NCBI RefSeq assembly: GCF_000196435.1
Contig: NC_010161.1
Span: 1,178,001-1,242,000, forward strand
DNA: 64,000 bases
Source of the DNA: Bartonella tribocorum CIP 105476
GTDB lineage: Bacteria > Pseudomonadota > Alphaproteobacteria > Rhizobiales > Rhizobiaceae
Direction of reading: 5' to 3'
Of this stretch, positions 1 to 64,000 are shown one piece after another (within the stretch, counting starts at the first letter, position 1; every line of letters starts with the position of its first letter). The position numbers were made by a program, and so were the translations under genes. The notes under the pieces were generated by a model, which was given only the letters and a program-made list of their open reading frames with translations, was not told where the DNA came from and made no database searches.

Positions 1-559
1 TAGCTTCTTCTTGATGGGGACGAGGCTTTTTTGTTGATTTAAGAAGAACTTCTTTTTTGGTTGCATAGATTTGCCAATCTATCCGACTGTTTTCCATATG
101 ACGAAGGTCAATGCGATAAACGGGTATCGCTTGTCCTTTAATCATGGCATTCACATTGTCACTTAATTCCACTTCCGTACTATCAACAAGAAGACGATAT
201 TTAAAGATGTCTTTTCCAGATGCCGCGATAAAGCTATCAATATCCTTTTTACTAATCTGGTGGTCTGCTTGATAAAACTTACATTGAATAGCGACATAGC
301 CCTCTTGATTGCGAAGCTTAGCAACCAGATCAATACCGATATCATTTTTATTCCAACCTTCACGCTCTTTCGCCCATTCATAATAGGTTTCTACCTTTTC
401 GTAGCGTCCATAATGGAGAGGGTCTTTCGTCAAATAAGCTATGACAAGGTTTTCAAACAGAGTTCCTAATTCACGAAGTGATTTTGCTTGTTGACGGTAA
501 TATTCCAACAGAGAGCGTAGCGTGACATGTTCATGATCAGACTTAAGAGATTGCAGCAT
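1..559 (-). CDS. Type ISP-like restriction enzyme/helicase, N-terminal part (runs off left edge)
   Basis: The reading frame is open for 186 codons from an ATG at 559 to the window edge. Residues about 20-130 look like an Mrr/PD-(D/E)xK nuclease: a GIDLVA segment is followed by VAIQCKFY, giving the Asp...Gln-x-Lys metal site. The visible end (KPRPHQEEA) resembles the Q-motif entry into a DEAD/DEAH helicase. A nuclease followed by a helicase, and in the full family a methyltransferase, is the architecture of single-chain type ISP restriction-modification enzymes. Only the N-terminus is visible, so methyltransferase and target-recognition parts are inferred. GGAG lies about 12 bases before the ATG. 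A helicase-nuclease without methylase is the alternative. Confidence 0.7.
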   Translation of the reverse strand, partial: MLQSLKSDHEHVTLRSLLEYYRQQAKSLRELGTLFENLVIAYLTKDPLHYGRYEKVETYYEWAKEREGWNKNDIGIDLVAKLRNQEGYVAIQCKFYQADHQISKKDIDSFIAASGKDIFKYRLLVDSTEVELSDNVNAMIKGQAIPVYRIDLRHMENSRIDWQIYATKKEVLLKSTKKPRPHQEEA

Positions 560-1091
560 ATTATAACAGAGCTCCGTTTTGGTATGAGAGGGTTAATTCT
601 TTTCAAAAGAATCAAAATGAAGCTTATTAAATCCATTTTGAACGAATTGAGAAAAAATGCAGAAAAATGCATAAAAACGGATAATTTTTTTCAAAAGGGG
701 TTTTTAAAGGTTGTTTATCCACAGCCTATGATGCATGGTTAGATCAGCAAAGTAGTAAAATTTGCTATTCGTTTCACGGGTTAATCAAGATAAATGCACT
801 TATGTTCTTTAAAATATCATAATGAGTATTTTGATAGGTTTTGTCGGTTCTTAAAACCCCCAAAACCCCTACAAACCCCCTTTTTATATATATCATAGAT
901 TGTATTTACGGATTGTATTTAATATAGGTTGTTTCTTTAAAACATTAACATATTGAAATATAATAACTTTTGTTTTTGTTTAAAAAAATAAAATAATACG
1001 TACAAAAAGCCCCCCCCAAAACTCATAATGGGGAGTGCTTTGAAGAGTTCACTGTTATATTGTTAATGTTCTATAAGATTTCCAAATTGCC
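560..1091. other. AT-rich non-coding stretch with a DnaA box
   Basis: No convincing gene was seen. It contains a perfect DnaA box (715-723), a run of C-tracts (about 857-880) and a C8 tract near 1010-1017. It separates the nuclease/helicase gene from a phage helicase stump and could hold a relic replication origin, which is inference. Confidence 0.4.
715..723 (+). promoter_or_regulatory. Perfect DnaA box (TTATCCACA)
   Basis: The sequence matches the 9-base consensus DnaA box exactly, in an AT-rich intergenic region of a decayed phage-like element. A second perfect copy lies at 3854-3862. A single box can occur by chance, so an origin role is unproven. Confidence 0.4.
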
Positions 1092-1493
1092 TCAGTGTGA
1101 TGTTTTATGGCTTGTCACTAAGGGATTCCATTCATAGCGTATGGTAGGGCGACCGCCTTGTGAGCTCTTGTCTTCAGAGATTTCACGTATATAGTTACAA
1201 CGGCATAAAAGCTCTAAAGCTTGCTTAACGGCTCCATTATCTTTGAAACATTTCCAATCACGTTTATAAATATCCCTTGTTGTAAAAACATCGGGTAAAC
1301 AATCACAACGCTCGACAATTAATTTTGCTCCCTCTGTTGCTAAGCTATCCGCCGCCGCATAAAGCTTTTTGACATGACTTAATAAATATTTTTCCCAATA
1401 CAAGGCTCTTTCAAGGGCATCTCTATTGATTTCAAAATGACCATCCTCAACCAGTTCAAAAATCAACGCAAGGGTTGCTATGGTCTTAGGCAT
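1092..1493 (-). pseudogene. DUF3987-type phage helicase/primase, C-terminal remnant
   Basis: The 133 residues match the end of DUF3987 (YfjI-like) phage or plasmid replication proteins: a helical LALIFELVEDG...ALERALYWEKYLLSHVKKLY block, a winged-helix-like middle, and the typical terminal RYEWNPL. Full family members are several hundred residues longer, with a nucleotide-binding domain upstream that is missing here. The ATG at 1493 corresponds to an internal methionine of the family. Together with the primase stump at 3232-3381 it suggests the two ends of one replication gene whose body was lost. The family call is from memory of its sequence pattern. Confidence 0.6.
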
Positions 1494-1946
1494 TTTTAAA
1501 AGATGCGATTGTAAACTTTCTGAGTGAGCCCTCCATTATGATTTTTTATTAAAGGAAAAAAATAACAGTAATCATTTCAGATTTACACAATGAAAGAAAA
1601 CTTTTTAGTTTTTCTGTTAGTGATGAAAATGTATTTCAAACAATAATGAGTATGTTTTCAATTAATTTAAGTGATCCATAATTACATTTCGAATACGAAT
1701 TTGGTATATACAAAAATGACTTTAGACTTAGCTAAATATTGCTATGAAGAATACAAACAGAACTAAGAAAATGAGAAATAAAGATTTTTTTGATTTTATG
1801 AAGAAAGAAATAGCATGACTAATATCCAGTAGAAATATTTCGTTTGGTAGTTTTGCCCTTCAAAAAAGCTATATAAACGAGAGATTTTCATTTAACCATT
1901 ATTTTTAAAGATGTGTAAAAACCTTTGTTATAAGTACTTTATTGAG
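1494..1946. other. Decayed intergenic stretch with a possible + strand gene relic
   Basis: No intact gene. On the plus strand from about 1562 to 1818 protein-like segments (SFSVSDENVFQTIMSMFSIN, then LHFEYEFGIYKNDF, then LDLAKYCYEEYKQN, then KDFFDFMKKEIA) follow one another in different frames with stops between them. This looks like an old pseudogene of an unrecognised family. AT-rich DNA can give such strings by chance. Confidence 0.3.
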
Positions 1947-2471
1947 TTAGAAATCTATACCAATAGCTTTGGCTTGCATTTTTTCGTAGAGTTTTTGCAT
2001 TGCCTTGATATTTTCTCTTCGCACATCAATAATCGATTTTTCAATAGATGTTAAACGCGCTTTGTCCAGATTTCCTAGTCGTGTATAATGGGATGCCATC
2101 GCTTTCCGTGCTTCATCATAAGGCAATCCGCCTTTTCGGTGCTTTGATAGACTATGTCCCCTATTTATCGCATCATATTTCTCAGGATTGGAAACTAGTT
2201 TTATGTGATCCTTAACAACACCTATTTCAATTAATGCTGTTTCAAGGCTACTAACCATAGCTTTACTATTAGCATACCGAAGCAAATCATCCTTTATAAA
2301 GTCACTTTCCGTATCAATAAGCAATGGTAAATCACCATTTTTACCAACATCACGAATATGATCACACAAATTATTTCGTACATTGTGTAATTTTTGAGAT
2401 ACTAATGTCTTTTCAAGGTCTTGTACTAGTACACTTTGTTGTAAAAAAAGCTTTTCTAATTTATCAGAAAT
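1947..2471 (-). CDS. Hypothetical element protein with probable ATT start
   Basis: No family is recognised. With an ATT start at 2471 the protein has 174 residues; it is hydrophilic, largely helical, with a basic middle (SLSKHRKGG) and a lysine-rich end. The first conventional start in frame is a TTG at 2369, but coding-looking sequence (SDKLEKLFLQQSVLVQDLEK) extends upstream to a perfect AGGAGG at 2477-2482, five bases before ATT. A TAG directly upstream leaves only ATC or ATT as starts. It overlaps the end of the preceding gene by eight bases, so the two are a translationally coupled pair. Either it uses a rare initiator or it has lost its ATG. Confidence 0.5.
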   Translation of the reverse strand: MSDKLEKLFLQQSVLVQDLEKTLVSQKLHNVRNNLCDHIRDVGKNGDLPLLIDTESDFIKDDLLRYANSKAMVSSLETALIEIGVVKDHIKLVSNPEKYDAINRGHSLSKHRKGGLPYDEARKAMASHYTRLGNLDKARLTSIEKSIIDVRRENIKAMQKLYEKMQAKAIGIDF

Positions 2472-2769
2472 GATGACCTCCTATTACAACCCCTTTATCT
2501 AACCAGTCTGGACCATATTCCTCATCAGCATTCTTTGTAGAAAAGCCCATATCACGAATAAATTGTGCTCCACGTTGATGTCTAAGATGTAAAAGTGCAT
2601 GTGCTGGATATTCAGCCATTGCTAACCACTCCCACGTTGTTTTGCTATCATTCGCCTTAGAAGCTGCTTCCGCCTCGACCATATAGATACTGTTTTGAGG
2701 GAGACCACCTGCTCGTAACTCCTCACGTTCAGCATCAGTCATATAACTTTTGGGTAATTTCTTTTGCAT
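2464..2769 (-). CDS. Hypothetical small protein, first gene of a two-gene unit
   Basis: This 101-residue acidic soluble protein has no family I recognise. It starts MQKKLPKSYMTDAEREELR, has a Trp-rich centre (TTWEWLAMAEYPAHALLHLRHQ) and no membrane segment. AGGA lies eight bases before the ATG. The end overlaps the next gene, and an inverted repeat (ATCTAA-TGG-TTAGAT at 2806-2820) about 40 bases upstream could be an operator. A small operon of two overlapping unknown genes with a palindrome in front resembles toxin-antitoxin or phage accessory pairs, but nothing in the protein proves this. Confidence 0.55.
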   Translation of the reverse strand: MQKKLPKSYMTDAEREELRAGGLPQNSIYMVEAEAASKANDSKTTWEWLAMAEYPAHALLHLRHQRGAQFIRDMGFSTKNADEEYGPDWLDKGVVIGGHHF

Positions 2770-2805
2770 AGGAAATTCCTTTCTGTAATCTGTCTTAAAA
2801 TACTA

Positions 2806-2820
2806 ATCTAATGGTTAGAT
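2806..2820. promoter_or_regulatory. Inverted repeat upstream of the two-gene unit
   Basis: ATCTAA and TTAGAT flank a TGG centre about 40 bases before the ATG at 2769. The position fits an operator for autoregulation. No repressor is known to bind it. Confidence 0.3.
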
Positions 2821-2998
2821 CTGATCAATCAAATTTCCTATGAATTTTTCAATTTGTTGTTGAAATTAAATAAAAATTAAATAAAATATCTGTTTTTGAT
2901 CTTTGATCATTTTGATTGTTTGTATCAAAGAAAATTATCGTTTTTTCTGATACTAATGTATACACTTAATTGACGTTCTTTATTGCACGTGACACAAT

Positions 2999-3276
2999 TT
3001 TATGCATACTTACGGATTTCTCCTGATGGACAAGATACAGAAAATCAAAAACTTGGATTGTTAGAATAAGCTAACAAAAATGGTTTTGCTTCACTCCATA
3101 TTGAATAGAAACTGTAAATAGAAGGAAAGCTTAGTGCTTTAATCGAAAAAACAGAGCAGGGGATTGTTATTGACATTTGAGTTTTTTGTATAGCCGATTT
3201 TCTCTTAATGTTTTAGAACTTCTTAAAGATGTTAGTGAGCGTAATTTATAAGGTAAGCCAATTTATTAAGGGATAA
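2999..3276 (+). pseudogene. Serine recombinase (resolvase/invertase) relic
   Basis: The frame reads YAYLRISPDGQDTENQKLGL, the N-terminus of Hin/Pin-type serine recombinases, where the catalytic Ser lies in the YxRxS motif. It is then broken by at least four in-frame stops, but still reads as GKLSALIEKTEQGIVI. After a frameshift it gives LNVLELLKDVSERNL, also family-typical. The remainder of the catalytic core and the DNA-binding domain are absent. It lies antisense to the surrounding element genes and overlaps the primase stump, consistent with successive insertion and decay. Confidence 0.7.
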
Positions 3277-3381
3277 CAGCCTATCATCATGAGCAGGGCA
3301 ATGAGCAAGTCCATAACGCCCATGCCAACCTCCACGCAAGGCATGTGTAATACCCCGCGCATTCTTAAAAGAACACATCAT
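3232..3381 (-). pseudogene. Zinc-finger phage primase, N-terminal stump
   Basis: From an ATG at 3381 the frame reads NARGITHALRGGWHGRYGLA followed by HCPAHDDRLLSL, the CHC2-like zinc-binding start of phage/plasmid primases (CPAHDD motif). After about 35 residues the similarity ends and the frame runs to a stop at 3232. The intact family continues with a Toprim domain, often with a helicase domain (DUF3987-type) in the same or next gene. Its position behind an AlpA-like regulator and integrase is the usual order of such elements. Confidence 0.6.
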
Positions 3382-3448
3382 TTTAAATCCTATAACGTTG
3401 CGTCACAGGACGGATTGTGCTAGCTCTAAGGTGATGAGTTTGAGAAAG

Positions 3449-3480
3449 CCTTGTCCGTCCTTACGTGACAAGGTTTTTTT
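3449..3480 (+). terminator. Candidate intrinsic terminator
   Basis: CCTTGTC (3449-3455) pairs with GACAAGG (3467-3473) and is followed directly by seven T on the plus strand. It lies at the 3' end of the AlpA-like gene on the other strand and downstream of the recombinase relic. Confidence 0.5.
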
Positions 3481-3679
3481 ATGCCACGTCGTTATAACGT
3501 TGCTGTTTCGCTTGTTCGATTACATTCAAGAGATCCGATTGTAACCAACGGGATAAAAAACCAAATTTTAAAGGTTTTGGGAGAGAGCCATTGGTAACAT
3601 GACGGCGAAAAGTTGAGACACTCATATGAAGCAATTTTGCACTTTCACGGTCTGTTAAAAGAATATCATTTTCTGTCAT
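3479..3679 (-). CDS. AlpA-like excisionase/transcriptional regulator
   Basis: This 66-residue protein has the winged helix-turn-helix of the AlpA/excisionase family: LLTDRESAKLLHMSVSTFRR is the DNA-binding helix pair, followed by the typical turn region (PLKFGFLSRWLQSDL). Such proteins sit next to integrases and control excision or expression of the element. Here it lies about 200 bases downstream of the tyrosine integrase on the same strand, which supports that role. Length is normal for the family and the gene looks intact, although the element around it is decayed. Confidence 0.8.
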   Translation of the reverse strand: MTENDILLTDRESAKLLHMSVSTFRRHVTNGSLPKPLKFGFLSRWLQSDLLNVIEQAKQQRYNDVA

Positions 3680-3853
3680 TCTAAAATCCTTTCATAATAA
3701 AAAAATGGTAACAAATCATAAGCATTTATTAACCATATTTTTGAATCATTGGAAAGGTATTTAGTCTATAGAAAACAATATTTTATCATACAATTTCTGA
3801 TGTGATGATTTATGAGTCTTATTGAGAGAGAATGAGAGAAAAGAGAGCTAAAG

Positions 3854-3862
3854 TTATCCACA
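3854..3862 (+). promoter_or_regulatory. Perfect DnaA box (TTATCCACA)
   Basis: This exact consensus copy lies between the integrase stop and the AlpA-like gene start. It is the second perfect box in the element. Function is unproven. Confidence 0.35.
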
Positions 3863-3888
3863 GATCATGGGGTTATGCACCCCATATC

Positions 3889-5055
3889 TTAAGATTGACC
3901 AGTGACATAAGCCGCCCATTTATCCATATAGACCCGACGCTGTTCTAAATAGTCAGTACGACGATAGGCACGCTCTACTTTACCGCCGACCGTATGACTT
4001 AAAATGGTTTCAGCGACCTCATAGGGGGCATCGGTTGTTTCAGCGAGCCAATCACGTAAACTAGAGCGAAAACCATGGGGGCAGGCTTTAAGACCAGTTT
4101 GCTGCATGTATTGAGCCATACAATTTACACCAAGGGGACCGCGACCTTTAGCAGAAAAAAAGAAATCATTGCGAGAGAGCAAACGCGCTTGTTTTAAAAT
4201 ATCTAATGCCTCTGTTGATAAGGGCACGCGAAATTCTTTTGTTGTATCACGCTTTCCTTTCATATTTTCAGCAGGGATAGTCCATATATCCCCATCAATC
4301 TGATTTTCACGAATATGACGTAAGGGATTAGTACGAACTCCTGTCAGAATAAGCAACCGCAAAGCCAAATGTGTCATAGTTATTTTTTGGCAAAGCGTTT
4401 GATAAAAAGCCGGCACATCTCTCCAATCCATGGCTGGTCTATTAATAACATTATGACGTTGTTTGCCTAAGAGCGCGCGTGCTTTTTCTACAGCTTGTAA
4501 ATCAACATCCAATCCTAAGGCAGCCGCATGTTTGAGACAAAGATTAAGACGATTCAGTGCTTTACGCGCGGTATCAGCTTTTGTATGCCAGATAGGAGCA
4601 AGGGTATTGCGTATTTCTGTTTGCGTAATCTCAGAAACGGGCAGACAGCCTAATTTAGGGAGAATATGAAGGCGTAATGGTAAAAACCAATGTCCATCTT
4701 TACCGTCACCTTTTAATTCAGCTTTCCGACTTTCAAAAGTATCCAAGGCAATATCTTTTAAATAATGGAGATTACGCATTGCTTCACGCTTTTGTTTCTC
4801 ACGTTCTTTAATGGGGTCACGACCCTCATGCAAAACAGAACGCCATTGGTTTGCCAATTCACGGGCTTTTTTTAAAGAAACATGTCTTAAGGCACCCAAG
4901 CCCATTTCACGGCGGCGCCCGTGAATGGTATAACGATAAAGCCATTGAGCACCCCCATCTTTACGCTTATGAAGTAACAAGCCGGCACCATCATTATATT
5001 TGCCAGCCCCCAATGTTGCGACAGACCTTGCATTAAGACGGTTCATAAGAGCCAT
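3889..5055 (-). CDS. Tyrosine-type site-specific integrase (DUF4102 class)
   Basis: The 388-residue protein has the arm-binding DUF4102 domain (residues about 1-85: KYNDGAGLLLHKRKDGGAQW, then YTIHGRRREMGLG), a core-binding domain to about residue 190, and a P4-like catalytic domain. Catalytic residues visible are Arg in LTGVRTNPLRH, His and Arg in CPHGFRSSLRDW, His in ETILSHTVGG and the nucleophile Tyr near the end (YLEQRRVYMDKW). Length is normal and it appears intact, so it may still be active. It would catalyse integration and excision of the decayed element. A degenerate relative lies at 59460-59800. Confidence 0.9.
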   Translation of the reverse strand: MALMNRLNARSVATLGAGKYNDGAGLLLHKRKDGGAQWLYRYTIHGRRREMGLGALRHVSLKKARELANQWRSVLHEGRDPIKEREKQKREAMRNLHYLKDIALDTFESRKAELKGDGKDGHWFLPLRLHILPKLGCLPVSEITQTEIRNTLAPIWHTKADTARKALNRLNLCLKHAAALGLDVDLQAVEKARALLGKQRHNVINRPAMDWRDVPAFYQTLCQKITMTHLALRLLILTGVRTNPLRHIRENQIDGDIWTIPAENMKGKRDTTKEFRVPLSTEALDILKQARLLSRNDFFFSAKGRGPLGVNCMAQYMQQTGLKACPHGFRSSLRDWLAETTDAPYEVAETILSHTVGGKVERAYRRTDYLEQRRVYMDKWAAYVTGQS

Positions 5056-5251
5056 TTTTAGTCCTTTCTTCTATAGTTTTTACCCATACGCCAACCCCGC
5101 TTGTGACGTGCAAGCAAGTGATATGAATTGATTCAATCTGAGAGGGTTTAGAATAAGAAAATCTTACTATATTCAGTCCTCTCATTCAATATGCAAAACA
5201 GTAAATTATCATTATAAATCAATGTGTTGCCGAAATTAGGATTCATGAGAG

Positions 5252-6253
5252 ATGTCAACGATTTATGATTGGTCGCTTAGAGCGGCGGATAATACGCGTT
5301 GTGATGCTTTAATTGACTGGTCAGAGGGACAGCATCCTAGCAGTGTAAACAAGAGCGCCCGTGTGATGATGCAGCGCGTGCGAGAATATTTATCCGATAC
5401 GGGTGGAGCGCTTGAAGGCATTGTTAGCAATGATCATGTTCAACAAACGAGCACGATACGTCTTCAAAGCCAATCGCAATTTTTAGAGTATAAGAATGGG
5501 ATTGTTTTGCGCTTTATGGCAACAGGCAGGAATGTTGGGGCAAGCACGATGCTCCTTAATGCTTTAGATGGCAAGCCGGTTTATAAAGCAACAGAATTAG
5601 GGGTTGGTCCTTTATTGGGAGGAGAAATCCAAGAAGGGTGTATTTATACATTGGTGTCTCGTGGAGATAGTTGGTATCTTGTTAATCCTACCCCTATGCC
5701 AAGAGAAGAAGAAAGCAGTCTTTATCCTACTGGATTTATAGGCACGTTTGGTATGCGTGATGTTCCAAAAGATTGGTTAATTTGCGATGGGAAGGCTTAT
5801 TTGCGTCGTGACTATCGCGATTTATTTGAGACGATAGGAACGGTTTGGGGAGAAGGAGATAGTGTAACGACATTTAATGTTCCGGATTTTCGAGGAATGT
5901 TTTTACGGGGAGTTGATGGTGGAAGTAATTTAGACCCCAATCGTCGGTTTGCAAGTGTTCAGACAGATTTAATCCAGTCTCACCAACATGAAGGTCAAAC
6001 TCTTTCGATGCCTCATTTTACCAGCAACGAAAACTTTTGGGATGGGAATACGACGGAGGTATTAGGTTATCGTCTAGGCTTGTTTGGAGGGGGAGCTCTA
6101 GCGAATTTTATGGGTATAGAGAGTGAGAATTTAAAGAGTCACGTTGCAACTCCCTATTCCTTTGATGAGAATCAAGAAGTTATTTTGGAAAGCACTGGAG
6201 AAGGTGAAACGCGTCCAGTCAATGTTTCTGTCTTGTTTGCGATTAAGACATGA
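5252..6253 (+). CDS. Phage tail-collar fibre protein, copy 1
   Basis: The 333-residue protein begins MSTIYDWSLRAADN and has a conserved N-terminal region (about 1-150) shared with the next two genes. A Phage Tail Collar domain follows (about 165-225): GTFGMRDVPKDWLICDGKAY, then TTFNVPDFRGMFLRGVDGG. A variable stretch and a conserved end (GETRPVNVSVLFAIKT) complete it. Such proteins form short tail fibres that contact the host. It is the first and intact member of a tandem triplet; the next copy starts eight bases after its stop. Confidence 0.85.
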   Translation: MSTIYDWSLRAADNTRCDALIDWSEGQHPSSVNKSARVMMQRVREYLSDTGGALEGIVSNDHVQQTSTIRLQSQSQFLEYKNGIVLRFMATGRNVGASTMLLNALDGKPVYKATELGVGPLLGGEIQEGCIYTLVSRGDSWYLVNPTPMPREEESSLYPTGFIGTFGMRDVPKDWLICDGKAYLRRDYRDLFETIGTVWGEGDSVTTFNVPDFRGMFLRGVDGGSNLDPNRRFASVQTDLIQSHQHEGQTLSMPHFTSNENFWDGNTTEVLGYRLGLFGGGALANFMGIESENLKSHVATPYSFDENQEVILESTGEGETRPVNVSVLFAIKT

Positions 6254-6261
6254 GGTTTAAG

Positions 6262-7274
6262 ATGTCAACGATTTATGATTGGTCTTTGAGAGCCTCTGAG
6301 AATGCGTATTGTGATGGGTTGATTAATTGGTCAGATGGACAGCGCCCTAGTAGCGGAATAATAGTGCGCGTGGGATGATGCAGCGTGTGCGTGAGTATTT
6401 ATCGGATACGAGTGGTGTGATTGAAAGCACGTTTACGGTTGATGTTGGACAGCAGACAACGTTGATAAGACTTCAAAGCCAATCGCGTTTTTTGAAATAT
6501 AAGAATGGGATATCGCTTTGTTTTAAAGCGAAGAGCAAGAATGTAGGGGCGACCACGATTGCTTTGAATGATTTATCCGCCAAGCCCGTTTACAAGGCGA
6601 CGGAATTAGGCATCAGTCCTTTATCGGGAGGGGAATTTCAAAAGGGGTGCATTTATAGCTTGGTCTATAGAGCAGATGCTTGGCATGTCTTAAATCCTAC
6701 GCCGGTTTCTTTACCATCAGAGCCGATTCTCCCCGTTTATCCTGCAGGGACGATAGGGATTTTTGGGATGCAAGTTTTGCCGGAGGGCTGGTTGTTGTGT
6801 GATGGTAAGGCTTATTTGCGCAGTGAGTATAGTGCTCTTTACAAAGCGATATGGATCAGGTGGGGGGGCAGTGATAGTGTTACCCATTTTAACGTTCCGG
6901 ATTTGCGTGGTGTTTTTTTGCGTGGCGTTGATGATGACCGCGATATAGACCGTTTTCGTTATTTGGGGACTTTACAGAATGACGCGATAAGAAAGCATGA
7001 TCATGGAGGTCAATCCTTTACGATTTTGAATGCTGAAAATCAGGAGGAGAGTTGGCATGGCGATATGACGATTATCTGGGGTTACGTGCTTAATGACCAG
7101 CAAAGGTTAAAGTTAGCCGAACGTTTGGGTGTGAGAGCAGAGGATATACGGGTTCATCATAAGCTCGCCTTTCCGCATACCCACCTTCATATGCGTGATG
7201 TTGCGTTGACCAGTTCTGGTGTCAGTGAGACACGTCCGATTAATATGAGTGTTGTGTTTGCGATCAAGACGTGA
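6262..7274 (+). pseudogene. Phage tail-collar fibre protein, copy 2, frameshifted
   Basis: The gene starts like its neighbours (MSTIYDWSLRASENAYCDGL) at the ATG at 6262. Around codon 32 (about 6355) one base is missing relative to copies 1 and 3, so the frame ends at TGA 6376-6378. The remaining frame is intact to 7274, including the collar domain (GIFGMQVLPEGWLLCDGKAY and FNVPDLRGVFLRGVDD) and the usual end (SETRPINMSVVFAIKT). Restart at ATG 6375 would give a 299-residue protein lacking only the first 37 or so residues, so partial function is possible. No homopolymer is present at the lesion, which argues against simple slippage. Confidence 0.75.
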
Positions 7275-7281
7275 GGTCAAG

Positions 7282-8412
7282 ATGTCGACGATTTATGATT
7301 GGTCTTTAAGCGCCTCCGAGAATGGTGGTGCGGATAATCTGATTAATTGGTCAGAAGGACAACATCCAAATACGGTTAATAACAGCGCCCGTGTGATGAT
7401 GCAAAGGATGCGTGAATATTTATCCGATATAGGGGGTGTCATTGAAGGGATTGTTACTGTTGATGATAAACAAAAGACGAGTGCGATACGTCTTCAAAGT
7501 CCCTCTCAATTTTTAGCGTATAAGAATGGGATATCGCTTTGTTTTAAAGCAAAGGGTAAGAATGTAGGGGCAACCACGATTGCTTTGAATAATTTAACCG
7601 GCAAGCCCGTTTATAAGGCAACAGACACTGGTTTATTAGCTTTAACGGGAGGAGAAATCCAAGATGGCTGTCTTTATACCGTTATTTACGATGAAGATAT
7701 AACCGGTTGGCAAATACTCAATCCCACAAGGGGAAAAGTTTCTTTCTTAAAACGTTTACCGTCTGGTTTAATCGGTCCTTTTGCCATGGAACGCTTGCCG
7801 GATGGTTGGTTGTTGTGTGATGGGCGTGCTTATTCGCGAAGAACGTATAGAGCTTTGTTTGATGGGATAGGAACGACGTGGGGTGAAGGGGATGGTTCTA
7901 CGACGTTTAATGTTCCCGATTTTCGTGGAATGTTTCTACGAGGTATGGACTATGAACGCAATTTAGACCCTTGGCGTTCTTTTGCGAGTCAACAGGGCTG
8001 CTCTTTGAAAGCACATGAACATTTTATCGGTCCAGCATTTCCAAATGATCATTCTTCTCGAAAAAGACGGGATGTTTCTTCTTCTCAAGCGCCTGTGACA
8101 AGGCGCAAGAGAGCTATAGACGAAGAGTGTTTAGGCTTAGACGGTGATGCTTTAGACAAGTGTAATCAAGAATTTGACCAAATAGCAGGAAGTCCACAGG
8201 TAGAGGTTCCCTTTTGGTTCACAGAAAAAGATAAGCCAGCTCGTTTGCCTTGGTTTATCCGGAGTCCCTTTGCAAACTTTTTATATTATTCGACGCCGAT
8301 CAAAGAGGGCGTCATGACAGCGCATCATGAACATCACCTTATGGCAGAGAGTGTTGGTGGTGTTGAGACGCGCCCGGTTAATGTAAGTATCGTTTATGGG
8401 ATCAAGACATGA
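7282..8412 (+). CDS. Phage tail-collar fibre protein, copy 3
   Basis: With the ATG at 7282 (same MSTIYDWSLSASEN start and GAGG as in the other copies) the product has 376 residues. The N-terminal region and the collar domain (GPFAMERLPDGWLLCDGRAY, then TTFNVPDFRGMFLRGMDYE) match copies 1 and 2. A distinct variable region follows, including a strongly basic patch (SSRKRRDVSSS and TRRKRAID) and an acidic segment, before the shared end VETRPVNVSIVYGIKT. The upstream GTG frame start at 7249 is inside copy 2 and less likely. It should be a receptor-contact fibre paralogue. Confidence 0.85.
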   Translation: MSTIYDWSLSASENGGADNLINWSEGQHPNTVNNSARVMMQRMREYLSDIGGVIEGIVTVDDKQKTSAIRLQSPSQFLAYKNGISLCFKAKGKNVGATTIALNNLTGKPVYKATDTGLLALTGGEIQDGCLYTVIYDEDITGWQILNPTRGKVSFLKRLPSGLIGPFAMERLPDGWLLCDGRAYSRRTYRALFDGIGTTWGEGDGSTTFNVPDFRGMFLRGMDYERNLDPWRSFASQQGCSLKAHEHFIGPAFPNDHSSRKRRDVSSSQAPVTRRKRAIDEECLGLDGDALDKCNQEFDQIAGSPQVEVPFWFTEKDKPARLPWFIRSPFANFLYYSTPIKEGVMTAHHEHHLMAESVGGVETRPVNVSIVYGIKT

Positions 8413-8421
8413 GGAGTTGAA

Positions 8422-8643
8422 ATGACCTTAAAACCGTTTGCCATATCAGAGCTTAGCGACCCGTCTCAAGTACGGGTCGTTTTGTATTCGGGGGATCATT
8501 TTGTTCACGCGCCGCTTCATGGTGTTTTTGATTTACTGAAAACAGCTTTGAAAAGCGAGGTTGATGGTTCGCTGAAAGATTTAGAGAAGCGCTTAGAAGC
8601 CTTAAGGGAAGAGTTTGAAGATTTAAAAGAGTGTTCATTTTAA
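8422..8643 (+). CDS. Small phage protein between fibre genes
   Basis: The 73-residue product has a compact beta-like N-terminus (SQVRVVLYSGDHFVHAPLHG) and a charged helical end (LKDLEKRLEALREEFEDLKE) that should form a short coiled coil. AGGAG lies upstream, and it begins ten bases after the collar gene and ends 21 bases before the giant fibre gene, so it belongs to the fibre operon. A linker, chaperone or trimerisation partner of the fibre is possible but unproven. No family is recognised. Confidence 0.65.
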   Translation: MTLKPFAISELSDPSQVRVVLYSGDHFVHAPLHGVFDLLKTALKSEVDGSLKDLEKRLEALREEFEDLKECSF

Positions 8644-8664
8644 GTTAATGGAGGAAGAAAGCAG

Positions 8665-11600
8665 ATGAAGATACCTGATCATAGTCATGAATATTTGATA
8701 CCGATAGCGACGAAAGATGAAATTAGAGAAGGCACTTCGCAAAGTAGTGTTGTTGTTCCAAAGGTTTTAGGAACGGCATCTTTGTATTCGTATGAAACTT
8801 TTGCGCCGTTAGAACAGGTTGTTAATGCACGTCAGGAGTCTGAAAAGGCGATGGCACGTGCGAATGGAGCACAACAGGTTGCCGAAGAAGCGAAGAGGGT
8901 GTCGGAACAAGCGCTTAGCGAAGCTACAAAAACGGGTGAAGCGGTTACAGCAGCAACGACAACGGCTAGTCTTGCGAAAGATACAGCGGATACAGCCAAG
9001 GGCTTAGCAGAAGAAGCCAAGAATGCTTCTGATGCTGCGAAGCACATGGCAGAAGAGACAAAAGCAGCAGTCGATAGAGCCTCAGGGGAAATCAATGGTA
9101 CGAAAGGTTCATTGGCTACGGCATTACAACGTTTTGAAGAGGTTAAGCAGGTAAGTGAGAATGCCGTTAATATCTCGACCGAAGCCAAGAGGTTAGCTGA
9201 TGAATCGAAGACCATTGCAACCCGTGCAGAACAAACAGCAAGAGAAGCTTCACAAACAGCAACAGAGACGACGCAAGTAGCAGCAAAAGCGGTAGCGACG
9301 TGTCATGAAGTTAAGACAGTAGCGACACAAGCAAGTCTAAAGGCGGATGGCGCCAAACAGACAGCCGATGATGCCAAGGATATTGCAGAAAAAGCAAAAG
9401 AGTTATCGGAAGGGACAACATCTTCTATTACAGAACTTACAAAAACAACGTCACAAGTACAAACGGCAGTAGAGAAAGCATTAACGGACTTAAGGGACGC
9501 CAAGCAGATAGCAGAGGCATCTAAGACTCTCTCAGAAGAAGCTAAACAGACAGCTGCTGATGCATTGACAGCGTCGAAAGATGCCAAATCACAATCCGAG
9601 ACAGCGGTAAGCAGGTCAGAAGAGGCAAAGGCTCTTTCAGAACAGTCAAAGGGTGCTTGTGATGAATTTAAAGCCTCCGTTGCGTCAGTTGAGAAAGTTG
9701 CAGAAGCGGCGAAAACAGGCGTGGAACAAGCTTCGCAAACGGCATCAGAAGCGAAGGGAATAGCGGAAACCGCGAAAAGTACAGCCGATAGTGCAACGGC
9801 AAAAGCAGAGCAAGCCCAACAAGAAGCGTCAGAAGCCTCTCGATTAGCTTCTGAAGCGAAGGTAGTGGCAGAGCAAGCATTGCAAGCAGATAGACAAGCG
9901 GTCCGTGAAGGAAGTGAAAGCACCAAGAGTTTGGTAGAAGCTGTTCAGAAGAAAACAGAGGAAGCTGAGAGAGTTGCGCAAGACAGTAAGAGAGTTTGTG
10001 AAGAAACCAAGCAATTAGCAACAGAAGCGAAAAACGCCTCCACTAATGCGCTTACAGAAGCGACTGCTGCGAAGGAGAAAGCATCTAGGGCGCTTACCAC
10101 AGTCAATGATGTAAAGAATATTTCTGAAGAAGTTAAAGGGTTAGCAGAAAAAGCGAGTAGGGCATCTACAGAGGCGCAAAAGACATCAGACCAAGCTTTA
10201 AGAGAAGCGACTTCTGCGAAAACAACGGCGGATATGGCGTCCAGCACAGCCACTGATGCAAAGGGAAGCGCGGAGCAAGCCCAAACAGTATCAGAAGAGG
10301 CAAAGACGTTAGCACAGACAAGCAAGAATGCTTGTGATGAAATCAAGCAAACGATAGGTGATGTTAAAAGCGTTGCAGAGAATGCCTTATCGACAGCCAC
10401 TACAGCGAAGCAGAAAGGAGATGAGATAAGCCAACAAATCTCAGAATCGTTCACGAAATCTGGTGAAGCAAAGACGTTAGCAGAAGAAGCAAAACGGTTG
10501 GCATCAACCTCACAAGAGACAGCAGAAGAAGCAAAGGTTAAAGCAGCAAGCGTAGAGAGAATTGCGACTGAAGCAAACCAAACAGCTAGCTCTTCGAAGA
10601 GCGTATCGGAAGAAGCGAAAGAAGAGGCAAGTAAAGCCAAATCGATAGCTTTAGAAGCCAAAAATACAGCCGATAGTGCAACGGCAAAAGCAGAGCAAGC
10701 AAAAGAAGAAACTGAGACGGCGAAGCAAGGTCTTGGAGAGGTTAAGAGTTCTTTAGACGCGGTGACAGCAACGACAAACTCTGCGAGTACAGCGGCCTCT
10801 GAAGCAAAAGTGTTGGCGGAAGAAGCGAAGAGTGCATTAACAGAAGTGCAAGAGAAGTCCCAGAGTCACAGTGACAGTCTTTCTAAACTTCAAGGTGATG
10901 TAGGTGTCCTTTCCGCTTATATTTTTGAGGATGCGTATTTTGTTCAACCTCAAAAAATTTTGGAAGCAGATTTGCAAAAAAGAAGAGGTATTATGATCAA
11001 AGGCGGCGTAATTTTTCGCTTTTATCATGGTGGAGAGCATGGGGGTAAGTACACCTTGCACCGTCTTGCAAAGGGTACGAATATACTTATTACAATGCCT
11101 CTTGAAGCAGGAAAAGATTATTATATCTATTTTATACCAAACCTCCTTGATCATAATGAGATCAAATTGGATATTTCAGAAAATCCGACGGCTCCTGATG
11201 GCTATACAGAGCATAATTCTCTCAAGATAGGTGGATTTCATACGCTTTGTGCAGATGTTGGTGAGATTGAAGATCATCCCTTATCGGGTTATCAAGCAGG
11301 GGATATCCTCCCTGATTCTGTTTGGTGTTTAAATCACCGTCCCAGAAGTGATCCAGAGGGAATGGTTTACGATTCGTGGAAGAATATTTGGGTTGATATT
11401 TATCTTCAATCAGGGATAGATGAAAATACGAAGTCTGCTTATGGTGCTCCGATTACAACCAATCGTAGCTATTCTGATCATCTCGCGGATTTTGCGTATG
11501 TTAATAAGAGATTTTTGACGAGTGATGAGTTTTCGTCTTGCATGTTAGGAAGCAATGCGGGAAGCAGTATTATAGGCAATCAAGCGCCTTCTCCTAAAAC

Positions 11601-11898
11601 GTCTGGGGGACACGTTGATACAGCCAATCGTCGTATGATTTCGGCTATCGGTTGTGAGGATGGTTGCGGTTATGTTTGGCAATTTTTGTCTGGTTGTTAT
11701 CCAGTGACTAAATGGCATACAGGGGAACAAGGAAGCAGTTTACATGTAGACGTAAGTGTTATGTTGGGAGGAGGGGATTGGTCTGGTGATTCTAGTAATG
11801 ATGCGCTTGCGCGGAATTTTGCGTATTCTCGTTATGACGAAGATGAAAAAATAGGCGCCCGTGGATGTAGTGATCCATTTTATTCTAATTATAACTAG
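8665..11898 (+). CDS. Giant coiled-coil tail fibre with tropism-determinant-like C-terminal domain
   Basis: The 1077-residue protein has a short N-terminal head, then about 680 residues of Ala/Glu/Lys-rich coiled-coil repeats (AEEAKxxA-type). A fibre segment follows (GGFHTLC..., GDILPDSVWCLNHRP, PEGMVYDSWKNIWVDIYL). The last about 110 residues carry GGHVDTANRRMISAIGCEDG, GYVWQFLSG, LGGGDWSGDSSNDALARN and IGARGCSD, the pattern of C-type-lectin-fold variable proteins such as Mtd of DGR phages. It probably binds the host surface at the fibre tip. GGAGG precedes the ATG. A GC-rich terminator follows. A 35-base exact repeat occurs twice in frame. The fold call is from motif memory. Confidence 0.85.
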   Translation: MKIPDHSHEYLIPIATKDEIREGTSQSSVVVPKVLGTASLYSYETFAPLEQVVNARQESEKAMARANGAQQVAEEAKRVSEQALSEATKTGEAVTAATTTASLAKDTADTAKGLAEEAKNASDAAKHMAEETKAAVDRASGEINGTKGSLATALQRFEEVKQVSENAVNISTEAKRLADESKTIATRAEQTAREASQTATETTQVAAKAVATCHEVKTVATQASLKADGAKQTADDAKDIAEKAKELSEGTTSSITELTKTTSQVQTAVEKALTDLRDAKQIAEASKTLSEEAKQTAADALTASKDAKSQSETAVSRSEEAKALSEQSKGACDEFKASVASVEKVAEAAKTGVEQASQTASEAKGIAETAKSTADSATAKAEQAQQEASEASRLASEAKVVAEQALQADRQAVREGSESTKSLVEAVQKKTEEAERVAQDSKRVCEETKQLATEAKNASTNALTEATAAKEKASRALTTVNDVKNISEEVKGLAEKASRASTEAQKTSDQALREATSAKTTADMASSTATDAKGSAEQAQTVSEEAKTLAQTSKNACDEIKQTIGDVKSVAENALSTATTAKQKGDEISQQISESFTKSGEAKTLAEEAKRLASTSQETAEEAKVKAASVERIATEANQTASSSKSVSEEAKEEASKAKSIALEAKNTADSATAKAEQAKEETETAKQGLGEVKSSLDAVTATTNSASTAASEAKVLAEEAKSALTEVQEKSQSHSDSLSKLQGDVGVLSAYIFEDAYFVQPQKILEADLQKRRGIMIKGGVIFRFYHGGEHGGKYTLHRLAKGTNILITMPLEAGKDYYIYFIPNLLDHNEIKLDISENPTAPDGYTEHNSLKIGGFHTLCADVGEIEDHPLSGYQAGDILPDSVWCLNHRPRSDPEGMVYDSWKNIWVDIYLQSGIDENTKSAYGAPITTNRSYSDHLADFAYVNKRFLTSDEFSSCMLGSNAGSSIIGNQAPSPKTSGGHVDTANRRMISAIGCEDGCGYVWQFLSGCYPVTKWHTGEQGSSLHVDVSVMLGGGDWSGDSSNDALARNFAYSRYDEDEKIGARGCSDPFYSNYN
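9781..9815 (+). repeat. Exact 35-base direct repeat, copy A, inside fibre gene
   Basis: The stretch beginning ACAGCCGATAGTGCAACGGC recurs exactly at 10666-10700. The copies are 885 bases apart, a multiple of three, so recombination between them would delete 295 residues of coiled coil without shifting the frame. Confidence 0.85.
10666..10700 (+). repeat. Exact 35-base direct repeat, copy B, inside fibre gene
   Basis: Second copy of the repeat at 9781-9815, in the same reading frame. It encodes a TADSATAKAEQA-type coiled-coil unit. Confidence 0.85.
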
Positions 11899-11922
11899 AT
11901 TGATTAGAGCATCATTTTATGC

Positions 11923-11948
11923 AGCCCCACTGATGTGGGGCTTTTTTT
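11923..11948 (+). terminator. Intrinsic terminator after the giant fibre gene
   Basis: AGCCCCAC (11923-11930) and GTGGGGCT (11935-11942) form an 8-bp GC-rich stem with a TGAT loop, followed by a T run. It separates the fibre operon from the lysis cassette. GC-rich 8-bp hairpins with four-base loops also sit downstream of variable repeats in DGRs, but the loop here is not the GRNA type and the T run favours a terminator. Confidence 0.85.
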
Positions 11949-11960
11949 ATGGAGGATGGG

Positions 11961-12623
11961 ATGAGAAAGATATCCAAAGAAGGTTTGGAGCTTATCAAAC
12001 AATGGGAAGGATTACGTTTAGAAGCGTATAGAGATACGGCATGTATCTGGACGATAGGTTATGGTCACACCAGCAATGCTGGTAACCCGCTTGTCAAAAA
12101 AGGTATGCGTATTACGAAAGAGCGAGCAGAAGAAATCCTTTGTGAAGACTTAAAGCAATTTGAGAAGACGGTAGAGGAATCGGTCACGGTTTCATTAACA
12201 GATTGCCAGTTCGCGGCATTGGTGTCGTTTTGTTATAATGTAGGAACAACAGCTTTTTGCAAGTCGAGTCTTTTGAAAAAACTTAATCAAGGGGATTATG
12301 AATCCGTTCCAGCAGAATTACAGAAATGGAATAAGGTCGGTGGAAAGCTTCTTGCGGGATTAGCCAACCGTCGAGCAGCCGAAGCAGGTTTGTGGGCGAA
12401 AGGGTCTTATGTTTCTTCAAACTATCAAAGAGTGGAAACGAAAGAGGCGAGAGGTCTTTTCAAGGTAGAAGCACTCGCGCCGATTATAGGGTCTTGTTCT
12501 GGTTTTGGGGGATTTTTGGTAGGCAATGGACCAATTCAGTGGGCTTTAGCAGGGATTATGGTTTTAGCCGCTTGTACAGGTCTTGTGATTGTTGCCAAGC
12601 GTTTTCGGGAGCAGCGCTTGTGA
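11961..12623 (+). CDS. Phage endolysin, GH24 lysozyme family, with C-terminal membrane segments
   Basis: The enzyme hydrolyses peptidoglycan to release phage. From the ATG at 11961 (GGAGG at 11951-11955) it has 220 residues. The T4-lysozyme-like catalytic site is visible: Glu16 (KQWEGLRLEAY), Asp25 and Thr31 (WTIGYGHT). The domain ends at about residue 150 (NRRAAEAGLWAKG). The last 60 residues hold hydrophobic segments (APIIGSCSGFGGFLVGNG and WALAGIMVLAACTGLVIVA), which should tether it to the membrane. An ATG 12 bases upstream lies in the terminator's T-run region and lacks a ribosome site. It opens the lysis cassette and overlaps the next gene by four bases. Confidence 0.88.
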   Translation: MRKISKEGLELIKQWEGLRLEAYRDTACIWTIGYGHTSNAGNPLVKKGMRITKERAEEILCEDLKQFEKTVEESVTVSLTDCQFAALVSFCYNVGTTAFCKSSLLKKLNQGDYESVPAELQKWNKVGGKLLAGLANRRAAEAGLWAKGSYVSSNYQRVETKEARGLFKVEALAPIIGSCSGFGGFLVGNGPIQWALAGIMVLAACTGLVIVAKRFREQRL

Positions 12624-12847
12624 TTTTTTGGTTCAAAAGAAATCTGTCTCTTCTGTTAGCGGCTTTAGCCGTTTTTTTAATGGCATTCGCCAAAGCCTTT
12701 CACCTTGGCAAGAAAAGCGAGCGGCAAAAGCAAACAGAGAAAGCTTTAAAGACAGCAATCACCCGTTTTGAGGTTGAAAATGAAGTTAATCAAAAAAGTG
12801 ATACTGGTGTGCGTTCTGCTTTGTCTCGTTGGGTGCGGGGCAAATAA
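12620..12847 (+). CDS. Rz-like spanin subunit (lysis cassette)
   Basis: A GTG start overlaps the endolysin stop (GTGA), giving 75 residues: an N-terminal membrane helix (LSLLLAALAVFLMAFAKAF) and a charged helical tail. The size and layout match inner-membrane spanins, which with an outer-membrane lipoprotein disrupt the envelope at lysis. The next gene, a small lipoprotein, starts inside this gene in another frame, the classical Rz/Rz1 arrangement. Sequence similarity to known Rz proteins is low, so the call rests on context and topology. Confidence 0.6.
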   Translation: MIFWFKRNLSLLLAALAVFLMAFAKAFHLGKKSERQKQTEKALKTAITRFEVENEVNQKSDTGVRSALSRWVRGK

Positions 12848-12983
12848 GTCTGTTTCTTGTGTTGGTTGGTTACCCATTTATTTAGATAAGCAAGATATCA
12901 ACGTCATCAGTTCCAACCTAGCAAGAGATATCTTGAAACATAATCAACAGGGAGCACGCTTATGTGGTTGGCAAAATGAGTAA
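12780..12983 (+). CDS. Rz1-like lysis lipoprotein
   Basis: Starting at the ATG at 12780 (GAGG nearby), the 67-residue product has a signal peptide with lipobox (LVCVLLCLVGC), so it should be a lipoprotein. The mature part ends ARDILKHNQQGARLCGW, a pattern frequent in small phage lysis lipoproteins. About one third of the gene overlaps the preceding spanin-like gene in another frame. Outer-membrane spanin is the likely role, inferred from position and lipobox. Confidence 0.65.
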   Translation: MKLIKKVILVCVLLCLVGCGANKSVSCVGWLPIYLDKQDINVISSNLARDILKHNQQGARLCGWQNE

Positions 12984-13191
12984 AAAACGTCATGAGGAAC
13001 AAGATCTCTCACAAACAGAACGACAGTTGCTTCATGAGATGATAGAGACCTACCAAGGCTTAAAGATGATGTCACGCATCATGAAGTGGATAGCCTTTAT
13101 TGTCTTTATGTTTGTTATCGATTTTGCCCGCTTTATGGACGCGCTAGACAATATCTTATCATATTTCAAAAAGTGGATAGCCAAGAGTTAG
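12964..13191 (+). CDS. Small membrane protein of the lysis cassette
   Basis: This 75-residue protein has a charged N-terminus, one central hydrophobic helix (MKWIAFIVFMFVIDFARFM) and a short basic tail. GGGAG lies nine bases before a GTG at 12964; the ATG at 12976 has no such site, so GTG is preferred. It overlaps the lipoprotein gene by 20 bases. A holin or holin regulator would fit the position, but single-helix proteins here may also be tail-associated; the function is inferred. Confidence 0.55.
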   Translation: MVGKMSKKRHEEQDLSQTERQLLHEMIETYQGLKMMSRIMKWIAFIVFMFVIDFARFMDALDNILSYFKKWIAKS

Positions 13192-13270
13192 AACTCACAA
13201 AATCTTCTTAAAAAAATACCTCAAAAAGAGCTCTTGATTTGAAATAATTGAAGAACTTTTCAAGAAGACT

Positions 13271-13309
13271 TGTTAGAATCAGAAGAAATATTTCTTCTCT
13301 AACAGGCTT
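13271..13309. promoter_or_regulatory. Hairpin/palindrome directly before the XRE-type regulator
   Basis: A perfect 18-base palindrome (AGAAGAAATATTTCTTCT, 13281-13298) is nested in an outer TGTTAG/CTAACA pair (13271-13276, 13299-13304) and followed by GGC and five T. The ATG of the regulator begins at 13315. It could be an operator for the regulator, a terminator of the lysis operon, or a fold that covers the ribosome site. Confidence 0.55.
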
Positions 13310-13314
13310 TTTAT

Positions 13315-13683
13315 ATGGTTACATCTTTTGGTAAAATTTTACGTAAACTTCGCATTGATCACTCAGAACGCCTCTTAGATATGGCTAAGACATTAGGTAT
13401 ATCTGTAGCGTTTTTATCTTCTGTAGAAATTGGCAAGAAATCAGTACCGGTAGGCATGGAAGACAAGATCATAGAGCTGTACGCTTTAGATCAAGAGAAG
13501 GCTTCTCTATTAAGAAAAGAAGCGGATATCTGTCGCAAGAGCTTCACGATCAAAGCTTCAGATCCATTTTGCCGTGAAATTATTGGTATGCTTGTTAGAA
13601 ATTTAGAGAATTTTTCACAACATGACTTAGTAAAATTAAAAATATTATTGGAAAAATTAGGTAAAAAAACAGGCGTCCTATAG
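13315..13683 (+). CDS. XRE-family helix-turn-helix regulator
   Basis: The 122-residue protein carries a Cro/CI-type DNA-binding domain in residues about 5-60: FGKILRKLRIDHSERLLDMA, then ISVAFLSSVEIGKKSVP. A helical C-terminal part follows with no catalytic motif. It probably represses phage or element genes; a palindrome right before its start is a candidate autoregulatory site. It closes the phage module and lies 100 bases from tRNA-Thr. A HigA-like antitoxin is possible, but no toxin gene is adjacent. Confidence 0.8.
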   Translation: MVTSFGKILRKLRIDHSERLLDMAKTLGISVAFLSSVEIGKKSVPVGMEDKIIELYALDQEKASLLRKEADICRKSFTIKASDPFCREIIGMLVRNLENFSQHDLVKLKILLEKLGKKTGVL

Positions 13684-13783
13684 AGGCAAGTTGCAAAATC
13701 CTATTCCCTTACTTTTATCCACGCACCCCGTACCTTAAAAAAGATCTATAAAATCAATAAGTTATTATTGATATAAAACTGTA

Positions 13784-13859
<76 letters not shown>

Positions 13860-14061
13860 GTAACTACGTAGGAGTTAGCACAAACTCACAAAAAGGAAAA
13901 CAGAAAATTATCAATTTTTGTACATATTAAAAGAAAATTATATAACAAATAAAAAATAATCAGCTTATTTCTTTTTTGACAATGTTTACAGCAACGTTGA
14001 AATTATCCTTGTGTTGATATCTTATAGAATCTAATGATAGTCTAGTACTTTTGTTTTTGAA

Positions 14062-15420
14062 TTAAGAATCTGAAGAAGTTGGTTTTTGAGAAAGATACTT
14101 CTCTAGCCAATGAATATTATAGTTACCGTTTGCAACATCTTGATTATTAATGAGATTACGAAAGAGAGGCAATGTGGTTTTGATCCCATCAACGACAAAT
14201 TCATCTAAAGCACGCCGTAAACGCATCATGCATTCCAAACGGGTACGCCCATGAACAATCAGCTTTCCAATCATGCTATCATAATAAGGAGGAATTCGAT
14301 AACCTGAATAAGCACCTGAATCAACACGAATTCCTAAACCTCCAGGTGTATGGAAATGTGTAATGGTTCCCGGTGATGGTGTAAAGGTAAGAGGATCTTC
14401 TGCATTAATACGGCATTCAATGGCGTGACCGGAAAAACAAACATCATCTTGTGTCACTGAAAGCTTGCAGCCTGAAGCAATATGAATTTGTTCATGGACT
14501 AAATCTATACCTGTAATTTCTTCAGTTACAGGATGTTCGACTTGTAAACGCGTATTCATTTCAATGAAATAAAATTCACCATTTTCATAAAGAAATTCAA
14601 CAGTACCAGCTCCACGGTATCCAAGTTCAGCACAGGCATTTGCAACAATACTGCCAATTTTTTTCCGTTCAGTTTCATTAAGTGCAGGTGACGTAGCTTC
14701 TTCCCATACTTTTTGATGCCGTCGTTGAATTGAACAATCGCGCTCTCCTAAATGAATAGCATTTCCTGCACCATCACCTATGACTTGAATTTCAATATGA
14801 CGGGGTTTTTCTAAATATTTCTCTATATAAACAGCATCATCACCAAAAGCTGCTTTCGCTTCTGAACGTGTTGTTTTAAGAGCTATAGAAAATTCTTGTT
14901 CAGAATGAACGACTTTCATACCACGCCCACCACCACCGGCAGAAGCTTTGATAATAACGGGATAACCAATTTCACGAGCGGTGCGTAAAGCATCTGATTC
15001 TTCACTAACTGCTCCATCTGAACCAGGGACGACAGGAATACCAAGTTTTTGGGCAGTTTTTTTTGCCTCAATTTTATCGCCCATGATTCGAATATGAGCA
15101 GCTGTTGGACCGATGAATGTAATATCATGGGCTTCTAGAACATCTGCAAACTTTGCATTTTCAGAAAGAAAGCCATAACCTGGATGAACCGCATCAGCTC
15201 CTGTGATTTCACAAGCAGCAATAATTTGCTGAATACTCAAATAAGAATCGCGAGCAGGAGGAGGGCCAATACAGACACTTTCGTCAGCAAGACGAACATG
15301 CATTGCGTCTGCATCAGCAGTCGAATGAACAGCTACGGTTTTTATGCCAAGTTCTTTACATGCGCGTAAAACACGAAGAGCAATTTCTCCTCGATTAGCA
15401 ATGAGGATTTTTCGAATCAT
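14062..15420 (-). CDS. accC: Biotin carboxylase subunit of acetyl-CoA carboxylase
   Basis: AccC carboxylates biotin on the carrier protein using ATP and bicarbonate, the first half of malonyl-CoA formation for fatty-acid synthesis. The 452-residue length is normal. Visible are the N-terminal domain ([16 protein letters not shown]), the ATP-grasp glycine loop ([11 protein letters not shown], about 159-169), the [16 protein letters not shown] segment, the metal/ATP residues in [19 protein letters not shown], and the conserved C-terminal domain. It lies 14 bases downstream of accB in one operon. Confidence 0.97.
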
Positions 15421-15434
15421 GGTTGCCCCTCGCT

Positions 15435-15932
15435 TTATTCAACAATAATAAGTGGTTCACCAAACTCAACAGGTTGACCATCTTTGACGAGAACAGTCGT
15501 TACTTTGCCTGAGCGTGGTGATGAAATTTGATTCATCGTTTTCATGGCTTCAATGATCAGTAATGTCTCTCCTTCAGAAACATTTTGCCCTACTTCTACA
15601 AATGGTTGCGCACCTGGTGAAGGAGCAAGATAAGCTGTTCCAACCATTGGAGAGGTTATTGTATTTTTTGATTTATCTTCTTGGAGAGGTTGTATGGGAG
15701 ATTCGATTGTTGGAACTGAAGGTGTTACAGAAAAGCTAGGAGTAGAAACAGGTGAATAAATTGTTTGTTCGGAAGAAGTTGAGGTATTTTGGCGTGAAAC
15801 ACAAATACGAAGCTTCCCTTGTTCAACTTCAATATTCGTTAAATTTGTATCATTCAAAATTTCAGCAAGATCACGAATGATTTTCGTATCAATTGCGGGA
15901 TATTCTACCGAATCTATTTTTTTTGTTGCCAT
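15435..15932 (-). CDS. accB: Biotin carboxyl carrier protein of acetyl-CoA carboxylase
   Basis: AccB carries the biotin that shuttles CO2 between AccC and the carboxyltransferase. From the ATG at 15932 (AAGGAG upstream) it has 165 residues. The N-terminal part ([20 protein letters not shown]) is followed by a Ser/Thr/Pro-rich linker (about 60-90) and the biotinyl domain; the biotinylated lysine is in EAMKTMNQI. An upstream ATG at 15968 would add 12 non-conserved residues. The operon order accB-accC is universal in bacteria. Confidence 0.96.
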
Positions 15933-16185
15933 TTTATTTCTAACTCCTTGATCAATGAAGATCGTCATTATCTCATTTTATGACTGAATATCTCTAGAGT
16001 AGGGATGATATCTTTTAAGGCTTTAAAGATATTTATTTCCTTTAAGTCATTACGCTTTGCAATTCTAAACTCGTATCTGCTTTACGCAAAATTGCATTTA
16101 TAAGCCTGTTGTCAAAAAAGAGAAAGCATAAAATCACTTCGTTTACAGTATTCTTCCTAAAATGGACCAGATATAGAATAGCTAT

Positions 16186-17058
16186 TCACTGTGTATTGTC
16201 TATCGCTTGTTTTAGAATATCTTGTCCGGCTGCACCGATGAATACTTTATTACCAATGATGTAAGAAGGGGTTCCCGTAATATGAAGTCTAGAGGCAATT
16301 TGAATATTTTCTTTAAAGGTGTTTTGCAGATTAGGATCTTTTATTGCCTTACGGAGTTTTTTTTCATCTGCTCCTAATGAAACAGCTATTTTTATAGCTT
16401 TAGCTTCATTCACGCGCCCCTGATGCATTAAAAGCGTTTTGTGAAACTGAGGATACTTTTCTGGAAATTGTTTTCGAAATGCGTATGCAACAGTATGAAC
16501 TGCCATAGAATCAGGTCCTAGAATTGGCAAATCTTTGATAATAACCTGTAAATCTGGGTATTCTCTTATCAGGTCTTCTATATCTGAATAGGAACTTTTA
16601 CAATGTTGACAATTGTAATCAAAAAAATCAACAAGTACTTTTTTACCATTGGGATTGCCTAAAACAGCGTCATGAGGAGAGTGAAAAATTTCCTTTTCTA
16701 ATGAATGGATAACAGAGGTTTGTCTTTGGCTTTCGTATTCATTCTGTTTTTCCAGCTTATCTTGAAGAATAAGCTGCATTTCAATCATAATTTCTGGATG
16801 AGTAAGAAGATACTCTCTTACAATTTGTTGAATATGATGAGAATCAGGATGGGGTGTCATTTTTTCTTTAAGCTTAGATAAAAAATTCGAATCTTCCAAA
16901 AGTTGTGTCTTAAATTTTTCTAAGTTTAAATGATTTGCTGTTTTTGGGTTTGATGTTGCGTTTGATAAAGAAGGGGATAAAATTAAAATACTCAACATAA
17001 CAGGGGCTAAAATTTTTGAAACAAGCGTTATTTTTGAGTTTTGAGGTTGATGAATCAT
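16186..17058 (-). CDS. Periplasmic DsbA-family thiol-disulfide protein
   Basis: The 290-residue protein has an N-terminal hydrophobic export segment (LVSKILAPVMLSILILSPSL) and a thioredoxin-fold domain of DsbA/DsbC-like type. The active-site motif is CQHC within VLVDFFDYNCQHCKSSY, and the cis-Pro loop is TGTPSYIIG near residue 265. A helical region before the domain (about 45-110) resembles the N-terminal helix of ScsC/Com1-like proteins. It would oxidise or isomerise disulfides in envelope proteins. The gene stands alone between accB and glpD. Confidence 0.85.
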   Translation of the reverse strand: MIHQPQNSKITLVSKILAPVMLSILILSPSLSNATSNPKTANHLNLEKFKTQLLEDSNFLSKLKEKMTPHPDSHHIQQIVREYLLTHPEIMIEMQLILQDKLEKQNEYESQRQTSVIHSLEKEIFHSPHDAVLGNPNGKKVLVDFFDYNCQHCKSSYSDIEDLIREYPDLQVIIKDLPILGPDSMAVHTVAYAFRKQFPEKYPQFHKTLLMHQGRVNEAKAIKIAVSLGADEKKLRKAIKDPNLQNTFKENIQIASRLHITGTPSYIIGNKVFIGAAGQDILKQAIDNTQ

Positions 17059-17394
17059 CTGTATCCCTTCGTATTTTCTATTGTGTCATTGAGTAAACTA
17101 TATGAAAAGCGTTATCTATGTGCAATAAAGGATTTGCTATAGTGCGTATCCATAACAGAGAAAAAACATCAATTTCCTCTAAAAAAATTTTATACGATGC
17201 ACATTTGCAAAGATTATGTTCTCTGAAGGATAAAAAAAAGTCTCTTTAATTTGTCAAATGTTATTTTGATAAAAGGGTATAAAAAAGATTTTTATGCCTA
17301 TTGATTGTGAAAAAAAGCAGGTTGATAATACGAAGCATACTTGTATTGATTTTTTACTGTTACTTTATTGAATCCTGTAAAATAAAATTAAATA
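17059..17394. other. Intergenic region upstream of glpD and the DsbA-like gene
   Basis: Divergent promoter region of two genes; AT-rich. Nothing beyond very short open frames was seen, and no operator could be assigned. Confidence 0.4.
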
Positions 17395-18924
17395 ATGAAA
17401 AGTAAAATTATGAAAACCACAACACATTATGAGCTGTTTATCATTGGGGGCGGGATAAACGGATGTGGATTGGCAAGAGATGCAGCTGGACGCGGTTTTA
17501 AAGTAGGATTAGCTGAAATGAATGATCTTGCATCGGGAACATCAAGTGCATCAACAAAGCTTATTCATGGTGGTCTTCGTTATCTTGAACACTATGAGTT
17601 CAAACTTGTTCGTGAAGCACTGAAAGAACGTGAGATCATTTTACGTATGGCTCCACATATTGTGCGTCCTTTGCGTTTTCTTCTTCCTTATCATAAAGAA
17701 TTGCGCCCTGCTTGGATGTTGCGTTTTGGACTTTTTATTTATGACTATTTAGGAAAATGGAATCAGAAATTATGGCGCAGTAAAACGATTAATTTTTCAA
17801 ACGAGTTTTGCTCTACACTGAAGAAAGAATATCAAAGAGGTTTTGAATATTCTGATGCAAGAGTAGATGATGCCCGTTTAGTCATTGCCAATGCGCGTGA
17901 TGCAGAAAAGTGGGGAGCTGATATAAAAGTACGGACAGAAGTTCTCTCTTTAAAAAAAGAAGACGAAAAATGGCGTATTGTTTTACAAGAGAAATTAACT
18001 GGTAAAGAATACAGTGTCACAGCCTCTTATGTCGCGAATATGACAGGCCCGTGGATTGATCATGTTTTGACAAGCGTATTAGATTGTAAAGAACATCCAC
18101 CTGTGCGGCTTATTAGGGGTTCTCACATTTTGGTTCCCAAGCTTTATACCCATGATCGTGCTTATATTTTTCAAAATGGTGATGGGCGTATTATATTTGC
18201 TATTCCGTATCAAGAAGATTTTACCTTGCTTGGAACAACAGATTGTAATTATCAGGATGATCCGGCCGACGTTCATATTACTGATACAGAGATTAATTAT
18301 ATTTGCGCAGCTGTCAGTGAATATTTCATACAACCGGTGTTGCCTGAAACGATTGTGTGGTCTTACTCTGGAGTTCGTCCACTCTATGATAATGGATCTT
18401 CAAAAGCACAAGAAATTACGCGCGATTACGTTTTAAAAGAAATGGGAACAGGAAAAACACCAAAGATTCTTAATCTTTATGGTGGAAAGATTACAACTTA
18501 TCGTAAATTGGCTGAAGATGCGATGAAATTCGTTGAAAAAGCACTTGGTAAAAAGGGAGCATCATGGACGGCTAATGCAGTACTTCCAGGAGGTGATTTT
18601 CCTTATAACCAATTAGATACAATCGAAAATAGGATTGCTCTTTTGACGCCAGATTTAGATGCTTTTACACATCGCAGACTTGCACGTTCCTATGGTACGG
18701 AAGCACTGATGATATTTGCAGATGGTAAGGCCCATAGAGGAAAAAAATTTGGACATGGGCTTTATGAAGTAGAAGTAAAATGGTTGATGGAAAAGGAATG
18801 GGCTAAAACATGTGAAGATGTGTTATGGCGTCGTTCAAAACTTGGCCTTTTCTTTAATGAGCAAGAGGTTGATACTCTTTCTTCCTATATGCAAAGCCAA
18901 AAAGAGATTGAACAACGTTTATAG
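17395..18924 (+). CDS. glpD: Aerobic glycerol-3-phosphate dehydrogenase
   Basis: GlpD oxidises glycerol 3-phosphate to dihydroxyacetone phosphate at the inner membrane and passes electrons to quinone. The 509 residues match the family. Visible are the FAD dinucleotide fold (FIIGGGINGCGLARDAAGRG), the substrate-site segment STKLIHGGLRYLEHYEF, LLGTTDCNYQDDP, the C-terminal FAD contact LYGGKITTYRKLAEDA, and the C-terminal cap domain. The start could be ATG 17395 or the second ATG at 17410; both precede the fold. No glp regulator or kinase is adjacent. Confidence 0.96.
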   Translation: MKSKIMKTTTHYELFIIGGGINGCGLARDAAGRGFKVGLAEMNDLASGTSSASTKLIHGGLRYLEHYEFKLVREALKEREIILRMAPHIVRPLRFLLPYHKELRPAWMLRFGLFIYDYLGKWNQKLWRSKTINFSNEFCSTLKKEYQRGFEYSDARVDDARLVIANARDAEKWGADIKVRTEVLSLKKEDEKWRIVLQEKLTGKEYSVTASYVANMTGPWIDHVLTSVLDCKEHPPVRLIRGSHILVPKLYTHDRAYIFQNGDGRIIFAIPYQEDFTLLGTTDCNYQDDPADVHITDTEINYICAAVSEYFIQPVLPETIVWSYSGVRPLYDNGSSKAQEITRDYVLKEMGTGKTPKILNLYGGKITTYRKLAEDAMKFVEKALGKKGASWTANAVLPGGDFPYNQLDTIENRIALLTPDLDAFTHRRLARSYGTEALMIFADGKAHRGKKFGHGLYEVEVKWLMEKEWAKTCEDVLWRRSKLGLFFNEQEVDTLSSYMQSQKEIEQRL

Positions 18925-19597
18925 TCGTTTAGCCTTACAGATTCTATCTGCAATGTTGTAAAATATTTTTCTTCAGGAGATATCGATACAAGGCATACAG
19001 GTTGAAAAAACAATGATTGTCTATATTCTCAATTTAGTTTTTTGTAACAACCATAAAATGGCAGAATTGGGTGGAGTATTTAGAATGGAATTTGTCTATC
19101 CTATGCAGAAAAATCCAATAGATATCACCAAGGAAAACTCATTGAGAAAAAATAATTTATAATCGGATTCGTATGGAATAAGAAATCTTTGTTTTTTATT
19201 GGAAAAGAAATAAAAGCACTTTTGTTTCACAATAAAGTGAAAAGGCTAAAGAAAATTAAGTCTACCACGAAAGGCTGTTAATGTTTTAGTTTATTATTTT
19301 AGACTCTGTGCTAAAACATGTAACGATAGAAGGTTAATGGGCTGTAATAAGAGCTTGTAAATGGTTTTTTTATATTACAAATGATGATCTTCTTTTTTCA
19401 TGTTTATATATCTGAGCATAATTCTATGAAAAGTGTGGTTTAGTGTGATTGATTATTATACCCCTTTATATCAATTGAATAAAGGAGCTGTTGTTATGCT
19501 CATAATGGTCTTAGAGAATAAAACTTTCTGTAAACTAAAGTTAAGTATTTTTCTCTGTATAAAGAGAAAGCTATAGGGATATAAAAACAGTGCCCTT
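18925..19597. other. Intergenic stretch between glpD and dusA
   Basis: 673 AT-rich bases. A 49-codon open frame at 19013-19162 is present but has no recognisable features. No RNA gene or repeat was seen. Confidence 0.4.
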
Positions 19598-20581
19598 ATG
19601 ATATTTTACAATCTTCCATCGCCTGTAAAATTTGCAGTAGCTCCAATGTTGGACTGGACAGATCGACATTGCAGGTTTTTTTATCGTCTTTTAACAAAAA
19701 AAGCACTCCTTTATACGGAAATGATGGTAGCAGATGCTATCATTCATGGTGTTCGTGAACAATTGTTGGCTTTTAGCCATAAAGAATGTCCAGTTGCATT
19801 ACAATTAGGCGGAGCAGATCCGAAAAAGTTGGCAGAGGCTGCACGGATTGCTGAAGATTTTGGTTATAACGAGATAAATCTTAATGTCGGTTGTCCATCA
19901 AATCGTGTTCAAGCAGGCGTATTTGGAGCTTGTTTGATGTTACATCCTGATATTGTGGCAAATGCTGTGGAATCCATGAAAAAAGCAGTTACTATACCTG
20001 TAACGGTCAAATGTCGGATTGGAGTAGATGAACAAGATGAAGAATTAGCGTTAGATCTTTTAGCGGATAAAGTTTGGGATGCAGGGTGTGATGCCCTTTG
20101 GATCCATGCACGTAAAGCATGGCTAAAAGGATTGAGCCCAAAAGAAAATCGCAATATTCCGCCCCTTAATTATGAAAGAGTTTATAAATTAAAACGTAAA
20201 TATCCTCATAAATTCATTGGGATAAATGGTGGAATTAAATCAATTGATGAGATCAAAGAGCACTTGGTTTTCTGTGATGCTACCATGGTTGGTCGCCAAG
20301 TTTATCATGATCCCACTTTGTTAAAACATATTGATTTTGAATTCTATGGGGAGTCTCAGAATAATTTGAGTGAGAGTGATCTTATTGAAACCATGTGTGA
20401 TTATGCGGCTCGACATATTGCCTCGGGAGGGCGGCTTTCTCATGTAACGCGTCACATGATTGGTTTATTTCATGGGCGGAGTGGGGCACGTCGATGGCGG
20501 CAAATACTTTCAAATGATGCGACAAAATCAAACGCAGATATATATATTTTGAGAGAAGCTTTTTCCGCTCTCATTGGATAA
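19598..20581 (+). CDS. dusA: tRNA-dihydrouridine synthase A
   Basis: The enzyme reduces specific uridines in the tRNA D-loop using FMN and NADPH. The 327-residue protein shows the DusA signature FAVAPMLDWTDRHCR at the N-terminus, the FMN barrel with EINLNVGCPSNRVQAG and the catalytic cysteine in GVFGACLML, VKCRIGVD, and the phosphate-binding NGGI. The C-terminal helical domain includes HMIGLFHGRSGARRWR, typical of DusA rather than DusB/C. It stands alone. Confidence 0.95.
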   Translation: MIFYNLPSPVKFAVAPMLDWTDRHCRFFYRLLTKKALLYTEMMVADAIIHGVREQLLAFSHKECPVALQLGGADPKKLAEAARIAEDFGYNEINLNVGCPSNRVQAGVFGACLMLHPDIVANAVESMKKAVTIPVTVKCRIGVDEQDEELALDLLADKVWDAGCDALWIHARKAWLKGLSPKENRNIPPLNYERVYKLKRKYPHKFIGINGGIKSIDEIKEHLVFCDATMVGRQVYHDPTLLKHIDFEFYGESQNNLSESDLIETMCDYAARHIASGGRLSHVTRHMIGLFHGRSGARRWRQILSNDATKSNADIYILREAFSALIG

Positions 20582-20970
20582 GAGCTAGACAATTAATATA
20601 TGTTAAAGTTGGTGTCCTTTGTGCTTTGATTTCTTTGCAATGATTTTCAGCACTTTCATTTGATAATCTTAAAAAGTTTATAACTTTTATTATGAATGAG
20701 AATGTTAGAATTTATATATTAAACGGCATGCTTATTACACCTATTAGATAGAAAGTAGGTTAAGGGTATCATGTAAAGGCAATCACAAGATATTGATGAT
20801 ATTTTGAATCTTGTATGTTTGTTATTGGGGTAGAAAATAGAATATAAAAATCATCACTTTTATAATATTTAATATTTTTAAAACACTGTTTAAAAAAGCA
20901 ATAAATTATTCATACCCTATATATATGACGTGATTTTCATTAAACATTGCAGATTTTAAAAGGTATCCTC
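20582..20970. other. Intergenic stretch upstream of cobT
   Basis: 389 AT-rich bases. I looked for a cobalamin riboswitch in front of cobT and saw no B12-box-like element. Nothing else identified. Confidence 0.4.
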
Positions 20971-21978
20971 ATGACCGCTCGTCCATTTGATGATTTTCGT
21001 GCTTTGCTTACAAATTTACCTGTTGCTGATGAGTTTTCTATGATTTTGGCTAAAAAACGGCAAGAAAACTTAACAAAAGCGCGAGGAGCATTAGGGAAAC
21101 TGGGAGATATTGCTGTTTGGTATGCAGGGTGGAGAGGTAGAGAAAAACCTATTGTAACGCGACCTTTGGTCGCTATTTTTTCTGGAAATCATGGTATCGT
21201 AGAAGAGAATGTCACACCATTTCCACAATCTATGACACAAAAGATGGTAGAAAATTTTGCATCTGGTGGTGCTGCTATCAACCAAATTTGTATAGCTTAT
21301 GATCTTGGACTAAAAATATTTGATTTAGCATTGGAATATCCAACAATGAATATTACAAAGGATGCCGCAATGGAAGAGCGAAGTGCTGCTGCGACAATGG
21401 CATTTGGAATGGAATCCATTGCTGGTGGGACAGACCTTTTATGTATTGGTGAAATGGGGATTGGGAACACAACAATAGCTTCAGCTTTATGTATAGCATT
21501 ATTTGGTGGAGAAGTTGAAGAGTGGACAGGAAATGGTATGGGATCGGAAGGTGATTTTTATCAACGTAAAATAGCAGCTATTAAGAAAGCCGTCGCTTTG
21601 CATAAGGAGCATTTTAATGATCCTTTTGAGATAATGCGTCGCTTAGGAGGACGTGAAATTGCTGCTATGGTTGGGGCTATTTTAGCAGCAAGAATGGAAA
21701 AAATACCCGTTATTTTAGATGGTTTTGTGGCAACAGCAGCAGCTGCTATCCTTTATAAAATGCATCCAAGAGCTCTTGAACATACCCTTGTTGGACATGC
21801 TTCTTCTGAGAAAGCTCATCGTAAACTTTTAAAAAAAATTGGCAAAGAACCACTTCTGGATTTGGGAATGCGTGTTGGTGAAGGGACAGGAGCCGCTATG
21901 GCTGCTGGTATTGTAAAAGCTGCTGTTTTAACACATGCACAAATGGCGGTTTTGGAACAAGAGAGTTTGAACGCATAA
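20971..21978 (+). CDS. cobT: Nicotinate-nucleotide-dimethylbenzimidazole phosphoribosyltransferase
   Basis: CobT makes alpha-ribazole 5'-phosphate, the lower ligand precursor of cobalamin. From the ATG at 20971 (AAAAGG upstream) it has 335 residues. Family blocks are visible: VAIFSGNHGIVEENVTPFPQ, GMESIAGGTDLLCIGEMGIG, ILDGFVATAAA, and LLDLGMRVGEGTGAAMA with the catalytic glutamate. The TTG at 20947 would extend it by eight unconserved residues. No other cobalamin gene is near, so this enzyme may serve salvage. Confidence 0.94.
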   Translation: MTARPFDDFRALLTNLPVADEFSMILAKKRQENLTKARGALGKLGDIAVWYAGWRGREKPIVTRPLVAIFSGNHGIVEENVTPFPQSMTQKMVENFASGGAAINQICIAYDLGLKIFDLALEYPTMNITKDAAMEERSAAATMAFGMESIAGGTDLLCIGEMGIGNTTIASALCIALFGGEVEEWTGNGMGSEGDFYQRKIAAIKKAVALHKEHFNDPFEIMRRLGGREIAAMVGAILAARMEKIPVILDGFVATAAAAILYKMHPRALEHTLVGHASSEKAHRKLLKKIGKEPLLDLGMRVGEGTGAAMAAGIVKAAVLTHAQMAVLEQESLNA

Positions 21979-22006
21979 AAGATAATGAGAAGGATATAAA
22001 AATCTC

Positions 22007-22510
22007 TTAAGAATTTTGCTCATTTACCTTTTCGTGTAATTTAATATAATTAAGTGGAAGTTCTGTTGTATATTTAATCTGTTCCATTGCGAAAGAAGAT
22101 GAAACATCACGGATGTCAATTTTAGAAATTAATTTTTTATAAAAAAGATCATAAGCTTCAATATCAGGAACAACAACACGCAATAAATAGTCAATATCTC
22201 CACTCATTCGATAAAATTCAATGACTTCACGAAATTCTTGCACAATTTTTGAAAAACGCTTAAACCATTCATGACTATGGGTATTTGTACGAATAGAAAC
22301 AAAAACAGTAACGTGCGCATTCACTTTTTCTGGAGAAAGAACGGCAACGCGTCGCTGAATAACACCATCTTCTTCAAGTTTTTGAATTCTACGCCAGCAA
22401 GGGGTGGTCGAAAGTCCTACTTTTTTAGCAATATCAGCGACAGAAAGTGTCGCATTTTCTTGCAGAAGATGTAAAATTTTTCGGTCAAGACGATCCATAT
22501 TTTTTCTCAA
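22007..22510 (-). CDS. Lrp/AsnC-family transcriptional regulator
   Basis: The 167-residue protein has an N-terminal winged helix-turn-helix (DRLDRKILHLLQENATLSVA, AKKVGLSTTPCWRRIQKLEE) and a C-terminal ligand-sensing RAM domain (MSGDIDYLLRVVVPDIEAYD). Such regulators bind amino acids and control their metabolism or transport. It is convergent with cobT and lies downstream of the glycosylase-like gene; its target is not evident. MDRLDRK at 22498 is an alternative start. Confidence 0.9.
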   Translation of the reverse strand: MRKNMDRLDRKILHLLQENATLSVADIAKKVGLSTTPCWRRIQKLEEDGVIQRRVAVLSPEKVNAHVTVFVSIRTNTHSHEWFKRFSKIVQEFREVIEFYRMSGDIDYLLRVVVPDIEAYDLFYKKLISKIDIRDVSSSFAMEQIKYTTELPLNYIKLHEKVNEQNS

Positions 22511-22519
22511 TATTTTAAT

Positions 22520-23149
22520 TTATAAAAATTCACGCACTAAACGACGCAGATATACAATAAGCTCATCGTTAAACCATGGATTTTTCTGTAACCAAGAAGT
22601 ATTTCGCCATGATGGATGAGGCAAAGGCATAACATTATAGCCTCGAGGTTGAGAGATAGAAAGGATATTTCTCCAATCACGAACGGTTGCTGAAACGGTT
22701 TTATGTTTTAATTCTGTAATATGCCACTTTTGTGCATAACTGCCAATAGCAAGAACAAGCTTTATTTGAGGCATCGCTTGAAATATCTTTTCATGCCATA
22801 TTTCTCTACATTCACGTCTTGGTGGCAAATCAGCTTTATTTTTGTCATAACCTGGAAAACAAAATCCCATAGGAACAAGTGCAAAAAGAGATTTATTATA
22901 AAATTCTTCTTTTCTGACATTAAGCCAATCACGTAATCTTTCGCCAGAGCGATCATTAAAAGGGACAGATGTTTCATGAACACGCAATCCTGGTGCTTGT
23001 CCTGCAATTGCAATTGAAGCCGTATCAGATAAATAAACGACAGGATTGGGCTCATGAGGAAGAGGAGGAAAATAATGTGGTTGTTGGATACAAACCCGAC
23101 AGGAATAGATTTTTTTTTCAAGTTTAATAATCTGACTACATTGTTTCAT
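22520..23149 (-). CDS. Uracil-DNA glycosylase family protein
   Basis: The 209-residue protein carries the UDG-superfamily pattern: motif 1 IAIAGQAPGLRVHETSVPF, a central LVLAIGSYAQKWH strand, and motif 2 VMPLPHPSWRN near the C-terminus. Cysteines near the start (SCRVC, and others) resemble Fe-S ligands of family 4/5 enzymes, although the set is not clearly complete. It would remove uracil or a related damaged base from DNA. It lies nine bases upstream of the Lrp gene on the same strand, so the two may be co-transcribed. Confidence 0.8.
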   Translation of the reverse strand: MKQCSQIIKLEKKIYSCRVCIQQPHYFPPLPHEPNPVVYLSDTASIAIAGQAPGLRVHETSVPFNDRSGERLRDWLNVRKEEFYNKSLFALVPMGFCFPGYDKNKADLPPRRECREIWHEKIFQAMPQIKLVLAIGSYAQKWHITELKHKTVSATVRDWRNILSISQPRGYNVMPLPHPSWRNTSWLQKNPWFNDELIVYLRRLVREFL

Positions 23150-23177
23150 TGGTCAATAAAATTTAAAAATATTTTTC

Positions 23178-23738
23178 TTATTCTGTGCGAGGATTTGCTT
23201 TGCGCCATTCTCTCGGTCGTTGAAAACTTGATGCCCATATCCCCCTTTTTTTTCTTCTGGCTTCTTGTTCTTCTTTGGGATATTCATAATAGCTTACAGC
23301 CCAACCATTCTGTACAAGTGTTGCGTTGATATTGCTGACTTGTTTCGTTTGACATGTTGCAAGGATACGGCGGTATTTATCTGTTTTACGCCAGTGACAT
23401 GTGACCGTTTGATTTTCGAGTAGTTGTTCTAAATATTTTTTTGCCTCAAGCCCACAAGGGTATCGTGCATCTTTTTTTCCACAAAATTGGTGGAGTTCAG
23501 GAGCATCAATTCCGACCAGTCGAATCTTAATGGAAGAAATCGTGATGGAATCGCCATCAATGATTAATGCCTTTCCTTCAACAGAATTTTGAGAAGAAAA
23601 TTTTTCTTTTTGAGGCAGCGGTTGAGTCTGCTTAAAATAAGTTGCCATAATGATAAGCATGCTAGCAGCGGCAAAAATACTAAAACCGATATTTTTTTTA
23701 AAGCTTCTTAGATTAAAATGAGAAAAAAATTTTTTCAT
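23178..23738 (-). CDS. Thermonuclease (SNase-like) with N-terminal membrane anchor
   Basis: The 186-residue protein has one N-terminal hydrophobic segment (NIGFSIFAAASMLIIMATYF), then an OB-fold nuclease domain of the staphylococcal type. Catalytic and metal residues are visible: DGDSI, IRLVGIDAPEL, and the DKYRRILATC segment. Paired cysteines (FCGKKDARYPCG) may form a disulfide outside the cytoplasm. The enzyme would cut DNA or RNA in the periplasm. Its 3' end lies 29 bases from the glycosylase gene. Confidence 0.88.
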   Translation of the reverse strand: MKKFFSHFNLRSFKKNIGFSIFAAASMLIIMATYFKQTQPLPQKEKFSSQNSVEGKALIIDGDSITISSIKIRLVGIDAPELHQFCGKKDARYPCGLEAKKYLEQLLENQTVTCHWRKTDKYRRILATCQTKQVSNINATLVQNGWAVSYYEYPKEEQEARRKKRGIWASSFQRPREWRKANPRTE

Positions 23739-24081
23739 GAAATAAAGAAACTGCTACTATCATTATAACGCATTTTATTGAATATTGCTTATAATTCTTT
23801 CAAAAAACTTTTATTCACATGACGAAACAACATCTCATTTTAATGACAAAATTTTCGTTAGATATCACAACAATAAAATACTCATGCACTATGCATATGT
23901 AAGCAACTAAAAAAATAAATCAACTCAGCGAAATTTGTACAGAACTTCCAAATTTAAAGTTATACAGATTTTAAAGTAAATTTTTTAAGATACAAAAAAA
24001 ACTCCCCAGAAAATAACTTTGAAGAGCAATAACCCCACATTTCTTTTGGAACATAAAACCTATCAATAATGATTGGTTTAT
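23739..24081. other. Intergenic region between rpmG and the nuclease gene
   Basis: 343 AT-rich bases without recognisable genes, RNA or strong hairpins. Confidence 0.4.
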
Positions 24082-24249
24082 TTATTTAATTTTTGTTTCT
24101 TTAAATTCAACGTGCTTTTTTACGACTGGATCATATTTACGTTTGCTCATTTTATCTGTCATTGTACGGCTGTTTTTCTTTGTTACATAGAAAAAACCGG
24201 TATCTGCAGTTGATAAAAGCTTGATCTTAATGGTTGCTGCTTTAGCCAT
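24082..24249 (-). CDS. rpmG: 50S ribosomal protein L33
   Basis: A short gene of 55 codons encodes [20 protein letters not shown], then [20 protein letters not shown], ending in a Lys-rich tail. This matches bacterial L33 of the cysteine-free (zinc-independent) type usual in alphaproteobacteria. L33 binds 23S rRNA near the E site. It is convergent with none of the neighbours and stands 100 bases from the transporter gene upstream. Confidence 0.95.
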
Positions 24250-24350
24250 AATGTAAAAACCCTATTTATACTGAAAAAAATATTATCGCTGCCAAAACTT
24301 ATCCGACATCATCAGATTTTCCAGCAACAGTACGGATGTTCTCAAAAAAG

Positions 24351-25520
24351 TCAAGAGCTGATTAATTTTCTCATAAGTTGGACCAACACCAACATGACAT
24401 ATAAACCAAAAAAAACAGCCATGGCTATTGAAAAACCAAAGGGATTAAAGATATCCATGGATTTTCCAATAAAGGTTGGTCCGATGAGCATACCGATTCC
24501 ATAGCAAAAAATAAAAGCAGAATTAGCAGCAGCAAGTTCTTGCCCCTTGAGACGTGCTCCTAAATGTGCAAGACCAATTGTATAAAGGCTCGCTGATACA
24601 CCACCCAGAAGAAACAGATCAAGCATCAGAATCCATGGATATTGGATAATCCATGGAACTGTAAAGGTTCCCACAAAACCTAAGATAGCGCAACCTATCA
24701 GCGGATAGCGTCGATCTTTAGCATAGTCACTTATTATGCTAATAGGAATTAAGAGGAAAACATTCCCGAGCGCAAGGGTTGCCATAAAGTGTGCTGCTTC
24801 ATTCTCATTATAACCAATGGATAAACTAAAGGGTGTTATAAGAGTTAATGCGCCCATTTGAATAGCACCGTAAACAAGGACCGCCATCATCGCACTTGGA
24901 ACGTGAAGGAGATAACGAAAAAATGGCGTATATTGGCTTTTTTGAAATTCTGGGCTTAATTTCCAAGCAAAAAGAATTGGGATAGTAGCCAATATAATAA
25001 GGCTATAGCCAACGCCAAAAGGAATAAATCCTTGTATTCCCACTTTTGTCAGCAGCGTTGGACCTAACGCAAACCCTAATCCTAAAACAATAGCGTAAAT
25101 AGAAAGAACCAAACCACGCTTTTTTGGGGGAGCATAACTGTTGATCCAAAATTCTGACAGGATAAACATAACTGTCATGGTAAAATGTAATATAAATCTT
25201 AAAATAAACCAAACCCATATGGATTCAAAAAAATAAAATCCTAAAAAACTTAAAGACCCTATAGCCATCATAAGCAATATTGTTTGAGTAATCCCTAAGC
25301 ATAAGGCAATTTGAGACGTAAAAATAGCTGCAATAATTGTGGCAATTCCACCAACTGTTCCACTATAGCCGATCGTACTGTTGGAAAGTCCTTTCTCTGC
25401 CATAAGAAGAGAAACAAGTTGTGTTCCCATTGCCAATGCTGTTCCAACGATGCCAATGGTTGCAATAGCGGCAATAATTGCACGCAAAGAATTATTTTGA
25501 GAGTCAAAAATTTTTTTCAT
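24351..25520 (-). CDS. MFS transporter
   Basis: The 389-residue protein has about 12 hydrophobic segments in two halves and lacks a signal peptide, the layout of the major facilitator superfamily. The first half includes TIGYSGTVGGIATIIAAIFT and the second LARGLGAR-like loops (HLGARLKGQELAAANSAFIF, then YGIGMLIGPTFIG). It resembles YcaD/YfcJ-like sugar or drug MFS proteins; the substrate cannot be read from the sequence. It stands alone in front of an AT-rich region. Confidence 0.88.
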   Translation of the reverse strand: MKKIFDSQNNSLRAIIAAIATIGIVGTALAMGTQLVSLLMAEKGLSNSTIGYSGTVGGIATIIAAIFTSQIALCLGITQTILLMMAIGSLSFLGFYFFESIWVWFILRFILHFTMTVMFILSEFWINSYAPPKKRGLVLSIYAIVLGLGFALGPTLLTKVGIQGFIPFGVGYSLIILATIPILFAWKLSPEFQKSQYTPFFRYLLHVPSAMMAVLVYGAIQMGALTLITPFSLSIGYNENEAAHFMATLALGNVFLLIPISIISDYAKDRRYPLIGCAILGFVGTFTVPWIIQYPWILMLDLFLLGGVSASLYTIGLAHLGARLKGQELAAANSAFIFCYGIGMLIGPTFIGKSMDIFNPFGFSIAMAVFFGLYVMLVLVQLMRKLISS

Positions 25521-25854
25521 GAGAATGGCTTAAAGTACTTTTGTTTATTCAAACAACGAAAAGGTGAGCTGAAGTGAAAGAAAGATCAAACTATCTTTAG
25601 CAGATTTTCTCATTTCATTGAGTATAAAAAACACTGCAAGATTTTTATAAGGTTATTATAGATATAAAATAAAACATATGCTCTTATATGCTAAAGAAAT
25701 CATATTGTATACATAAAATAATATAAATACTAAACATTATAGACAATTTCTTATTTTAAATCTTTATTATATTATTTATTATTAAATATTAAATATTAAA
25801 TATGGAATAAAAAATACGATAATGAAAACTTAAGAAATGTTTTTTTATTTTTAA
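25521..25854. other. AT-rich intergenic region with short tandem TAAATAT repeats
   Basis: 334 bases, with an array of TTAAATA-like repeats near 25775-25805. It separates rnr from the MFS gene and holds no gene. Confidence 0.4.
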
Positions 25855-28125
25855 TTAATATTTTCTTCTTCCATAAAAAGTACGCTTTTGTTTTTTTAAT
25901 TTGTTTTTATGGTAGGATGTCGATGAAAATTTGATTGGACGAGGCTCTGTTAAGAGCTCAAAGCTTAAAGCACCAGCAAAAGGTTGTACAGTTATAAGTT
26001 TTACTTCTACAATATCACTGAGTTGATAGCCTTTATGGCTATGTTGTCCTACAAGAACATGTCGCGCTTCATCAAAATGATAATAATCATTTTTAAGTGT
26101 AGAAATATGGACAAAACCATCTGTATTGAGTTTATCAAGTGAGATAAAAAGACCTGCTTTTGTGACTCCAGAAATGCGGCCTGTAAAAATACGGCCGATT
26201 TTATTCGTTAAATAGTGAGCAACAAGCCGATCAATCGTTTCTCTTTCAGCCGTCATTGCACGACGCTCATATAAAGAAATTTGCGTAGCAATTTCTGCAA
26301 GGTTTTGTTCTTGTGTATCAGTTAATTGATCATTTCCTAGTTTAAGAGCTTTAATGAGTGCTCGATGAATAATGAGATCAGCATAACGGCGAATTGGTGA
26401 TGTAAAATGTGTATAGTTTTGCAAATTCAAACCAAAATGGCCACTATTTTTAGGATTGTATTCTGCTTGTGATTGTGAACGCAAAATAACTTGATTGACC
26501 AGTTCTTGTTGTTCGGTATGAGCGACCTTTTCTAAAATTTTATTAAGGCGTGCTGATGTTAATTCTGCACTTTTGGAGAGGGATATCCCTAAACTTTGAA
26601 GGAAAGTCCGTAATATTTCTTGTTTGGCAAGAGAGGGTTTGTCATGAATACGATAGATGAAGGGCTGATGATGTTTTTTTAATGTTTCAGAAGCTGCAAT
26701 ATTGGCTTGTATCATAAACTCTTCAATCAAACGATGGGCTTCTAAATGTTCTTCACTCACCACATCTTGGATGCATCCACTTTGATCAAGAATAATCTTT
26801 TTTTCTGCTATTTCTAATTCTAGCGGTTGTCGACGATCCCGCGCTGCTTCAAGGCATGCATAGGCTTCCCATAAGGGTTGCAAGATATTCTCAAGCAGGG
26901 GTGCTCTTTTTTTATGGATATGTCCTTTTCTTGCCAATTGTACTTCTTGATAGGAGAGTTTAGCTCTTACACGCATCATAATACGATGAAAACTATGTTT
27001 TTGTTTATTACCGTTTGCATCAAAAATCATACGAACGGCTAAAGCGGGTCTTTCTTTTCCTTCATGCAGAGAACATAAATCATGAGAGAGGCGTTCAGGC
27101 AGCATTGGTACAACGGTATCAGGAAAATAAACAGAATTTCCGCGTTTTAATGCTTCTTTATCTAAAGCACTTCCTGTTTTAATATAGTAAGAAACATCTG
27201 CAATGGCCACAATAATAATCCAACCACCATTATTTGTAGGGTCCTTATCCTTGCTTGCGTAGACTGCATCATCATGATCTTTGGCATCCGGTGGATCAAT
27301 CGTAATAAATGGTAATTGTCGCCAATCTTCGCGATTATCCATATTGGCAGCTTTGATATGTTTAACTTGCTCAAGAACGCTTTCAGGAAAAATATAAGGA
27401 ATTCCTTTTGAGAGAATGGAAATCATTGAAAGTGTTTTCTCACTCTTAATATGCCCTAAAACATTTTTTATTTGCGCACTTTTCAGTCCATAACCAGTAT
27501 TTTTTTTGATTTCAACTTCAACAAGATCACCTGTTTTAATCTCCATTTCTGGAGATATTTCAACCATGAGTTCATTGGTTTTGCGATCTATAGGATCAAG
27601 GCGCCATTGATTATTTTCTAATTTTCGTACAACACCAAATGTGCTCTTTGGGGATAGTTCAATTTTACGAATAATGCGCCCCGTATAAGAGGGATTTTGA
27701 GAATTTTTATTTCGAAAAACTTTTACAAGAACATGATCTCCAACGCCAATACTCCCTCCCTTTATGTGACGAAAAGAGTGTATTTCAATATTGGGCTTTG
27801 GCGTATCCTCCCATTCAAGAGGTTGTGCAATAAAACTGCCATCTTTATCACGACTGCTAATTTTCACTAAGGCAACAGGAGGTAATTTTCTTTTGTTTAT
27901 TTCTCTTTTGCGCTGCTTAGATATAAGATTTTGATCTTTTAACGCACATAATATATCTTTAAGCCAGATATGAGAATCGCCTTTTAAGTTAAAAGCTTTG
28001 GCGATTTTTCGTTTACTTGATCGATCAGGATTCTCGTTGATAAAGGAAAGAATTTCTTCCTTATTGGGCAATTTTCCTCCCTTGAATGAGGAGAGATATT
28101 TTACGTTTTTTTCACCTTTAGCCAA
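25855..28125 (-). CDS. rnr: Ribonuclease R
   Basis: RNase R degrades structured RNA 3' to 5'. The 756-residue protein has an N-terminal helix-turn-helix (SKRKIAKAFNLKGDSHIWLK), two cold-shock domains, the RNB catalytic core with ITIDPPDAKDHDDAVYAS (metal-binding aspartates), and a C-terminal S1 domain (GRISGVTKAGLFISLDKLNT) with a Lys/Arg-rich tail. Length is normal. It begins three bases after the topA stop, so the two are one operon, an arrangement seen widely in Rhizobiales. Confidence 0.96.
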   Translation of the reverse strand: MAKGEKNVKYLSSFKGGKLPNKEEILSFINENPDRSSKRKIAKAFNLKGDSHIWLKDILCALKDQNLISKQRKREINKRKLPPVALVKISSRDKDGSFIAQPLEWEDTPKPNIEIHSFRHIKGGSIGVGDHVLVKVFRNKNSQNPSYTGRIIRKIELSPKSTFGVVRKLENNQWRLDPIDRKTNELMVEISPEMEIKTGDLVEVEIKKNTGYGLKSAQIKNVLGHIKSEKTLSMISILSKGIPYIFPESVLEQVKHIKAANMDNREDWRQLPFITIDPPDAKDHDDAVYASKDKDPTNNGGWIIIVAIADVSYYIKTGSALDKEALKRGNSVYFPDTVVPMLPERLSHDLCSLHEGKERPALAVRMIFDANGNKQKHSFHRIMMRVRAKLSYQEVQLARKGHIHKKRAPLLENILQPLWEAYACLEAARDRRQPLELEIAEKKIILDQSGCIQDVVSEEHLEAHRLIEEFMIQANIAASETLKKHHQPFIYRIHDKPSLAKQEILRTFLQSLGISLSKSAELTSARLNKILEKVAHTEQQELVNQVILRSQSQAEYNPKNSGHFGLNLQNYTHFTSPIRRYADLIIHRALIKALKLGNDQLTDTQEQNLAEIATQISLYERRAMTAERETIDRLVAHYLTNKIGRIFTGRISGVTKAGLFISLDKLNTDGFVHISTLKNDYYHFDEARHVLVGQHSHKGYQLSDIVEVKLITVQPFAGALSFELLTEPRPIKFSSTSYHKNKLKKQKRTFYGRRKY

Positions 28126-28128
28126 AAT

Positions 28129-30705
28129 TTATGTCTCTTTTGTTTTTGCTTTTGTTTTGGAAGAAGCTCTTTTGGAAATTGCCTTTTTACTCGATGCTTT
28201 AGCCGATATAAGTTCTAATGCCTCTGAAAGTGTTACACTAATGGGATCTTTCTCTTTTGGCAATGTTGCATTAATTTTACCCCAATTGACATAAGGACCA
28301 TAACGCCCATTACGCACAGTGACAGTTCCTCCTTCTGGATGCTCCCCTAATGTTGCCAATGCTGCAGATGTTGTTCTGCTTTGCTTGGTTTTATTTTCTT
28401 GTTGTTCTGCCAATACTGTAACAGCACGATTGATACCAATATCAAAAACTTCATCGGCATGAAGAAGGCGCGCAGATTTTCCATTATGACTAAGGTAGGG
28501 ACCATATCGTCCAATTGTCGCTGTGATCATTTTGCCAGTTTCAGGATGAATGCCAATTTCACGGGGAAGGGATAATAAAGCCAAGGCTCTTTCAAGGGTT
28601 ATATTTTCTGCCTGCCATTCTTTTGGTAGTCCTGCACGCTTAACTTCTTTGCTTTCACCTCGTTGAATATAGGGACCAAAACGGCCATTGCGAAGAGAAA
28701 TATCTTTTCCTGTTTCAGGATCAATCCCAAGCATAACCGGTTCGTCATTGCGTACAGCTTCATTTTCTTCTTCTGTATCTGTTGTACCAAGTTGTCGTGT
28801 GTATCTGCATTCAGGATAATTGGAACAGCCAACAAAAGCACCATAACGACCGAGTTTTAATGATAATTGCCCATTTTTACAGAGAGGACAGGAACGCACA
28901 TCACTTCCATCTTCACGCTCAGGAAAGGCGAGAGGTGCTAATGTCACATTTAAAACATCAAGGACATTGGCGATACGGAGTTCTTGGATATTGCTAATAG
29001 AGGTATTAAATCCATCCCAAAAATCGCGTAATACATCTTTCCAAGAAAGTTTACCATCAGAGATAAGATCCAGCTTTTCTTCAAGATCTGCTGTAAAACC
29101 ATATTCTACATAGCGGTTAAAGAAATTTTCAAGAAAGGCTGTAACAATACGCCCTTTAGCATCAGGAATAAGTTTGCGCTTATCAATGACAATATATCCA
29201 CGATCACACAATGTTGCCAATGTGGAGGCATAAGTTGAAGGACGACCAATTCCTAATTCTTCAAGCTTTTTAATTAATGAAGCTTCAGAATAACGGGAAG
29301 GGGGCTCTGTGGTATGTTGTAGAGATTCAACTTTTTCTTTTGTAAGTGCTTCGCCCGTGTTTATTTGTGGTAAACGTGTTGTTTCATTTTCTTCATTATT
29401 TTCTTCGTCTCGTTGATCCGTATAGACGGAAATAAATCCGTCAAAACGAACAACAGATCCTGTTGCACGAAGATTTGCACGGTTGTCTCCTTGCTGGGCT
29501 TCAATTTCAACGGTTGTACGTTCAATTTCAGCAGAACACATTTGACTGGCAATAGCGCGCTTCCATATCAGTTCATAGAGCTTTGCCTGATCATCGTCGA
29601 GAAAATTACGGACTTGGTTGGGGGAGCGTTGAAAATCTGTTGGGCGGATTGCTTCATGTGCTTCCTGGGCATTTTTTGCCTTCGTTGAATAAAAACGTGG
29701 TTTTTCAGGAATATAGTCTTTACCAAAAGATTCATGAATAACTTTTCTGGCAGCATCAATGGCTTCTGGCGCTATTTGTACACCATCGGTACGCATATAA
29801 GTAATAAGTCCGGCCACTTCACCATTAATTTCAATCCCTTCATAAAGCTTTTGGGCAATTTGCATCGTGCGAGAAGCTGAAAAGCCTAATTTTGAAGAAG
29901 CCGCTTGTTGGAGTGTAGAGGTTGTAAACGGAGGAAAAGGATTTCTCTTTGTAGGTTTTGCTTCAACACTGAGTGTATGATATTGAGCCTTCTCCAACAT
30001 AAGGCGAATTTGATCTGCTTGTTCTTGAGATTGAATATCAAGTTTGCCAATCTTTCTTTGATTAAACATTGTTAGTCTGGCTTGAAAATGATCATTTCGG
30101 ATGGTTTTTAACTGTGTTGTAATGGACCAATAATCTTCTTTGATAAAATGTTCTATTTCTGATTCACGGTCACAAATAATACGTAAAGCAACCGACTGAA
30201 CGCGCCCAGCCGAGCGGGCACCAGGGAGTTTACGCCATAAAACAGGTGAAAGTGTAAAACCAACGAGGTAATCGAGAGCACGACGTGCAAGATAAGCATC
30301 GACAAGTGATGTATCAATATCACGTGGATTGTTCATGGCATCAAGCACAGACTTTTTAGTGATGGCATTGAAGACAACTCTTTTAATAGGTTTATCTTTT
30401 AAAACTTTTTTTTGACGAAGAACATCAAGAATATGCCATGAAATAGCTTCTCCTTCGCGATCAGGGTCTGTTGCTAAGATAAGGCTATCGGCTTCTTTAA
30501 CAGCTTTTGCTATTTCATTTAAACGTTTAGCAGCCGCAGAATCTATATCCCATTTCATCGAAAAATCTTGATCGGGTAAAACGGAACCATCTTTTGCTGG
30601 TAAATCACGAACATGTCCAAATGATGCGACAACTTTGTATTGAGGCCCAAGATATTTATTAATTGTTTTTGCTTTTGCTGGAGATTCAACGATAACGATA
30701 TTCAT
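28129..30705 (-). CDS. topA: DNA topoisomerase I
   Basis: TopA relaxes negative supercoils through a transient 5'-phosphotyrosyl bond. The 858-residue protein begins MNIVIVESPAKAKTINKYLG (TOPRIM with DPDREGEAISWH further on), has the active-site tyrosine in GLITYMRTDGVQI, and the HEAIRPTDF motif. A C4 zinc finger (CPLCKNGQLSLKLGRYGAFV, then CSNYPEC) and several zinc-less topoisomerase C-terminal repeats (GRYGPYxxxG) follow, then a Lys/Ser-rich tail typical of alphaproteobacteria. Confidence 0.97.
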   Translation of the reverse strand: MNIVIVESPAKAKTINKYLGPQYKVVASFGHVRDLPAKDGSVLPDQDFSMKWDIDSAAAKRLNEIAKAVKEADSLILATDPDREGEAISWHILDVLRQKKVLKDKPIKRVVFNAITKKSVLDAMNNPRDIDTSLVDAYLARRALDYLVGFTLSPVLWRKLPGARSAGRVQSVALRIICDRESEIEHFIKEDYWSITTQLKTIRNDHFQARLTMFNQRKIGKLDIQSQEQADQIRLMLEKAQYHTLSVEAKPTKRNPFPPFTTSTLQQAASSKLGFSASRTMQIAQKLYEGIEINGEVAGLITYMRTDGVQIAPEAIDAARKVIHESFGKDYIPEKPRFYSTKAKNAQEAHEAIRPTDFQRSPNQVRNFLDDDQAKLYELIWKRAIASQMCSAEIERTTVEIEAQQGDNRANLRATGSVVRFDGFISVYTDQRDEENNEENETTRLPQINTGEALTKEKVESLQHTTEPPSRYSEASLIKKLEELGIGRPSTYASTLATLCDRGYIVIDKRKLIPDAKGRIVTAFLENFFNRYVEYGFTADLEEKLDLISDGKLSWKDVLRDFWDGFNTSISNIQELRIANVLDVLNVTLAPLAFPEREDGSDVRSCPLCKNGQLSLKLGRYGAFVGCSNYPECRYTRQLGTTDTEEENEAVRNDEPVMLGIDPETGKDISLRNGRFGPYIQRGESKEVKRAGLPKEWQAENITLERALALLSLPREIGIHPETGKMITATIGRYGPYLSHNGKSARLLHADEVFDIGINRAVTVLAEQQENKTKQSRTTSAALATLGEHPEGGTVTVRNGRYGPYVNWGKINATLPKEKDPISVTLSEALELISAKASSKKAISKRASSKTKAKTKET

Positions 30706-30971
30706 AATTTTACCCGAATATTGAAATAAAAAACTTTTTTATAAACGCCTTTCACGTGAATAGCTAATGGCAATTGCTTAAGAACATATAAAAAAAATAT
30801 TAGCCATATAAAAAACATGAATATTGTACAACTTGTGATTGTTATTATTAAAACGCACCCTATATAGAAATACACGATTTATTTTCCACTGTTATTACAA
30901 AAACATACGGCGCAATACTAAGATAACGTCTATTGAGAGGTAGGAGGGGAAATGCTCAAGGATAGAGGATT

Positions 30972-31178
30972 ATGTTTATAAATCATTTGAAAGTTATCCA
31001 ATATATTACAGACATGTCAAAGCAAATGAATCAGATGGCGCGTCAGGCGCATAGTCCGCTTTTAGCATTGCTTTTGGATATGGTTGCCAAAGAAGGACAA
31101 AGCATTATTAATAGTGCGGAGGCTCTTGGAGAAGATCAAGATTCGACAATGACACACAACCACCAGAGTGTCGAATAA
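30972..31178 (+). CDS. Small conserved-looking protein between topA and dprA
   Basis: The 68-residue product (MFINHLKVIQYITDMSKQMN, then a helix rich in Leu and Met) starts eight bases after a GAGG and overlaps the end of dprA on the opposite strand by 71 bases. The N-terminal helices look like a real soluble domain, and I believe similar short proteins occur at this position in related genera, but that is from memory. No function is known. Confidence 0.55.
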   Translation: MFINHLKVIQYITDMSKQMNQMARQAHSPLLALLLDMVAKEGQSIINSAEALGEDQDSTMTHNHQSVE

Positions 31179-32340
31179 GCTTTCCAGCAAGCTCTAGTTC
31201 TACCAACAAGAGGTAGAGAGTTGGAAGTGAAACACCTGAGTGGATACTGAGTGTGTCTAAGTCGATTGGCGTTGTTGAAAGAGCAGAGAGGACTGCTGCA
31301 CGTGCCGCATCATCACCTGTTAAAGAGGGATGAGCGTTTTTTTCGTAGGCTGAATTAAAATTCTCCTTTTCAATTTTTAAAGAGGATGGTTCCTCAAAAA
31401 AATTGAGTTGGGAATTTGGAAGCGGTGAAATTAATGGCGTAAGTGTTTCTATGATGTCAGAAGGATGTGTGGTGAGAAGAGCTCCGTCCTTGATAAGGTT
31501 GTTTGTGCCAACAGATCTTGGATCAAGTGGAGAACCGGGAATAGCAAAAATCAACCGTCCCATTTCAGCTGCTTGACGTGCGGTAATTAAGGATCCTGAG
31601 CGCAGAGCTGCCTCCACAACCAAGAGACCAAGTGATAGAGCTGCAATAATGCGGTTTCTTCTTGGAAAATCGATAGCACGCGGCTTCCAAGAGATGGGCA
31701 TTTCGCTGATGATGGCTCCACCATTGGCGATAATATCTTCGTACAACTTTTTATTTTCAGGAGGATAGATATGATTAATTCCTCCTGCCATGACTGCAAC
31801 AGTTCCTGTTTTTAAACTTGCTTGATGCGCAACGCTATCAATTCCACGAGCGAGTCCAGAAATTGTTACAAAGTCTGCTTCTCCGAGAAAATGAGCAAAT
31901 TGAGCCGTAAGCTTTTTTCCAGCAGCTGAAGCATTCCGAGAGCCTATAATTCCAACCGAAGTTTTTTGAAAAATTAAAACATTACCTTTGACAGCAATAA
32001 GTGGCGGACGGGCTTCTGTAACCTTAAGAAAAGCTGGATAATCTGGTTCTCCCATACCGATAAACCGAACACCTAATTTTTCAGCTTCTTGTATTTCTTT
32101 TTCTGCATCTTCTAAGCTTGCTATTTTAAGTGATGCAGCCCCCCCTCCTTTTCTACTAAGCTCTGGCAACGCTGCTAGAGCATTTTCTGCTGTTTTATAA
32201 TAATCAATGAGATTGCGAAAACTAACAGCTCCAATATTTTCACTGCGCAATAACCGTAACCAGCTTAGACGTTGATGATCAGTAAGCAGGATTCCTTTAT
32301 TTATCTCTGTTTTGCGTCCCAATCTTATTTTCTTCCCCAA
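31108..32340 (-). CDS. dprA: DNA-processing protein DprA
   Basis: DprA binds incoming single-stranded DNA and loads RecA during transformation. The 410-residue protein has an N-terminal SAM-like domain ([20 protein letters not shown]), the Rossmann-like core ([45 protein letters not shown]) and a C-terminal winged-helix domain (about 345-400). The assigned start is a TTG overlapping plsY by 44 bases; a later start near the conserved TDHQRLSWL cannot be excluded. It is last in a pyrB-pyrC-plsY-dprA unit. Confidence 0.93.
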
Positions 32341-32929
32341 TGAGTAATCTACTGATATTTGCAGAATGTTTTATGAACACAAATAGGCTCATCGCGATCA
32401 GCATACAACAGAAATAAGTATCGGAAAAATAAAAAACAAATATCGGCGTGATCGTAACTGCAACAAGCGCAGATAACGAAGAATAATGCATGAGAAGAAA
32501 AATTGCACTCCATACAATAATAAAAATAATTGCAGCAGGCCAATAGACACCTAAGCAAACCCCTAGATAGGTAGCAACACCTTTGCCACCTTTAAATTTA
32601 AGCCATACGGGAAAAAGATGTCCTAAGAAAGCAAAAAAACCCGCTAGAGAAATAAGGATACTCTTGTTGAGCGGATCACTAAAGAACTTTATAACGAAGA
32701 CAACAATAGCTCCTTTCAACATATCACAAAGAAGTGTTAGAGCAGCAACTTTTTTATTTCCTGTTCGTAAAACATTTGTTGCTCCAATATTGCCGGAACC
32801 GATTGTTCTGATATCGCCAAGTTTGGCCAATTTCGTAAACAAAAGACCAAATGGAATCGAGCCAATGAGATAAGATATGAGGAAAATAAACCACGGAGTG
32901 GACTGAAAAAATATTTCTGTTTCATTCAT
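32297..32929 (-). CDS. plsY: Glycerol-3-phosphate acyltransferase PlsY
   Basis: PlsY transfers the acyl group of acyl-phosphate to glycerol 3-phosphate, the first step of phospholipid synthesis. From the ATG at 32929 the protein has 210 residues and about five to six membrane helices. The three conserved loops are visible: [21 protein letters not shown] and [24 protein letters not shown] at 32941 overlaps the pyrC stop and would add four residues. It lies between pyrC and dprA in one transcription unit. Confidence 0.94.
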
Positions 32930-32940
32930 TAAGAATCTCA

Positions 32941-34242
32941 CTAAGTTTGTTGATCAAGTTTAAAAACGGATTTCCCTTTCACAAAGGTCTGGAACACGCG
33001 TCCTTGAAAACGTGCATTATCAAAAGGGGTATTTTTTGAACGTGAATAGAGTTTCTCTGTCGAAACGACCCATGGTTCTTCAAGATCAACCACAATAAGG
33101 TCTGCATAAGCACCTTTCTTCAGTGTTCCTGCATTGAGTCCAAAGAGCTTTGCAGGCATCGTTGACAAAAGTTCAGTTATCCGTAGAAGAGATAGACTCT
33201 CATCATGATAAAGACGTAAAGCCGCACTTAATAAGGTCTCCATCCCAATAGCGCCCGCTGCTGCATCATTGAATGGTAAATGTTTTGTGTCGATACCCTG
33301 AGGATCATGGGAAGAGATAATAACATCTATTGTCCCGTCTTTTATTGCTTCAATCAGTGCTATACGATCTTCTTCTGTACGCAATGGGGGCATGAGGCGA
33401 AAAGAAGTTTGATATTGGCCAATGTCATTTTCATTGAGAGATAAATGATTAATCGATACACCAGCTGAAATTTTCTCACTGCGTTGCTTGCCTAAGCGGA
33501 GCGCATCAGCAGAGAGTGCTGTTGATATCTGGGCGGCATGATAGCGTGTTTGCGTTAATGCTGCTAAGCGTAAATCCCTTTCAAGGGGGATAACTTCTGC
33601 TTCGCAGGGGATGCCAGACAGACCAAGCCAACTAGCGAGTAGTCCTTCATTCATTACGCCTTGTCCTGTAAGATCTTTATCTTGCGTTTCATGGATCAAT
33701 GGGACATCAAAATCGCGTGCATAAGTCATTGCACGTCGCATAACAGATGAATTTTGAAGTGTTTTTTTTCCTTCACTAAAAGCAACGGCTCCAGCCTCCT
33801 TGAGCAAACCAAATTCAGTTATTTCTTGTCCGTTGAAACCTTGTGTAATTGCCGCAACGGGATAAATATTGATCAATGACACTTCTCCTGCTGTGCGCTT
33901 AATAAATTGAACGAGAGCAACATTATCAATAACTGGATGCGTGTCTGGCATCATAAGAAAGGAAGTAATACCACCTGCTGCGGCTGCTTGACTTGCAGAC
34001 GCAATTGTTTCACGATTTTCATTCCCTGGTTCCCCAACAAAAACACGTGCATCAACAAGTCCAGGAAGAATTGCTTTGTTTTGTGCATTAATAACTTCTG
34101 CACCTTCAGGGACTCCCTGATTCAAAGCTTCTTTTCCAGCGGCTATAATCTGTCCATTTTCAACAATAACTGTACCAACTTCATCGATTGCGCGTGAAGG
34201 ATCAATAATACGAGCCTTTTGAAAAACAATTGGTTTTATCAT
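32941..34242 (-). CDS. pyrC: Dihydroorotase-like protein, probably non-catalytic (PyrC'/PyrX type)
   Basis: The 433 residues follow the type I dihydroorotase fold ([33 protein letters not shown]). However the zinc-binding HxH of the family is replaced: residues 64-72 read DARVFVGEP where active enzymes have D-x-HVHFR-x-P, and the catalytic DHAPH block reads SSHDPQG. Such proteins form a structural partner of aspartate transcarbamoylase in pseudomonads. It overlaps pyrB by four bases (pyrB upstream), consistent with complex formation. A true dihydroorotase should exist elsewhere in the genome. Confidence 0.85.
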
Positions 34243-35204
34243 TTTTTTTCTCCATTGATCTTCAAACGTGAATCTAATAAAGCCTCCATAACCGCCATAC
34301 GCACTGCAATTCCCATTTCTACTTGGGTACGAATCATACTTTGTGGTCCATCGGCTATATCAGATGCAATCTCCACACCACGGTTTATGGGACCAGGATG
34401 CAAAATAATGCAATTGTTTTTGGCATAGGTTAAATTTTCTTTATGTAAGCCAAAATAATGAAAATATTCACGCGTGGAGGGAATAAAAGAACCTGTCATT
34501 CGTTCATGCTGTAAGCGTAACATCATGATAACATCAGCATCTTTAAGACCATCTTTCATGGTGTTAAAAACCTCAACACTCATATGATTAATTTCGGTGG
34601 GTAGGAGTGTTGAAGGGGCAACAGCACGAACACGGGCCCCCAAAGCATTAAGACTAAGGATATTCGAACGTGCAACACGTGAGTGCAAGATATCTCCGCA
34701 AATGGCAACCGTTAATCCTTCAATACGACCTTTTGCTCTTTTAATGGTGAGAGCATCTAATAAAGCTTGGGTTGGATGTTCATGAGCACCATCACCTGCA
34801 TTAATGACACAACAATCAACTTTTTGTGCTAATAAAGCGGCTGCTCCCGCACTGCTATGGCGGAAAACCAGTATATCTGGCTTCATCGCATTAAGTGTTG
34901 CGGCTGTATCAAATAATGTTTCCCCTTTTTTTACAGATGAGTTACCGATCGCGACACTTATCACGTCTGCTCCCAACCTTTTACCGGCTAATTCAAAAGA
35001 AGATTGTGTTCGTGTAGAGGCTTCAAAAAAGAGATTAATTTGAGTCCGTCCACGCAAAATAGATTTTGTTTTATCAATTTTGTTAGAAAGGATAACGTTT
35101 GCTTCTGCACGATCAAGCAATGTATTAAGGTCTTGTACGCTTAGATCTTTAATAGCTAAAAGATGTTTATGAGGGAAAAGTGGAAAAAAATTATCTTGAA
35201 TCAT
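34239..35204 (-). CDS. pyrB: Aspartate carbamoyltransferase, catalytic chain
   Basis: PyrB condenses carbamoyl phosphate with aspartate in pyrimidine synthesis. The 321 residues show the carbamoyl-phosphate site [40 protein letters not shown], the [13 protein letters not shown] motif and [11 protein letters not shown] near the end. Length matches class B/C enzymes lacking a separate regulatory chain. It is the first gene of the pyrB-pyrC-plsY-dprA unit; the stop overlaps pyrC by four bases. Confidence 0.96.
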
Positions 35205-35328
35205 AGCATTCTTCTTTATCTCTCTCTAAACAGGTTAAACAAGCATTTGTTTGAATATGATAAATGTTTCTTAACTCTAAAAAGACAAATAGTCTATGAT
35301 ATGATGATTTGAATAGTGGAATACACCT

Positions 35329-36948
35329 ATGAGTACTGTCTCTGCGCAAAATGCTCGTCGAAAAAATACATTTCTTAGCGATACACTTATGTTTCGCATA
35401 GCCTCTACTTTGCCTAAGTCTTTATTAGCAAGCTTTGAAGAAATAGGGGATTTTGCTGCGAGTCAAGAAGCATGGAATCTTTCTTGCTCAGCGAATCATT
35501 ATAAGCCTTTACTGCGTTATAACGATAAATGGGGAAAACAGGCAGAAAAATTAGAAATACATTCTTCCTATCAAGACCTTCAACAGTATTCTAGACGTGC
35601 AGGGTTGGTTACTTCGCTTTGGGAGAATACGAGCTTAGAAAATGGGGTACGTTATCAAGCGCGTGCGATTCGTTTGGCTTTATCTGCTGGTTTAGAAACA
35701 GGGCATTTGAATGAGGTTACTATAACGAGTGCAGCAATTGCTGTCTTAATTAGTGATAGTGAGCTTTTTAAAAAATGGCAAAATGTCCTTTTGTCACGCC
35801 AATATGATTCTTCATCACGGCCTATTCATCATAAAAACTCTGCTTCTCTGACATGTGCTTTTGATGACATTGAACAACACACTTTCAATTTTCCAAGCGT
35901 TAAGAAAATTTCTTTCGATGAAAATATGCAACGAGATCTGTATCGTTTAAATGTTGTAAAAACTAATGTTATTAATCCTACAGCTGATGGATATCTCGTT
36001 AGTGCAGATTTAAATGGTCATTTAAGTTGCTTTTTTGTTCCACGCATACAGGAGAATGGTGCATTTAATGGATTTATATCGATTCGTCATTTAATTCAGC
36101 GTTCTGGAGAACTTTTAACACCAGAGGGAGTTGTTGATTTTCAAGGGTGTTATGGCTGGCTTCTGGGAAATGCTGGAGAAGGTCTTAAAGTTATTAAAGA
36201 TATTGAGACGATGATGCGTTTTGATCAATCTGTCATATCGGCCGGTGTTTTGCGCGCTGCCCTTCAATTTGGCATAGATTTTTTCCGGAAAAAAATGCCA
36301 AATCAGCCTTTGCCACCCCTGACAGAACGTATTTTTGCAGATATTGCATTAGATATTGCTGCTTCACAAGCATTGGTTTTGCGTTTAGCGCGAGCATTTG
36401 ACAATGCAGCAAATGACCGTTCTGAAGCAGCTTTTGCTCGCATTATGACACCTATTATTGCTTATCACGTCAGTCAATTGGTTGTGCCTATTATTGGCGA
36501 AATTATTGCACAACTTGGTATTGAAAGTTTTATAGAGAATAATCCATTATCACAAATGTTGCATAATGGGCCTGCACGAACTGTGAGAAATAGTTCTGCT
36601 AATCAATTGGTCAAGGATGCCATTCTTATTGCTGAAAAAGCACCGGGATTGTTTCAGAAATTGTTAGAAAAAATTGCTCTTGATATTGGGCCAGCAGGAC
36701 CAAGAGCCATTGAAATTATTAAGTCTGCAGGTGATATGGCATCAGCAAATGAGGGAGCAGGAAGGTTTTTTGTTGAACAGGTAGCCTATGCCGCCGCTGC
36801 CGCGTCATTACATTCTACGGATATAGAACATGTCGCAAATGCCTACATGGAAAGCCGCCTTGGAGGTCAATGGAGATCTTCCTACGGGATGCTCATTGCA
36901 CGCTATAATGCAGGGCATTTACTCAATGTTCTCTATCCTTCCCTATGA
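35329..36948 (+). CDS. AidB-like acyl-CoA dehydrogenase family protein
   Basis: The 539-residue protein resembles AidB and related long acyl-CoA dehydrogenases: residues about 60-150 form the helical N-terminal domain, 180-290 the beta domain with FAD contacts, and 300-520 the C-terminal helical domain ([39 protein letters not shown]). Canonical acyl-CoA substrate residues are hard to place, as in AidB, whose enzymatic role is unclear and which may protect DNA from alkylation. The catalytic role is therefore uncertain. It is divergent from pyrB and convergent with ruvX, sharing six bases. Confidence 0.8.
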
Positions 36949-37413
36949 ATGGAGATTTTCAATTCTATTGAGAGCACCTTGCAATATAAAAGCGGCAGCT
37001 GCCGAATCAATTCTTCTTGCTCTTTTAATCCGTGATACATTCATTTCTAAAAGAGAACGCTCTGCAGCAATCGTTGATAGACGTTCATCCCAAAAAACAA
37101 ATGGAATTTTTGTATAAGCTTTCATATTGCTCACAAAAGCTCTGGTTGCTTGAACACGAGAGCCGCTACTTCCATTCATATTAAGAGGTAAGCCAATGAC
37201 AATAACGCCGACATTTTCATGATCAAAAATTTTAATAAGTCTGTGAGCATCTTCTGTAAATTTTTTTCGTTGGAGCACAGGGCGTGGATTTGAAACAGTC
37301 AAACCCATATCAGAAATCGCAATTCCGATCGTTTTTGTCCCTAAATCTAAGCCTGCTATCGTTTGTCCAGGCAAAAGATGTGTCATAATTTCATTGATAT
37401 TAATAACAGTCAT
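36943..37413 (-). CDS. ruvX: Putative pre-16S rRNA nuclease / Holliday junction resolvase RuvX (YqgF)
   Basis: The 156-residue RNase-H-fold protein shows the YqgF pattern: [20 protein letters not shown] (first metal Asp), [20 protein letters not shown], and [19 protein letters not shown]. It is implicated in maturation of 16S rRNA and possibly in DNA junction resolution. It is convergent with the AidB-like gene and lies divergently from gatC. Family assignment is firm; biological role is debated. Confidence 0.92.
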
Positions 37414-37581
37414 AGGGATTATAATACGTTTTTTAATATTTCCAATCTATAGATCTATATTAGATCTATAATTATATTCTTTATTCATCTTATCTAATAT
37501 CCTTGCGCTTGCAAGCGCAGCCTTGTATAGCCAGATAAAGATCAATAAATAAACAAAAAAATGGAAAGGCGTAAAAAGAAT

Positions 37582-37869
37582 ATGTCTGTTGATCAAGAAA
37601 CCGTCAAGCGGGTTGCACGTTTAGCGCGGATTGCTATCCGCGATAATGAAGTGGAACCTATAACAAAAAAATTCAATGCTATTTTAGGCTTTGTAGAGCA
37701 ATTGAATGAAGTTGATGTCAGTGAAGTTGAGCCATTAACATCTGTGATACCGATGACTCTACGAATGCGTGAAGATAATGTTACAGATGGTAATAAAGCA
37801 GCAGATATTGTCGCCAATGCACCTGTTACAGAAGAAAATTTTTTTCTTGTCTCAAAAATTGTTGAGTAA
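37582..37869 (+). CDS. gatC: Aspartyl/glutamyl-tRNA(Asn/Gln) amidotransferase subunit C
   Basis: GatC stabilises GatA in the amidotransferase that converts Asp-tRNA(Asn) and Glu-tRNA(Gln). The 95-residue protein starts [17 protein letters not shown] at the ATG at 37582; the upstream ATG at 37561 lacks conservation. The family end LREDNVT...[18 protein letters not shown] is present. gatA follows after about 30 bases, and gatB is not in the window. Confidence 0.95.
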
Positions 37870-37900
37870 CTTTTTATATTTTTGAAATTTGAGAACCAAT

Positions 37901-39385
37901 ATGACTGATTTAACAACCCTCACAATTGCACAAGCGCGTGATGCTCTCATAACGAAAAAGCTCAAAGCAACAGAATTAACGGAAGCTTATTTAAAAGCGA
38001 TAGAATTGGCTAATCCAACTTTGAATGCTTATGTAACAATAACAGCAGAACAAGCAAGAAAAATGGCTGCTGAATCAGATCGTCGCTTGGCGAAAGGAGA
38101 GAGGGGGCTTTTGGAAGGAATTCCCTTGGGGATTAAAGATCTTTTCGCAACTCATGGTGTTCATACTCAAGCCTGTTCAAATATCCTTGATGGATTTAAA
38201 CCAAACTATGAATCAACTATTACGGCTAATTTATGGCAAGATGGTGCTGTGATGTTAGGAAAACTTAATATGGATGAGTTTGCTATGGGCTCTTCTAATG
38301 AGACATCATATTATGGCCCCGTTATTAGTCCATGGAGAAAAAAAGACTCAAATGAAAAACTTGTCCCCGGTGGTTCTTCAGGCGGTTCGGCTGCCGCTGT
38401 TGCCGCGCAAATTTGTGCTGGTGCAACAGCAACAGATACAGGTGGCTCAATCCGTCAACCAGCAGCTTTTACTGGGACTGTAGGAATAAAGCCAACCTAC
38501 GGACGTTGTTCACGATGGGGTGTTGTCGCGTTTGCTTCATCTCTTGATCAAGCTGGACCTATTGCTAGAGATGTTCGTGATTGTGCTATCTTACTCAGAT
38601 CAATGGCTTCTTTTGATGAAAAAGATTCGACTTCCGTAAATTTACCCGTTCCTGATTATGAAAGTTATCTTGGGAAATCAATCAAGGGAATGAAAATTGG
38701 TATTCCAAAAGAATACTACCTAGCTGGAATGTCTCAAGAAATTATTGATCTTTGGCAAAAGGGAATAAATTGGTTAAAAGAAGCAGGCGCTGAAATACGC
38801 GATATTTCTTTACCTCATACAAAATACGCTCTACCTTCTTATTATATTATAGCGCCTGCAGAAGCCTCTTCTAATTTAGCGCGTTATGATGGTGTGCGTT
38901 TTGGTTTGCGTGTACCTGGAAAAGACATCATTGAGATGTATGAAAATACGCGTTCTGTTGGTTTTGGTGATGAAGTCAAACGGCGTATTCTGATTGGAAC
39001 GTATGTTCTTTCATCAGGTTATTATGATGCCGGTTATCTAAGAGCTCAAAAAGTAAGAACACTCGTAAAACGTGATTTTGATCAATGTTTTGATTCAGGC
39101 GTTGACGCTATTCTTACACCAGCAACACCAACACCTGCTTTTGGTATTGCTGATGAAAAAATAAAAAATGATGCTGTTGCAATGTATCTGAATGATATTT
39201 TTACTGTACCCGTGAATATGGCTGGTTTACCAGGAATTTCTGTTCCTGCTGGTCTGTCATCAAATGGTTTACCACTAGGATTGCAATTGATTGGTAAACC
39301 TTTTGCTGAAGAAGTCATTTTTCAAATAGCGCACATTATTGAACAAGAAGCAGGTATATTTTGTGCAAAAAAATGGTGGATATAA
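37901..39385 (+). CDS. gatA: Aspartyl/glutamyl-tRNA(Asn/Gln) amidotransferase subunit A
   Basis: GatA releases ammonia from glutamine or asparagine for the transamidation of mischarged tRNAs. The 494-residue protein from ATG 37901 carries the amidase signature with the Ser-cisSer-Lys triad: lysine in [11 protein letters not shown] and serines in [13 protein letters not shown] and [11 protein letters not shown] at 37889 gives four extra residues and is less likely. A perfect 20-bp hairpin terminator follows. Confidence 0.96.
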
Positions 39386-39394
39386 TTATCAAGC

Positions 39395-39439
39395 TTTAAA
39401 AAAGCATTTCTCATCACTGATGAGAAATGCTTTTTTAAA
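39395..39439. terminator. Strong bidirectional terminator between gatA and livF
   Basis: TTTAAAAAAGCATTTCTCAT (39395-39414) is perfectly complementary to 39420-39439 with a five-base loop, and A and T tracts lie on both sides. It can end gatCA from the left and the liv operon from the right. Confidence 0.9.
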
Positions 39440-39477
39440 AGGGGAGGGATAAGCTCTGTTTCCTTAATTTATCACTT

Positions 39478-40188
39478 TTATCCACCAAGATAGGCTTCTT
39501 TAACACGGGGATCAGAAAGCATTGCTTTGCCTTCACCATGAAATAAAATATGGCCTACCTCTAGAATATAAGCATAATCAGCTATGGAAAGTGCTGCAAA
39601 TGCATTTTGTTCAATCAGAAGAACAGTTTTTCCCATATCATTAATTTTTCGGATAATCGAAAAAATTTCCCGAACGAGAAGGGGAGCTAACCCCAACGAG
39701 GGTTCATCTAATATAACCATATCAGGATTGCTCATGAGTGCGCGTCCTACAGCGACCATTTGTTGTTCTCCACCTGACATTGTTCCTCCCAACTGTTTTG
39801 ATCTTTCACGTAGGCGCGGAAAAAGATCAAATATCCATTCAATATCACGAGAAATTCCCTGTTTATCATGACGGATATAAGCGCCTAGATGGAGATTTTC
39901 TAAAACAGTAAGATGAGGCATAATACGTCGCCCTTCAGGACTGAGAGCAATCCCTAAACGCAAAATCTCTTCTGGTGACTTTTTAATAATTGATTCGCCA
40001 TTATAGGTAATTTCTCCATAAACAGAGCGATTAAGTCCTGTAATAGAGCGTACAATACTGCTTTTTCCTGCACCATTGGCTCCAATTAAAGTAACAATAC
40101 TTCCCTTTTTTATGGACATAGAAAGGTTTTGGACAGCTTTAATAGCACCATAATGAACGTGAAGATTTTTTATTTTAAGAATATCCAT
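39478..40188 (-). CDS. livF: Branched-chain amino acid ABC transporter, ATP-binding protein LivF
   Basis: The 236-residue ATPase (ATG at 40188, GGAG six bases upstream) has Walker A GANGAGKSS, Q-loop, signature GGTMSGGEQQMVAVGRAL, Walker B MVILDEPSLGLAPLLV and a switch histidine-region. It matches LivF, the second ATPase of the high-affinity branched-chain amino acid importer. The longer frame starting at 40272 lies inside livG and lacks a ribosome site. It overlaps livG by 14 bases and is the last gene of the liv operon. Confidence 0.95.
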   Translation of the reverse strand: MDILKIKNLHVHYGAIKAVQNLSMSIKKGSIVTLIGANGAGKSSIVRSITGLNRSVYGEITYNGESIIKKSPEEILRLGIALSPEGRRIMPHLTVLENLHLGAYIRHDKQGISRDIEWIFDLFPRLRERSKQLGGTMSGGEQQMVAVGRALMSNPDMVILDEPSLGLAPLLVREIFSIIRKINDMGKTVLLIEQNAFAALSIADYAYILEVGHILFHGEGKAMLSDPRVKEAYLGG

Positions 40189-40957
40189 AAACATCTCCGC
40201 CAAGATAAGCTTCAATAACTTTTGGGTTATTACGAACTTCATCTGGTGTACCATTAGCAATGCAACAGCCATGTTCCATGACCAAAATATGTTGGCAAAG
40301 CCCCATAACCACTTTCATATCGTGTTCAATAAGAAGAATTGTAAGATCAAAGTCTTTCTGCACTTTTGCTATGAACTTTCTAAGATCTTCACTTTCTTGT
40401 GGATTCATGCCAGCGACAGGTTCATCAAGAAGAAGCAATTTAGGCTTTGTGGCTAACGCGCGTGCAATTTCTAGACGTCGTTGCACACCATAAGGTAAAG
40501 CTGTTGCCAATTGATTGGCAAGGTGATCAAGTTGTAGTCGTTCAAGAAGCACCATGGAATTTTTATAAATTTCTCTTTTTTCTTTCATTGCTTTTGAAAA
40601 AAAGAGAGCTGAAGAAAACCAAGGATATTTTTGACGGACATGAGCGCCTACCATAACGTTCTGTAAAACCGTTAATCCTGAGAAAAGACGAATATTTTGA
40701 AATGTTCGAGCAATATGACGCCTGCAGATAATATAAGGAGGTTCTCCAGAGATTTTTTGTTCATCAAAAAGAATGGTGCCGCTTGTAGGGGCATAAAATC
40801 CAGAAATCATATTGAAAACGGTGGTTTTTCCAGCACCATTGGGACCAATTAATCCAGTAATACTTCCTCGTTTAATGGCCATATTAACGTTATTGACAGC
40901 AATTAATCCGCCAAAACGCATTACGATCTCATTGAGTGAAAGGAGAGTGTCGTTCAT
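40175..40957 (-). CDS. livG: Branched-chain amino acid ABC transporter, ATP-binding protein LivG
   Basis: LivG is the other ATPase of the importer. The 260-residue protein shows Walker A GPNGAGKTTVFNMISGF, signature ALPYGVQRRLEIARAL, Walker B KLLLLDEPVAGMNPQESEDL and the D-loop and H-switch LLIEHDMKVVM. The MNPQES segment and the C-terminal extension are typical of LivG. It overlaps livM by four bases and livF by 14. Confidence 0.95.
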   Translation of the reverse strand: MNDTLLSLNEIVMRFGGLIAVNNVNMAIKRGSITGLIGPNGAGKTTVFNMISGFYAPTSGTILFDEQKISGEPPYIICRRHIARTFQNIRLFSGLTVLQNVMVGAHVRQKYPWFSSALFFSKAMKEKREIYKNSMVLLERLQLDHLANQLATALPYGVQRRLEIARALATKPKLLLLDEPVAGMNPQESEDLRKFIAKVQKDFDLTILLIEHDMKVVMGLCQHILVMEHGCCIANGTPDEVRNNPKVIEAYLGGDVYGYS

Positions 40958-42012
40958 AGCTTTCCCTCAGTATTAGAAAGCTTTTTGCGAATCAAAAAGC
41001 TATAAATTCCATTCCATGAGAATTCACGTTGTCCCATCAACCCTTTTCTCCAAAACAAAATAATTACCAGCAATAAAAGAGAAAAAACAACCATGCGAAG
41101 TCCTGGTGTTTCTGGAATATGTATAAAACCTAAGTCAAATGGACTTTCAATAATACGAAGCCATTCAAGCATGACTGTAATAATAATGCTCCCAATAATA
41201 CTTCCTGTAATTGAACCCAGACCACCAGCGACAACAATCATCAAAATATTAAAAGTGAGCAAAAAATTAAACATTTTGGGATCAATGGTTGAAATAAGAG
41301 CAGCCATTAACGCTCCACCTATACCTGCAAAAAATGCTCCAACAGTAAAAGAAAAACTACGGTAGAAAAAAGCATTAATTCCCATGGTTTTCGCAGCGAT
41401 TTCATCATCACGAATAGCACGCAGTACGTTACCAGTATTGCTTCGAAGTAAGAGGACAATAAAGAGAACTGTAAATGCTAACCAACCATAGTTCCACCAT
41501 AACGTTGCCTCTTGAGGTATTCCTTTGATTCCCAAAGAACCATTTGTAAAAGATGTCGCATTCGTAATGACAATACGGATAATTTCCGCAAAACCTAATG
41601 TTGCAATTCCAAGATAATCACCACCAAGACGCAATATTGGCAAAGCAATCAATAAACCGATAATTGCTGCACACAAACCGCTTACAACAACAGCAATAAA
41701 AAAGGGAAGTTGTAGATGGGACAATGGTTCAGCGATAGGCTCAAGAATCCACATCATCTCTTTTTGTTCAGGGGAAAGAAGTAAAATTGCACAAATGTAA
41801 GCACCAATAGCCATAAAGCCGGCATGTCCAAGGGAAAACATACCTGTAAAGCCGTAAATCAAATTAAGCGAAATTGCCAAGATCGCGTTAATAGCAATTA
41901 GATTTATGATACGGAGTGTATAATCATTAAAATGGTTATCCGCATAGAATAAAAAAACTATAAGAACGAAAATACTGATACACGATAAAAAAGTTGTCGT
42001 TGACTTTGCCAT
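40954..42012 (-). CDS. livM: Branched-chain amino acid ABC transporter permease LivM
   Basis: LivM is one of two permeases forming the membrane channel. The 352-residue protein has about ten hydrophobic segments and the LivM/H signature region (EIAAKTMGINAFFYRSFSFT, GGLGSITGSIIGS). Conserved entry motif GHAGFMAIGAYICA lies near residue 60. It overlaps livH by one base, and livG by four, so expression is coupled. Confidence 0.94.
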   Translation of the reverse strand: MAKSTTTFLSCISIFVLIVFLFYADNHFNDYTLRIINLIAINAILAISLNLIYGFTGMFSLGHAGFMAIGAYICAILLLSPEQKEMMWILEPIAEPLSHLQLPFFIAVVVSGLCAAIIGLLIALPILRLGGDYLGIATLGFAEIIRIVITNATSFTNGSLGIKGIPQEATLWWNYGWLAFTVLFIVLLLRSNTGNVLRAIRDDEIAAKTMGINAFFYRSFSFTVGAFFAGIGGALMAALISTIDPKMFNFLLTFNILMIVVAGGLGSITGSIIGSIIITVMLEWLRIIESPFDLGFIHIPETPGLRMVVFSLLLLVIILFWRKGLMGQREFSWNGIYSFLIRKKLSNTEGKL

Positions 42013-43082
42013 TAGATTTTCTCCTGACTTTTTTTACCCATTAATCCCGTGGGCAATACCAATAAAATCAGAATCAACAAAATAAAAGCGAAGGCATCAC
42101 GATATCCAGATAGTGCGGGGAAAAATGCGATGATCATAATTTCAATAAACCCTAATAACAATCCTCCCAACATTGCTCCTGGTATCGAACCAATACCTCC
42201 GATAACGGCAGCAATAAAAGCCTTGAGACCAGGAAGAACACCCATATAAGGCTGAATTTGAGGATAACGCAAAGACCACATAATGCCTGCTATAGCGGCA
42301 AGTGCTGAACCTATCCCAAATGTAAATGCAATGACTTTATTAACAGAGACCCCCATCAAACGCGTCGTTTCAATATCATGAGAGATTGCACGCATAGCAA
42401 GACCAGGTTTCGTTTTATGGATAATCCATAACAGTAAGACAATAAGAATCAATGACACAATAGGAACAATCAAAGACATGGGAGCAATTCTAATGATACC
42501 CCCTGATCCTAAATGCCATAAAAATGGTGTTACTAAAAAATCTGGTTGTTTTACACCTTTGGGAACACCACTAAAGAGCACAGTAGCAAGATTTTCAATA
42601 AAAAAAGAAACACCGATTGCACCGATAAGTGCCGAAATACGGGGAGCATGGCGTAGAGGTTTATAAGCAAGTTGATCAACAGTAATCCCCACTGCACTTG
42701 TAATAAAAATGGAAAAACAAAGAGCTAAAATCCAGATTGGGGTAAAATCTTGTGGGGAAATTTTTAAATAATAAACAAATCCTAACGCAAGAATAAAAAA
42801 AACCGCGCCCCAATAAGTTGGAGGGCGCCTTTTAAATCCTACAAAGACTGAATAATAAATCAGAGCAGCAAAAAACAAAAGAAGAAGTGCTGCCCACGCA
42901 GGCATAAAGCTAATCGTGGAAAAGAAAACAAAATAGGCCCCCAGCATAAAGATATCACCGTGAGCAAAATTAATCAGTCTCAATATACCGTAGACCATGG
43001 TGTAACCAATAGCGATAAGTCCATAAAGAGACCCCAATGCCAGTGCATTAAAAAAATACTGGATGAACATTTCAGTGCTCAT
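42012..43082 (-). CDS. livH: Branched-chain amino acid ABC transporter permease LivH
   Basis: LivH is the second permease. The 356-residue protein begins with a typical entry block (LALGSLYGLIAIGYTMVYGI, NFAHGDIFMLGAY) and has the coupling loop MRAISHDIETTRLMGVSVNK followed by GGIGSIPGAMLGGLLLG. It lies about 115 bases behind the binding-protein gene with a hairpin in the gap, and overlaps livM by one base. Confidence 0.94.
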   Translation of the reverse strand: MSTEMFIQYFFNALALGSLYGLIAIGYTMVYGILRLINFAHGDIFMLGAYFVFFSTISFMPAWAALLLLFFAALIYYSVFVGFKRRPPTYWGAVFFILALGFVYYLKISPQDFTPIWILALCFSIFITSAVGITVDQLAYKPLRHAPRISALIGAIGVSFFIENLATVLFSGVPKGVKQPDFLVTPFLWHLGSGGIIRIAPMSLIVPIVSLILIVLLLWIIHKTKPGLAMRAISHDIETTRLMGVSVNKVIAFTFGIGSALAAIAGIMWSLRYPQIQPYMGVLPGLKAFIAAVIGGIGSIPGAMLGGLLLGFIEIMIIAFFPALSGYRDAFAFILLILILLVLPTGLMGKKSQEKI

Positions 43083-43138
43083 CTCTCATCCTTCCACATT
43101 TATTAATTTACATAGGATAATAAGAAAGTTTTAAGTTT

Positions 43139-43166
43139 TTGGTTGAGAAAAAAGATCCTCAACCAA
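43139..43166 (-). promoter_or_regulatory. Stem-loop between livK-type gene and livH
   Basis: TTGGTTGAG (43139-43147) and CTCAACCAA (43158-43166) form a 9-bp stem. There is no T run after it on the minus strand, so it is better explained as an mRNA-stabilising or partial-attenuation hairpin, which commonly lets the binding protein be made in excess. Confidence 0.45.
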
Positions 43167-43197
43167 TTCTTATATTTTAATAAGTACAATCTTTACA

Positions 43198-44331
43198 TTA
43201 AAAAGCAGGTTTAACTTCTTCTAAATAAACACGTTTTCCATCCTGTATTTTAATGATACCAATCGGAATCCTAGGGTTATGATTTTCATCCATCGACATA
43301 TCACCAAAGGGAGTTTGAAAATCTTTTAATTTGCTCAGTGCAATCGTAATTTTTTCACGATCAGCGCTACCGGCATTTTCAATAGCCTTCATGAACATCA
43401 TATAACTCGTGTATCCCAAGACTGAATTGATATTTGGCTCTTTGTCAGGGTAGGCTTTTTTCCATTCTTTTGTAAATTCTTGCGCAGCTGCTGACATATT
43501 TGGCATATCCTCACTATAGGGAAGTGTTGTATGTAAGAAACCTTCTGCTGCTTTTCCTGCAATTGTAATCGTTTCTGGATTATCCATAGCATCTCCACCC
43601 ATAATTTGAAACTTCGCTCCTAATTCACGCGCTTGTTTCATGATGATGGCCCCTTCAGAAAAGTAAGATGGAATGAATAAGATATCAGGTTTTTGCGCAA
43701 TAATTTGTGTGAGAACAGCTGAAAAGTCCTGATCTCCAGAATTATAATTTAAATTTGAGATAACTTCACCACCTAATTTTTTGAAAGCACGCGCAAAATA
43801 ACTTGCAAGACCAATGGCATAATCGTTGGAAATATCTTTGAGGATAGCAGCTTTTTTTACCTTTAAAACTTGACTTACATAAGTTGCGATTCCTATTCCT
43901 TGATAAGAATCAATAAAGCACGCACGAAAGTAATATTTTTTGCCCTGTGTAACAAGGGGACTTGTTGAAGAAGTTGCAATGGTTGGAGTCTTTGCTTTTT
44001 CAGATATCTCACCACCTGCTAGTGAGAGCGAAGAACCATAGCTCCCAATGATTCCACTGACCTTTTCGCTTGCTGTTAAACGCATAACAGCATTAGCCGC
44101 TTCCACTTTATCAGACTTATTATCAATAATAACAAGTTCCACTTTACGTCCCAAAATTTCTGGAACTTGTTTGTGAGCTAATTCGATACCTCGAATCTCA
44201 AGTTGGCCTCCAAAGGCATTTTGACCACTTAATGGAAGATAAACACCAATTTTAATAGGTTCACTCGCATAAACATTTGCTGCAAGTGCCATGAAAATTG
44301 TGATTGTCGTAAGGATTTTCTTCAATTGCAT
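43198..44331 (-). CDS. livK: Branched-chain amino acid ABC transporter substrate-binding protein
   Basis: The 377-residue periplasmic binding protein has an N-terminal signal peptide (LTTITIFMALAANVYASEPI) and a type I bilobal fold: IKIGVYLPLSGQNAFGGQLE, IIGSYGSSLSLAGGEISEKA, FSAVLTQIIAQKPDILFIPS. It captures Leu/Ile/Val or a related amino acid for LivHMGF. It is the first gene of the operon, and two tandem 16-base repeats lie 60 bases upstream. Substrate is inferred from the operon; other amino acids are possible. Confidence 0.92.
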   Translation of the reverse strand: MQLKKILTTITIFMALAANVYASEPIKIGVYLPLSGQNAFGGQLEIRGIELAHKQVPEILGRKVELVIIDNKSDKVEAANAVMRLTASEKVSGIIGSYGSSLSLAGGEISEKAKTPTIATSSTSPLVTQGKKYYFRACFIDSYQGIGIATYVSQVLKVKKAAILKDISNDYAIGLASYFARAFKKLGGEVISNLNYNSGDQDFSAVLTQIIAQKPDILFIPSYFSEGAIIMKQARELGAKFQIMGGDAMDNPETITIAGKAAEGFLHTTLPYSEDMPNMSAAAQEFTKEWKKAYPDKEPNINSVLGYTSYMMFMKAIENAGSADREKITIALSKLKDFQTPFGDMSMDENHNPRIPIGIIKIQDGKRVYLEEVKPAF

Positions 44332-44647
44332 TGCGCATTTTCCTTAATTGAATTGTTGTTTTTGCACATTATATTGAACTTCTTCATCATGCAAGTTACA
44401 CATTAATCAAGTTACACATTAATAGAAATATCATTATGTAAAAAACTTTTTATATGATCTTTTTTGTAGGGCACTCTTTGTAAGATATGTAAAGCGTACA
44501 ATCAAATAGTTTTATAAATATTCATTAAGAGATACGACAATATGGGGAAATCTTATCTTGGGGCTTGCGTGTTGATGCAAGAGCAATGTTTACTTAAACC
44601 TAGAGAATCAATATCGTGCAATTTATAAGCTACAGGATCACGTTATT
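44332..44647. other. Divergent promoter region of livK and the cold-shock gene
   Basis: It contains the tandem repeat at 44392-44423 and otherwise nothing specific. Divergent promoters are expected but not resolved. Confidence 0.4.
44392..44423. repeat. Tandem direct repeat upstream of livK
   Basis: CAAGTTACACATTAAT occurs twice in immediate succession (44392-44407 and 44408-44423), about 60 bases before livK. A regulator-binding site is possible; an Lrp-type protein is encoded at 22007-22510 but no link is shown. Confidence 0.6.
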
Positions 44648-45223
44648 ATGACGAGTAAGGATGCATTAAAGGATTATTCCCTATCTGAGGATAGTATAGG
44701 CGCTTGTGGGGAGATTATCGAAATCAGTGGTGTCATTAAGTGGTTTGATGGTAGTAAGGGTTATGGATTTATTGTACCTGATTTACCTCATTTCCCCGAT
44801 ATATTATTGCATGTTACAGTCATGCGAAGGGATGGTTTCCAAACAGCTATGGAGGGCGCTAAAGTTATCTGTGCTGTGGAAAAAACGGAACGAGGGTTAA
44901 AGTGTGTTCAGGTGAAATCCATCGATTGTTCTTCAGCGGTTCATCCATCAGAAGTTCCAGCCCGTACTCATGTTGTTGTTACTCCAGAAAGTGGACTAGA
45001 ACGTGCAATTGTTAAATGGTTTAATCGTGATAAAGGTTTTGGTTTTCTTAGCCGTGGGCAGGGGACAGAAGATATTTTTATTCATATGGAAACGTTGCGC
45101 CGTTTTGGTTTAGCAGAGCTTCGTTCGGGACAAGTTGTTCTTGTCCGGTTTGGTAAAGGGGAAAAAGGGTTGATGACAGCGGAAATTTATCCAGATATAG
45201 GATTTCCTTTTGCGACACATTAA
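44648..45223 (+). CDS. Cold-shock protein with two CSD domains
   Basis: The 191-residue protein has two cold-shock domains, about 28-95 and 117-185. RNP1-like motifs are visible: KGYGFIVPD and KGFGFLSRG; RNP2-like are ILLHVTVM and IFIHMETL. It binds single-stranded RNA/DNA, acting as RNA chaperone. Fused double-CSD proteins of this size are typical of Rhizobiales. The first domain is more divergent. The gene stands alone. Confidence 0.92.
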   Translation: MTSKDALKDYSLSEDSIGACGEIIEISGVIKWFDGSKGYGFIVPDLPHFPDILLHVTVMRRDGFQTAMEGAKVICAVEKTERGLKCVQVKSIDCSSAVHPSEVPARTHVVVTPESGLERAIVKWFNRDKGFGFLSRGQGTEDIFIHMETLRRFGLAELRSGQVVLVRFGKGEKGLMTAEIYPDIGFPFATH

Positions 45224-45464
45224 ATTTATTGCTCATTGAATTTTACGCGTGAAACTCAGTGTTTTTCTGTGTCTTTAAAGGGTGGTTATTTTTCTAAATA
45301 GCTGCAGAGGTTTTTTAGTTATGGTCTTTGTGAATCTATAGATTAAATGAAAAGTATGCATATTCTGTTGAAAAGAATAAAAGGGGAATAGCTCTCTTGT
45401 TTTTTAGTTTTTAAACTCTGATGTTTTTATTTAGAAATAGAATTTTTCTGTTGTGGAGACAAGA

Positions 45465-45977
45465 ATGTTAAAGCCTTTTAAAAAAGGGCATATTGTTTTA
45501 TTGGCAATACTTTTTATGTTGGAAATGCGCGTTACTATCGCGAAAGAGCCCATAAAGATCCCTGTTCATCCGATTCCTTTAGAAATACAGACAGAGAACG
45601 GTACGGTTTCTTATAAAGTAGAGATTGCTTTTACACCCTCTCAAGTAGAAGCTGGTTTAATGTATCGGACTGATTTTCCACGCGATCGTGCAATGCTCTT
45701 TAAGCAGCAAGAAAGTTATCAATCGGGAGATGAACAGAAGTTTTTTATGTGGATGGCCAATACACCTTTGCCCTTAGATATGATTTTTTAAAACTCTGAA
45801 GGGATTATTGTATCGATTATTGAAAACACTTCTCCATTTTCAACAAAGACCATTTCATCAGGCGTTCCTGCAGCTTTTGCACTTGAGATTAACGCTGGTG
45901 AAATTTCTGAAAAACAGATACAAAAAGGGCAACGTGTTATTCATCCTGTCGTTTGTGGAAAGTGCAATAAAAAATGA
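45465..45977 (+). pseudogene. DUF192 family protein interrupted by one nonsense codon
   Basis: From ATG 45465 (GGAG upstream) the frame encodes a signal-like N-terminus and DUF192 motifs (KVEIAFTPSQVEAGLMYRTD, then FFMWMANTPLPLDMIF). A TAA at 45789-45791 sits right after DMIF, where intact proteins continue. The same frame then gives NSEGIIVSIIENTSPFSTKT, SSGVPAAFALEINAGE and ends at TGA 45975-45977, all family-typical. So a single substitution, not a frameshift, splits the gene. The true end overlaps the next start by four bases. The truncated product of about 108 residues lacks half of the domain. Confidence 0.85.
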
Positions 45978-46747
45978 CAGCTGAAGACGTTCGTTTTTTT
46001 GAATATGATGGTTTGCGATTTGCTTATCGAGAAGAAGGACAAGGCGCACCTATTTTGTTGATTCATGGTTTTGGATCTTCTGCGCGGGTAAATTGGTATA
46101 CAACGGGTTGGTTTCGTATTCTCACTGAAGCAGGGTATCGTGTTATTGCTCTTGATAATCGGGGGCATGGAGATTCAGTTAAAAGTTATGATCCTACCTT
46201 TTATACACCTCAAGCTATGGCAGGCGATGCAGTAAAACTATTACAGCATTTAGAATTATCTAGAGCCCATGTTATGGGATATTCTATGGGAGCTCGTATT
46301 AGTGCTTTTATGGCTCTTTTGCATCCAACATATGTGAACAGCGTTATTTTTGGTGGTTTAGGTATTGGTATGGTAACGGGAGCAGGAAATTGGGAACCTG
46401 TTGCTGAGGCTCTTTTAGCAGAAGATCCCTCTAGCATTACCAATACGCGTGGTTTAATGTTCCGTAAATTTGCCGATCAAACGAAAAGTGATAGACGTGC
46501 TTTGGCTGCTTGTATAATCACATCAAAACAAGAGTTGACGGCGTCTGAAATTTATAAAATTGGACAACCTGCGCTTGTTGCCGTTGGTTCATTAGATGAG
46601 ATTGGCGGTGCTGCAGAGCCATTAGCAGCTTTGTTGCCTTGTGGTGAAGCTTTATCAATTCCTAGCCGAGATCATATGCTCGCTGTAGGTGATAAAGTTT
46701 ATAAAAAAGGTGTTATCGATTTTCTTTCTCGTTATCCTATAAAATAA
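45974..46747 (+). CDS. Alpha/beta hydrolase
   Basis: The 257-residue protein has the alpha/beta-hydrolase fold: oxyanion HG motif (ILLIHGFGSSARVNWY), nucleophile elbow GYSMGARI with the serine in GxSxG, an acid in VGSLDEIG and the histidine in SRDHMLAVG. Substrate cannot be read from sequence. It overlaps the DUF192 frame by four bases (ATGA), so it was probably translated by coupling with that gene, now a pseudogene. Confidence 0.88.
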   Translation: MTAEDVRFFEYDGLRFAYREEGQGAPILLIHGFGSSARVNWYTTGWFRILTEAGYRVIALDNRGHGDSVKSYDPTFYTPQAMAGDAVKLLQHLELSRAHVMGYSMGARISAFMALLHPTYVNSVIFGGLGIGMVTGAGNWEPVAEALLAEDPSSITNTRGLMFRKFADQTKSDRRALAACIITSKQELTASEIYKIGQPALVAVGSLDEIGGAAEPLAALLPCGEALSIPSRDHMLAVGDKVYKKGVIDFLSRYPIK

Positions 46748-47356
46748 AAATTTTTTATAAGTTCTAGTATTTACAAAAATATCCAATATTTTTTGCCTAT
46801 AAACTGAAAATATTATTTAAAAACTTTTCTATTTTGACATAATTCTTTATAAAAATAGACAGAAAAATAAACTCTTATTCGCTTATTTCGTATATTTTTG
46901 AAGATGTGTAATTTTTTTAAGGTTAGATAACTATATTTTAAAATGCGTTAAAAAAATTATTTTTGAATAATGAAATAATATTTTTCGCTAAAAAATATCA
47001 TTTTAAATAAAAAATTATTTTATTTTAGTTTTTTATAGAAATGACAAAATTATAAATCGTTGATTAATTTTTTTCTAAACATGCATCATAAATGCAGATG
47101 CTAAAATTGGAGATAAAGTAAAATTATAAAACATATACAGTTTTCTGCTATTTTTTATCTATGCGAATATATTTAATAATGATAGACTCCTTTTATAAAA
47201 GTTCTTTATGAAGATATAAAGAAAGATCTGTAAAATATATGTAATATTAAGTCAATATTCAGATTAAGCTTTTTTACTGGCTTTACAGAATCAGAGGAGC
47301 GTCTTATTAGCGCGACACGTAATTATTTTAATCGTATCAAAAAACAGGAGAGCATA
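46748..47356. other. Very AT-rich intergenic region
   Basis: 609 bases, extremely AT-rich; no gene, RNA or convincing repeat seen. Confidence 0.45.
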
Positions 47357-47569
47357 GTGAATGCTGATGAAATAAAAAAACTTGATAATTATTTAAAAAA
47401 TACATTCCAAAACTCAGCATTGCAAGTCAGAGCACGGCCTAAAAAAGATGATTCTTGTGAGGTTTATATGGGGGATGAGTTTTTAGGCGTTATTTATCGA
47501 GATGAAGATGAAGATGAGCTGTCCTACAATTTCTCAATGGCTATATTGGATATTGATTTAGAAAATTGA
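47357..47569 (+). CDS. DUF3126 family protein
   Basis: The 70-residue acidic protein reads VNADEIKKLDNYLKNTFQNS, then VRARPKKDDSCEVYMGDEFL and a DEDED run. It matches DUF3126, a small conserved family of alphaproteobacteria with unknown function. A GTG start is used with AGGAG eight to nine bases upstream. It is convergent with radC. Confidence 0.85.
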   Translation: MNADEIKKLDNYLKNTFQNSALQVRARPKKDDSCEVYMGDEFLGVIYRDEDEDELSYNFSMAILDIDLEN

Positions 47570-47612
47570 TTCATCATTCATAGTTGAGCGGATTCTTTTT
47601 TCCCCATAAGGT

Positions 47613-48407
47613 TTATATAAGTTTTAATGCTTTAAAACTTGTATGGTTATGTCGTGCGATAATAAGGTGATCATGGATTGTAATGCCTAATGCATTGGCT
47701 GCATCTTTTAGTCTGTATGTCATTGTTATATCTGCATCAGAGGGGGTGGAATCACCAGAGGGATGATTGTGGACTAAGATAAGTCCTGATGCGGATAACT
47801 CTAAAGCTCGAGAAATAACTTCACGAGGATAGACAGGGGTATGATCAATGGTTCCAGTTTGTTGTACCTCATCGGCAAGTAAGCCGTTTTTCTTATCAAG
47901 AAATAAAATACGAAATTGTTCACGTGTTTCGTGAGCCATAACCGCTTTACAATAAGCTAATACTTTATCCCATGATGAAAAAATATCGCGTTTAAACAAC
48001 TCTGCACGAGCAAGACGTCCAGCAACATCTGAAATAATTTTTAAATCAATTGCAGTTGCCGGACCACATCCTTGAACCTCTTGAAGTCGATGAATATCAG
48101 CGCCTAACACATCAGCTAATGAACCAAAATGTGCTATCAAATTTTTAGCTATAGGTTTTGTGTTTGCGCGAGGTATTGTGCGAAAAAGCAATAATTCAAG
48201 ATATTCATAATCTTCAATTGCATTTCCTTTTGACTTTAAATAGCGTTTTCGAAGACGCTCACGATGTCCTTGATAATGTTTATCAAGCTGTGTATTTTTC
48301 TTAGGTTCTTCACTTTTTCTTTCTGATCCTGAGGTGAGTGGAGTACTTGATGTTAACGCAAAGTGATTACTTTGAATATCTTCTTTTTGATTTAATTTTT
48401 TAGCCAT
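47613..48407 (-). CDS. radC: DNA repair protein RadC (JAMM/MPN domain)
   Basis: The 264-residue protein (ATG at 48407; the ATG at 48425 is also possible and overlaps the map stop) has a variable N-terminus, a helix-hairpin-helix ([16 protein letters not shown]) and the JAMM metalloprotease-like motif [17 protein letters not shown]. Although called RadC after early repair studies, its role remains unclear and it may act as a metal-dependent deubiquitinase-like peptidase. It follows map directly in the same unit. Confidence 0.9.
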
Positions 48408-48424
48408 AACATCTCTACAATGCA

Positions 48425-49255
48425 TTAAATCTGCGAGTTTGGAATATAAAAAATATTTTTAGGCGATTGTGTAAATATTTCATACCCTTCATTTGTAACA
48501 CCAATTGTATGTTCATATTGTGCTGTCAAAGAGCGGTCACGGGTAACAGCAGTCCAACCGTCAGATAAAATCTTAACTTGTGGCTTACCAAGATTAATCA
48601 TCGGTTCAATCGTAAACATCATGCCTTGTTTTAATTCGATTCCTTCTCCAGGATTTCCATAATGGAGAATATTGGGTGCATCATGAAAAAGCTGACCGAT
48701 ACCATGTCCGCAAAAATCTTTCACAATCGAACACCGTTCAGATTCGGCATACTGTTGAATGGCTGCACCAATATCACCTGTTGTTGCTCCAGGTTTAACG
48801 ACAGAGATTCCTCTCATAAGGCTTTCGTAGGTTATTTGTAAAAGGCGTTCTGCAGCACGTCTGATTTTTCCAACAGGATACATACGGCTTGAATCACCAT
48901 GCCAACCATCAAGAATGAAGGTCACATCAACATTCACAATATCGCCTTCTTGCAAGGGTCTTTTATTGGGAATACCATGACAGACAACGTGATTGATAGA
49001 TGTACAGCATGAATGGCTGTATCCATGATAATTTAGATCTGCAGGAAGAGCGCCTTTTTGTGCACCAAAAGTAAATACAAAATCATCAATTTCTTGCGTC
49101 GTGACGCCAGGTTTAATCATATCCGTAAGCGCATCAAGGCATTCTGCCGCAATACGACCAACTTCACGCATCTTAGCGAAAGCATAGTCATCAAAAATGC
49201 GGATTTTTCCATTAAATTTTAAAGGGGTTTTATTATATTCAATATACTCAGTCAT
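48425..49255 (-). CDS. map: Methionine aminopeptidase, type I
   Basis: The enzyme removes the N-terminal methionine from nascent proteins. The 276 residues contain the pita-bread fold: substrate histidine in [10 protein letters not shown], metal ligands in [44 protein letters not shown] and QYEHTIGVT. Length is normal for type Ia/b. It overlaps sfsA by eight bases at its start. Confidence 0.96.
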
Positions 49256-49964
49256 TGTTTCTTCTGTTTTCTATTTTTACTCTCTGAATCGGAAAAATGC
49301 CTTCTACACTTATGTGACACTTTATAGCATAACATTCTACTCCTGATTTTAATGCTAAATCAAACTTACGTCCATAGAGTGGATCAAGATCATGACAAAT
49401 CGTAAAAGCTGTACAATCTTCTCGTTGAATAATATAAAGCATAGCAGCTCGTTTTCCTTGTTGTACGACGTGCATGAGTTCTTCAAGGTGACGGGCACCA
49501 CGTTTTGTCTCGGTATCGGGAAATTCTGCTAATCCTTTTTGACGGATAAAATGAACATTTTTGACTTCTAGGTAACAATCAGGAAGGTTGTCATCACGTA
49601 AAAGAAAATCAATTCGTGATTGTGTCCCATAGCGTTGTTCTTTTAAAATTGTTTTATATCCACTTAATTCTGGTAATAATCCGTTTTGAATTGCTTCTAA
49701 TACAAGTTTATTGGGTAAAGTGGTATTAATACCAACCAAAGTATTATCGGCTTCAACAATTTCTAATTGATAAGCATATTTTCTCTTGGTGTTTTCATGA
49801 TATGAAAGCCAAATGTTGGCGTTGGAAGCTGTCAATCCAAGCATTGATCCCGTATTTGGTACCGACACGGTGAAAATATGTTGATCATCTTGTTTAACAT
49901 CTGCAAGGAAACGTTTATAACGACGGATAAGCTTTGCAGGGAAAAGTTTGGGAATAAAGTGCAT
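49248..49964 (-). CDS. sfsA: SfsA family protein (sugar fermentation stimulation protein)
   Basis: The 238 residues from the ATG at 49964 match SfsA: RRYKRFLADV near the start, VSVPNTGSMLGL, and RIDFLLRDDNLPDCYLEVKN, which looks like the OB-fold plus PD-(D/E)xK-like nuclease core of the family. Function is uncertain; DNA or sugar-metabolism roles are reported. The TTG start at 50000 would add 12 unconserved residues. It is first in the sfsA-map-radC unit. Confidence 0.92.
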   Translation of the reverse strand: MHFIPKLFPAKLIRRYKRFLADVKQDDQHIFTVSVPNTGSMLGLTASNANIWLSYHENTKRKYAYQLEIVEADNTLVGINTTLPNKLVLEAIQNGLLPELSGYKTILKEQRYGTQSRIDFLLRDDNLPDCYLEVKNVHFIRQKGLAEFPDTETKRGARHLEELMHVVQQGKRAAMLYIIQREDCTAFTICHDLDPLYGRKFDLALKSGVECYAIKCHISVEGIFPIQRVKIENRRNND

Positions 49965-50218
49965 ATTCCTTTTTTTAGGATTTATGATTTCATAATTCAA
50001 CTAAGATTATGATTGGTAGGCATTGTTATCTACTAAACAAGATAAAATTAATGTAAAAGACGCTACGATATCTTATATAAATAAATTGTTATAAACTCCA
50101 TCGTTCACTTTAATGGCTTTGAAAATTTATTATTAAACAGCATTAGAGTACTGTGAAGAAGTTTGCGTTAAAAAAATAGTGGAGAGGGAGATAGTTTAAG
50201 TGAAACTAGGTAAGGTTG

Positions 50219-51049
50219 ATGGCTGGAACGAATAAGAATCGCGAAAATTTAACAAACGGTCCCATTATTATTTTAGTTGAACCGCAGCTTCCTGAAAATA
50301 TTGGTATGGTTGCAAGGGCAATGGCAAATTTTGGGCTTTCTAAGCTTCGGCTCGTCAAACCTCGAGAAACATTTCCGAATGAAAAAGCTAGAGCAGCTGC
50401 AAGCAAAGCTGATCATGTCATTAACAACGCCGTGATTTTTGATACATTGCGTGATTCAATTGCAGATTTACACTATGTTTTTGCTACGACAGCACGTGAA
50501 AGATGTGGATTTAAAACGGTAAAAAGTGCTGTCGAAGCAGCAAATGTACTCCGTCAGCGTGAAAATATCGGACATAAAACAGGTATTGTCTTTGGAAGGG
50601 AGCGATGGGGACTAGAAAATGATGAAATCAGCCTTGTTGATGAAATCATCACTTTTCCAGTTAATCCTGCTTTTGCATCACTTAATATTGCGCAAGCGGT
50701 TCTTTTGATGTCTTATGAATGGATGAAAACAGGTCTAGAAAATGTGAGTGATACGGCATTTCGTGCACCAGAGATGGAGCCTGCAAATAAAACAATGTTT
50801 CATGGTTTTTTATCTCAATTAGAAGAGGCTTTGGATATCCGTGGGTATTTTAGACCCCGAGAACGAAAAGAGGTTATGCTTGCAAATTTGCGCTCTGTTT
50901 TTACGCGCGCCAACTTTAGTGAATCTGAGGTTCGCTTATTGCGGGGCATTATATCTTCATTGGATCATTTTTCTCCACAATATCCACGGGGGAGTAGAGC
51001 ACCTCAAGAGCGCGATCGTCAAAAAATCAAAAATAAGTGTGAAAACTGA
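50219..51049 (+). CDS. trmJ: tRNA (cytidine/uridine-2'-O-)-methyltransferase TrmJ
   Basis: TrmJ methylates position 32 of tRNA using SAM. The 276-residue SPOUT protein shows the family pattern IILVEPQLPENIGMVARAMA, FGLSKLRLVKPR, GIVFGRERWGLENDEISLVD and VNPAFASLNIAQAVLLMSYE. A C-terminal extension of about 90 residues, as in TrmJ rather than TrmL, is present. It overlaps murI by one base and is probably co-transcribed with it. Confidence 0.92.
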   Translation: MAGTNKNRENLTNGPIIILVEPQLPENIGMVARAMANFGLSKLRLVKPRETFPNEKARAAASKADHVINNAVIFDTLRDSIADLHYVFATTARERCGFKTVKSAVEAANVLRQRENIGHKTGIVFGRERWGLENDEISLVDEIITFPVNPAFASLNIAQAVLLMSYEWMKTGLENVSDTAFRAPEMEPANKTMFHGFLSQLEEALDIRGYFRPRERKEVMLANLRSVFTRANFSESEVRLLRGIISSLDHFSPQYPRGSRAPQERDRQKIKNKCEN

Positions 51050-51876
51050 TGGATGAACGGCCTGTTCTTTTTTTTGATAGTGGTATTGGTGGCTTAACAG
51101 TGTTGAGGGAAGCGCGCGTTCTCATCCCTGAAATACAATTTATTTATGTGGCTGATGATGCAGGTTTTCCTTATGGTAATTGGGAAGAAAACATTTTAAA
51201 AGAGCACATTTTAAATATTTTCACAAATCTTTTAACACGCTATAATCCTGCCTTATGTGTGATTGCTTGCAACACTGTTTCTACACTGATGATGGCTGAT
51301 TTACGACAAAAATTTCCTCATGTCCCTTTCGTAGGAACGGTTCCTGCAATTAAATCTGCTGCTGAACAAACAAAATCTGGTTTTATTTCCGTATTAGCGA
51401 CTCCTGGAACAGTTAAGCGTGCCTATACAAATGAATTAATTAACTCTTTTGCTGGACAGTGTCATGTTCAGCTTGTAGGAAGTGAAAAGCTTGCTGGATT
51501 TGCTGAAGATCATTTACGGGGAAAAACTATCGATTCAGAAGCGTTAAGAAAAGAAATCCTACCATGTTTTGTGAAAAAAAATGGCAAATGTACGGATGTT
51601 ATTGTTTTAGCCTGCACGCATTATCCTTTTTTGATTAATTTCTTTCGTGAACAAGCTTTATGGTCCGTTGAATGGATTGATCCAGCAAAAGCGATCGCCA
51701 AACATATTAGATCATTATTGCCCTTGTCTGAAAAAATACATCAGAAACCCATAAAGAAATATCAAGATTTTGCATTGCTGACGTCGAAAAATATCACTGC
51801 TTCAACGGAACATTTGTTAAAAGGATTTGGCTTAAAACTTATGAAAAGAGTTGACTTTAGAATACGAGATCAATAA
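51049..51876 (+). CDS. murI: Glutamate racemase
   Basis: MurI supplies D-glutamate for peptidoglycan. The 275 residues carry the two catalytic cysteines: VIACNTVSTL (about 75) and LACTHYPFL (about 185). Other family blocks are FFDSGIGGLTVLREAR and the active-site YVADDAGFPYGN. The start overlaps the trmJ stop (TGATGG). It lies just upstream of rpsD. Confidence 0.95.
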   Translation: MDERPVLFFDSGIGGLTVLREARVLIPEIQFIYVADDAGFPYGNWEENILKEHILNIFTNLLTRYNPALCVIACNTVSTLMMADLRQKFPHVPFVGTVPAIKSAAEQTKSGFISVLATPGTVKRAYTNELINSFAGQCHVQLVGSEKLAGFAEDHLRGKTIDSEALRKEILPCFVKKNGKCTDVIVLACTHYPFLINFFREQALWSVEWIDPAKAIAKHIRSLLPLSEKIHQKPIKKYQDFALLTSKNITASTEHLLKGFGLKLMKRVDFRIRDQ

Positions 51877-52048
51877 AGATGCTCTAGCTTTTTCTTTCAA
51901 GAAAATGGCAGTAATTGACGTGTCCCGTGGATAACTTTGCATATTGGTATGTTAAGCTATTCTGTCAGTCTTTTTGTATTTAAAGGCAGAGGAGGGCGCG
52001 TTTCCTTGGGGTCTTCAAGATCTCGTGTTTTATTTTAAAGGAAATGCG

Positions 52049-52666
52049 ATGAGTAAACGCGAAACAACAAAGTATAAAATTGACCGTCGTATGGGAGAGA
52101 ATATTTGGGGTCGTCCAAAATCTCCTGTCAATCGTCGTGATTATGGTCCAGGTCAGCATGGGCAGCGCCGTAAAGGAAAACTTTCTGACTATGGGGTGCA
52201 ATTGCGCGCTAAACAGAAGTTGAAAGGATTTTATGGCGATATTTCAGAAAAGCAATTTCATAAAACTTATGTTGAAGCTGCTCGTCGGCGAGGTGATACT
52301 GGTGAAAATCTTATCGGTTTATTAGAATCTCGTTTGGATGCTGTGGTCTATCGTGCAAAATTCGTTCCTACGATTTTTGCTTCTCGCCAGTTTATTAATC
52401 ATGGTCATGTGAATGTAAATGGGCGGCGTACAAATATTCAATCGTATCGTTGTAAACCAGGTGATGTTATTGAGGTTCGGGAAAAATCAAAACAGCTTGT
52501 TTTAGTTTTAGAATCGGTACAATTAGCAGAACGTGATGTCCCTGATTATATCGAAGCGGATCATAAACAGATGAAAGCAACCTTTACACGTATTCCTGCT
52601 TTTGCAGATGTTCCTTATGCTGTGCAAATGGAGCCTAATTTGGTCGTTGAGTTTTATTCTCGATAA
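52049..52666 (+). CDS. rpsD: 30S ribosomal protein S4
   Basis: S4 binds 16S rRNA and begins assembly of the small subunit. From the ATG at 52049 (AAAGGAAATGCG just before) it has 205 residues: [20 protein letters not shown], the long helical core, and the S4 RNA-binding fold [20 protein letters not shown] plus [19 protein letters not shown]. The upstream ATG at 51974 would add 25 unconserved residues. It stands outside the main ribosomal operons, as is common in Rhizobiales. Confidence 0.97.
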
Positions 52667-52926
52667 TTTTTTATGAAAAAAGTTGTTTTCCCTTTATTAT
52701 TATAATTTCAAACTATTGTGTTGTTTTTATAATCTTTGAAGTTAACAAATATTTTTGAATGGTTCTATATTAAGTTTATTACACTATTCTCGTGTAATAA
52801 GCTTGTATAGTTCCATTTCTTTTTTCATATCTGTTTTTATAAATTCAAAAAATATAAATGTAAGCTTTCTTTATATTTGTTTCTGTCTTTGCAAAATGAT
52901 CTATTACTTGTGCAGGATATGGTATT

Positions 52927-53793
52927 ATGAATGATGTTTCAGTTGAATATCAGGCAATAGAAGAAAAAGATGTGCTTTTGGCAAGCAAAGCAGATGATTG
53001 TCATCCAATATTTCGGCGTGCTCCTTCAAGTGTGGAATTTAATAAATTACGTAAACGGCTTTTGCGTCATATGCGGCAGGCTTTGGATGATTTTTCGATG
53101 CTCTCGACTGGAAAAAAATGGCTTGTCGCTTTATCGGGTGGAAAAGACTCTTATGGTTTATTAGCACTTCTTTTAGATTTAAAGTGGCGTGGTCTTTTAC
53201 CCGTTGAAATTCTGGCTTGTAATCTTGATCAAGGACAACCAGGATTTCCTAAACATATTCTTCCAGATTTTTTGAGTTCTTATAAAATTCCCTATCGTAT
53301 TGAATATCAAGATACTTATTCCATTGTTACAGATAAATTGGCACAGACACAGACATATTGTTCACTTTGTTCTCGATTGCGACGTGGCAATCTCTATCGC
53401 ATTGCACGTGAGGAGGGGTGTTCTGCATTAATTTTAGGGCATCATCGTGATGATGTTTTGGAAACATTTTTTATGAATTTATTTCACGGTGGCCGATTAG
53501 CCGCTATGCCTGGAAAACTTAAAAATGATGAAGGAGATCTTTTTGTATTACGTCCTCTTGTCTATGCCGCTGAGGAAGATATGGAAAAATTTTCTCAAGC
53601 AATGCAATTTCCCATTATTCCTTGTAATCTCTGCGGTAGTCAAGATGGTTTACAACGCAATGCAATGAAAGAAATGCTGAAAAATATCGAAAGACAAATG
53701 CCAGGACGTAAAGATACAATGATTCGCGCTTTAGCGAATGTGCGCCCAAGTCATTTGCTTGATAAAAAATTCTTTGATTTTAAAACGTATTAA
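52927..53793 (+). CDS. ttcA: tRNA 2-thiocytidine biosynthesis protein TtcA
   Basis: TtcA thiolates cytidine 32 of tRNA using ATP and a 4Fe-4S cluster. The 288-residue protein has the PP-loop [19 protein letters not shown] and the cluster cysteines in [12 protein letters not shown] and PCNLCGSQ, plus [20 protein letters not shown]. It lies downstream of rpsD without overlap and is otherwise alone. Confidence 0.95.
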
Positions 53794-54339
53794 TAAAAAT
53801 GAGATATTAAAAAATAAGTTCAAATAGTTTAAGATAAGATACTTATTTATAATGATAATTTATTGCTTTGCAATTTAACAACCATAAGTGTTTTATTTGA
53901 AATTTTCTTATATTGTATCCATAAAACATCTCCTTGCATATCACAAACAGAGCTCTTGTGTGTATAAAACACAATTTAAAAAGCTTCCTTTAAATAACCA
54001 ATGACTGTCGCAGTATGGAAAATGGGAAAATAATATGACCGTTGGTTTGCTCTTTTTTTAAAAGTAAAAATGAGAGAACCTTTTAGATTTTATTTTATCT
54101 TATTCTGTTGTGCAATAAAACATCTCGTCATTGAGAGCGTTGGATCAAAATGATATTAAGCGATTGATAAAAAAGTATTTTTAGAGTGTATAGCAAACAT
54201 TGAGAGAGAGGATATTGTTCGTAAATCCTCATGAAGTGAATCACATAAATAATTGCACCCTATTGTAAGCAGTCGCTTTTTTGTAAATCCTCTCCAATGG
54301 GAAGCTTCATCATTGGAGATGGGCGGAAGTTAAATTTTT
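53794..54339. other. Intergenic region between ttcA and rimO
   Basis: 546 AT-rich bases. CTCCAATG (54292-54299) and CATTGGAG (54311-54318) form an inverted repeat with an 11-base loop just after rimO, a possible weak terminator. No gene seen. Confidence 0.4.
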
Positions 54340-55653
54340 TCAAACTGCTATACCATAAAGGTCATAGGCATCCGATTGTTCGATTTTAACGGTGACAAAT
54401 TCACCGACACGCAAAGGGCGTCGTGATGATATATGGACAACACCATCTATTTCTGGAGCATCGTATTGACTACGTCCTTTGGCAACTTTTCCTTGACTTT
54501 CGTCGATAAGGACTTGGAGTCTTTTTCCAATTTTTTTCTTTAAAAGATGTGTCGAAATTTGTTGTTGTTTTGCCATAAAACGATGCCAGCGATTTTCTTT
54601 TACGTCCTCAGGAATATTTTCTAATCCCAAATCATTTGCAACGGCCCCCTTTACTTCTTCATATTTAAAACATCCAGCGCGTTCAATTTTTGCATCTTCT
54701 AGCCATTCTAGCAGCATATTAAAATCTTCATTTGTTTCGCCAGGAAAACCAACAATAAATGTTGATCGCAAAGTAAGATCTGGACATATTTTTCGCCACT
54801 TTTCAATTCTACGGTTTGTTTTTTCCATAAGAGCAGGACGTTTCATATGGCGCAAAACAGTCGGTGATGCATGCTGAAAAGGAATATCCAGATAAGGGAG
54901 AATTTTTTTTGCAGCCATAAGTTCGATAACTTCATCCACATGGGGATAAGGATAAACGTAATGCATACGTACCCAAATACCCATATCCCCTAGTTCGCGA
55001 CAAAGATCAAAAAACTTTGTTTTAATTGTACGATCTTTCCAAGAATTTTCGAGATATTTAAGATCAATACCATAAGCACTCGTATCTTGTGAAATAACCA
55101 AAAGTTCTTTTACACCCGCTTGTACGAGTTTTTCAGCTTCGCGAAGAACGTCACTAATGGGGCGTGAAGTGAGATCACCACGCAGCGTAGGGATGATACA
55201 AAAACTACACCTGTTAGAGCATCCTTCAGAAATCTTTAAGTAGGCGTAATGGCGAGGTGTTAAACGAATACCTTGGGGAGGAACTAAATCAAGAAAAGGA
55301 TCATGAATTGGAGGAATTGCTGTATGAACAGCTTCTATAACACTTTCATAAGCTTGTGGTCCTGTAATAGCTAATACATTTGGATAGGTTTGACGAATAA
55401 CATCAGGATCAGCACCAAGACAACCAGTCACAATAACTTTGCCATTTTCTTTGAGCGCTTCATCAATATTGGCTAATGATTCCTTTCGAGCAGAATCAAG
55501 AAAACCACAGGTATTTACAATAACGACATCAGCTCCTTGATGTTGACGCGAAATTTCATACCCTTCAGACCGGAGGCTTGTAATAATTCGCTCAGAATCT
55601 ACGAGTGCTTTTGGGCATCCGAGAGAGACAAAACTAATACGAGGAGCTACCAT
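54340..55653 (-). CDS. rimO: Ribosomal protein S12 methylthiotransferase RimO
   Basis: RimO adds a methylthio group to Asp89 of ribosomal protein S12. The 437-residue protein shows the UPF0004 N-terminal cysteines ([45 protein letters not shown]), the radical-SAM CxxxCxxC ([20 protein letters not shown]) and a C-terminal TRAM domain. Length is normal. It stands alone. Confidence 0.96.
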
Positions 55654-56121
55654 GATAATCCTATAATTACTATGAACGACTGAGTTCCGCTTTTATTGAC
55701 TTACAAAAGTAAAAAATGTTCTTTATTTTTATACATAATAAACTGTTACAAATTTATTTGATTTTTTTCTACAATATTTTATACATGCATACGATTTTAG
55801 TTTATTATACTGTAAAATATCATCATTGATGGGTGATGATATAAGACAGAATCCTTCAAAGCATTCAAGTTCTTTTTAGAGTACGTAGTGAATATTTTAA
55901 GCTTACTTGTCTAGCCTTGCATCAGTAAAAAACATAAAAGGGAAGAGGAGAAGTAAGACCTGCTCAATAAGAATTTGGATTGTTTATAAACCAAATTGGG
56001 CGGCATCCTTTGGCTGTTGGGAGAAAGTCAATTGCGTGTGGTGCAATATTTAAAAATACTCAATAGTTTTTTACTGCATTTTATTGGCATATGTATAGCG
56101 TACTATAAATAGGGTTGTTCT
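55654..56121. other. Intergenic region between rimO and lexA
   Basis: 468 AT-rich bases. Short fragments look protein-like but no gene could be supported. Confidence 0.4.
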
Positions 56122-56835
56122 TTAATATTTGCGAATAAGGCCGGTAAGTTTGCCTTGTATTTCTACACGATCAGATTTGTATGTACGTACTTCGTAGTGA
56201 GGATTCGCGGCTTCTAATGCAACAGAGGTTCCTTTGCGTCGATAACGTTTTAATGTTGCCTCTTTTTTATCAATAAACGCGACAATAATTTCACCTGATA
56301 TTGCTGTATTTTGTCGTTTCACAATGATCGTATCTTTATCAAGGATACCAGCCTCTACCATAGAATTATCTTTAACTTCTAATGCATAGTGCTCACCTGT
56401 ATTAACCATATCGTGTGGGAGAGACAGTGTGCTTGTTTGTTGCTGTATAGCAGAGGCGGGAACGCTCGCAGAAATACGTCCCATAATGGGAATAGTGATA
56501 TTTTTTATTTCTTCTGCCTCAAAGTTATCCGAATTAATCAAGTTTTTTGATATTTCCCTTTTATTTTTTTCTATCATACTGGGAGAAATCTTACGTGCTA
56601 GAGAAAGATTAAATGTTATTTTCTCAGGAAGTCGAATCACCTCCACTGCACGAGCACGATTGGGCAAACGACGTATAAAACCTCGTTGTTCTAAGGCTAT
56701 AATGAGCTTATGAATGCCTGACTTTGAAGAAAGTTCTAAAGCATTTTTCATTTCTTCAAAAGAAGGAGGAACACCAGTTTCTTTTATATGATTGTGAATA
56801 AACAAGAGTAACTCATATTGTTTACATGTCAGCAT
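56122..56835 (-). CDS. lexA: LexA repressor
   Basis: LexA represses SOS genes until RecA-stimulated self-cleavage. The 237-residue protein has the N-terminal winged helix (LTCKQYELLLFIHNHIKETG, SKSGIHKLIIALEQRGFIRR), a linker and the S24 peptidase domain with Ser158 (VKDNSMVEAG) and Lys196 (KEATLKRY). The expected cleavage position reads GRISASVP, i.e. Ala123-Ser124 rather than the Ala-Gly seen in most LexA proteins. Length matches alphaproteobacterial LexA. No GTTC-N7-GTTC box was recognised upstream. Confidence 0.94.
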   Translation of the reverse strand: MLTCKQYELLLFIHNHIKETGVPPSFEEMKNALELSSKSGIHKLIIALEQRGFIRRLPNRARAVEVIRLPEKITFNLSLARKISPSMIEKNKREISKNLINSDNFEAEEIKNITIPIMGRISASVPASAIQQQTSTLSLPHDMVNTGEHYALEVKDNSMVEAGILDKDTIIVKRQNTAISGEIIVAFIDKKEATLKRYRRKGTSVALEAANPHYEVRTYKSDRVEIQGKLTGLIRKY

Positions 56836-57937
56836 TCAATGTTCCAATCAAAAGAATAAAAAAAGATTACAGTAAAAAATACGTGTATATATAATAATTC
56901 TACAATTTTTTTTCGCTAAATCAAAATTATTTGCTTTATTTTTGATCTTATAATTCAAGTTAATTAAGCAATATGTTTATTTAGAGACATATTTAATGTA
57001 TGATAATTATAAAATTTTACTTTAATAAATTTATCAATAATATTGTTTATATATTATAAAACTATATTAATATTAAATAATATATGAAAATATTTCATAG
57101 CTCTGACTGAATTATCCTACACTAAATTTTATGATCGGAGTGTTATCCTTCTACTTTTTTAATATATCTACGTATTTTGTCATTTCTCGTATAAAAAGTT
57201 AAATAGAATACATTCTTGCAATAGCGTAACGGATCACTTTATATGTACTTAGAATCATTGTACGTAACTAAAAGTCACATCTTTAAGATGACATTGTTAC
57301 TTATTCGCATATTTGTTTTTAAAAAGATATCTCTCGATATGCCTGCTTCTATCAAAATGATCTTGTAAATAACATAAAATCTATTGGGCAACGCTATCTT
57401 CACATCTCAACAGTCTATACCACCATACCATTTTGCCCAACCCTCATGTTGCGATAATTTTTTGTTATTGAAAGGAAATACAAGAGGCATTTTCATTTTT
57501 TTTAATCGTTTTATTCTTCTCCTTTTATTGAGATAAGAGAATAATAAATTATTATAAATCAAAATGTTATATTACAAACCTCTATTTATATTTGAAAATT
57601 GAAAACTAAACATAAAGATATAAAAATGAACTATAGTAAGGAGTATTTTTCCGCTCTACCCATGATTCTCAACAGCCCATGTGTGGATGAAGAGGGGCTT
57701 ATTTCTTGTAATTTTAGCACTTCGAATCTATGAAATATTTTTATAGTTAGATTACTTCTCTATCGAGATTTCAAAAAGAAGATCAAAGGGTAGCTATACG
57801 ATGACGAGGAAAGGAGAAAAAACGGAAAATTATTGATAACTGGAAAAAATAATAATATTTTTTTCAAAAGGTGTTGACCAAATGAAAAGTCAACCGTATG
57901 TTCCTTTCACTTTCTGCAAACTGGATAGCTTGTGTGA
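56836..57937. other. Long AT-rich intergenic region between lexA and tRNA-Lys
   Basis: About 1100 bases, mostly featureless. On the minus strand 57275-57496 a frame reads MKMPLVFPFNNKKLSQHEGW and continues past one TGA for 43 codons; it may be a gene relic. GTTGAC and GTCAAC (57873-57894) form an inverted repeat in front of the tRNA and the first half could serve as a -35 element. Confidence 0.4.
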
Positions 57938-58013
57938 GAGCGCGTAGCTCAGCTGGTAGAGCAACTGACTTTTAATCAGTAGGTCCAGGGTTCGAATCCC
58001 TGCGCGCTCACCA
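57938..58013 (+). tRNA. tRNA-Lys (anticodon TTT)
   Basis: Full cloverleaf: acceptor GAGCGCG pairs with CGCGCTC, D-arm GCTCAGCTGGTAGAGC, anticodon stem CTGAC... with loop CTTTTAA (anticodon TTT), T-arm GGGTTCGAATCCC and encoded CCA. It decodes AAA and AAG lysine codons. An integrase relic lies 1.5 kb downstream beyond rlpA, but no duplicated 3' half was seen. Confidence 0.96.
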
Positions 58014-58551
58014 ACTTTAAATACTATAGAAAAGTTTGAGAATGTTTTCTGCTTTGATTATATCTAGTTTTTCGACTGTCTCAATTTTTTGGTTGATTCT
58101 ATAACTAATCATTTGTGATTAGCTGTTTTGGTATAGAATGCTCTCCTATCTAATCCAAAAGTGCTTTAAACTTGCGATACAACTAGACCTGCGTTGATAG
58201 CGCATGTGGCCGCTCGTTTTCGCAATTCATGTTTTTTTTAATAGCCGCTGTATTACATGAACCAAGCTGGTAAAATCATTATACTTATTCACAGTTTATA
58301 TTATAATATGATTTTCTATAACATATTGATTTATCTATTTTTTATTTTTTAACATCTCTATATAGTACATTTATTTCTTATGAAAATTATAAAATGGTTA
58401 ACAATGTGTTAATTTTTTGATAAAAGGAGCGAATTCAAGGGTGGTGTATGCGCGAGGGATATCATTTAAAAACGTGAACTCTCCTCTCGCGTACAAAAAG
58501 CGTGACGTGGTTTTTACAGTAGTACTTAACAAAAATAAGTGGACTGAATAG
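58014..58551. other. Intergenic region between tRNA-Lys and rlpA
   Basis: 538 AT-rich bases. CTAATCA/TGATTAG (58105-58111, 58116-58122) form a small hairpin followed by a short T run, a weak terminator candidate for the tRNA. No gene supported. Confidence 0.35.
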
Positions 58552-59448
58552 ATGCCTTCAAATAGTAAAAAGAAATTTACTTCTATTATTAAACCGACAT
58601 TTCAATTATTTTCCATGATCGTTATTTCTCAGTCATTGGTGTCTTGTTGTGCAAGCGAAACTATGCATTTTTCAGTAAAAGATTCCTATCAGAATAAACC
58701 AATTGACGTAAATACTTCTGTTCTACCGAAACAAATGCCCAATAGGAAAAATCAATCAGAAGAAAAAAAGCGTGGGCGGGCGGTTGTTGGTAAACCTTAC
58801 CAAATAAAAGGAAAGTGGTATTATCCTGAAAATGATCCAACGTATAAACGTGTTGGCGAAGCATCATGGTATGGTTCAGATTTTCATGGACGTTTAACGG
58901 CCAACGGTGAAATTTATGACATGAATCTTCTGACTGCTGCTCATCCTACAATGCCTTTACCTAGCTATGCTCGTGTTACTAATTTGAAAAATGGATCTTC
59001 ACTCATTGTGAGAGTGAATGATCGTGGACCTTTTATGAAAGACCGTATCATTGATTTATCAAGGCAAGCTGCAGCAATACTTGGTTATGTGGATAGGGGA
59101 GTTGCAGATGTTAAAGTGGAATATATTTCTGAAGCACCCATTGGCTACTATGATGGTGCATATTTAATGGCCTCTTATACTCCTGGAAATTCTGCCTCAT
59201 ATTCATTAGCGTCAGAAAATGTTTTGAAAAAAAGGGAAACTGTTTTGTTCAAGGAGCGCAATACAGGAAACAAAGAAGAATTAGCTAAAACAGTTTCTGT
59301 TTCACAGGAGCAAAGCGATAAAACCGTTGTAGTGAAATTACCAGAAATTGGTCCTATTATGGTTGATAAGCCGGTACCATTCGATCAAGTTGCGTCTATA
59401 AATAAGCCAAACAAAAGAACAAAAGTCAATTGGCTACAATTGTTTTAA
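58552..59448 (+). CDS. rlpA: RlpA-family septal ring lytic transglycosylase (lipoprotein)
   Basis: The 298-residue protein has a signal peptide with a lipobox-like LVSCC, then after a linker the double-psi beta-barrel domain (RVGEASWYGSDFHGRLTANG, RVTNLKNGSSLIVRVNDRGP, IIDLSRQAAAILGY, residues about 100-205). It should cleave denuded glycan strands. The family's C-terminal SPOR domain is absent, which is common in Rhizobiales. In relatives rlpA stands directly before the carboxypeptidase-tmk-holB cluster; here about 960 bases with an integrase relic separate them. Confidence 0.9.
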   Translation: MPSNSKKKFTSIIKPTFQLFSMIVISQSLVSCCASETMHFSVKDSYQNKPIDVNTSVLPKQMPNRKNQSEEKKRGRAVVGKPYQIKGKWYYPENDPTYKRVGEASWYGSDFHGRLTANGEIYDMNLLTAAHPTMPLPSYARVTNLKNGSSLIVRVNDRGPFMKDRIIDLSRQAAAILGYVDRGVADVKVEYISEAPIGYYDGAYLMASYTPGNSASYSLASENVLKKRETVLFKERNTGNKEELAKTVSVSQEQSDKTVVVKLPEIGPIMVDKPVPFDQVASINKPNKRTKVNWLQLF

Positions 59449-60412
59449 GGAACAATGTATTGATTTTTAATCAATATTTTTTTCAAATAAAAAAGTCGAG
59501 GGTGAGCGTTATTATTTAATAATTTAATATGTCTCTCCAATCCATTATCCAGATCTTCCTGTATGGCAGTGCTTGCTGATAAAGTGTGTATTTTTCTGCT
59601 GTCACAGCTTTTTCCAAATGAGGGTAAGCGGACTGTGTGAGTCTGTTTGTGTACTTTAAAACAACTATACAATCTGATTGGAAAAGAATGTAAAGTCTAA
59701 AAAGCGGAAAGACATTTCCTTTTAATTCGGCTTTGCAGTCTTTGAAGGCATACAAAGTAGTACCTTATCAGGAGATTACGCATGGTTCACGCTTTTTTAT
59801 CCATTTCTTAATGGAGTAACCCCCTTCACGTAAATTAAAAACCGTCAAATAAATACACTTTTTGTATTGCCAATTCACACGTGCTCATTTTTCATTTTAA
59901 AGAGGCATGTATGATTCTCAAACCCATTTTATAACAGCGTTTGTGAATAGTAGAACTATTAAGCCATTAGGCATCATTTTTTACACGTATGAAGATATAA
60001 ACCGATACCATCATACATTTATGCAAAGCTCTTATGTTTTTTCAATAATCCTTTAGACTTAAGAGATTTATAAAAAGTATTTTTACTCTCTCTTTAGTAA
60101 TCCTTCCCCCTATACTAACTTTTCTTATGAATGTTAAAAAAGCGATTTTAATTGTTTCAAAGAAGTGAGATGATGAGAGAGTCTTATAGTATTTTTGTCA
60201 GCTTAAAGTTAAAGAAGTAAAATTTTATCATAAATAAATCAATGTACTAGAAATATAAAACATAAAAAGTATATCATTTTACTTTTGCTCATGCTGAATG
60301 AAAATAAAACCTTTTCTTGAGTTGTCAAGAATTCCTCAATTTGCGGAAATAAGAAATTTTTTTCCTATATAATGGTTTTTTATGCTGATCTTTGAACGGG
60401 AGGAGCGGCTAT
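59449..60412. other. Intergenic region containing an integrase relic
   Basis: 964 bases between rlpA and the carboxypeptidase gene. The first 350 hold a decayed tyrosine integrase on the minus strand; the remainder is featureless and AT-rich. Confidence 0.6.
59460..59800 (-). pseudogene. Tyrosine integrase relic (same family as the gene at 3889-5055)
   Basis: Decayed frames match the intact integrase in order: KAELKG with the same DNA context (CCTTTTAATTC-GCTTT and GGAGATTACGCAT both recur), then an EKA... segment, IMDWRDILNY matching AMDWRDVPAFY, and AHPRLFY matching a LALRLLI strand. Several frameshifts and stops separate them; the catalytic half is missing. It represents an old second integration event or an ancient copy. 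Confidence 0.75.
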
Positions 60413-61576
60413 ATGTATACAACATTAAGGATCTTATTGAGCTTATGGGGGATATTGGCATTTAACACGTGGGGGAGAGCGCAAGATTTTCAAATTTCTG
60501 CCTCACAAGTGTTGTTACTCGATGATAATACAGAGACAATACTTTATGAAAAACAAGAGTGTACTTCTTTTTTTCCTGCTTCATTAGTAAAATTGATGAC
60601 GGCGGAAGTCGTCTTTCATCAATTAAAAGAAGGATTGTTAAAGAATACCCAAAAATTCAAGGTTAGTGAAAATGCTTGGCGTAAGGGTGGGGCACCTTCC
60701 GGTACAACCACTATGTTTGCAAAAATAAAGACAGAAATCAATATTTCTGATCTTTTGCGTGGATTAATTATTGTCAATGGAAATGATGCTGCTATTATTC
60801 TGGCTGAAGGAATATCAGGAGATGAGGACCATTTTGCACAGCTGATGAATCAGCGTGCTAAAATAATTGGATTATCTCAGAGTCATTTTGTTAATGCAAC
60901 AGGGCTTCCCGAAGAGGGACAATTTGTAACAGCACGTGATATGATTATATTGGCGCGTCATATTGTTCAGGAATATCCAGATTATTATGCACTTTATCGT
61001 GAGCCTCATTTTACGTGGAACAATATTTTTCAACGGAATAAAAACCCTCTTATTTTTAAGGAAATTGGTGTAGAAGGATTTGGTTCTGGCTACAGCGAAA
61101 AAGAAGGATTTTCAATGGTTGCTACCATTTATAAAAATCATCGGCGTCTTTTTTTAGCAATCAATGGTTTGCAAGATGGTAAAAAACATACAACGGAAAT
61201 AGAACGCATTCTTCAATGGGGAATAACGGCTTTTGATCTCAAGACGATTTTCACAAAAGGAGAAAGGGTTGGTCTTGCTTCTGTTTATGGTGGAAAGAAA
61301 AATTTTGTTCCACTTATTGTCAAAAAACCGATAAGTTTTATGCTTTCAAATGAAAAAGGAGTGAACGTTAAAGCAAAAATTAAATATCATGGTCCATTGA
61401 AAGCTCCCATCGTTTCAGGGCAATCCGTTGGCGTCATTCAAATTTTAGAAGATAAAAAGATTCTTTTGGAAAAACCAGTTTTTGCCGAAGAGAATGTTCA
61501 GAAAGGAAGTTTCTTTACAAAAGTAAAAGATGCATTCTATGAAATAACAATTGGATGGTTACGGAAATATTTGTAG
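60413..61576 (+). CDS. D-alanyl-D-alanine carboxypeptidase family protein with altered motifs
   Basis: From the ATG at 60413 (GGGAGGAG eight bases upstream) the 387-residue protein has a signal peptide (LRILLSLWGILAFNTWGRAQ) and a PBP5-like S11 domain. SxxK is present (Ser57-Leu-Val-Lys60). The SxN motif reads Asn122-Gly-Asn124 and the KTG motif reads Gly224-Ser-Gly226 (VEGFGSGYSE), so the serine and the lysine-threonine pair are lost. It may have reduced or no activity, or be structural. A C-terminal PBP5-like beta domain follows. tmk starts 29 bases later. Confidence 0.85.
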   Translation: MYTTLRILLSLWGILAFNTWGRAQDFQISASQVLLLDDNTETILYEKQECTSFFPASLVKLMTAEVVFHQLKEGLLKNTQKFKVSENAWRKGGAPSGTTTMFAKIKTEINISDLLRGLIIVNGNDAAIILAEGISGDEDHFAQLMNQRAKIIGLSQSHFVNATGLPEEGQFVTARDMIILARHIVQEYPDYYALYREPHFTWNNIFQRNKNPLIFKEIGVEGFGSGYSEKEGFSMVATIYKNHRRLFLAINGLQDGKKHTTEIERILQWGITAFDLKTIFTKGERVGLASVYGGKKNFVPLIVKKPISFMLSNEKGVNVKAKIKYHGPLKAPIVSGQSVGVIQILEDKKILLEKPVFAEENVQKGSFFTKVKDAFYEITIGWLRKYL

Positions 61577-61605
61577 TTACGCGCTAATAAGATTAAGGTT
61601 CATAC

Positions 61606-62250
61606 GTGTCAGGTTATTTTATTACATTCGAAGGAGGGGACGGGGTAGGAAAAACAGTGCAGATTTCTTTACTTGCTGAATATCTCTCTCACCAAGGTTA
61701 TGATGTTGTTACAACACGAGAACCAGGAGGAACGGCAGGAGCAGAAGCAATCCGACATATTTTGTTATCAGGGAAGGTACAACAATATGGACCGTTGATT
61801 GAAGCTGTTTTGTTTACAGCGGCACGTACCGACCATGTTGCCGAAATTATTGCGCCTTCTTTGCAAAAAGGTAAAATCGTTTTATGTGACCGCTTTATTG
61901 ATTCTACACGCGTTTATCAAGGGCTCAATGAAAGAGTCAATTCTTCTCTTCTTTCTGTTTTAGAGTGTATTGCACTTAATGGTATCATGCCTCATTTAAC
62001 ATTTTTATTAGATATGCCAGCAGCGTGTGGTATAAAGCGTGCAAATTTACGAAGAAAAAAAACTGAAGAAATCGATTATTTTGAAAAAAAACCGTTGGAA
62101 ATTCAAGAACAAAGGCGTCAAGCTTTTCTCCAATTGGCCAAACAGGAACCGCATAGATTTCGAGTCATTGATGCAACGGGTTCAGTGGAAGTCATTGCGC
62201 ATCAAATAAAAAATATTTGTCATCAGGTATTGTTGGATAAGCTTTCATGA
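61606..62250 (+). CDS. tmk: Thymidylate kinase
   Basis: The enzyme phosphorylates dTMP to dTDP. The 214-residue protein has the P-loop FEGGDGVGKTVQISLL, the DRx motif LCDRFIDSTRVYQG and a LID region (RANLRRKKTEEIDYFE). A GTG start is used (VSGYFITFEGG), consistent with the family N-terminus; no ATG lies upstream in a suitable place. It overlaps holB by four bases. Confidence 0.95.
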   Translation: MSGYFITFEGGDGVGKTVQISLLAEYLSHQGYDVVTTREPGGTAGAEAIRHILLSGKVQQYGPLIEAVLFTAARTDHVAEIIAPSLQKGKIVLCDRFIDSTRVYQGLNERVNSSLLSVLECIALNGIMPHLTFLLDMPAACGIKRANLRRKKTEEIDYFEKKPLEIQEQRRQAFLQLAKQEPHRFRVIDATGSVEVIAHQIKNICHQVLLDKLS

Positions 62251-63290
62251 GTGATGTAAATACCTTACGACAATATGATGATATTGATACAATTTTATCT
62301 CCGTCCCAGAATAATATTAGCTTTGGTCATGAGGATGTTCGTCACTTTTTGACACAAATGCTTAAAGAGGAGCGTTTGCATCATGCATTATTATTTGAAG
62401 GGGAATATGGGATTGGAAAGGCGACATTAGCTTTTCACCTTGCTTGGAATATTTTAAGTTCTCAAAAGGGTGCTTTCCTAAAACCAGATCTTCATTCCGT
62501 CACATGGCGCCAAATCACACAGGGCAGTCACCCTGGACTTTTGTATATTTCACGTCGATTTGATGTAAAAACACAAAAGTTTAAAACAGGAATACTCATT
62601 GATGACATCCGTGATATTACACATTTTTTAAGCCGAACATCGCAAGATAATGGATGGCGTATTGTTATCATTGATGCTGCAGATGATATGAATAGAAATG
62701 CTGCCAATGCAATTCTTAAAATACTTGAAGAGCCCCCGGCAAAAGCACTTTTTATTATTATCGCGCATTCTTCAGGAAAATTGCTTCCAACAATCCGTTC
62801 ACGGTGTCAAAAAATTTCTTTTCGCCCACTGAATCATGATGAAATGAAAAAAGTTATTACACATATTTTCACTAATCAGGATTTACCGGATGAAAAAACG
62901 ATTGAAATGATTATTAAAAAATCCAAAGGAAGCCCTCGAAAAGCTGCTTTACTTATTTGCCATGGCGGTCTTGAAATTATTAAAACAATTGATGCTCTTC
63001 TAAAACAACCTGCTTGTAATGCAACGATTGTACACACGCTTGCACAAACATTTTCATCCGTTTCTTCCCCCTTCCAATTTCAACAATTTTGTGATGAAAT
63101 TCTTGATAAAATACAACAAAAAGCTATCACGCTCGTTGAAAAAGAAAACTTATTTCTCTCAAAAAAATATGCGCAAAAATGGCAGGAGATTCATCGAGAA
63201 ATAGAGGAAGTACAAGTGTTTAATCTCGATAAGAAGCAGTTTGTTATTAACTTGCTTTTTAGAGTTCATAAGATCATTCATGAGGATTAG
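62247..63290 (+). CDS. holB: DNA polymerase III subunit delta'
   Basis: Delta' belongs to the clamp loader that places the sliding clamp on DNA. The 347-residue protein has an AAA+ fold with GEYGIGKATLAFHLA as Walker A, LKILEEPPAKALFIIIAHSS and the SRC-like TIRSRCQKISFRPL. The zinc module between Walker A and B is not obvious; a shortened form is usual in alphaproteobacteria. It overlaps tmk by four bases and precedes metG by 76 bases. Confidence 0.93.
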   Translation: MSDVNTLRQYDDIDTILSPSQNNISFGHEDVRHFLTQMLKEERLHHALLFEGEYGIGKATLAFHLAWNILSSQKGAFLKPDLHSVTWRQITQGSHPGLLYISRRFDVKTQKFKTGILIDDIRDITHFLSRTSQDNGWRIVIIDAADDMNRNAANAILKILEEPPAKALFIIIAHSSGKLLPTIRSRCQKISFRPLNHDEMKKVITHIFTNQDLPDEKTIEMIIKKSKGSPRKAALLICHGGLEIIKTIDALLKQPACNATIVHTLAQTFSSVSSPFQFQQFCDEILDKIQQKAITLVEKENLFLSKKYAQKWQEIHREIEEVQVFNLDKKQFVINLLFRVHKIIHED

Positions 63291-63366
63291 TTTTTCCGTG
63301 ACAATGTGATAAACAGACGTTATGTCATTGTATCTTTTATTTATAGCGTTTTACAATGAGTATGAC

Positions 63367-64000
63367 ATGCGTGACACATATTACATAACAACTCCTATTT
63401 TTTATCCTAATGGTCATCCGCATATTGGACATGCCTATAGTGCCATTGCAAGTGATGTCTTAGCCCGCTTTCAGCGATTAAACGGAAAAAAGGTATTTTT
63501 TCTTTCTGGTACAGATGAGCATGGTTTAAAGATGCAACAAACTGCAGCAGCATTGGACATGACACCTCAGCAACTTGCAGATCGTAATAGTGCAGTATTT
63601 CAAAAAATGCTTGCGGTATTAAATTGTTCTAACGATGATTTCATCCGTACAACAGAAGAACGCCATTATCAAGCCTGTCAAGAAATTTGGAAAAAGATGG
63701 AAGAAAATGGCGATATTTATCTCGGCCGTTATACGGGTTGGTATTCGGTTCGCCAAGAAGCCTATTATGAAGAGAAAGATACAGAAGTTGGACCAGATAA
63801 TATCCGTCGCGAAAAAGAATTAGGTTCTCCCGTTGAATGGAATGAGGAAGAAAGTTATTTTTTTAGACTTTCTCGTTATGAAAAGGCTCTTCTTGAATAT
63901 TATGAAAAGCATCCTGATTTTATTGCTCCCCTTGAGCGGCGTAATGAAATTATAAGTTTTATCAAATCAGGTTTAAAAGATATTTCTATTTCACGGGCAA
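63367..64000 (+). CDS. metG: Methionyl-tRNA synthetase, N-terminal part (runs off right edge)
   Basis: MetG charges tRNA-Met. The visible 211 residues start [20 protein letters not shown] and include the class I HIGH motif [31 protein letters not shown] and the conserved [13 protein letters not shown] and [20 protein letters not shown] segments. The zinc-less bacterial form is suggested by the lack of cysteine clusters at residues 120-150. The remainder lies beyond the window. Confidence 0.95.

What the first reader, a model, noticed from the sequence alone, without database searches (positions are those of the whole stretch)
11640..11898. Mtd/DGR-variable-type receptor-binding tip on a giant coiled-coil fibre, with no reverse transcriptase in view
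The last about 110 residues of the 1077-residue fibre carry GGHVDTANRRMISAIGCEDG, GYVWQFLSG, LGGGDWSGDSSNDALARN and IGARGCSD in the order seen in C-type-lectin variable proteins of diversity-generating retroelements, and the segment before (GDILPDSVWCLNHRP, PEGMVYD) also fits that family. In a DGR the variable repeat would be the stretch around 11760-11895, just before the GC-rich hairpin at 11923. No RT or template repeat is visible here. It may be a DGR acting in trans, a frozen relic, or a fixed adhesin.
Basis: partly seen in the sequence, partly recalled or inferred. Interest (0 to 1): 0.75.

Follow-up and report, generated by a model that had tools for sequence, protein, structure and literature searches.

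The report
Mtd-type phage tip without its hypermutator
A prophage in a Bartonella chromosome carries a long tail fibre whose tip is a true relative of the hypermutating phage receptor-binding protein Mtd, but the reverse transcriptase and template that drive the hypermutation were not found, and the tip now appears to change only slowly, by ordinary mutation and by exchange between phages.

Summary

Active diversification is not supported. No RT and no template were found in the two-contig genome; blastn at that genome size recovers 46 of 46 templates of relatives. No DGR-type RT was found in 71 genomes of the genus. Close copies share the tip while neighbouring sequence differs.

Outside Bartonella most sampled viral relatives are DGR targets: RT in 42 of 69, template in 44 of 69. 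Bartonella copies form one clade among them and have lost the GSR motif (0 of 30, against 44 of 46 with a template).

Best explanation: an Mtd tip separated from its DGR, kept, and evolving by substitution and tip exchange. Binding is untested.

The parts
8665..11898 (+). giant tail fibre gene, 1077 aa, with an Mtd-type head
8665..8844 (+). N-terminal end of the fibre (residues 1-60), presumed virion anchor; nearly the same in the second copy of this genome
   Evidence: protein; DNA 86% over an 895-column alignment of bases 1-853; anchor role inferred
8842..10899 (+). alanine-rich coiled-coil stalk (about residues 60-745); about 100 nm if fully helical (inference from 0.15 nm per residue, recalled)
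   Evidence: Pfam PF11839 Alanine_zipper E=2.2e-17, 3 stretches; NCBIfam Ala_zip_lipo
11095..11328 (+). Mtd second domain as matched by Pfam (residues 811-888, profile positions 42-115 of 115; the domain probably begins earlier)
   Evidence: PF21916 E=4.3e-15; model
11329..11895 (+). C-type-lectin (FGE-like) domain, about residues 889-1077
11770..11865 (+). stretch equivalent to the DGR variable region (residues 1036-1067); DGR-target-equivalent residues 1038, 1040, 1041, 1044, 1051, 1053, 1054, 1058, 1060, 1062
   Evidence: templates of 46 relatives mapped onto it
11923..11948 (+). intrinsic-terminator-like hairpin after the fibre gene; not the GRNA-loop hairpin of DGR targets
   Evidence: sequence; similar hairpin downstream of close relatives such as L044-L047 and L063; loop rule from passages of PMC3240598
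5252..8412 (+). three collar-domain fibre proteins upstream (5252-6253, 6375-7274, 7249-8412)
   Evidence: PF07484 E=2.3e-18, 5.8e-17, 6.1e-21
11949..12847 (+). phage lysozyme (11949-12623) and Rz-like spanin (12392-12847)
   Evidence: PF00959 E=5e-49; phrog_1026 E=6.5e-12
3889..5055 (-). phage integrase
   Evidence: PF13356, PF22022, PF00589; phrog_1 E=3.3e-38

Best explanation
The gene encodes the long tail fibre of a Bartonella prophage. Its N-terminal end presumably sits on the virion, an alanine-zipper coiled coil forms the stalk, and an Mtd-type head (second domain plus C-type-lectin domain) forms the receptor-binding tip (fold shown by model and homology; attachment and binding inferred from Mtd). 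The head descends from a DGR-diversified Mtd, but the Bartonella lineage lost, or never took over, the reverse transcriptase and template repeat (not found by search; loss inferred from the tree). The tip is therefore fixed on short time scales. Over longer times it diversifies by ordinary substitution, also at sites that a template would have kept constant, and by recombination that moves tips between prophages of different Bartonella species.
Against: The immediate sister grouping of the Bartonella clade has support of only 0.66, so a lineage that never had a DGR is not excluded. Eleven outside loci with 3.9 kb or more downstream also show no RT and no template above threshold, two of them (L106, L148) with template-like matches just below it, so absence is not unique to Bartonella. 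Bartonella variability is only weakly higher at target than at non-target sites (p=0.039; Spearman p=0.06), and some non-target sites (1055, 1061, 1065, 1067) are less variable in Bartonella than in template-bearing relatives. Many of the 29 close pairs and of the 17 tested pairs share members, are copies within one genome or may be one gene held in two collections; the breakpoint test can also respond to uneven constraint. VR pN/pS is 0.57, so positive selection is not shown. Receptor binding and production of particles are untested.
Confidence: 0.82

Rival explanations
1. An active DGR elsewhere in the cell, or on a passing phage or plasmid, diversifies this tip in trans.
For: DGRs can act on remote targets (recalled); the VR-equivalent stretch is the most variable part of the head between distant copies.
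Against: No RT or template found in the two-contig genome; no DGR-type RT found in 71 genomes of the genus; tips nearly or wholly identical between close copies, also across species; the varying sites include positions that templates of 46 relatives never target.
Confidence: 0.03
2. A dead remnant: the fibre is a decaying leftover of a DGR phage and its sequence is drifting.
For: 5 of 48 matched places have stops inside, several are short, and the copies L062 and P0006 end inside the tip.
Against: The window gene is an intact 1077-codon frame and many copies have long open frames; pN/pS is 0.57, 0.40 and 0.25 in VR, lectin scaffold and domain 2; GG, W (nearly), R1050 and ARG are kept.
Confidence: 0.07
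3. The Bartonella head never belonged to a DGR; it is an old fixed Mtd-fold tip, and DGR targets elsewhere arose from such tips.
For: 0 of 30 Bartonella copies have the GSR motif; sister-group support only 0.66; no NNY excess left at target sites.
Against: RT/TR-bearing relatives lie in the sister group and in the enclosing groups of the tree rooted on BPP-1, itself a DGR phage; the target-equivalent positions align with little gapping.
Confidence: 0.1
4. The fibre serves a bacterial adhesin or gene-transfer-agent particle rather than an infecting phage.
For: Bartonella has a gene transfer agent cluster with putative tail-fibre genes (PMC3610622, passages).
Against: It sits with an integrase, collar fibres, lysozyme and spanin, with virion and DNA-ejection-type genes about 24-26 kb upstream; it is patchy, 26 of 101 relatives, not a core gene.
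Confidence: 0.05

Closest known systems
Mtd of Bordetella phage BPP-1 (1yu0-1yu4, 2iou)
   Same: Second domain and C-type-lectin domain, match through the variable region; a phage tail protein
   Different: Long alanine-zipper stalk; no template or RT found; GSR motif gone; followed by a terminator-like hairpin instead of the hairpin, template and RT seen in BPP-1
Mtd-type DGR targets of metagenomic phages (for example L099, L101, L120) and of vir525 (L168)
   Same: About 35-55% identity in the best segment; vir525 gene annotated phrog_11262
   Different: They carry a template within about 1 kb and a DGR-type RT just downstream; their variation is largely confined to template adenines
Other DGR variable proteins: Thermus aquaticus TaqVP (5vf4), Treponema denticola variable protein 1 (2y3c)
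   Different: Alignment covers mainly the lectin part; neither appears in the sequence search

Membership tests
Mtd family of phage receptor-binding proteins | Mtd second domain | tested here: met
   PF21916, 56.4 bits against a cut-off of 24.6
Mtd family of phage receptor-binding proteins | C-type-lectin head homologous to Mtd | tested here: met
Mtd family of phage receptor-binding proteins | located among phage tail genes | tested here: met
Mtd family of phage receptor-binding proteins | binds a bacterial surface receptor | not testable with these tools
   needs an experiment
Diversity-generating retroelement (DGR) | DGR-type reverse transcriptase | tested here: not met
   0 of 1 own genome; none of DGR type in 71 genomes of the genus
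Diversity-generating retroelement (DGR) | template repeat differing from the VR mainly at adenines | tested here: not met
   sensitivity control
Diversity-generating retroelement (DGR) | variation confined to NNY-type target codons | tested here: not met
   185 of 270 NNY, near the composition expectation; several non-target sites vary
Diversity-generating retroelement (DGR) | GC-rich hairpin with 4-nt GRNA loop after the VR | tested here: not met
   loop TGAT, followed by a T run
Diversity-generating retroelement (DGR) | accessory protein Avd | tested here: inconclusive
   PF05635 0 of 1, but the control rang nowhere; that this Pfam family stands for Avd is recalled

The most novel reading that the evidence does not exclude
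A phage lineage spread over a bacterial genus gave up targeted hypermutation once, kept the hypermutable Mtd binding face, and replaced it by a slower scheme: fixed tips, free substitution at formerly template-locked sites, and exchange of ready-made tips between prophages across species. It would be a natural experiment on what a DGR target becomes when its template is gone.
Probability: 0.55. Interest if true: 0.6.

Novelty: new variant of a known kind. Interest (0 to 1): 0.45.

Why it matters
DGR targets are usually studied together with their machinery. A clade of intact Mtd heads without it, placed among relatives that have it, helps to separate residues held by the fold from residues held only by copying from the template: GG, R1050 and ARG stay, GSR goes. 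It also raises a testable question: why phages of these bacteria could do without rapid receptor switching.

Tried and rejected
Active DGR in cis or trans: not supported. The hairpin at 11923 as a DGR target hairpin: rejected on loop and T run. The few RTs of the genus as DGR RTs: not supported by family models. BPP-1's own target codons as yardstick for Bartonella variability gave a weak contrast (p=0.026) and the templates of 46 relatives p=0.039 with Spearman p=0.06: target sites predict Bartonella variability poorly, which counts against a live DGR but also against a clean fossil signature. An NNY excess as fossil was looked for and not found. Positive selection on the tip was looked for; pN/pS 0.57 does not show it. 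Avd search uninformative. G217 of the same order matched only the second domain; no RT match in the 15 kb fetched.

Counting notes. One search prints 0 of 37 Bartonella loci and 42 of 70 others with RT; L107, there among the others, has a lysozyme gene much like the window's after it and groups in the Bartonella clade, so I count 0 of 38 and 42 of 69. In one search, 36 Bartonella loci plus L107 give 0 of 37, and 44 of 69 others pass (44 plus L168 and L068 are the 46). Three outside loci below the template threshold (L106, L148, L158) look template-like. Some RT matches are partial frames (L100, L130) or cut by the contig end. The viral loci are the best 80 of 393 and include near-duplicates; Bartonella loci from different collections overlap. 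Before the alignment statistics I dropped copies under 150 bits and, six truncated rows, leaving 42 rows and 29 representatives.

Papers. 'major tropism determinant' with Bartonella and 'diversity-generating retroelement' with Bartonella listed one paper each; of the first, PMC4786415, I saw passages (separate table rows, not this protein); the second, PMC11988851, I saw only in the listing. Passages only of PMC3610622, PMC8144416 and PMC3240598. Searches were seen as listings; one search listed none. The library is open-access papers only.

Full report
What is there. The window lies at bases 1178001-1242000 of the main contig of a genome of 2642404 bases in two contigs, completeness 100. All 18 loci that a scan of named genomes gave for the head are titled Bartonella, and the 26 of 101 relatives (own genome included) that carry it all belong to the window's genus. 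The main contig's length of 2619061 fits Bartonella tribocorum from memory, which no call confirms. The fibre gene runs from 8665 to 11898 and encodes 1077 residues. Pfam finds an alanine-zipper stalk and the Mtd second domain; PHROG 11262, a tail protein family, covers residues 797-1072.

Context. Upstream are three collar-domain fibres, downstream a lysozyme and a spanin. Further upstream lie a second integrase, helicase-type genes, and phage genes that include a virion structural protein, a DNA-ejection-type protein and a transglycosylase. A second copy of the module sits at about 2.24 Mb: transglycosylase, three collar fibres and a 1347-aa Mtd-type fibre, in that order, then smaller frames. 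The two fibres of this genome resemble each other at the N-terminal end (86% DNA identity over bases 1-853 of the window gene) but less in the head (74% over 481 bases), and the DNA match stops at window base 11693, before the variable region. Their tip proteins differ, so one bacterium carries two different tips.

No diversification machinery found. PF00078 finds no RT in the genome, its control ringing in 3 of 14, and it recognises 5 of 5 DGR RTs tried, that of BPP-1 included. Across 71 genomes of the genus it rings in 4; the five genes are a group II intron RT, a retron Ec67-type RT, two Drt2-like RTs under the cut-off and one without assignment. None of these four genomes is among the 26 with a head. 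A profile of 12 DGR RTs finds only weak partial matches, at the retron and Drt2-like genes, in 3 of 71. DNA searches of the genome with each tip give the tip itself, the other copy, a terminator match (only) and short weak matches. As control, blastn scaled to this genome's size recovers the template in 46 of 46 DGR loci, worst E 4.1e-16; those 46 were the ones that passed the scan. In the same order, genome G226 holds a BPP-1-like mtd, a template and an RT, which these methods found.

Relatives outside Bartonella are mostly DGR targets. A scan of viral contigs kept 80 loci, the best of 393 that encode a relative; 11 are Bartonella (L088-L097 by similarity, L107 by its neighbour gene and tree place). 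Of the other 69, 42 hold a DGR-type RT downstream, 44 hold a template and 40 hold both. Bartonella loci hold neither: RT 0 of 38, template 0 of 37. Some outside loci end too close to the gene to show an RT. Eleven with 3.9 kb or more downstream show neither RT nor a template above threshold, so other losses or remote cassettes exist.

Tree. On the head without the variable region, the 29 Bartonella representatives and L107 form one clade (FastTree support 1.0). The immediate sister group, mostly RT- or template-bearing, has support 0.66; the enclosing groups have 0.954 and 0.985; the root was set on BPP-1. The simplest history is one separation of the head from its DGR; loss and capture of the head alone cannot be told apart.

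How the tip changes. The templates of 46 relatives place target codons at window residues 1038, 1040, 1041, 1044, 1051, 1053, 1054, 1058, 1060 and 1062. In those relatives the target columns have mean entropy 3.07 and the others 0.90; 445 of 460 target codons end in C or T. In Bartonella the figures are 2.27 and 1.49, and 185 of 270, close to what amino-acid composition predicts (0.666). Not every non-target column is freer in Bartonella: 1055, 1061, 1065 and 1067 are less variable there. The motif GSR, at columns where no template has a target codon, is present in 44 of 46 template-bearing relatives, in 21 of 21 other outside loci with letters there, and in 0 of 30 Bartonella copies. In the window's own subclade of six representatives the tips differ at five target and seven non-target positions (counted by eye). 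A DGR copying a template would not make the latter. So the tip seems to have evolved without a template for a long time.

How fast. In 29 close pairs (scaffold divergence under 5%) the variable region differs by 0.003 per residue, the rest of the lectin domain by 0.009 and domain 2 by 0.039. Some of these pairs are copies within one genome or may be one gene held in two collections, but identical variable regions also occur between species: L037 in this genome, L019/L035 in G046 and L014 in G011 differ by 9 to 19 residues in domain 2 and by none in the variable region. Four near-identical alleles (P0002-P0005, 99-100% identical) differ at a few positions upstream and share the tip. Over longer distances the variable region diverges faster than the scaffold (0.631 against 0.374 at scaffold divergence 0.35-0.40). 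In 10 pairs without shared members, synonymous divergence is 0.293 in domain 2 but 0.186 in the scaffold and 0.188 in the tip; in 10 of 17 close pairs (members shared) a breakpoint test is significant at p<=0.001, in all ten with the tip side more alike. I read this as exchange of the lectin tip between prophages. pN/pS is 0.57 in the tip, 0.40 in the scaffold and 0.25 in domain 2.

Mechanism. By homology to Mtd the lectin tip should bind a surface structure of the bacterium to be infected, held out on the stalk. Shown by computation: fold, place, no RT or template found, stability between close copies, pattern of change. Inferred: virion attachment, binding, descent from a DGR target, recombination as the route of exchange.

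Novelty. The searches listed no paper on this protein in the held open-access library. Databases already name some Bartonella homologues 'phage major tropism determinant', so the family assignment as such is not new. The DGR-free clade and its changed pattern of variation I did not see described, most of which I saw as listings.

Noticed in passing
3889-12847 with G000:C2:1156391-1167394 (L169, L086): Two integrase genes about 25 kb apart, and the fibre/lysis module is separated from the transglycosylase gene that directly adjoins it in the second copy (L087); looks like an insertion or rearrangement inside a prophage.
   Followed up: partly
L086:11048-14215 (-): Four adjacent genes all matching phrog_5070 and phrog_7964, function unknown: a local gene family in the prophage.
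   Followed up: no
L177 (G226, same order): A BPP-1-like DGR (mtd, template, RT) in another genome of the same order.
   Followed up: partly
L102, L112, L121, L154: Mtd relatives with a template but no RT found in the DNA held: possible recent RT losses or cassettes acting in trans.
   Followed up: no
G017 (L030, L073-L076) and G029 (L031, L077-L079): Genomes with five and four places encoding the fibre head; in each, four copies share the same variable region.
   Followed up: partly
L041:1261-2571 (G007): A reverse transcriptase matching group II, Drt3a, Drt2 and retron St85 models, all below cut-off; unassigned.
   Followed up: no
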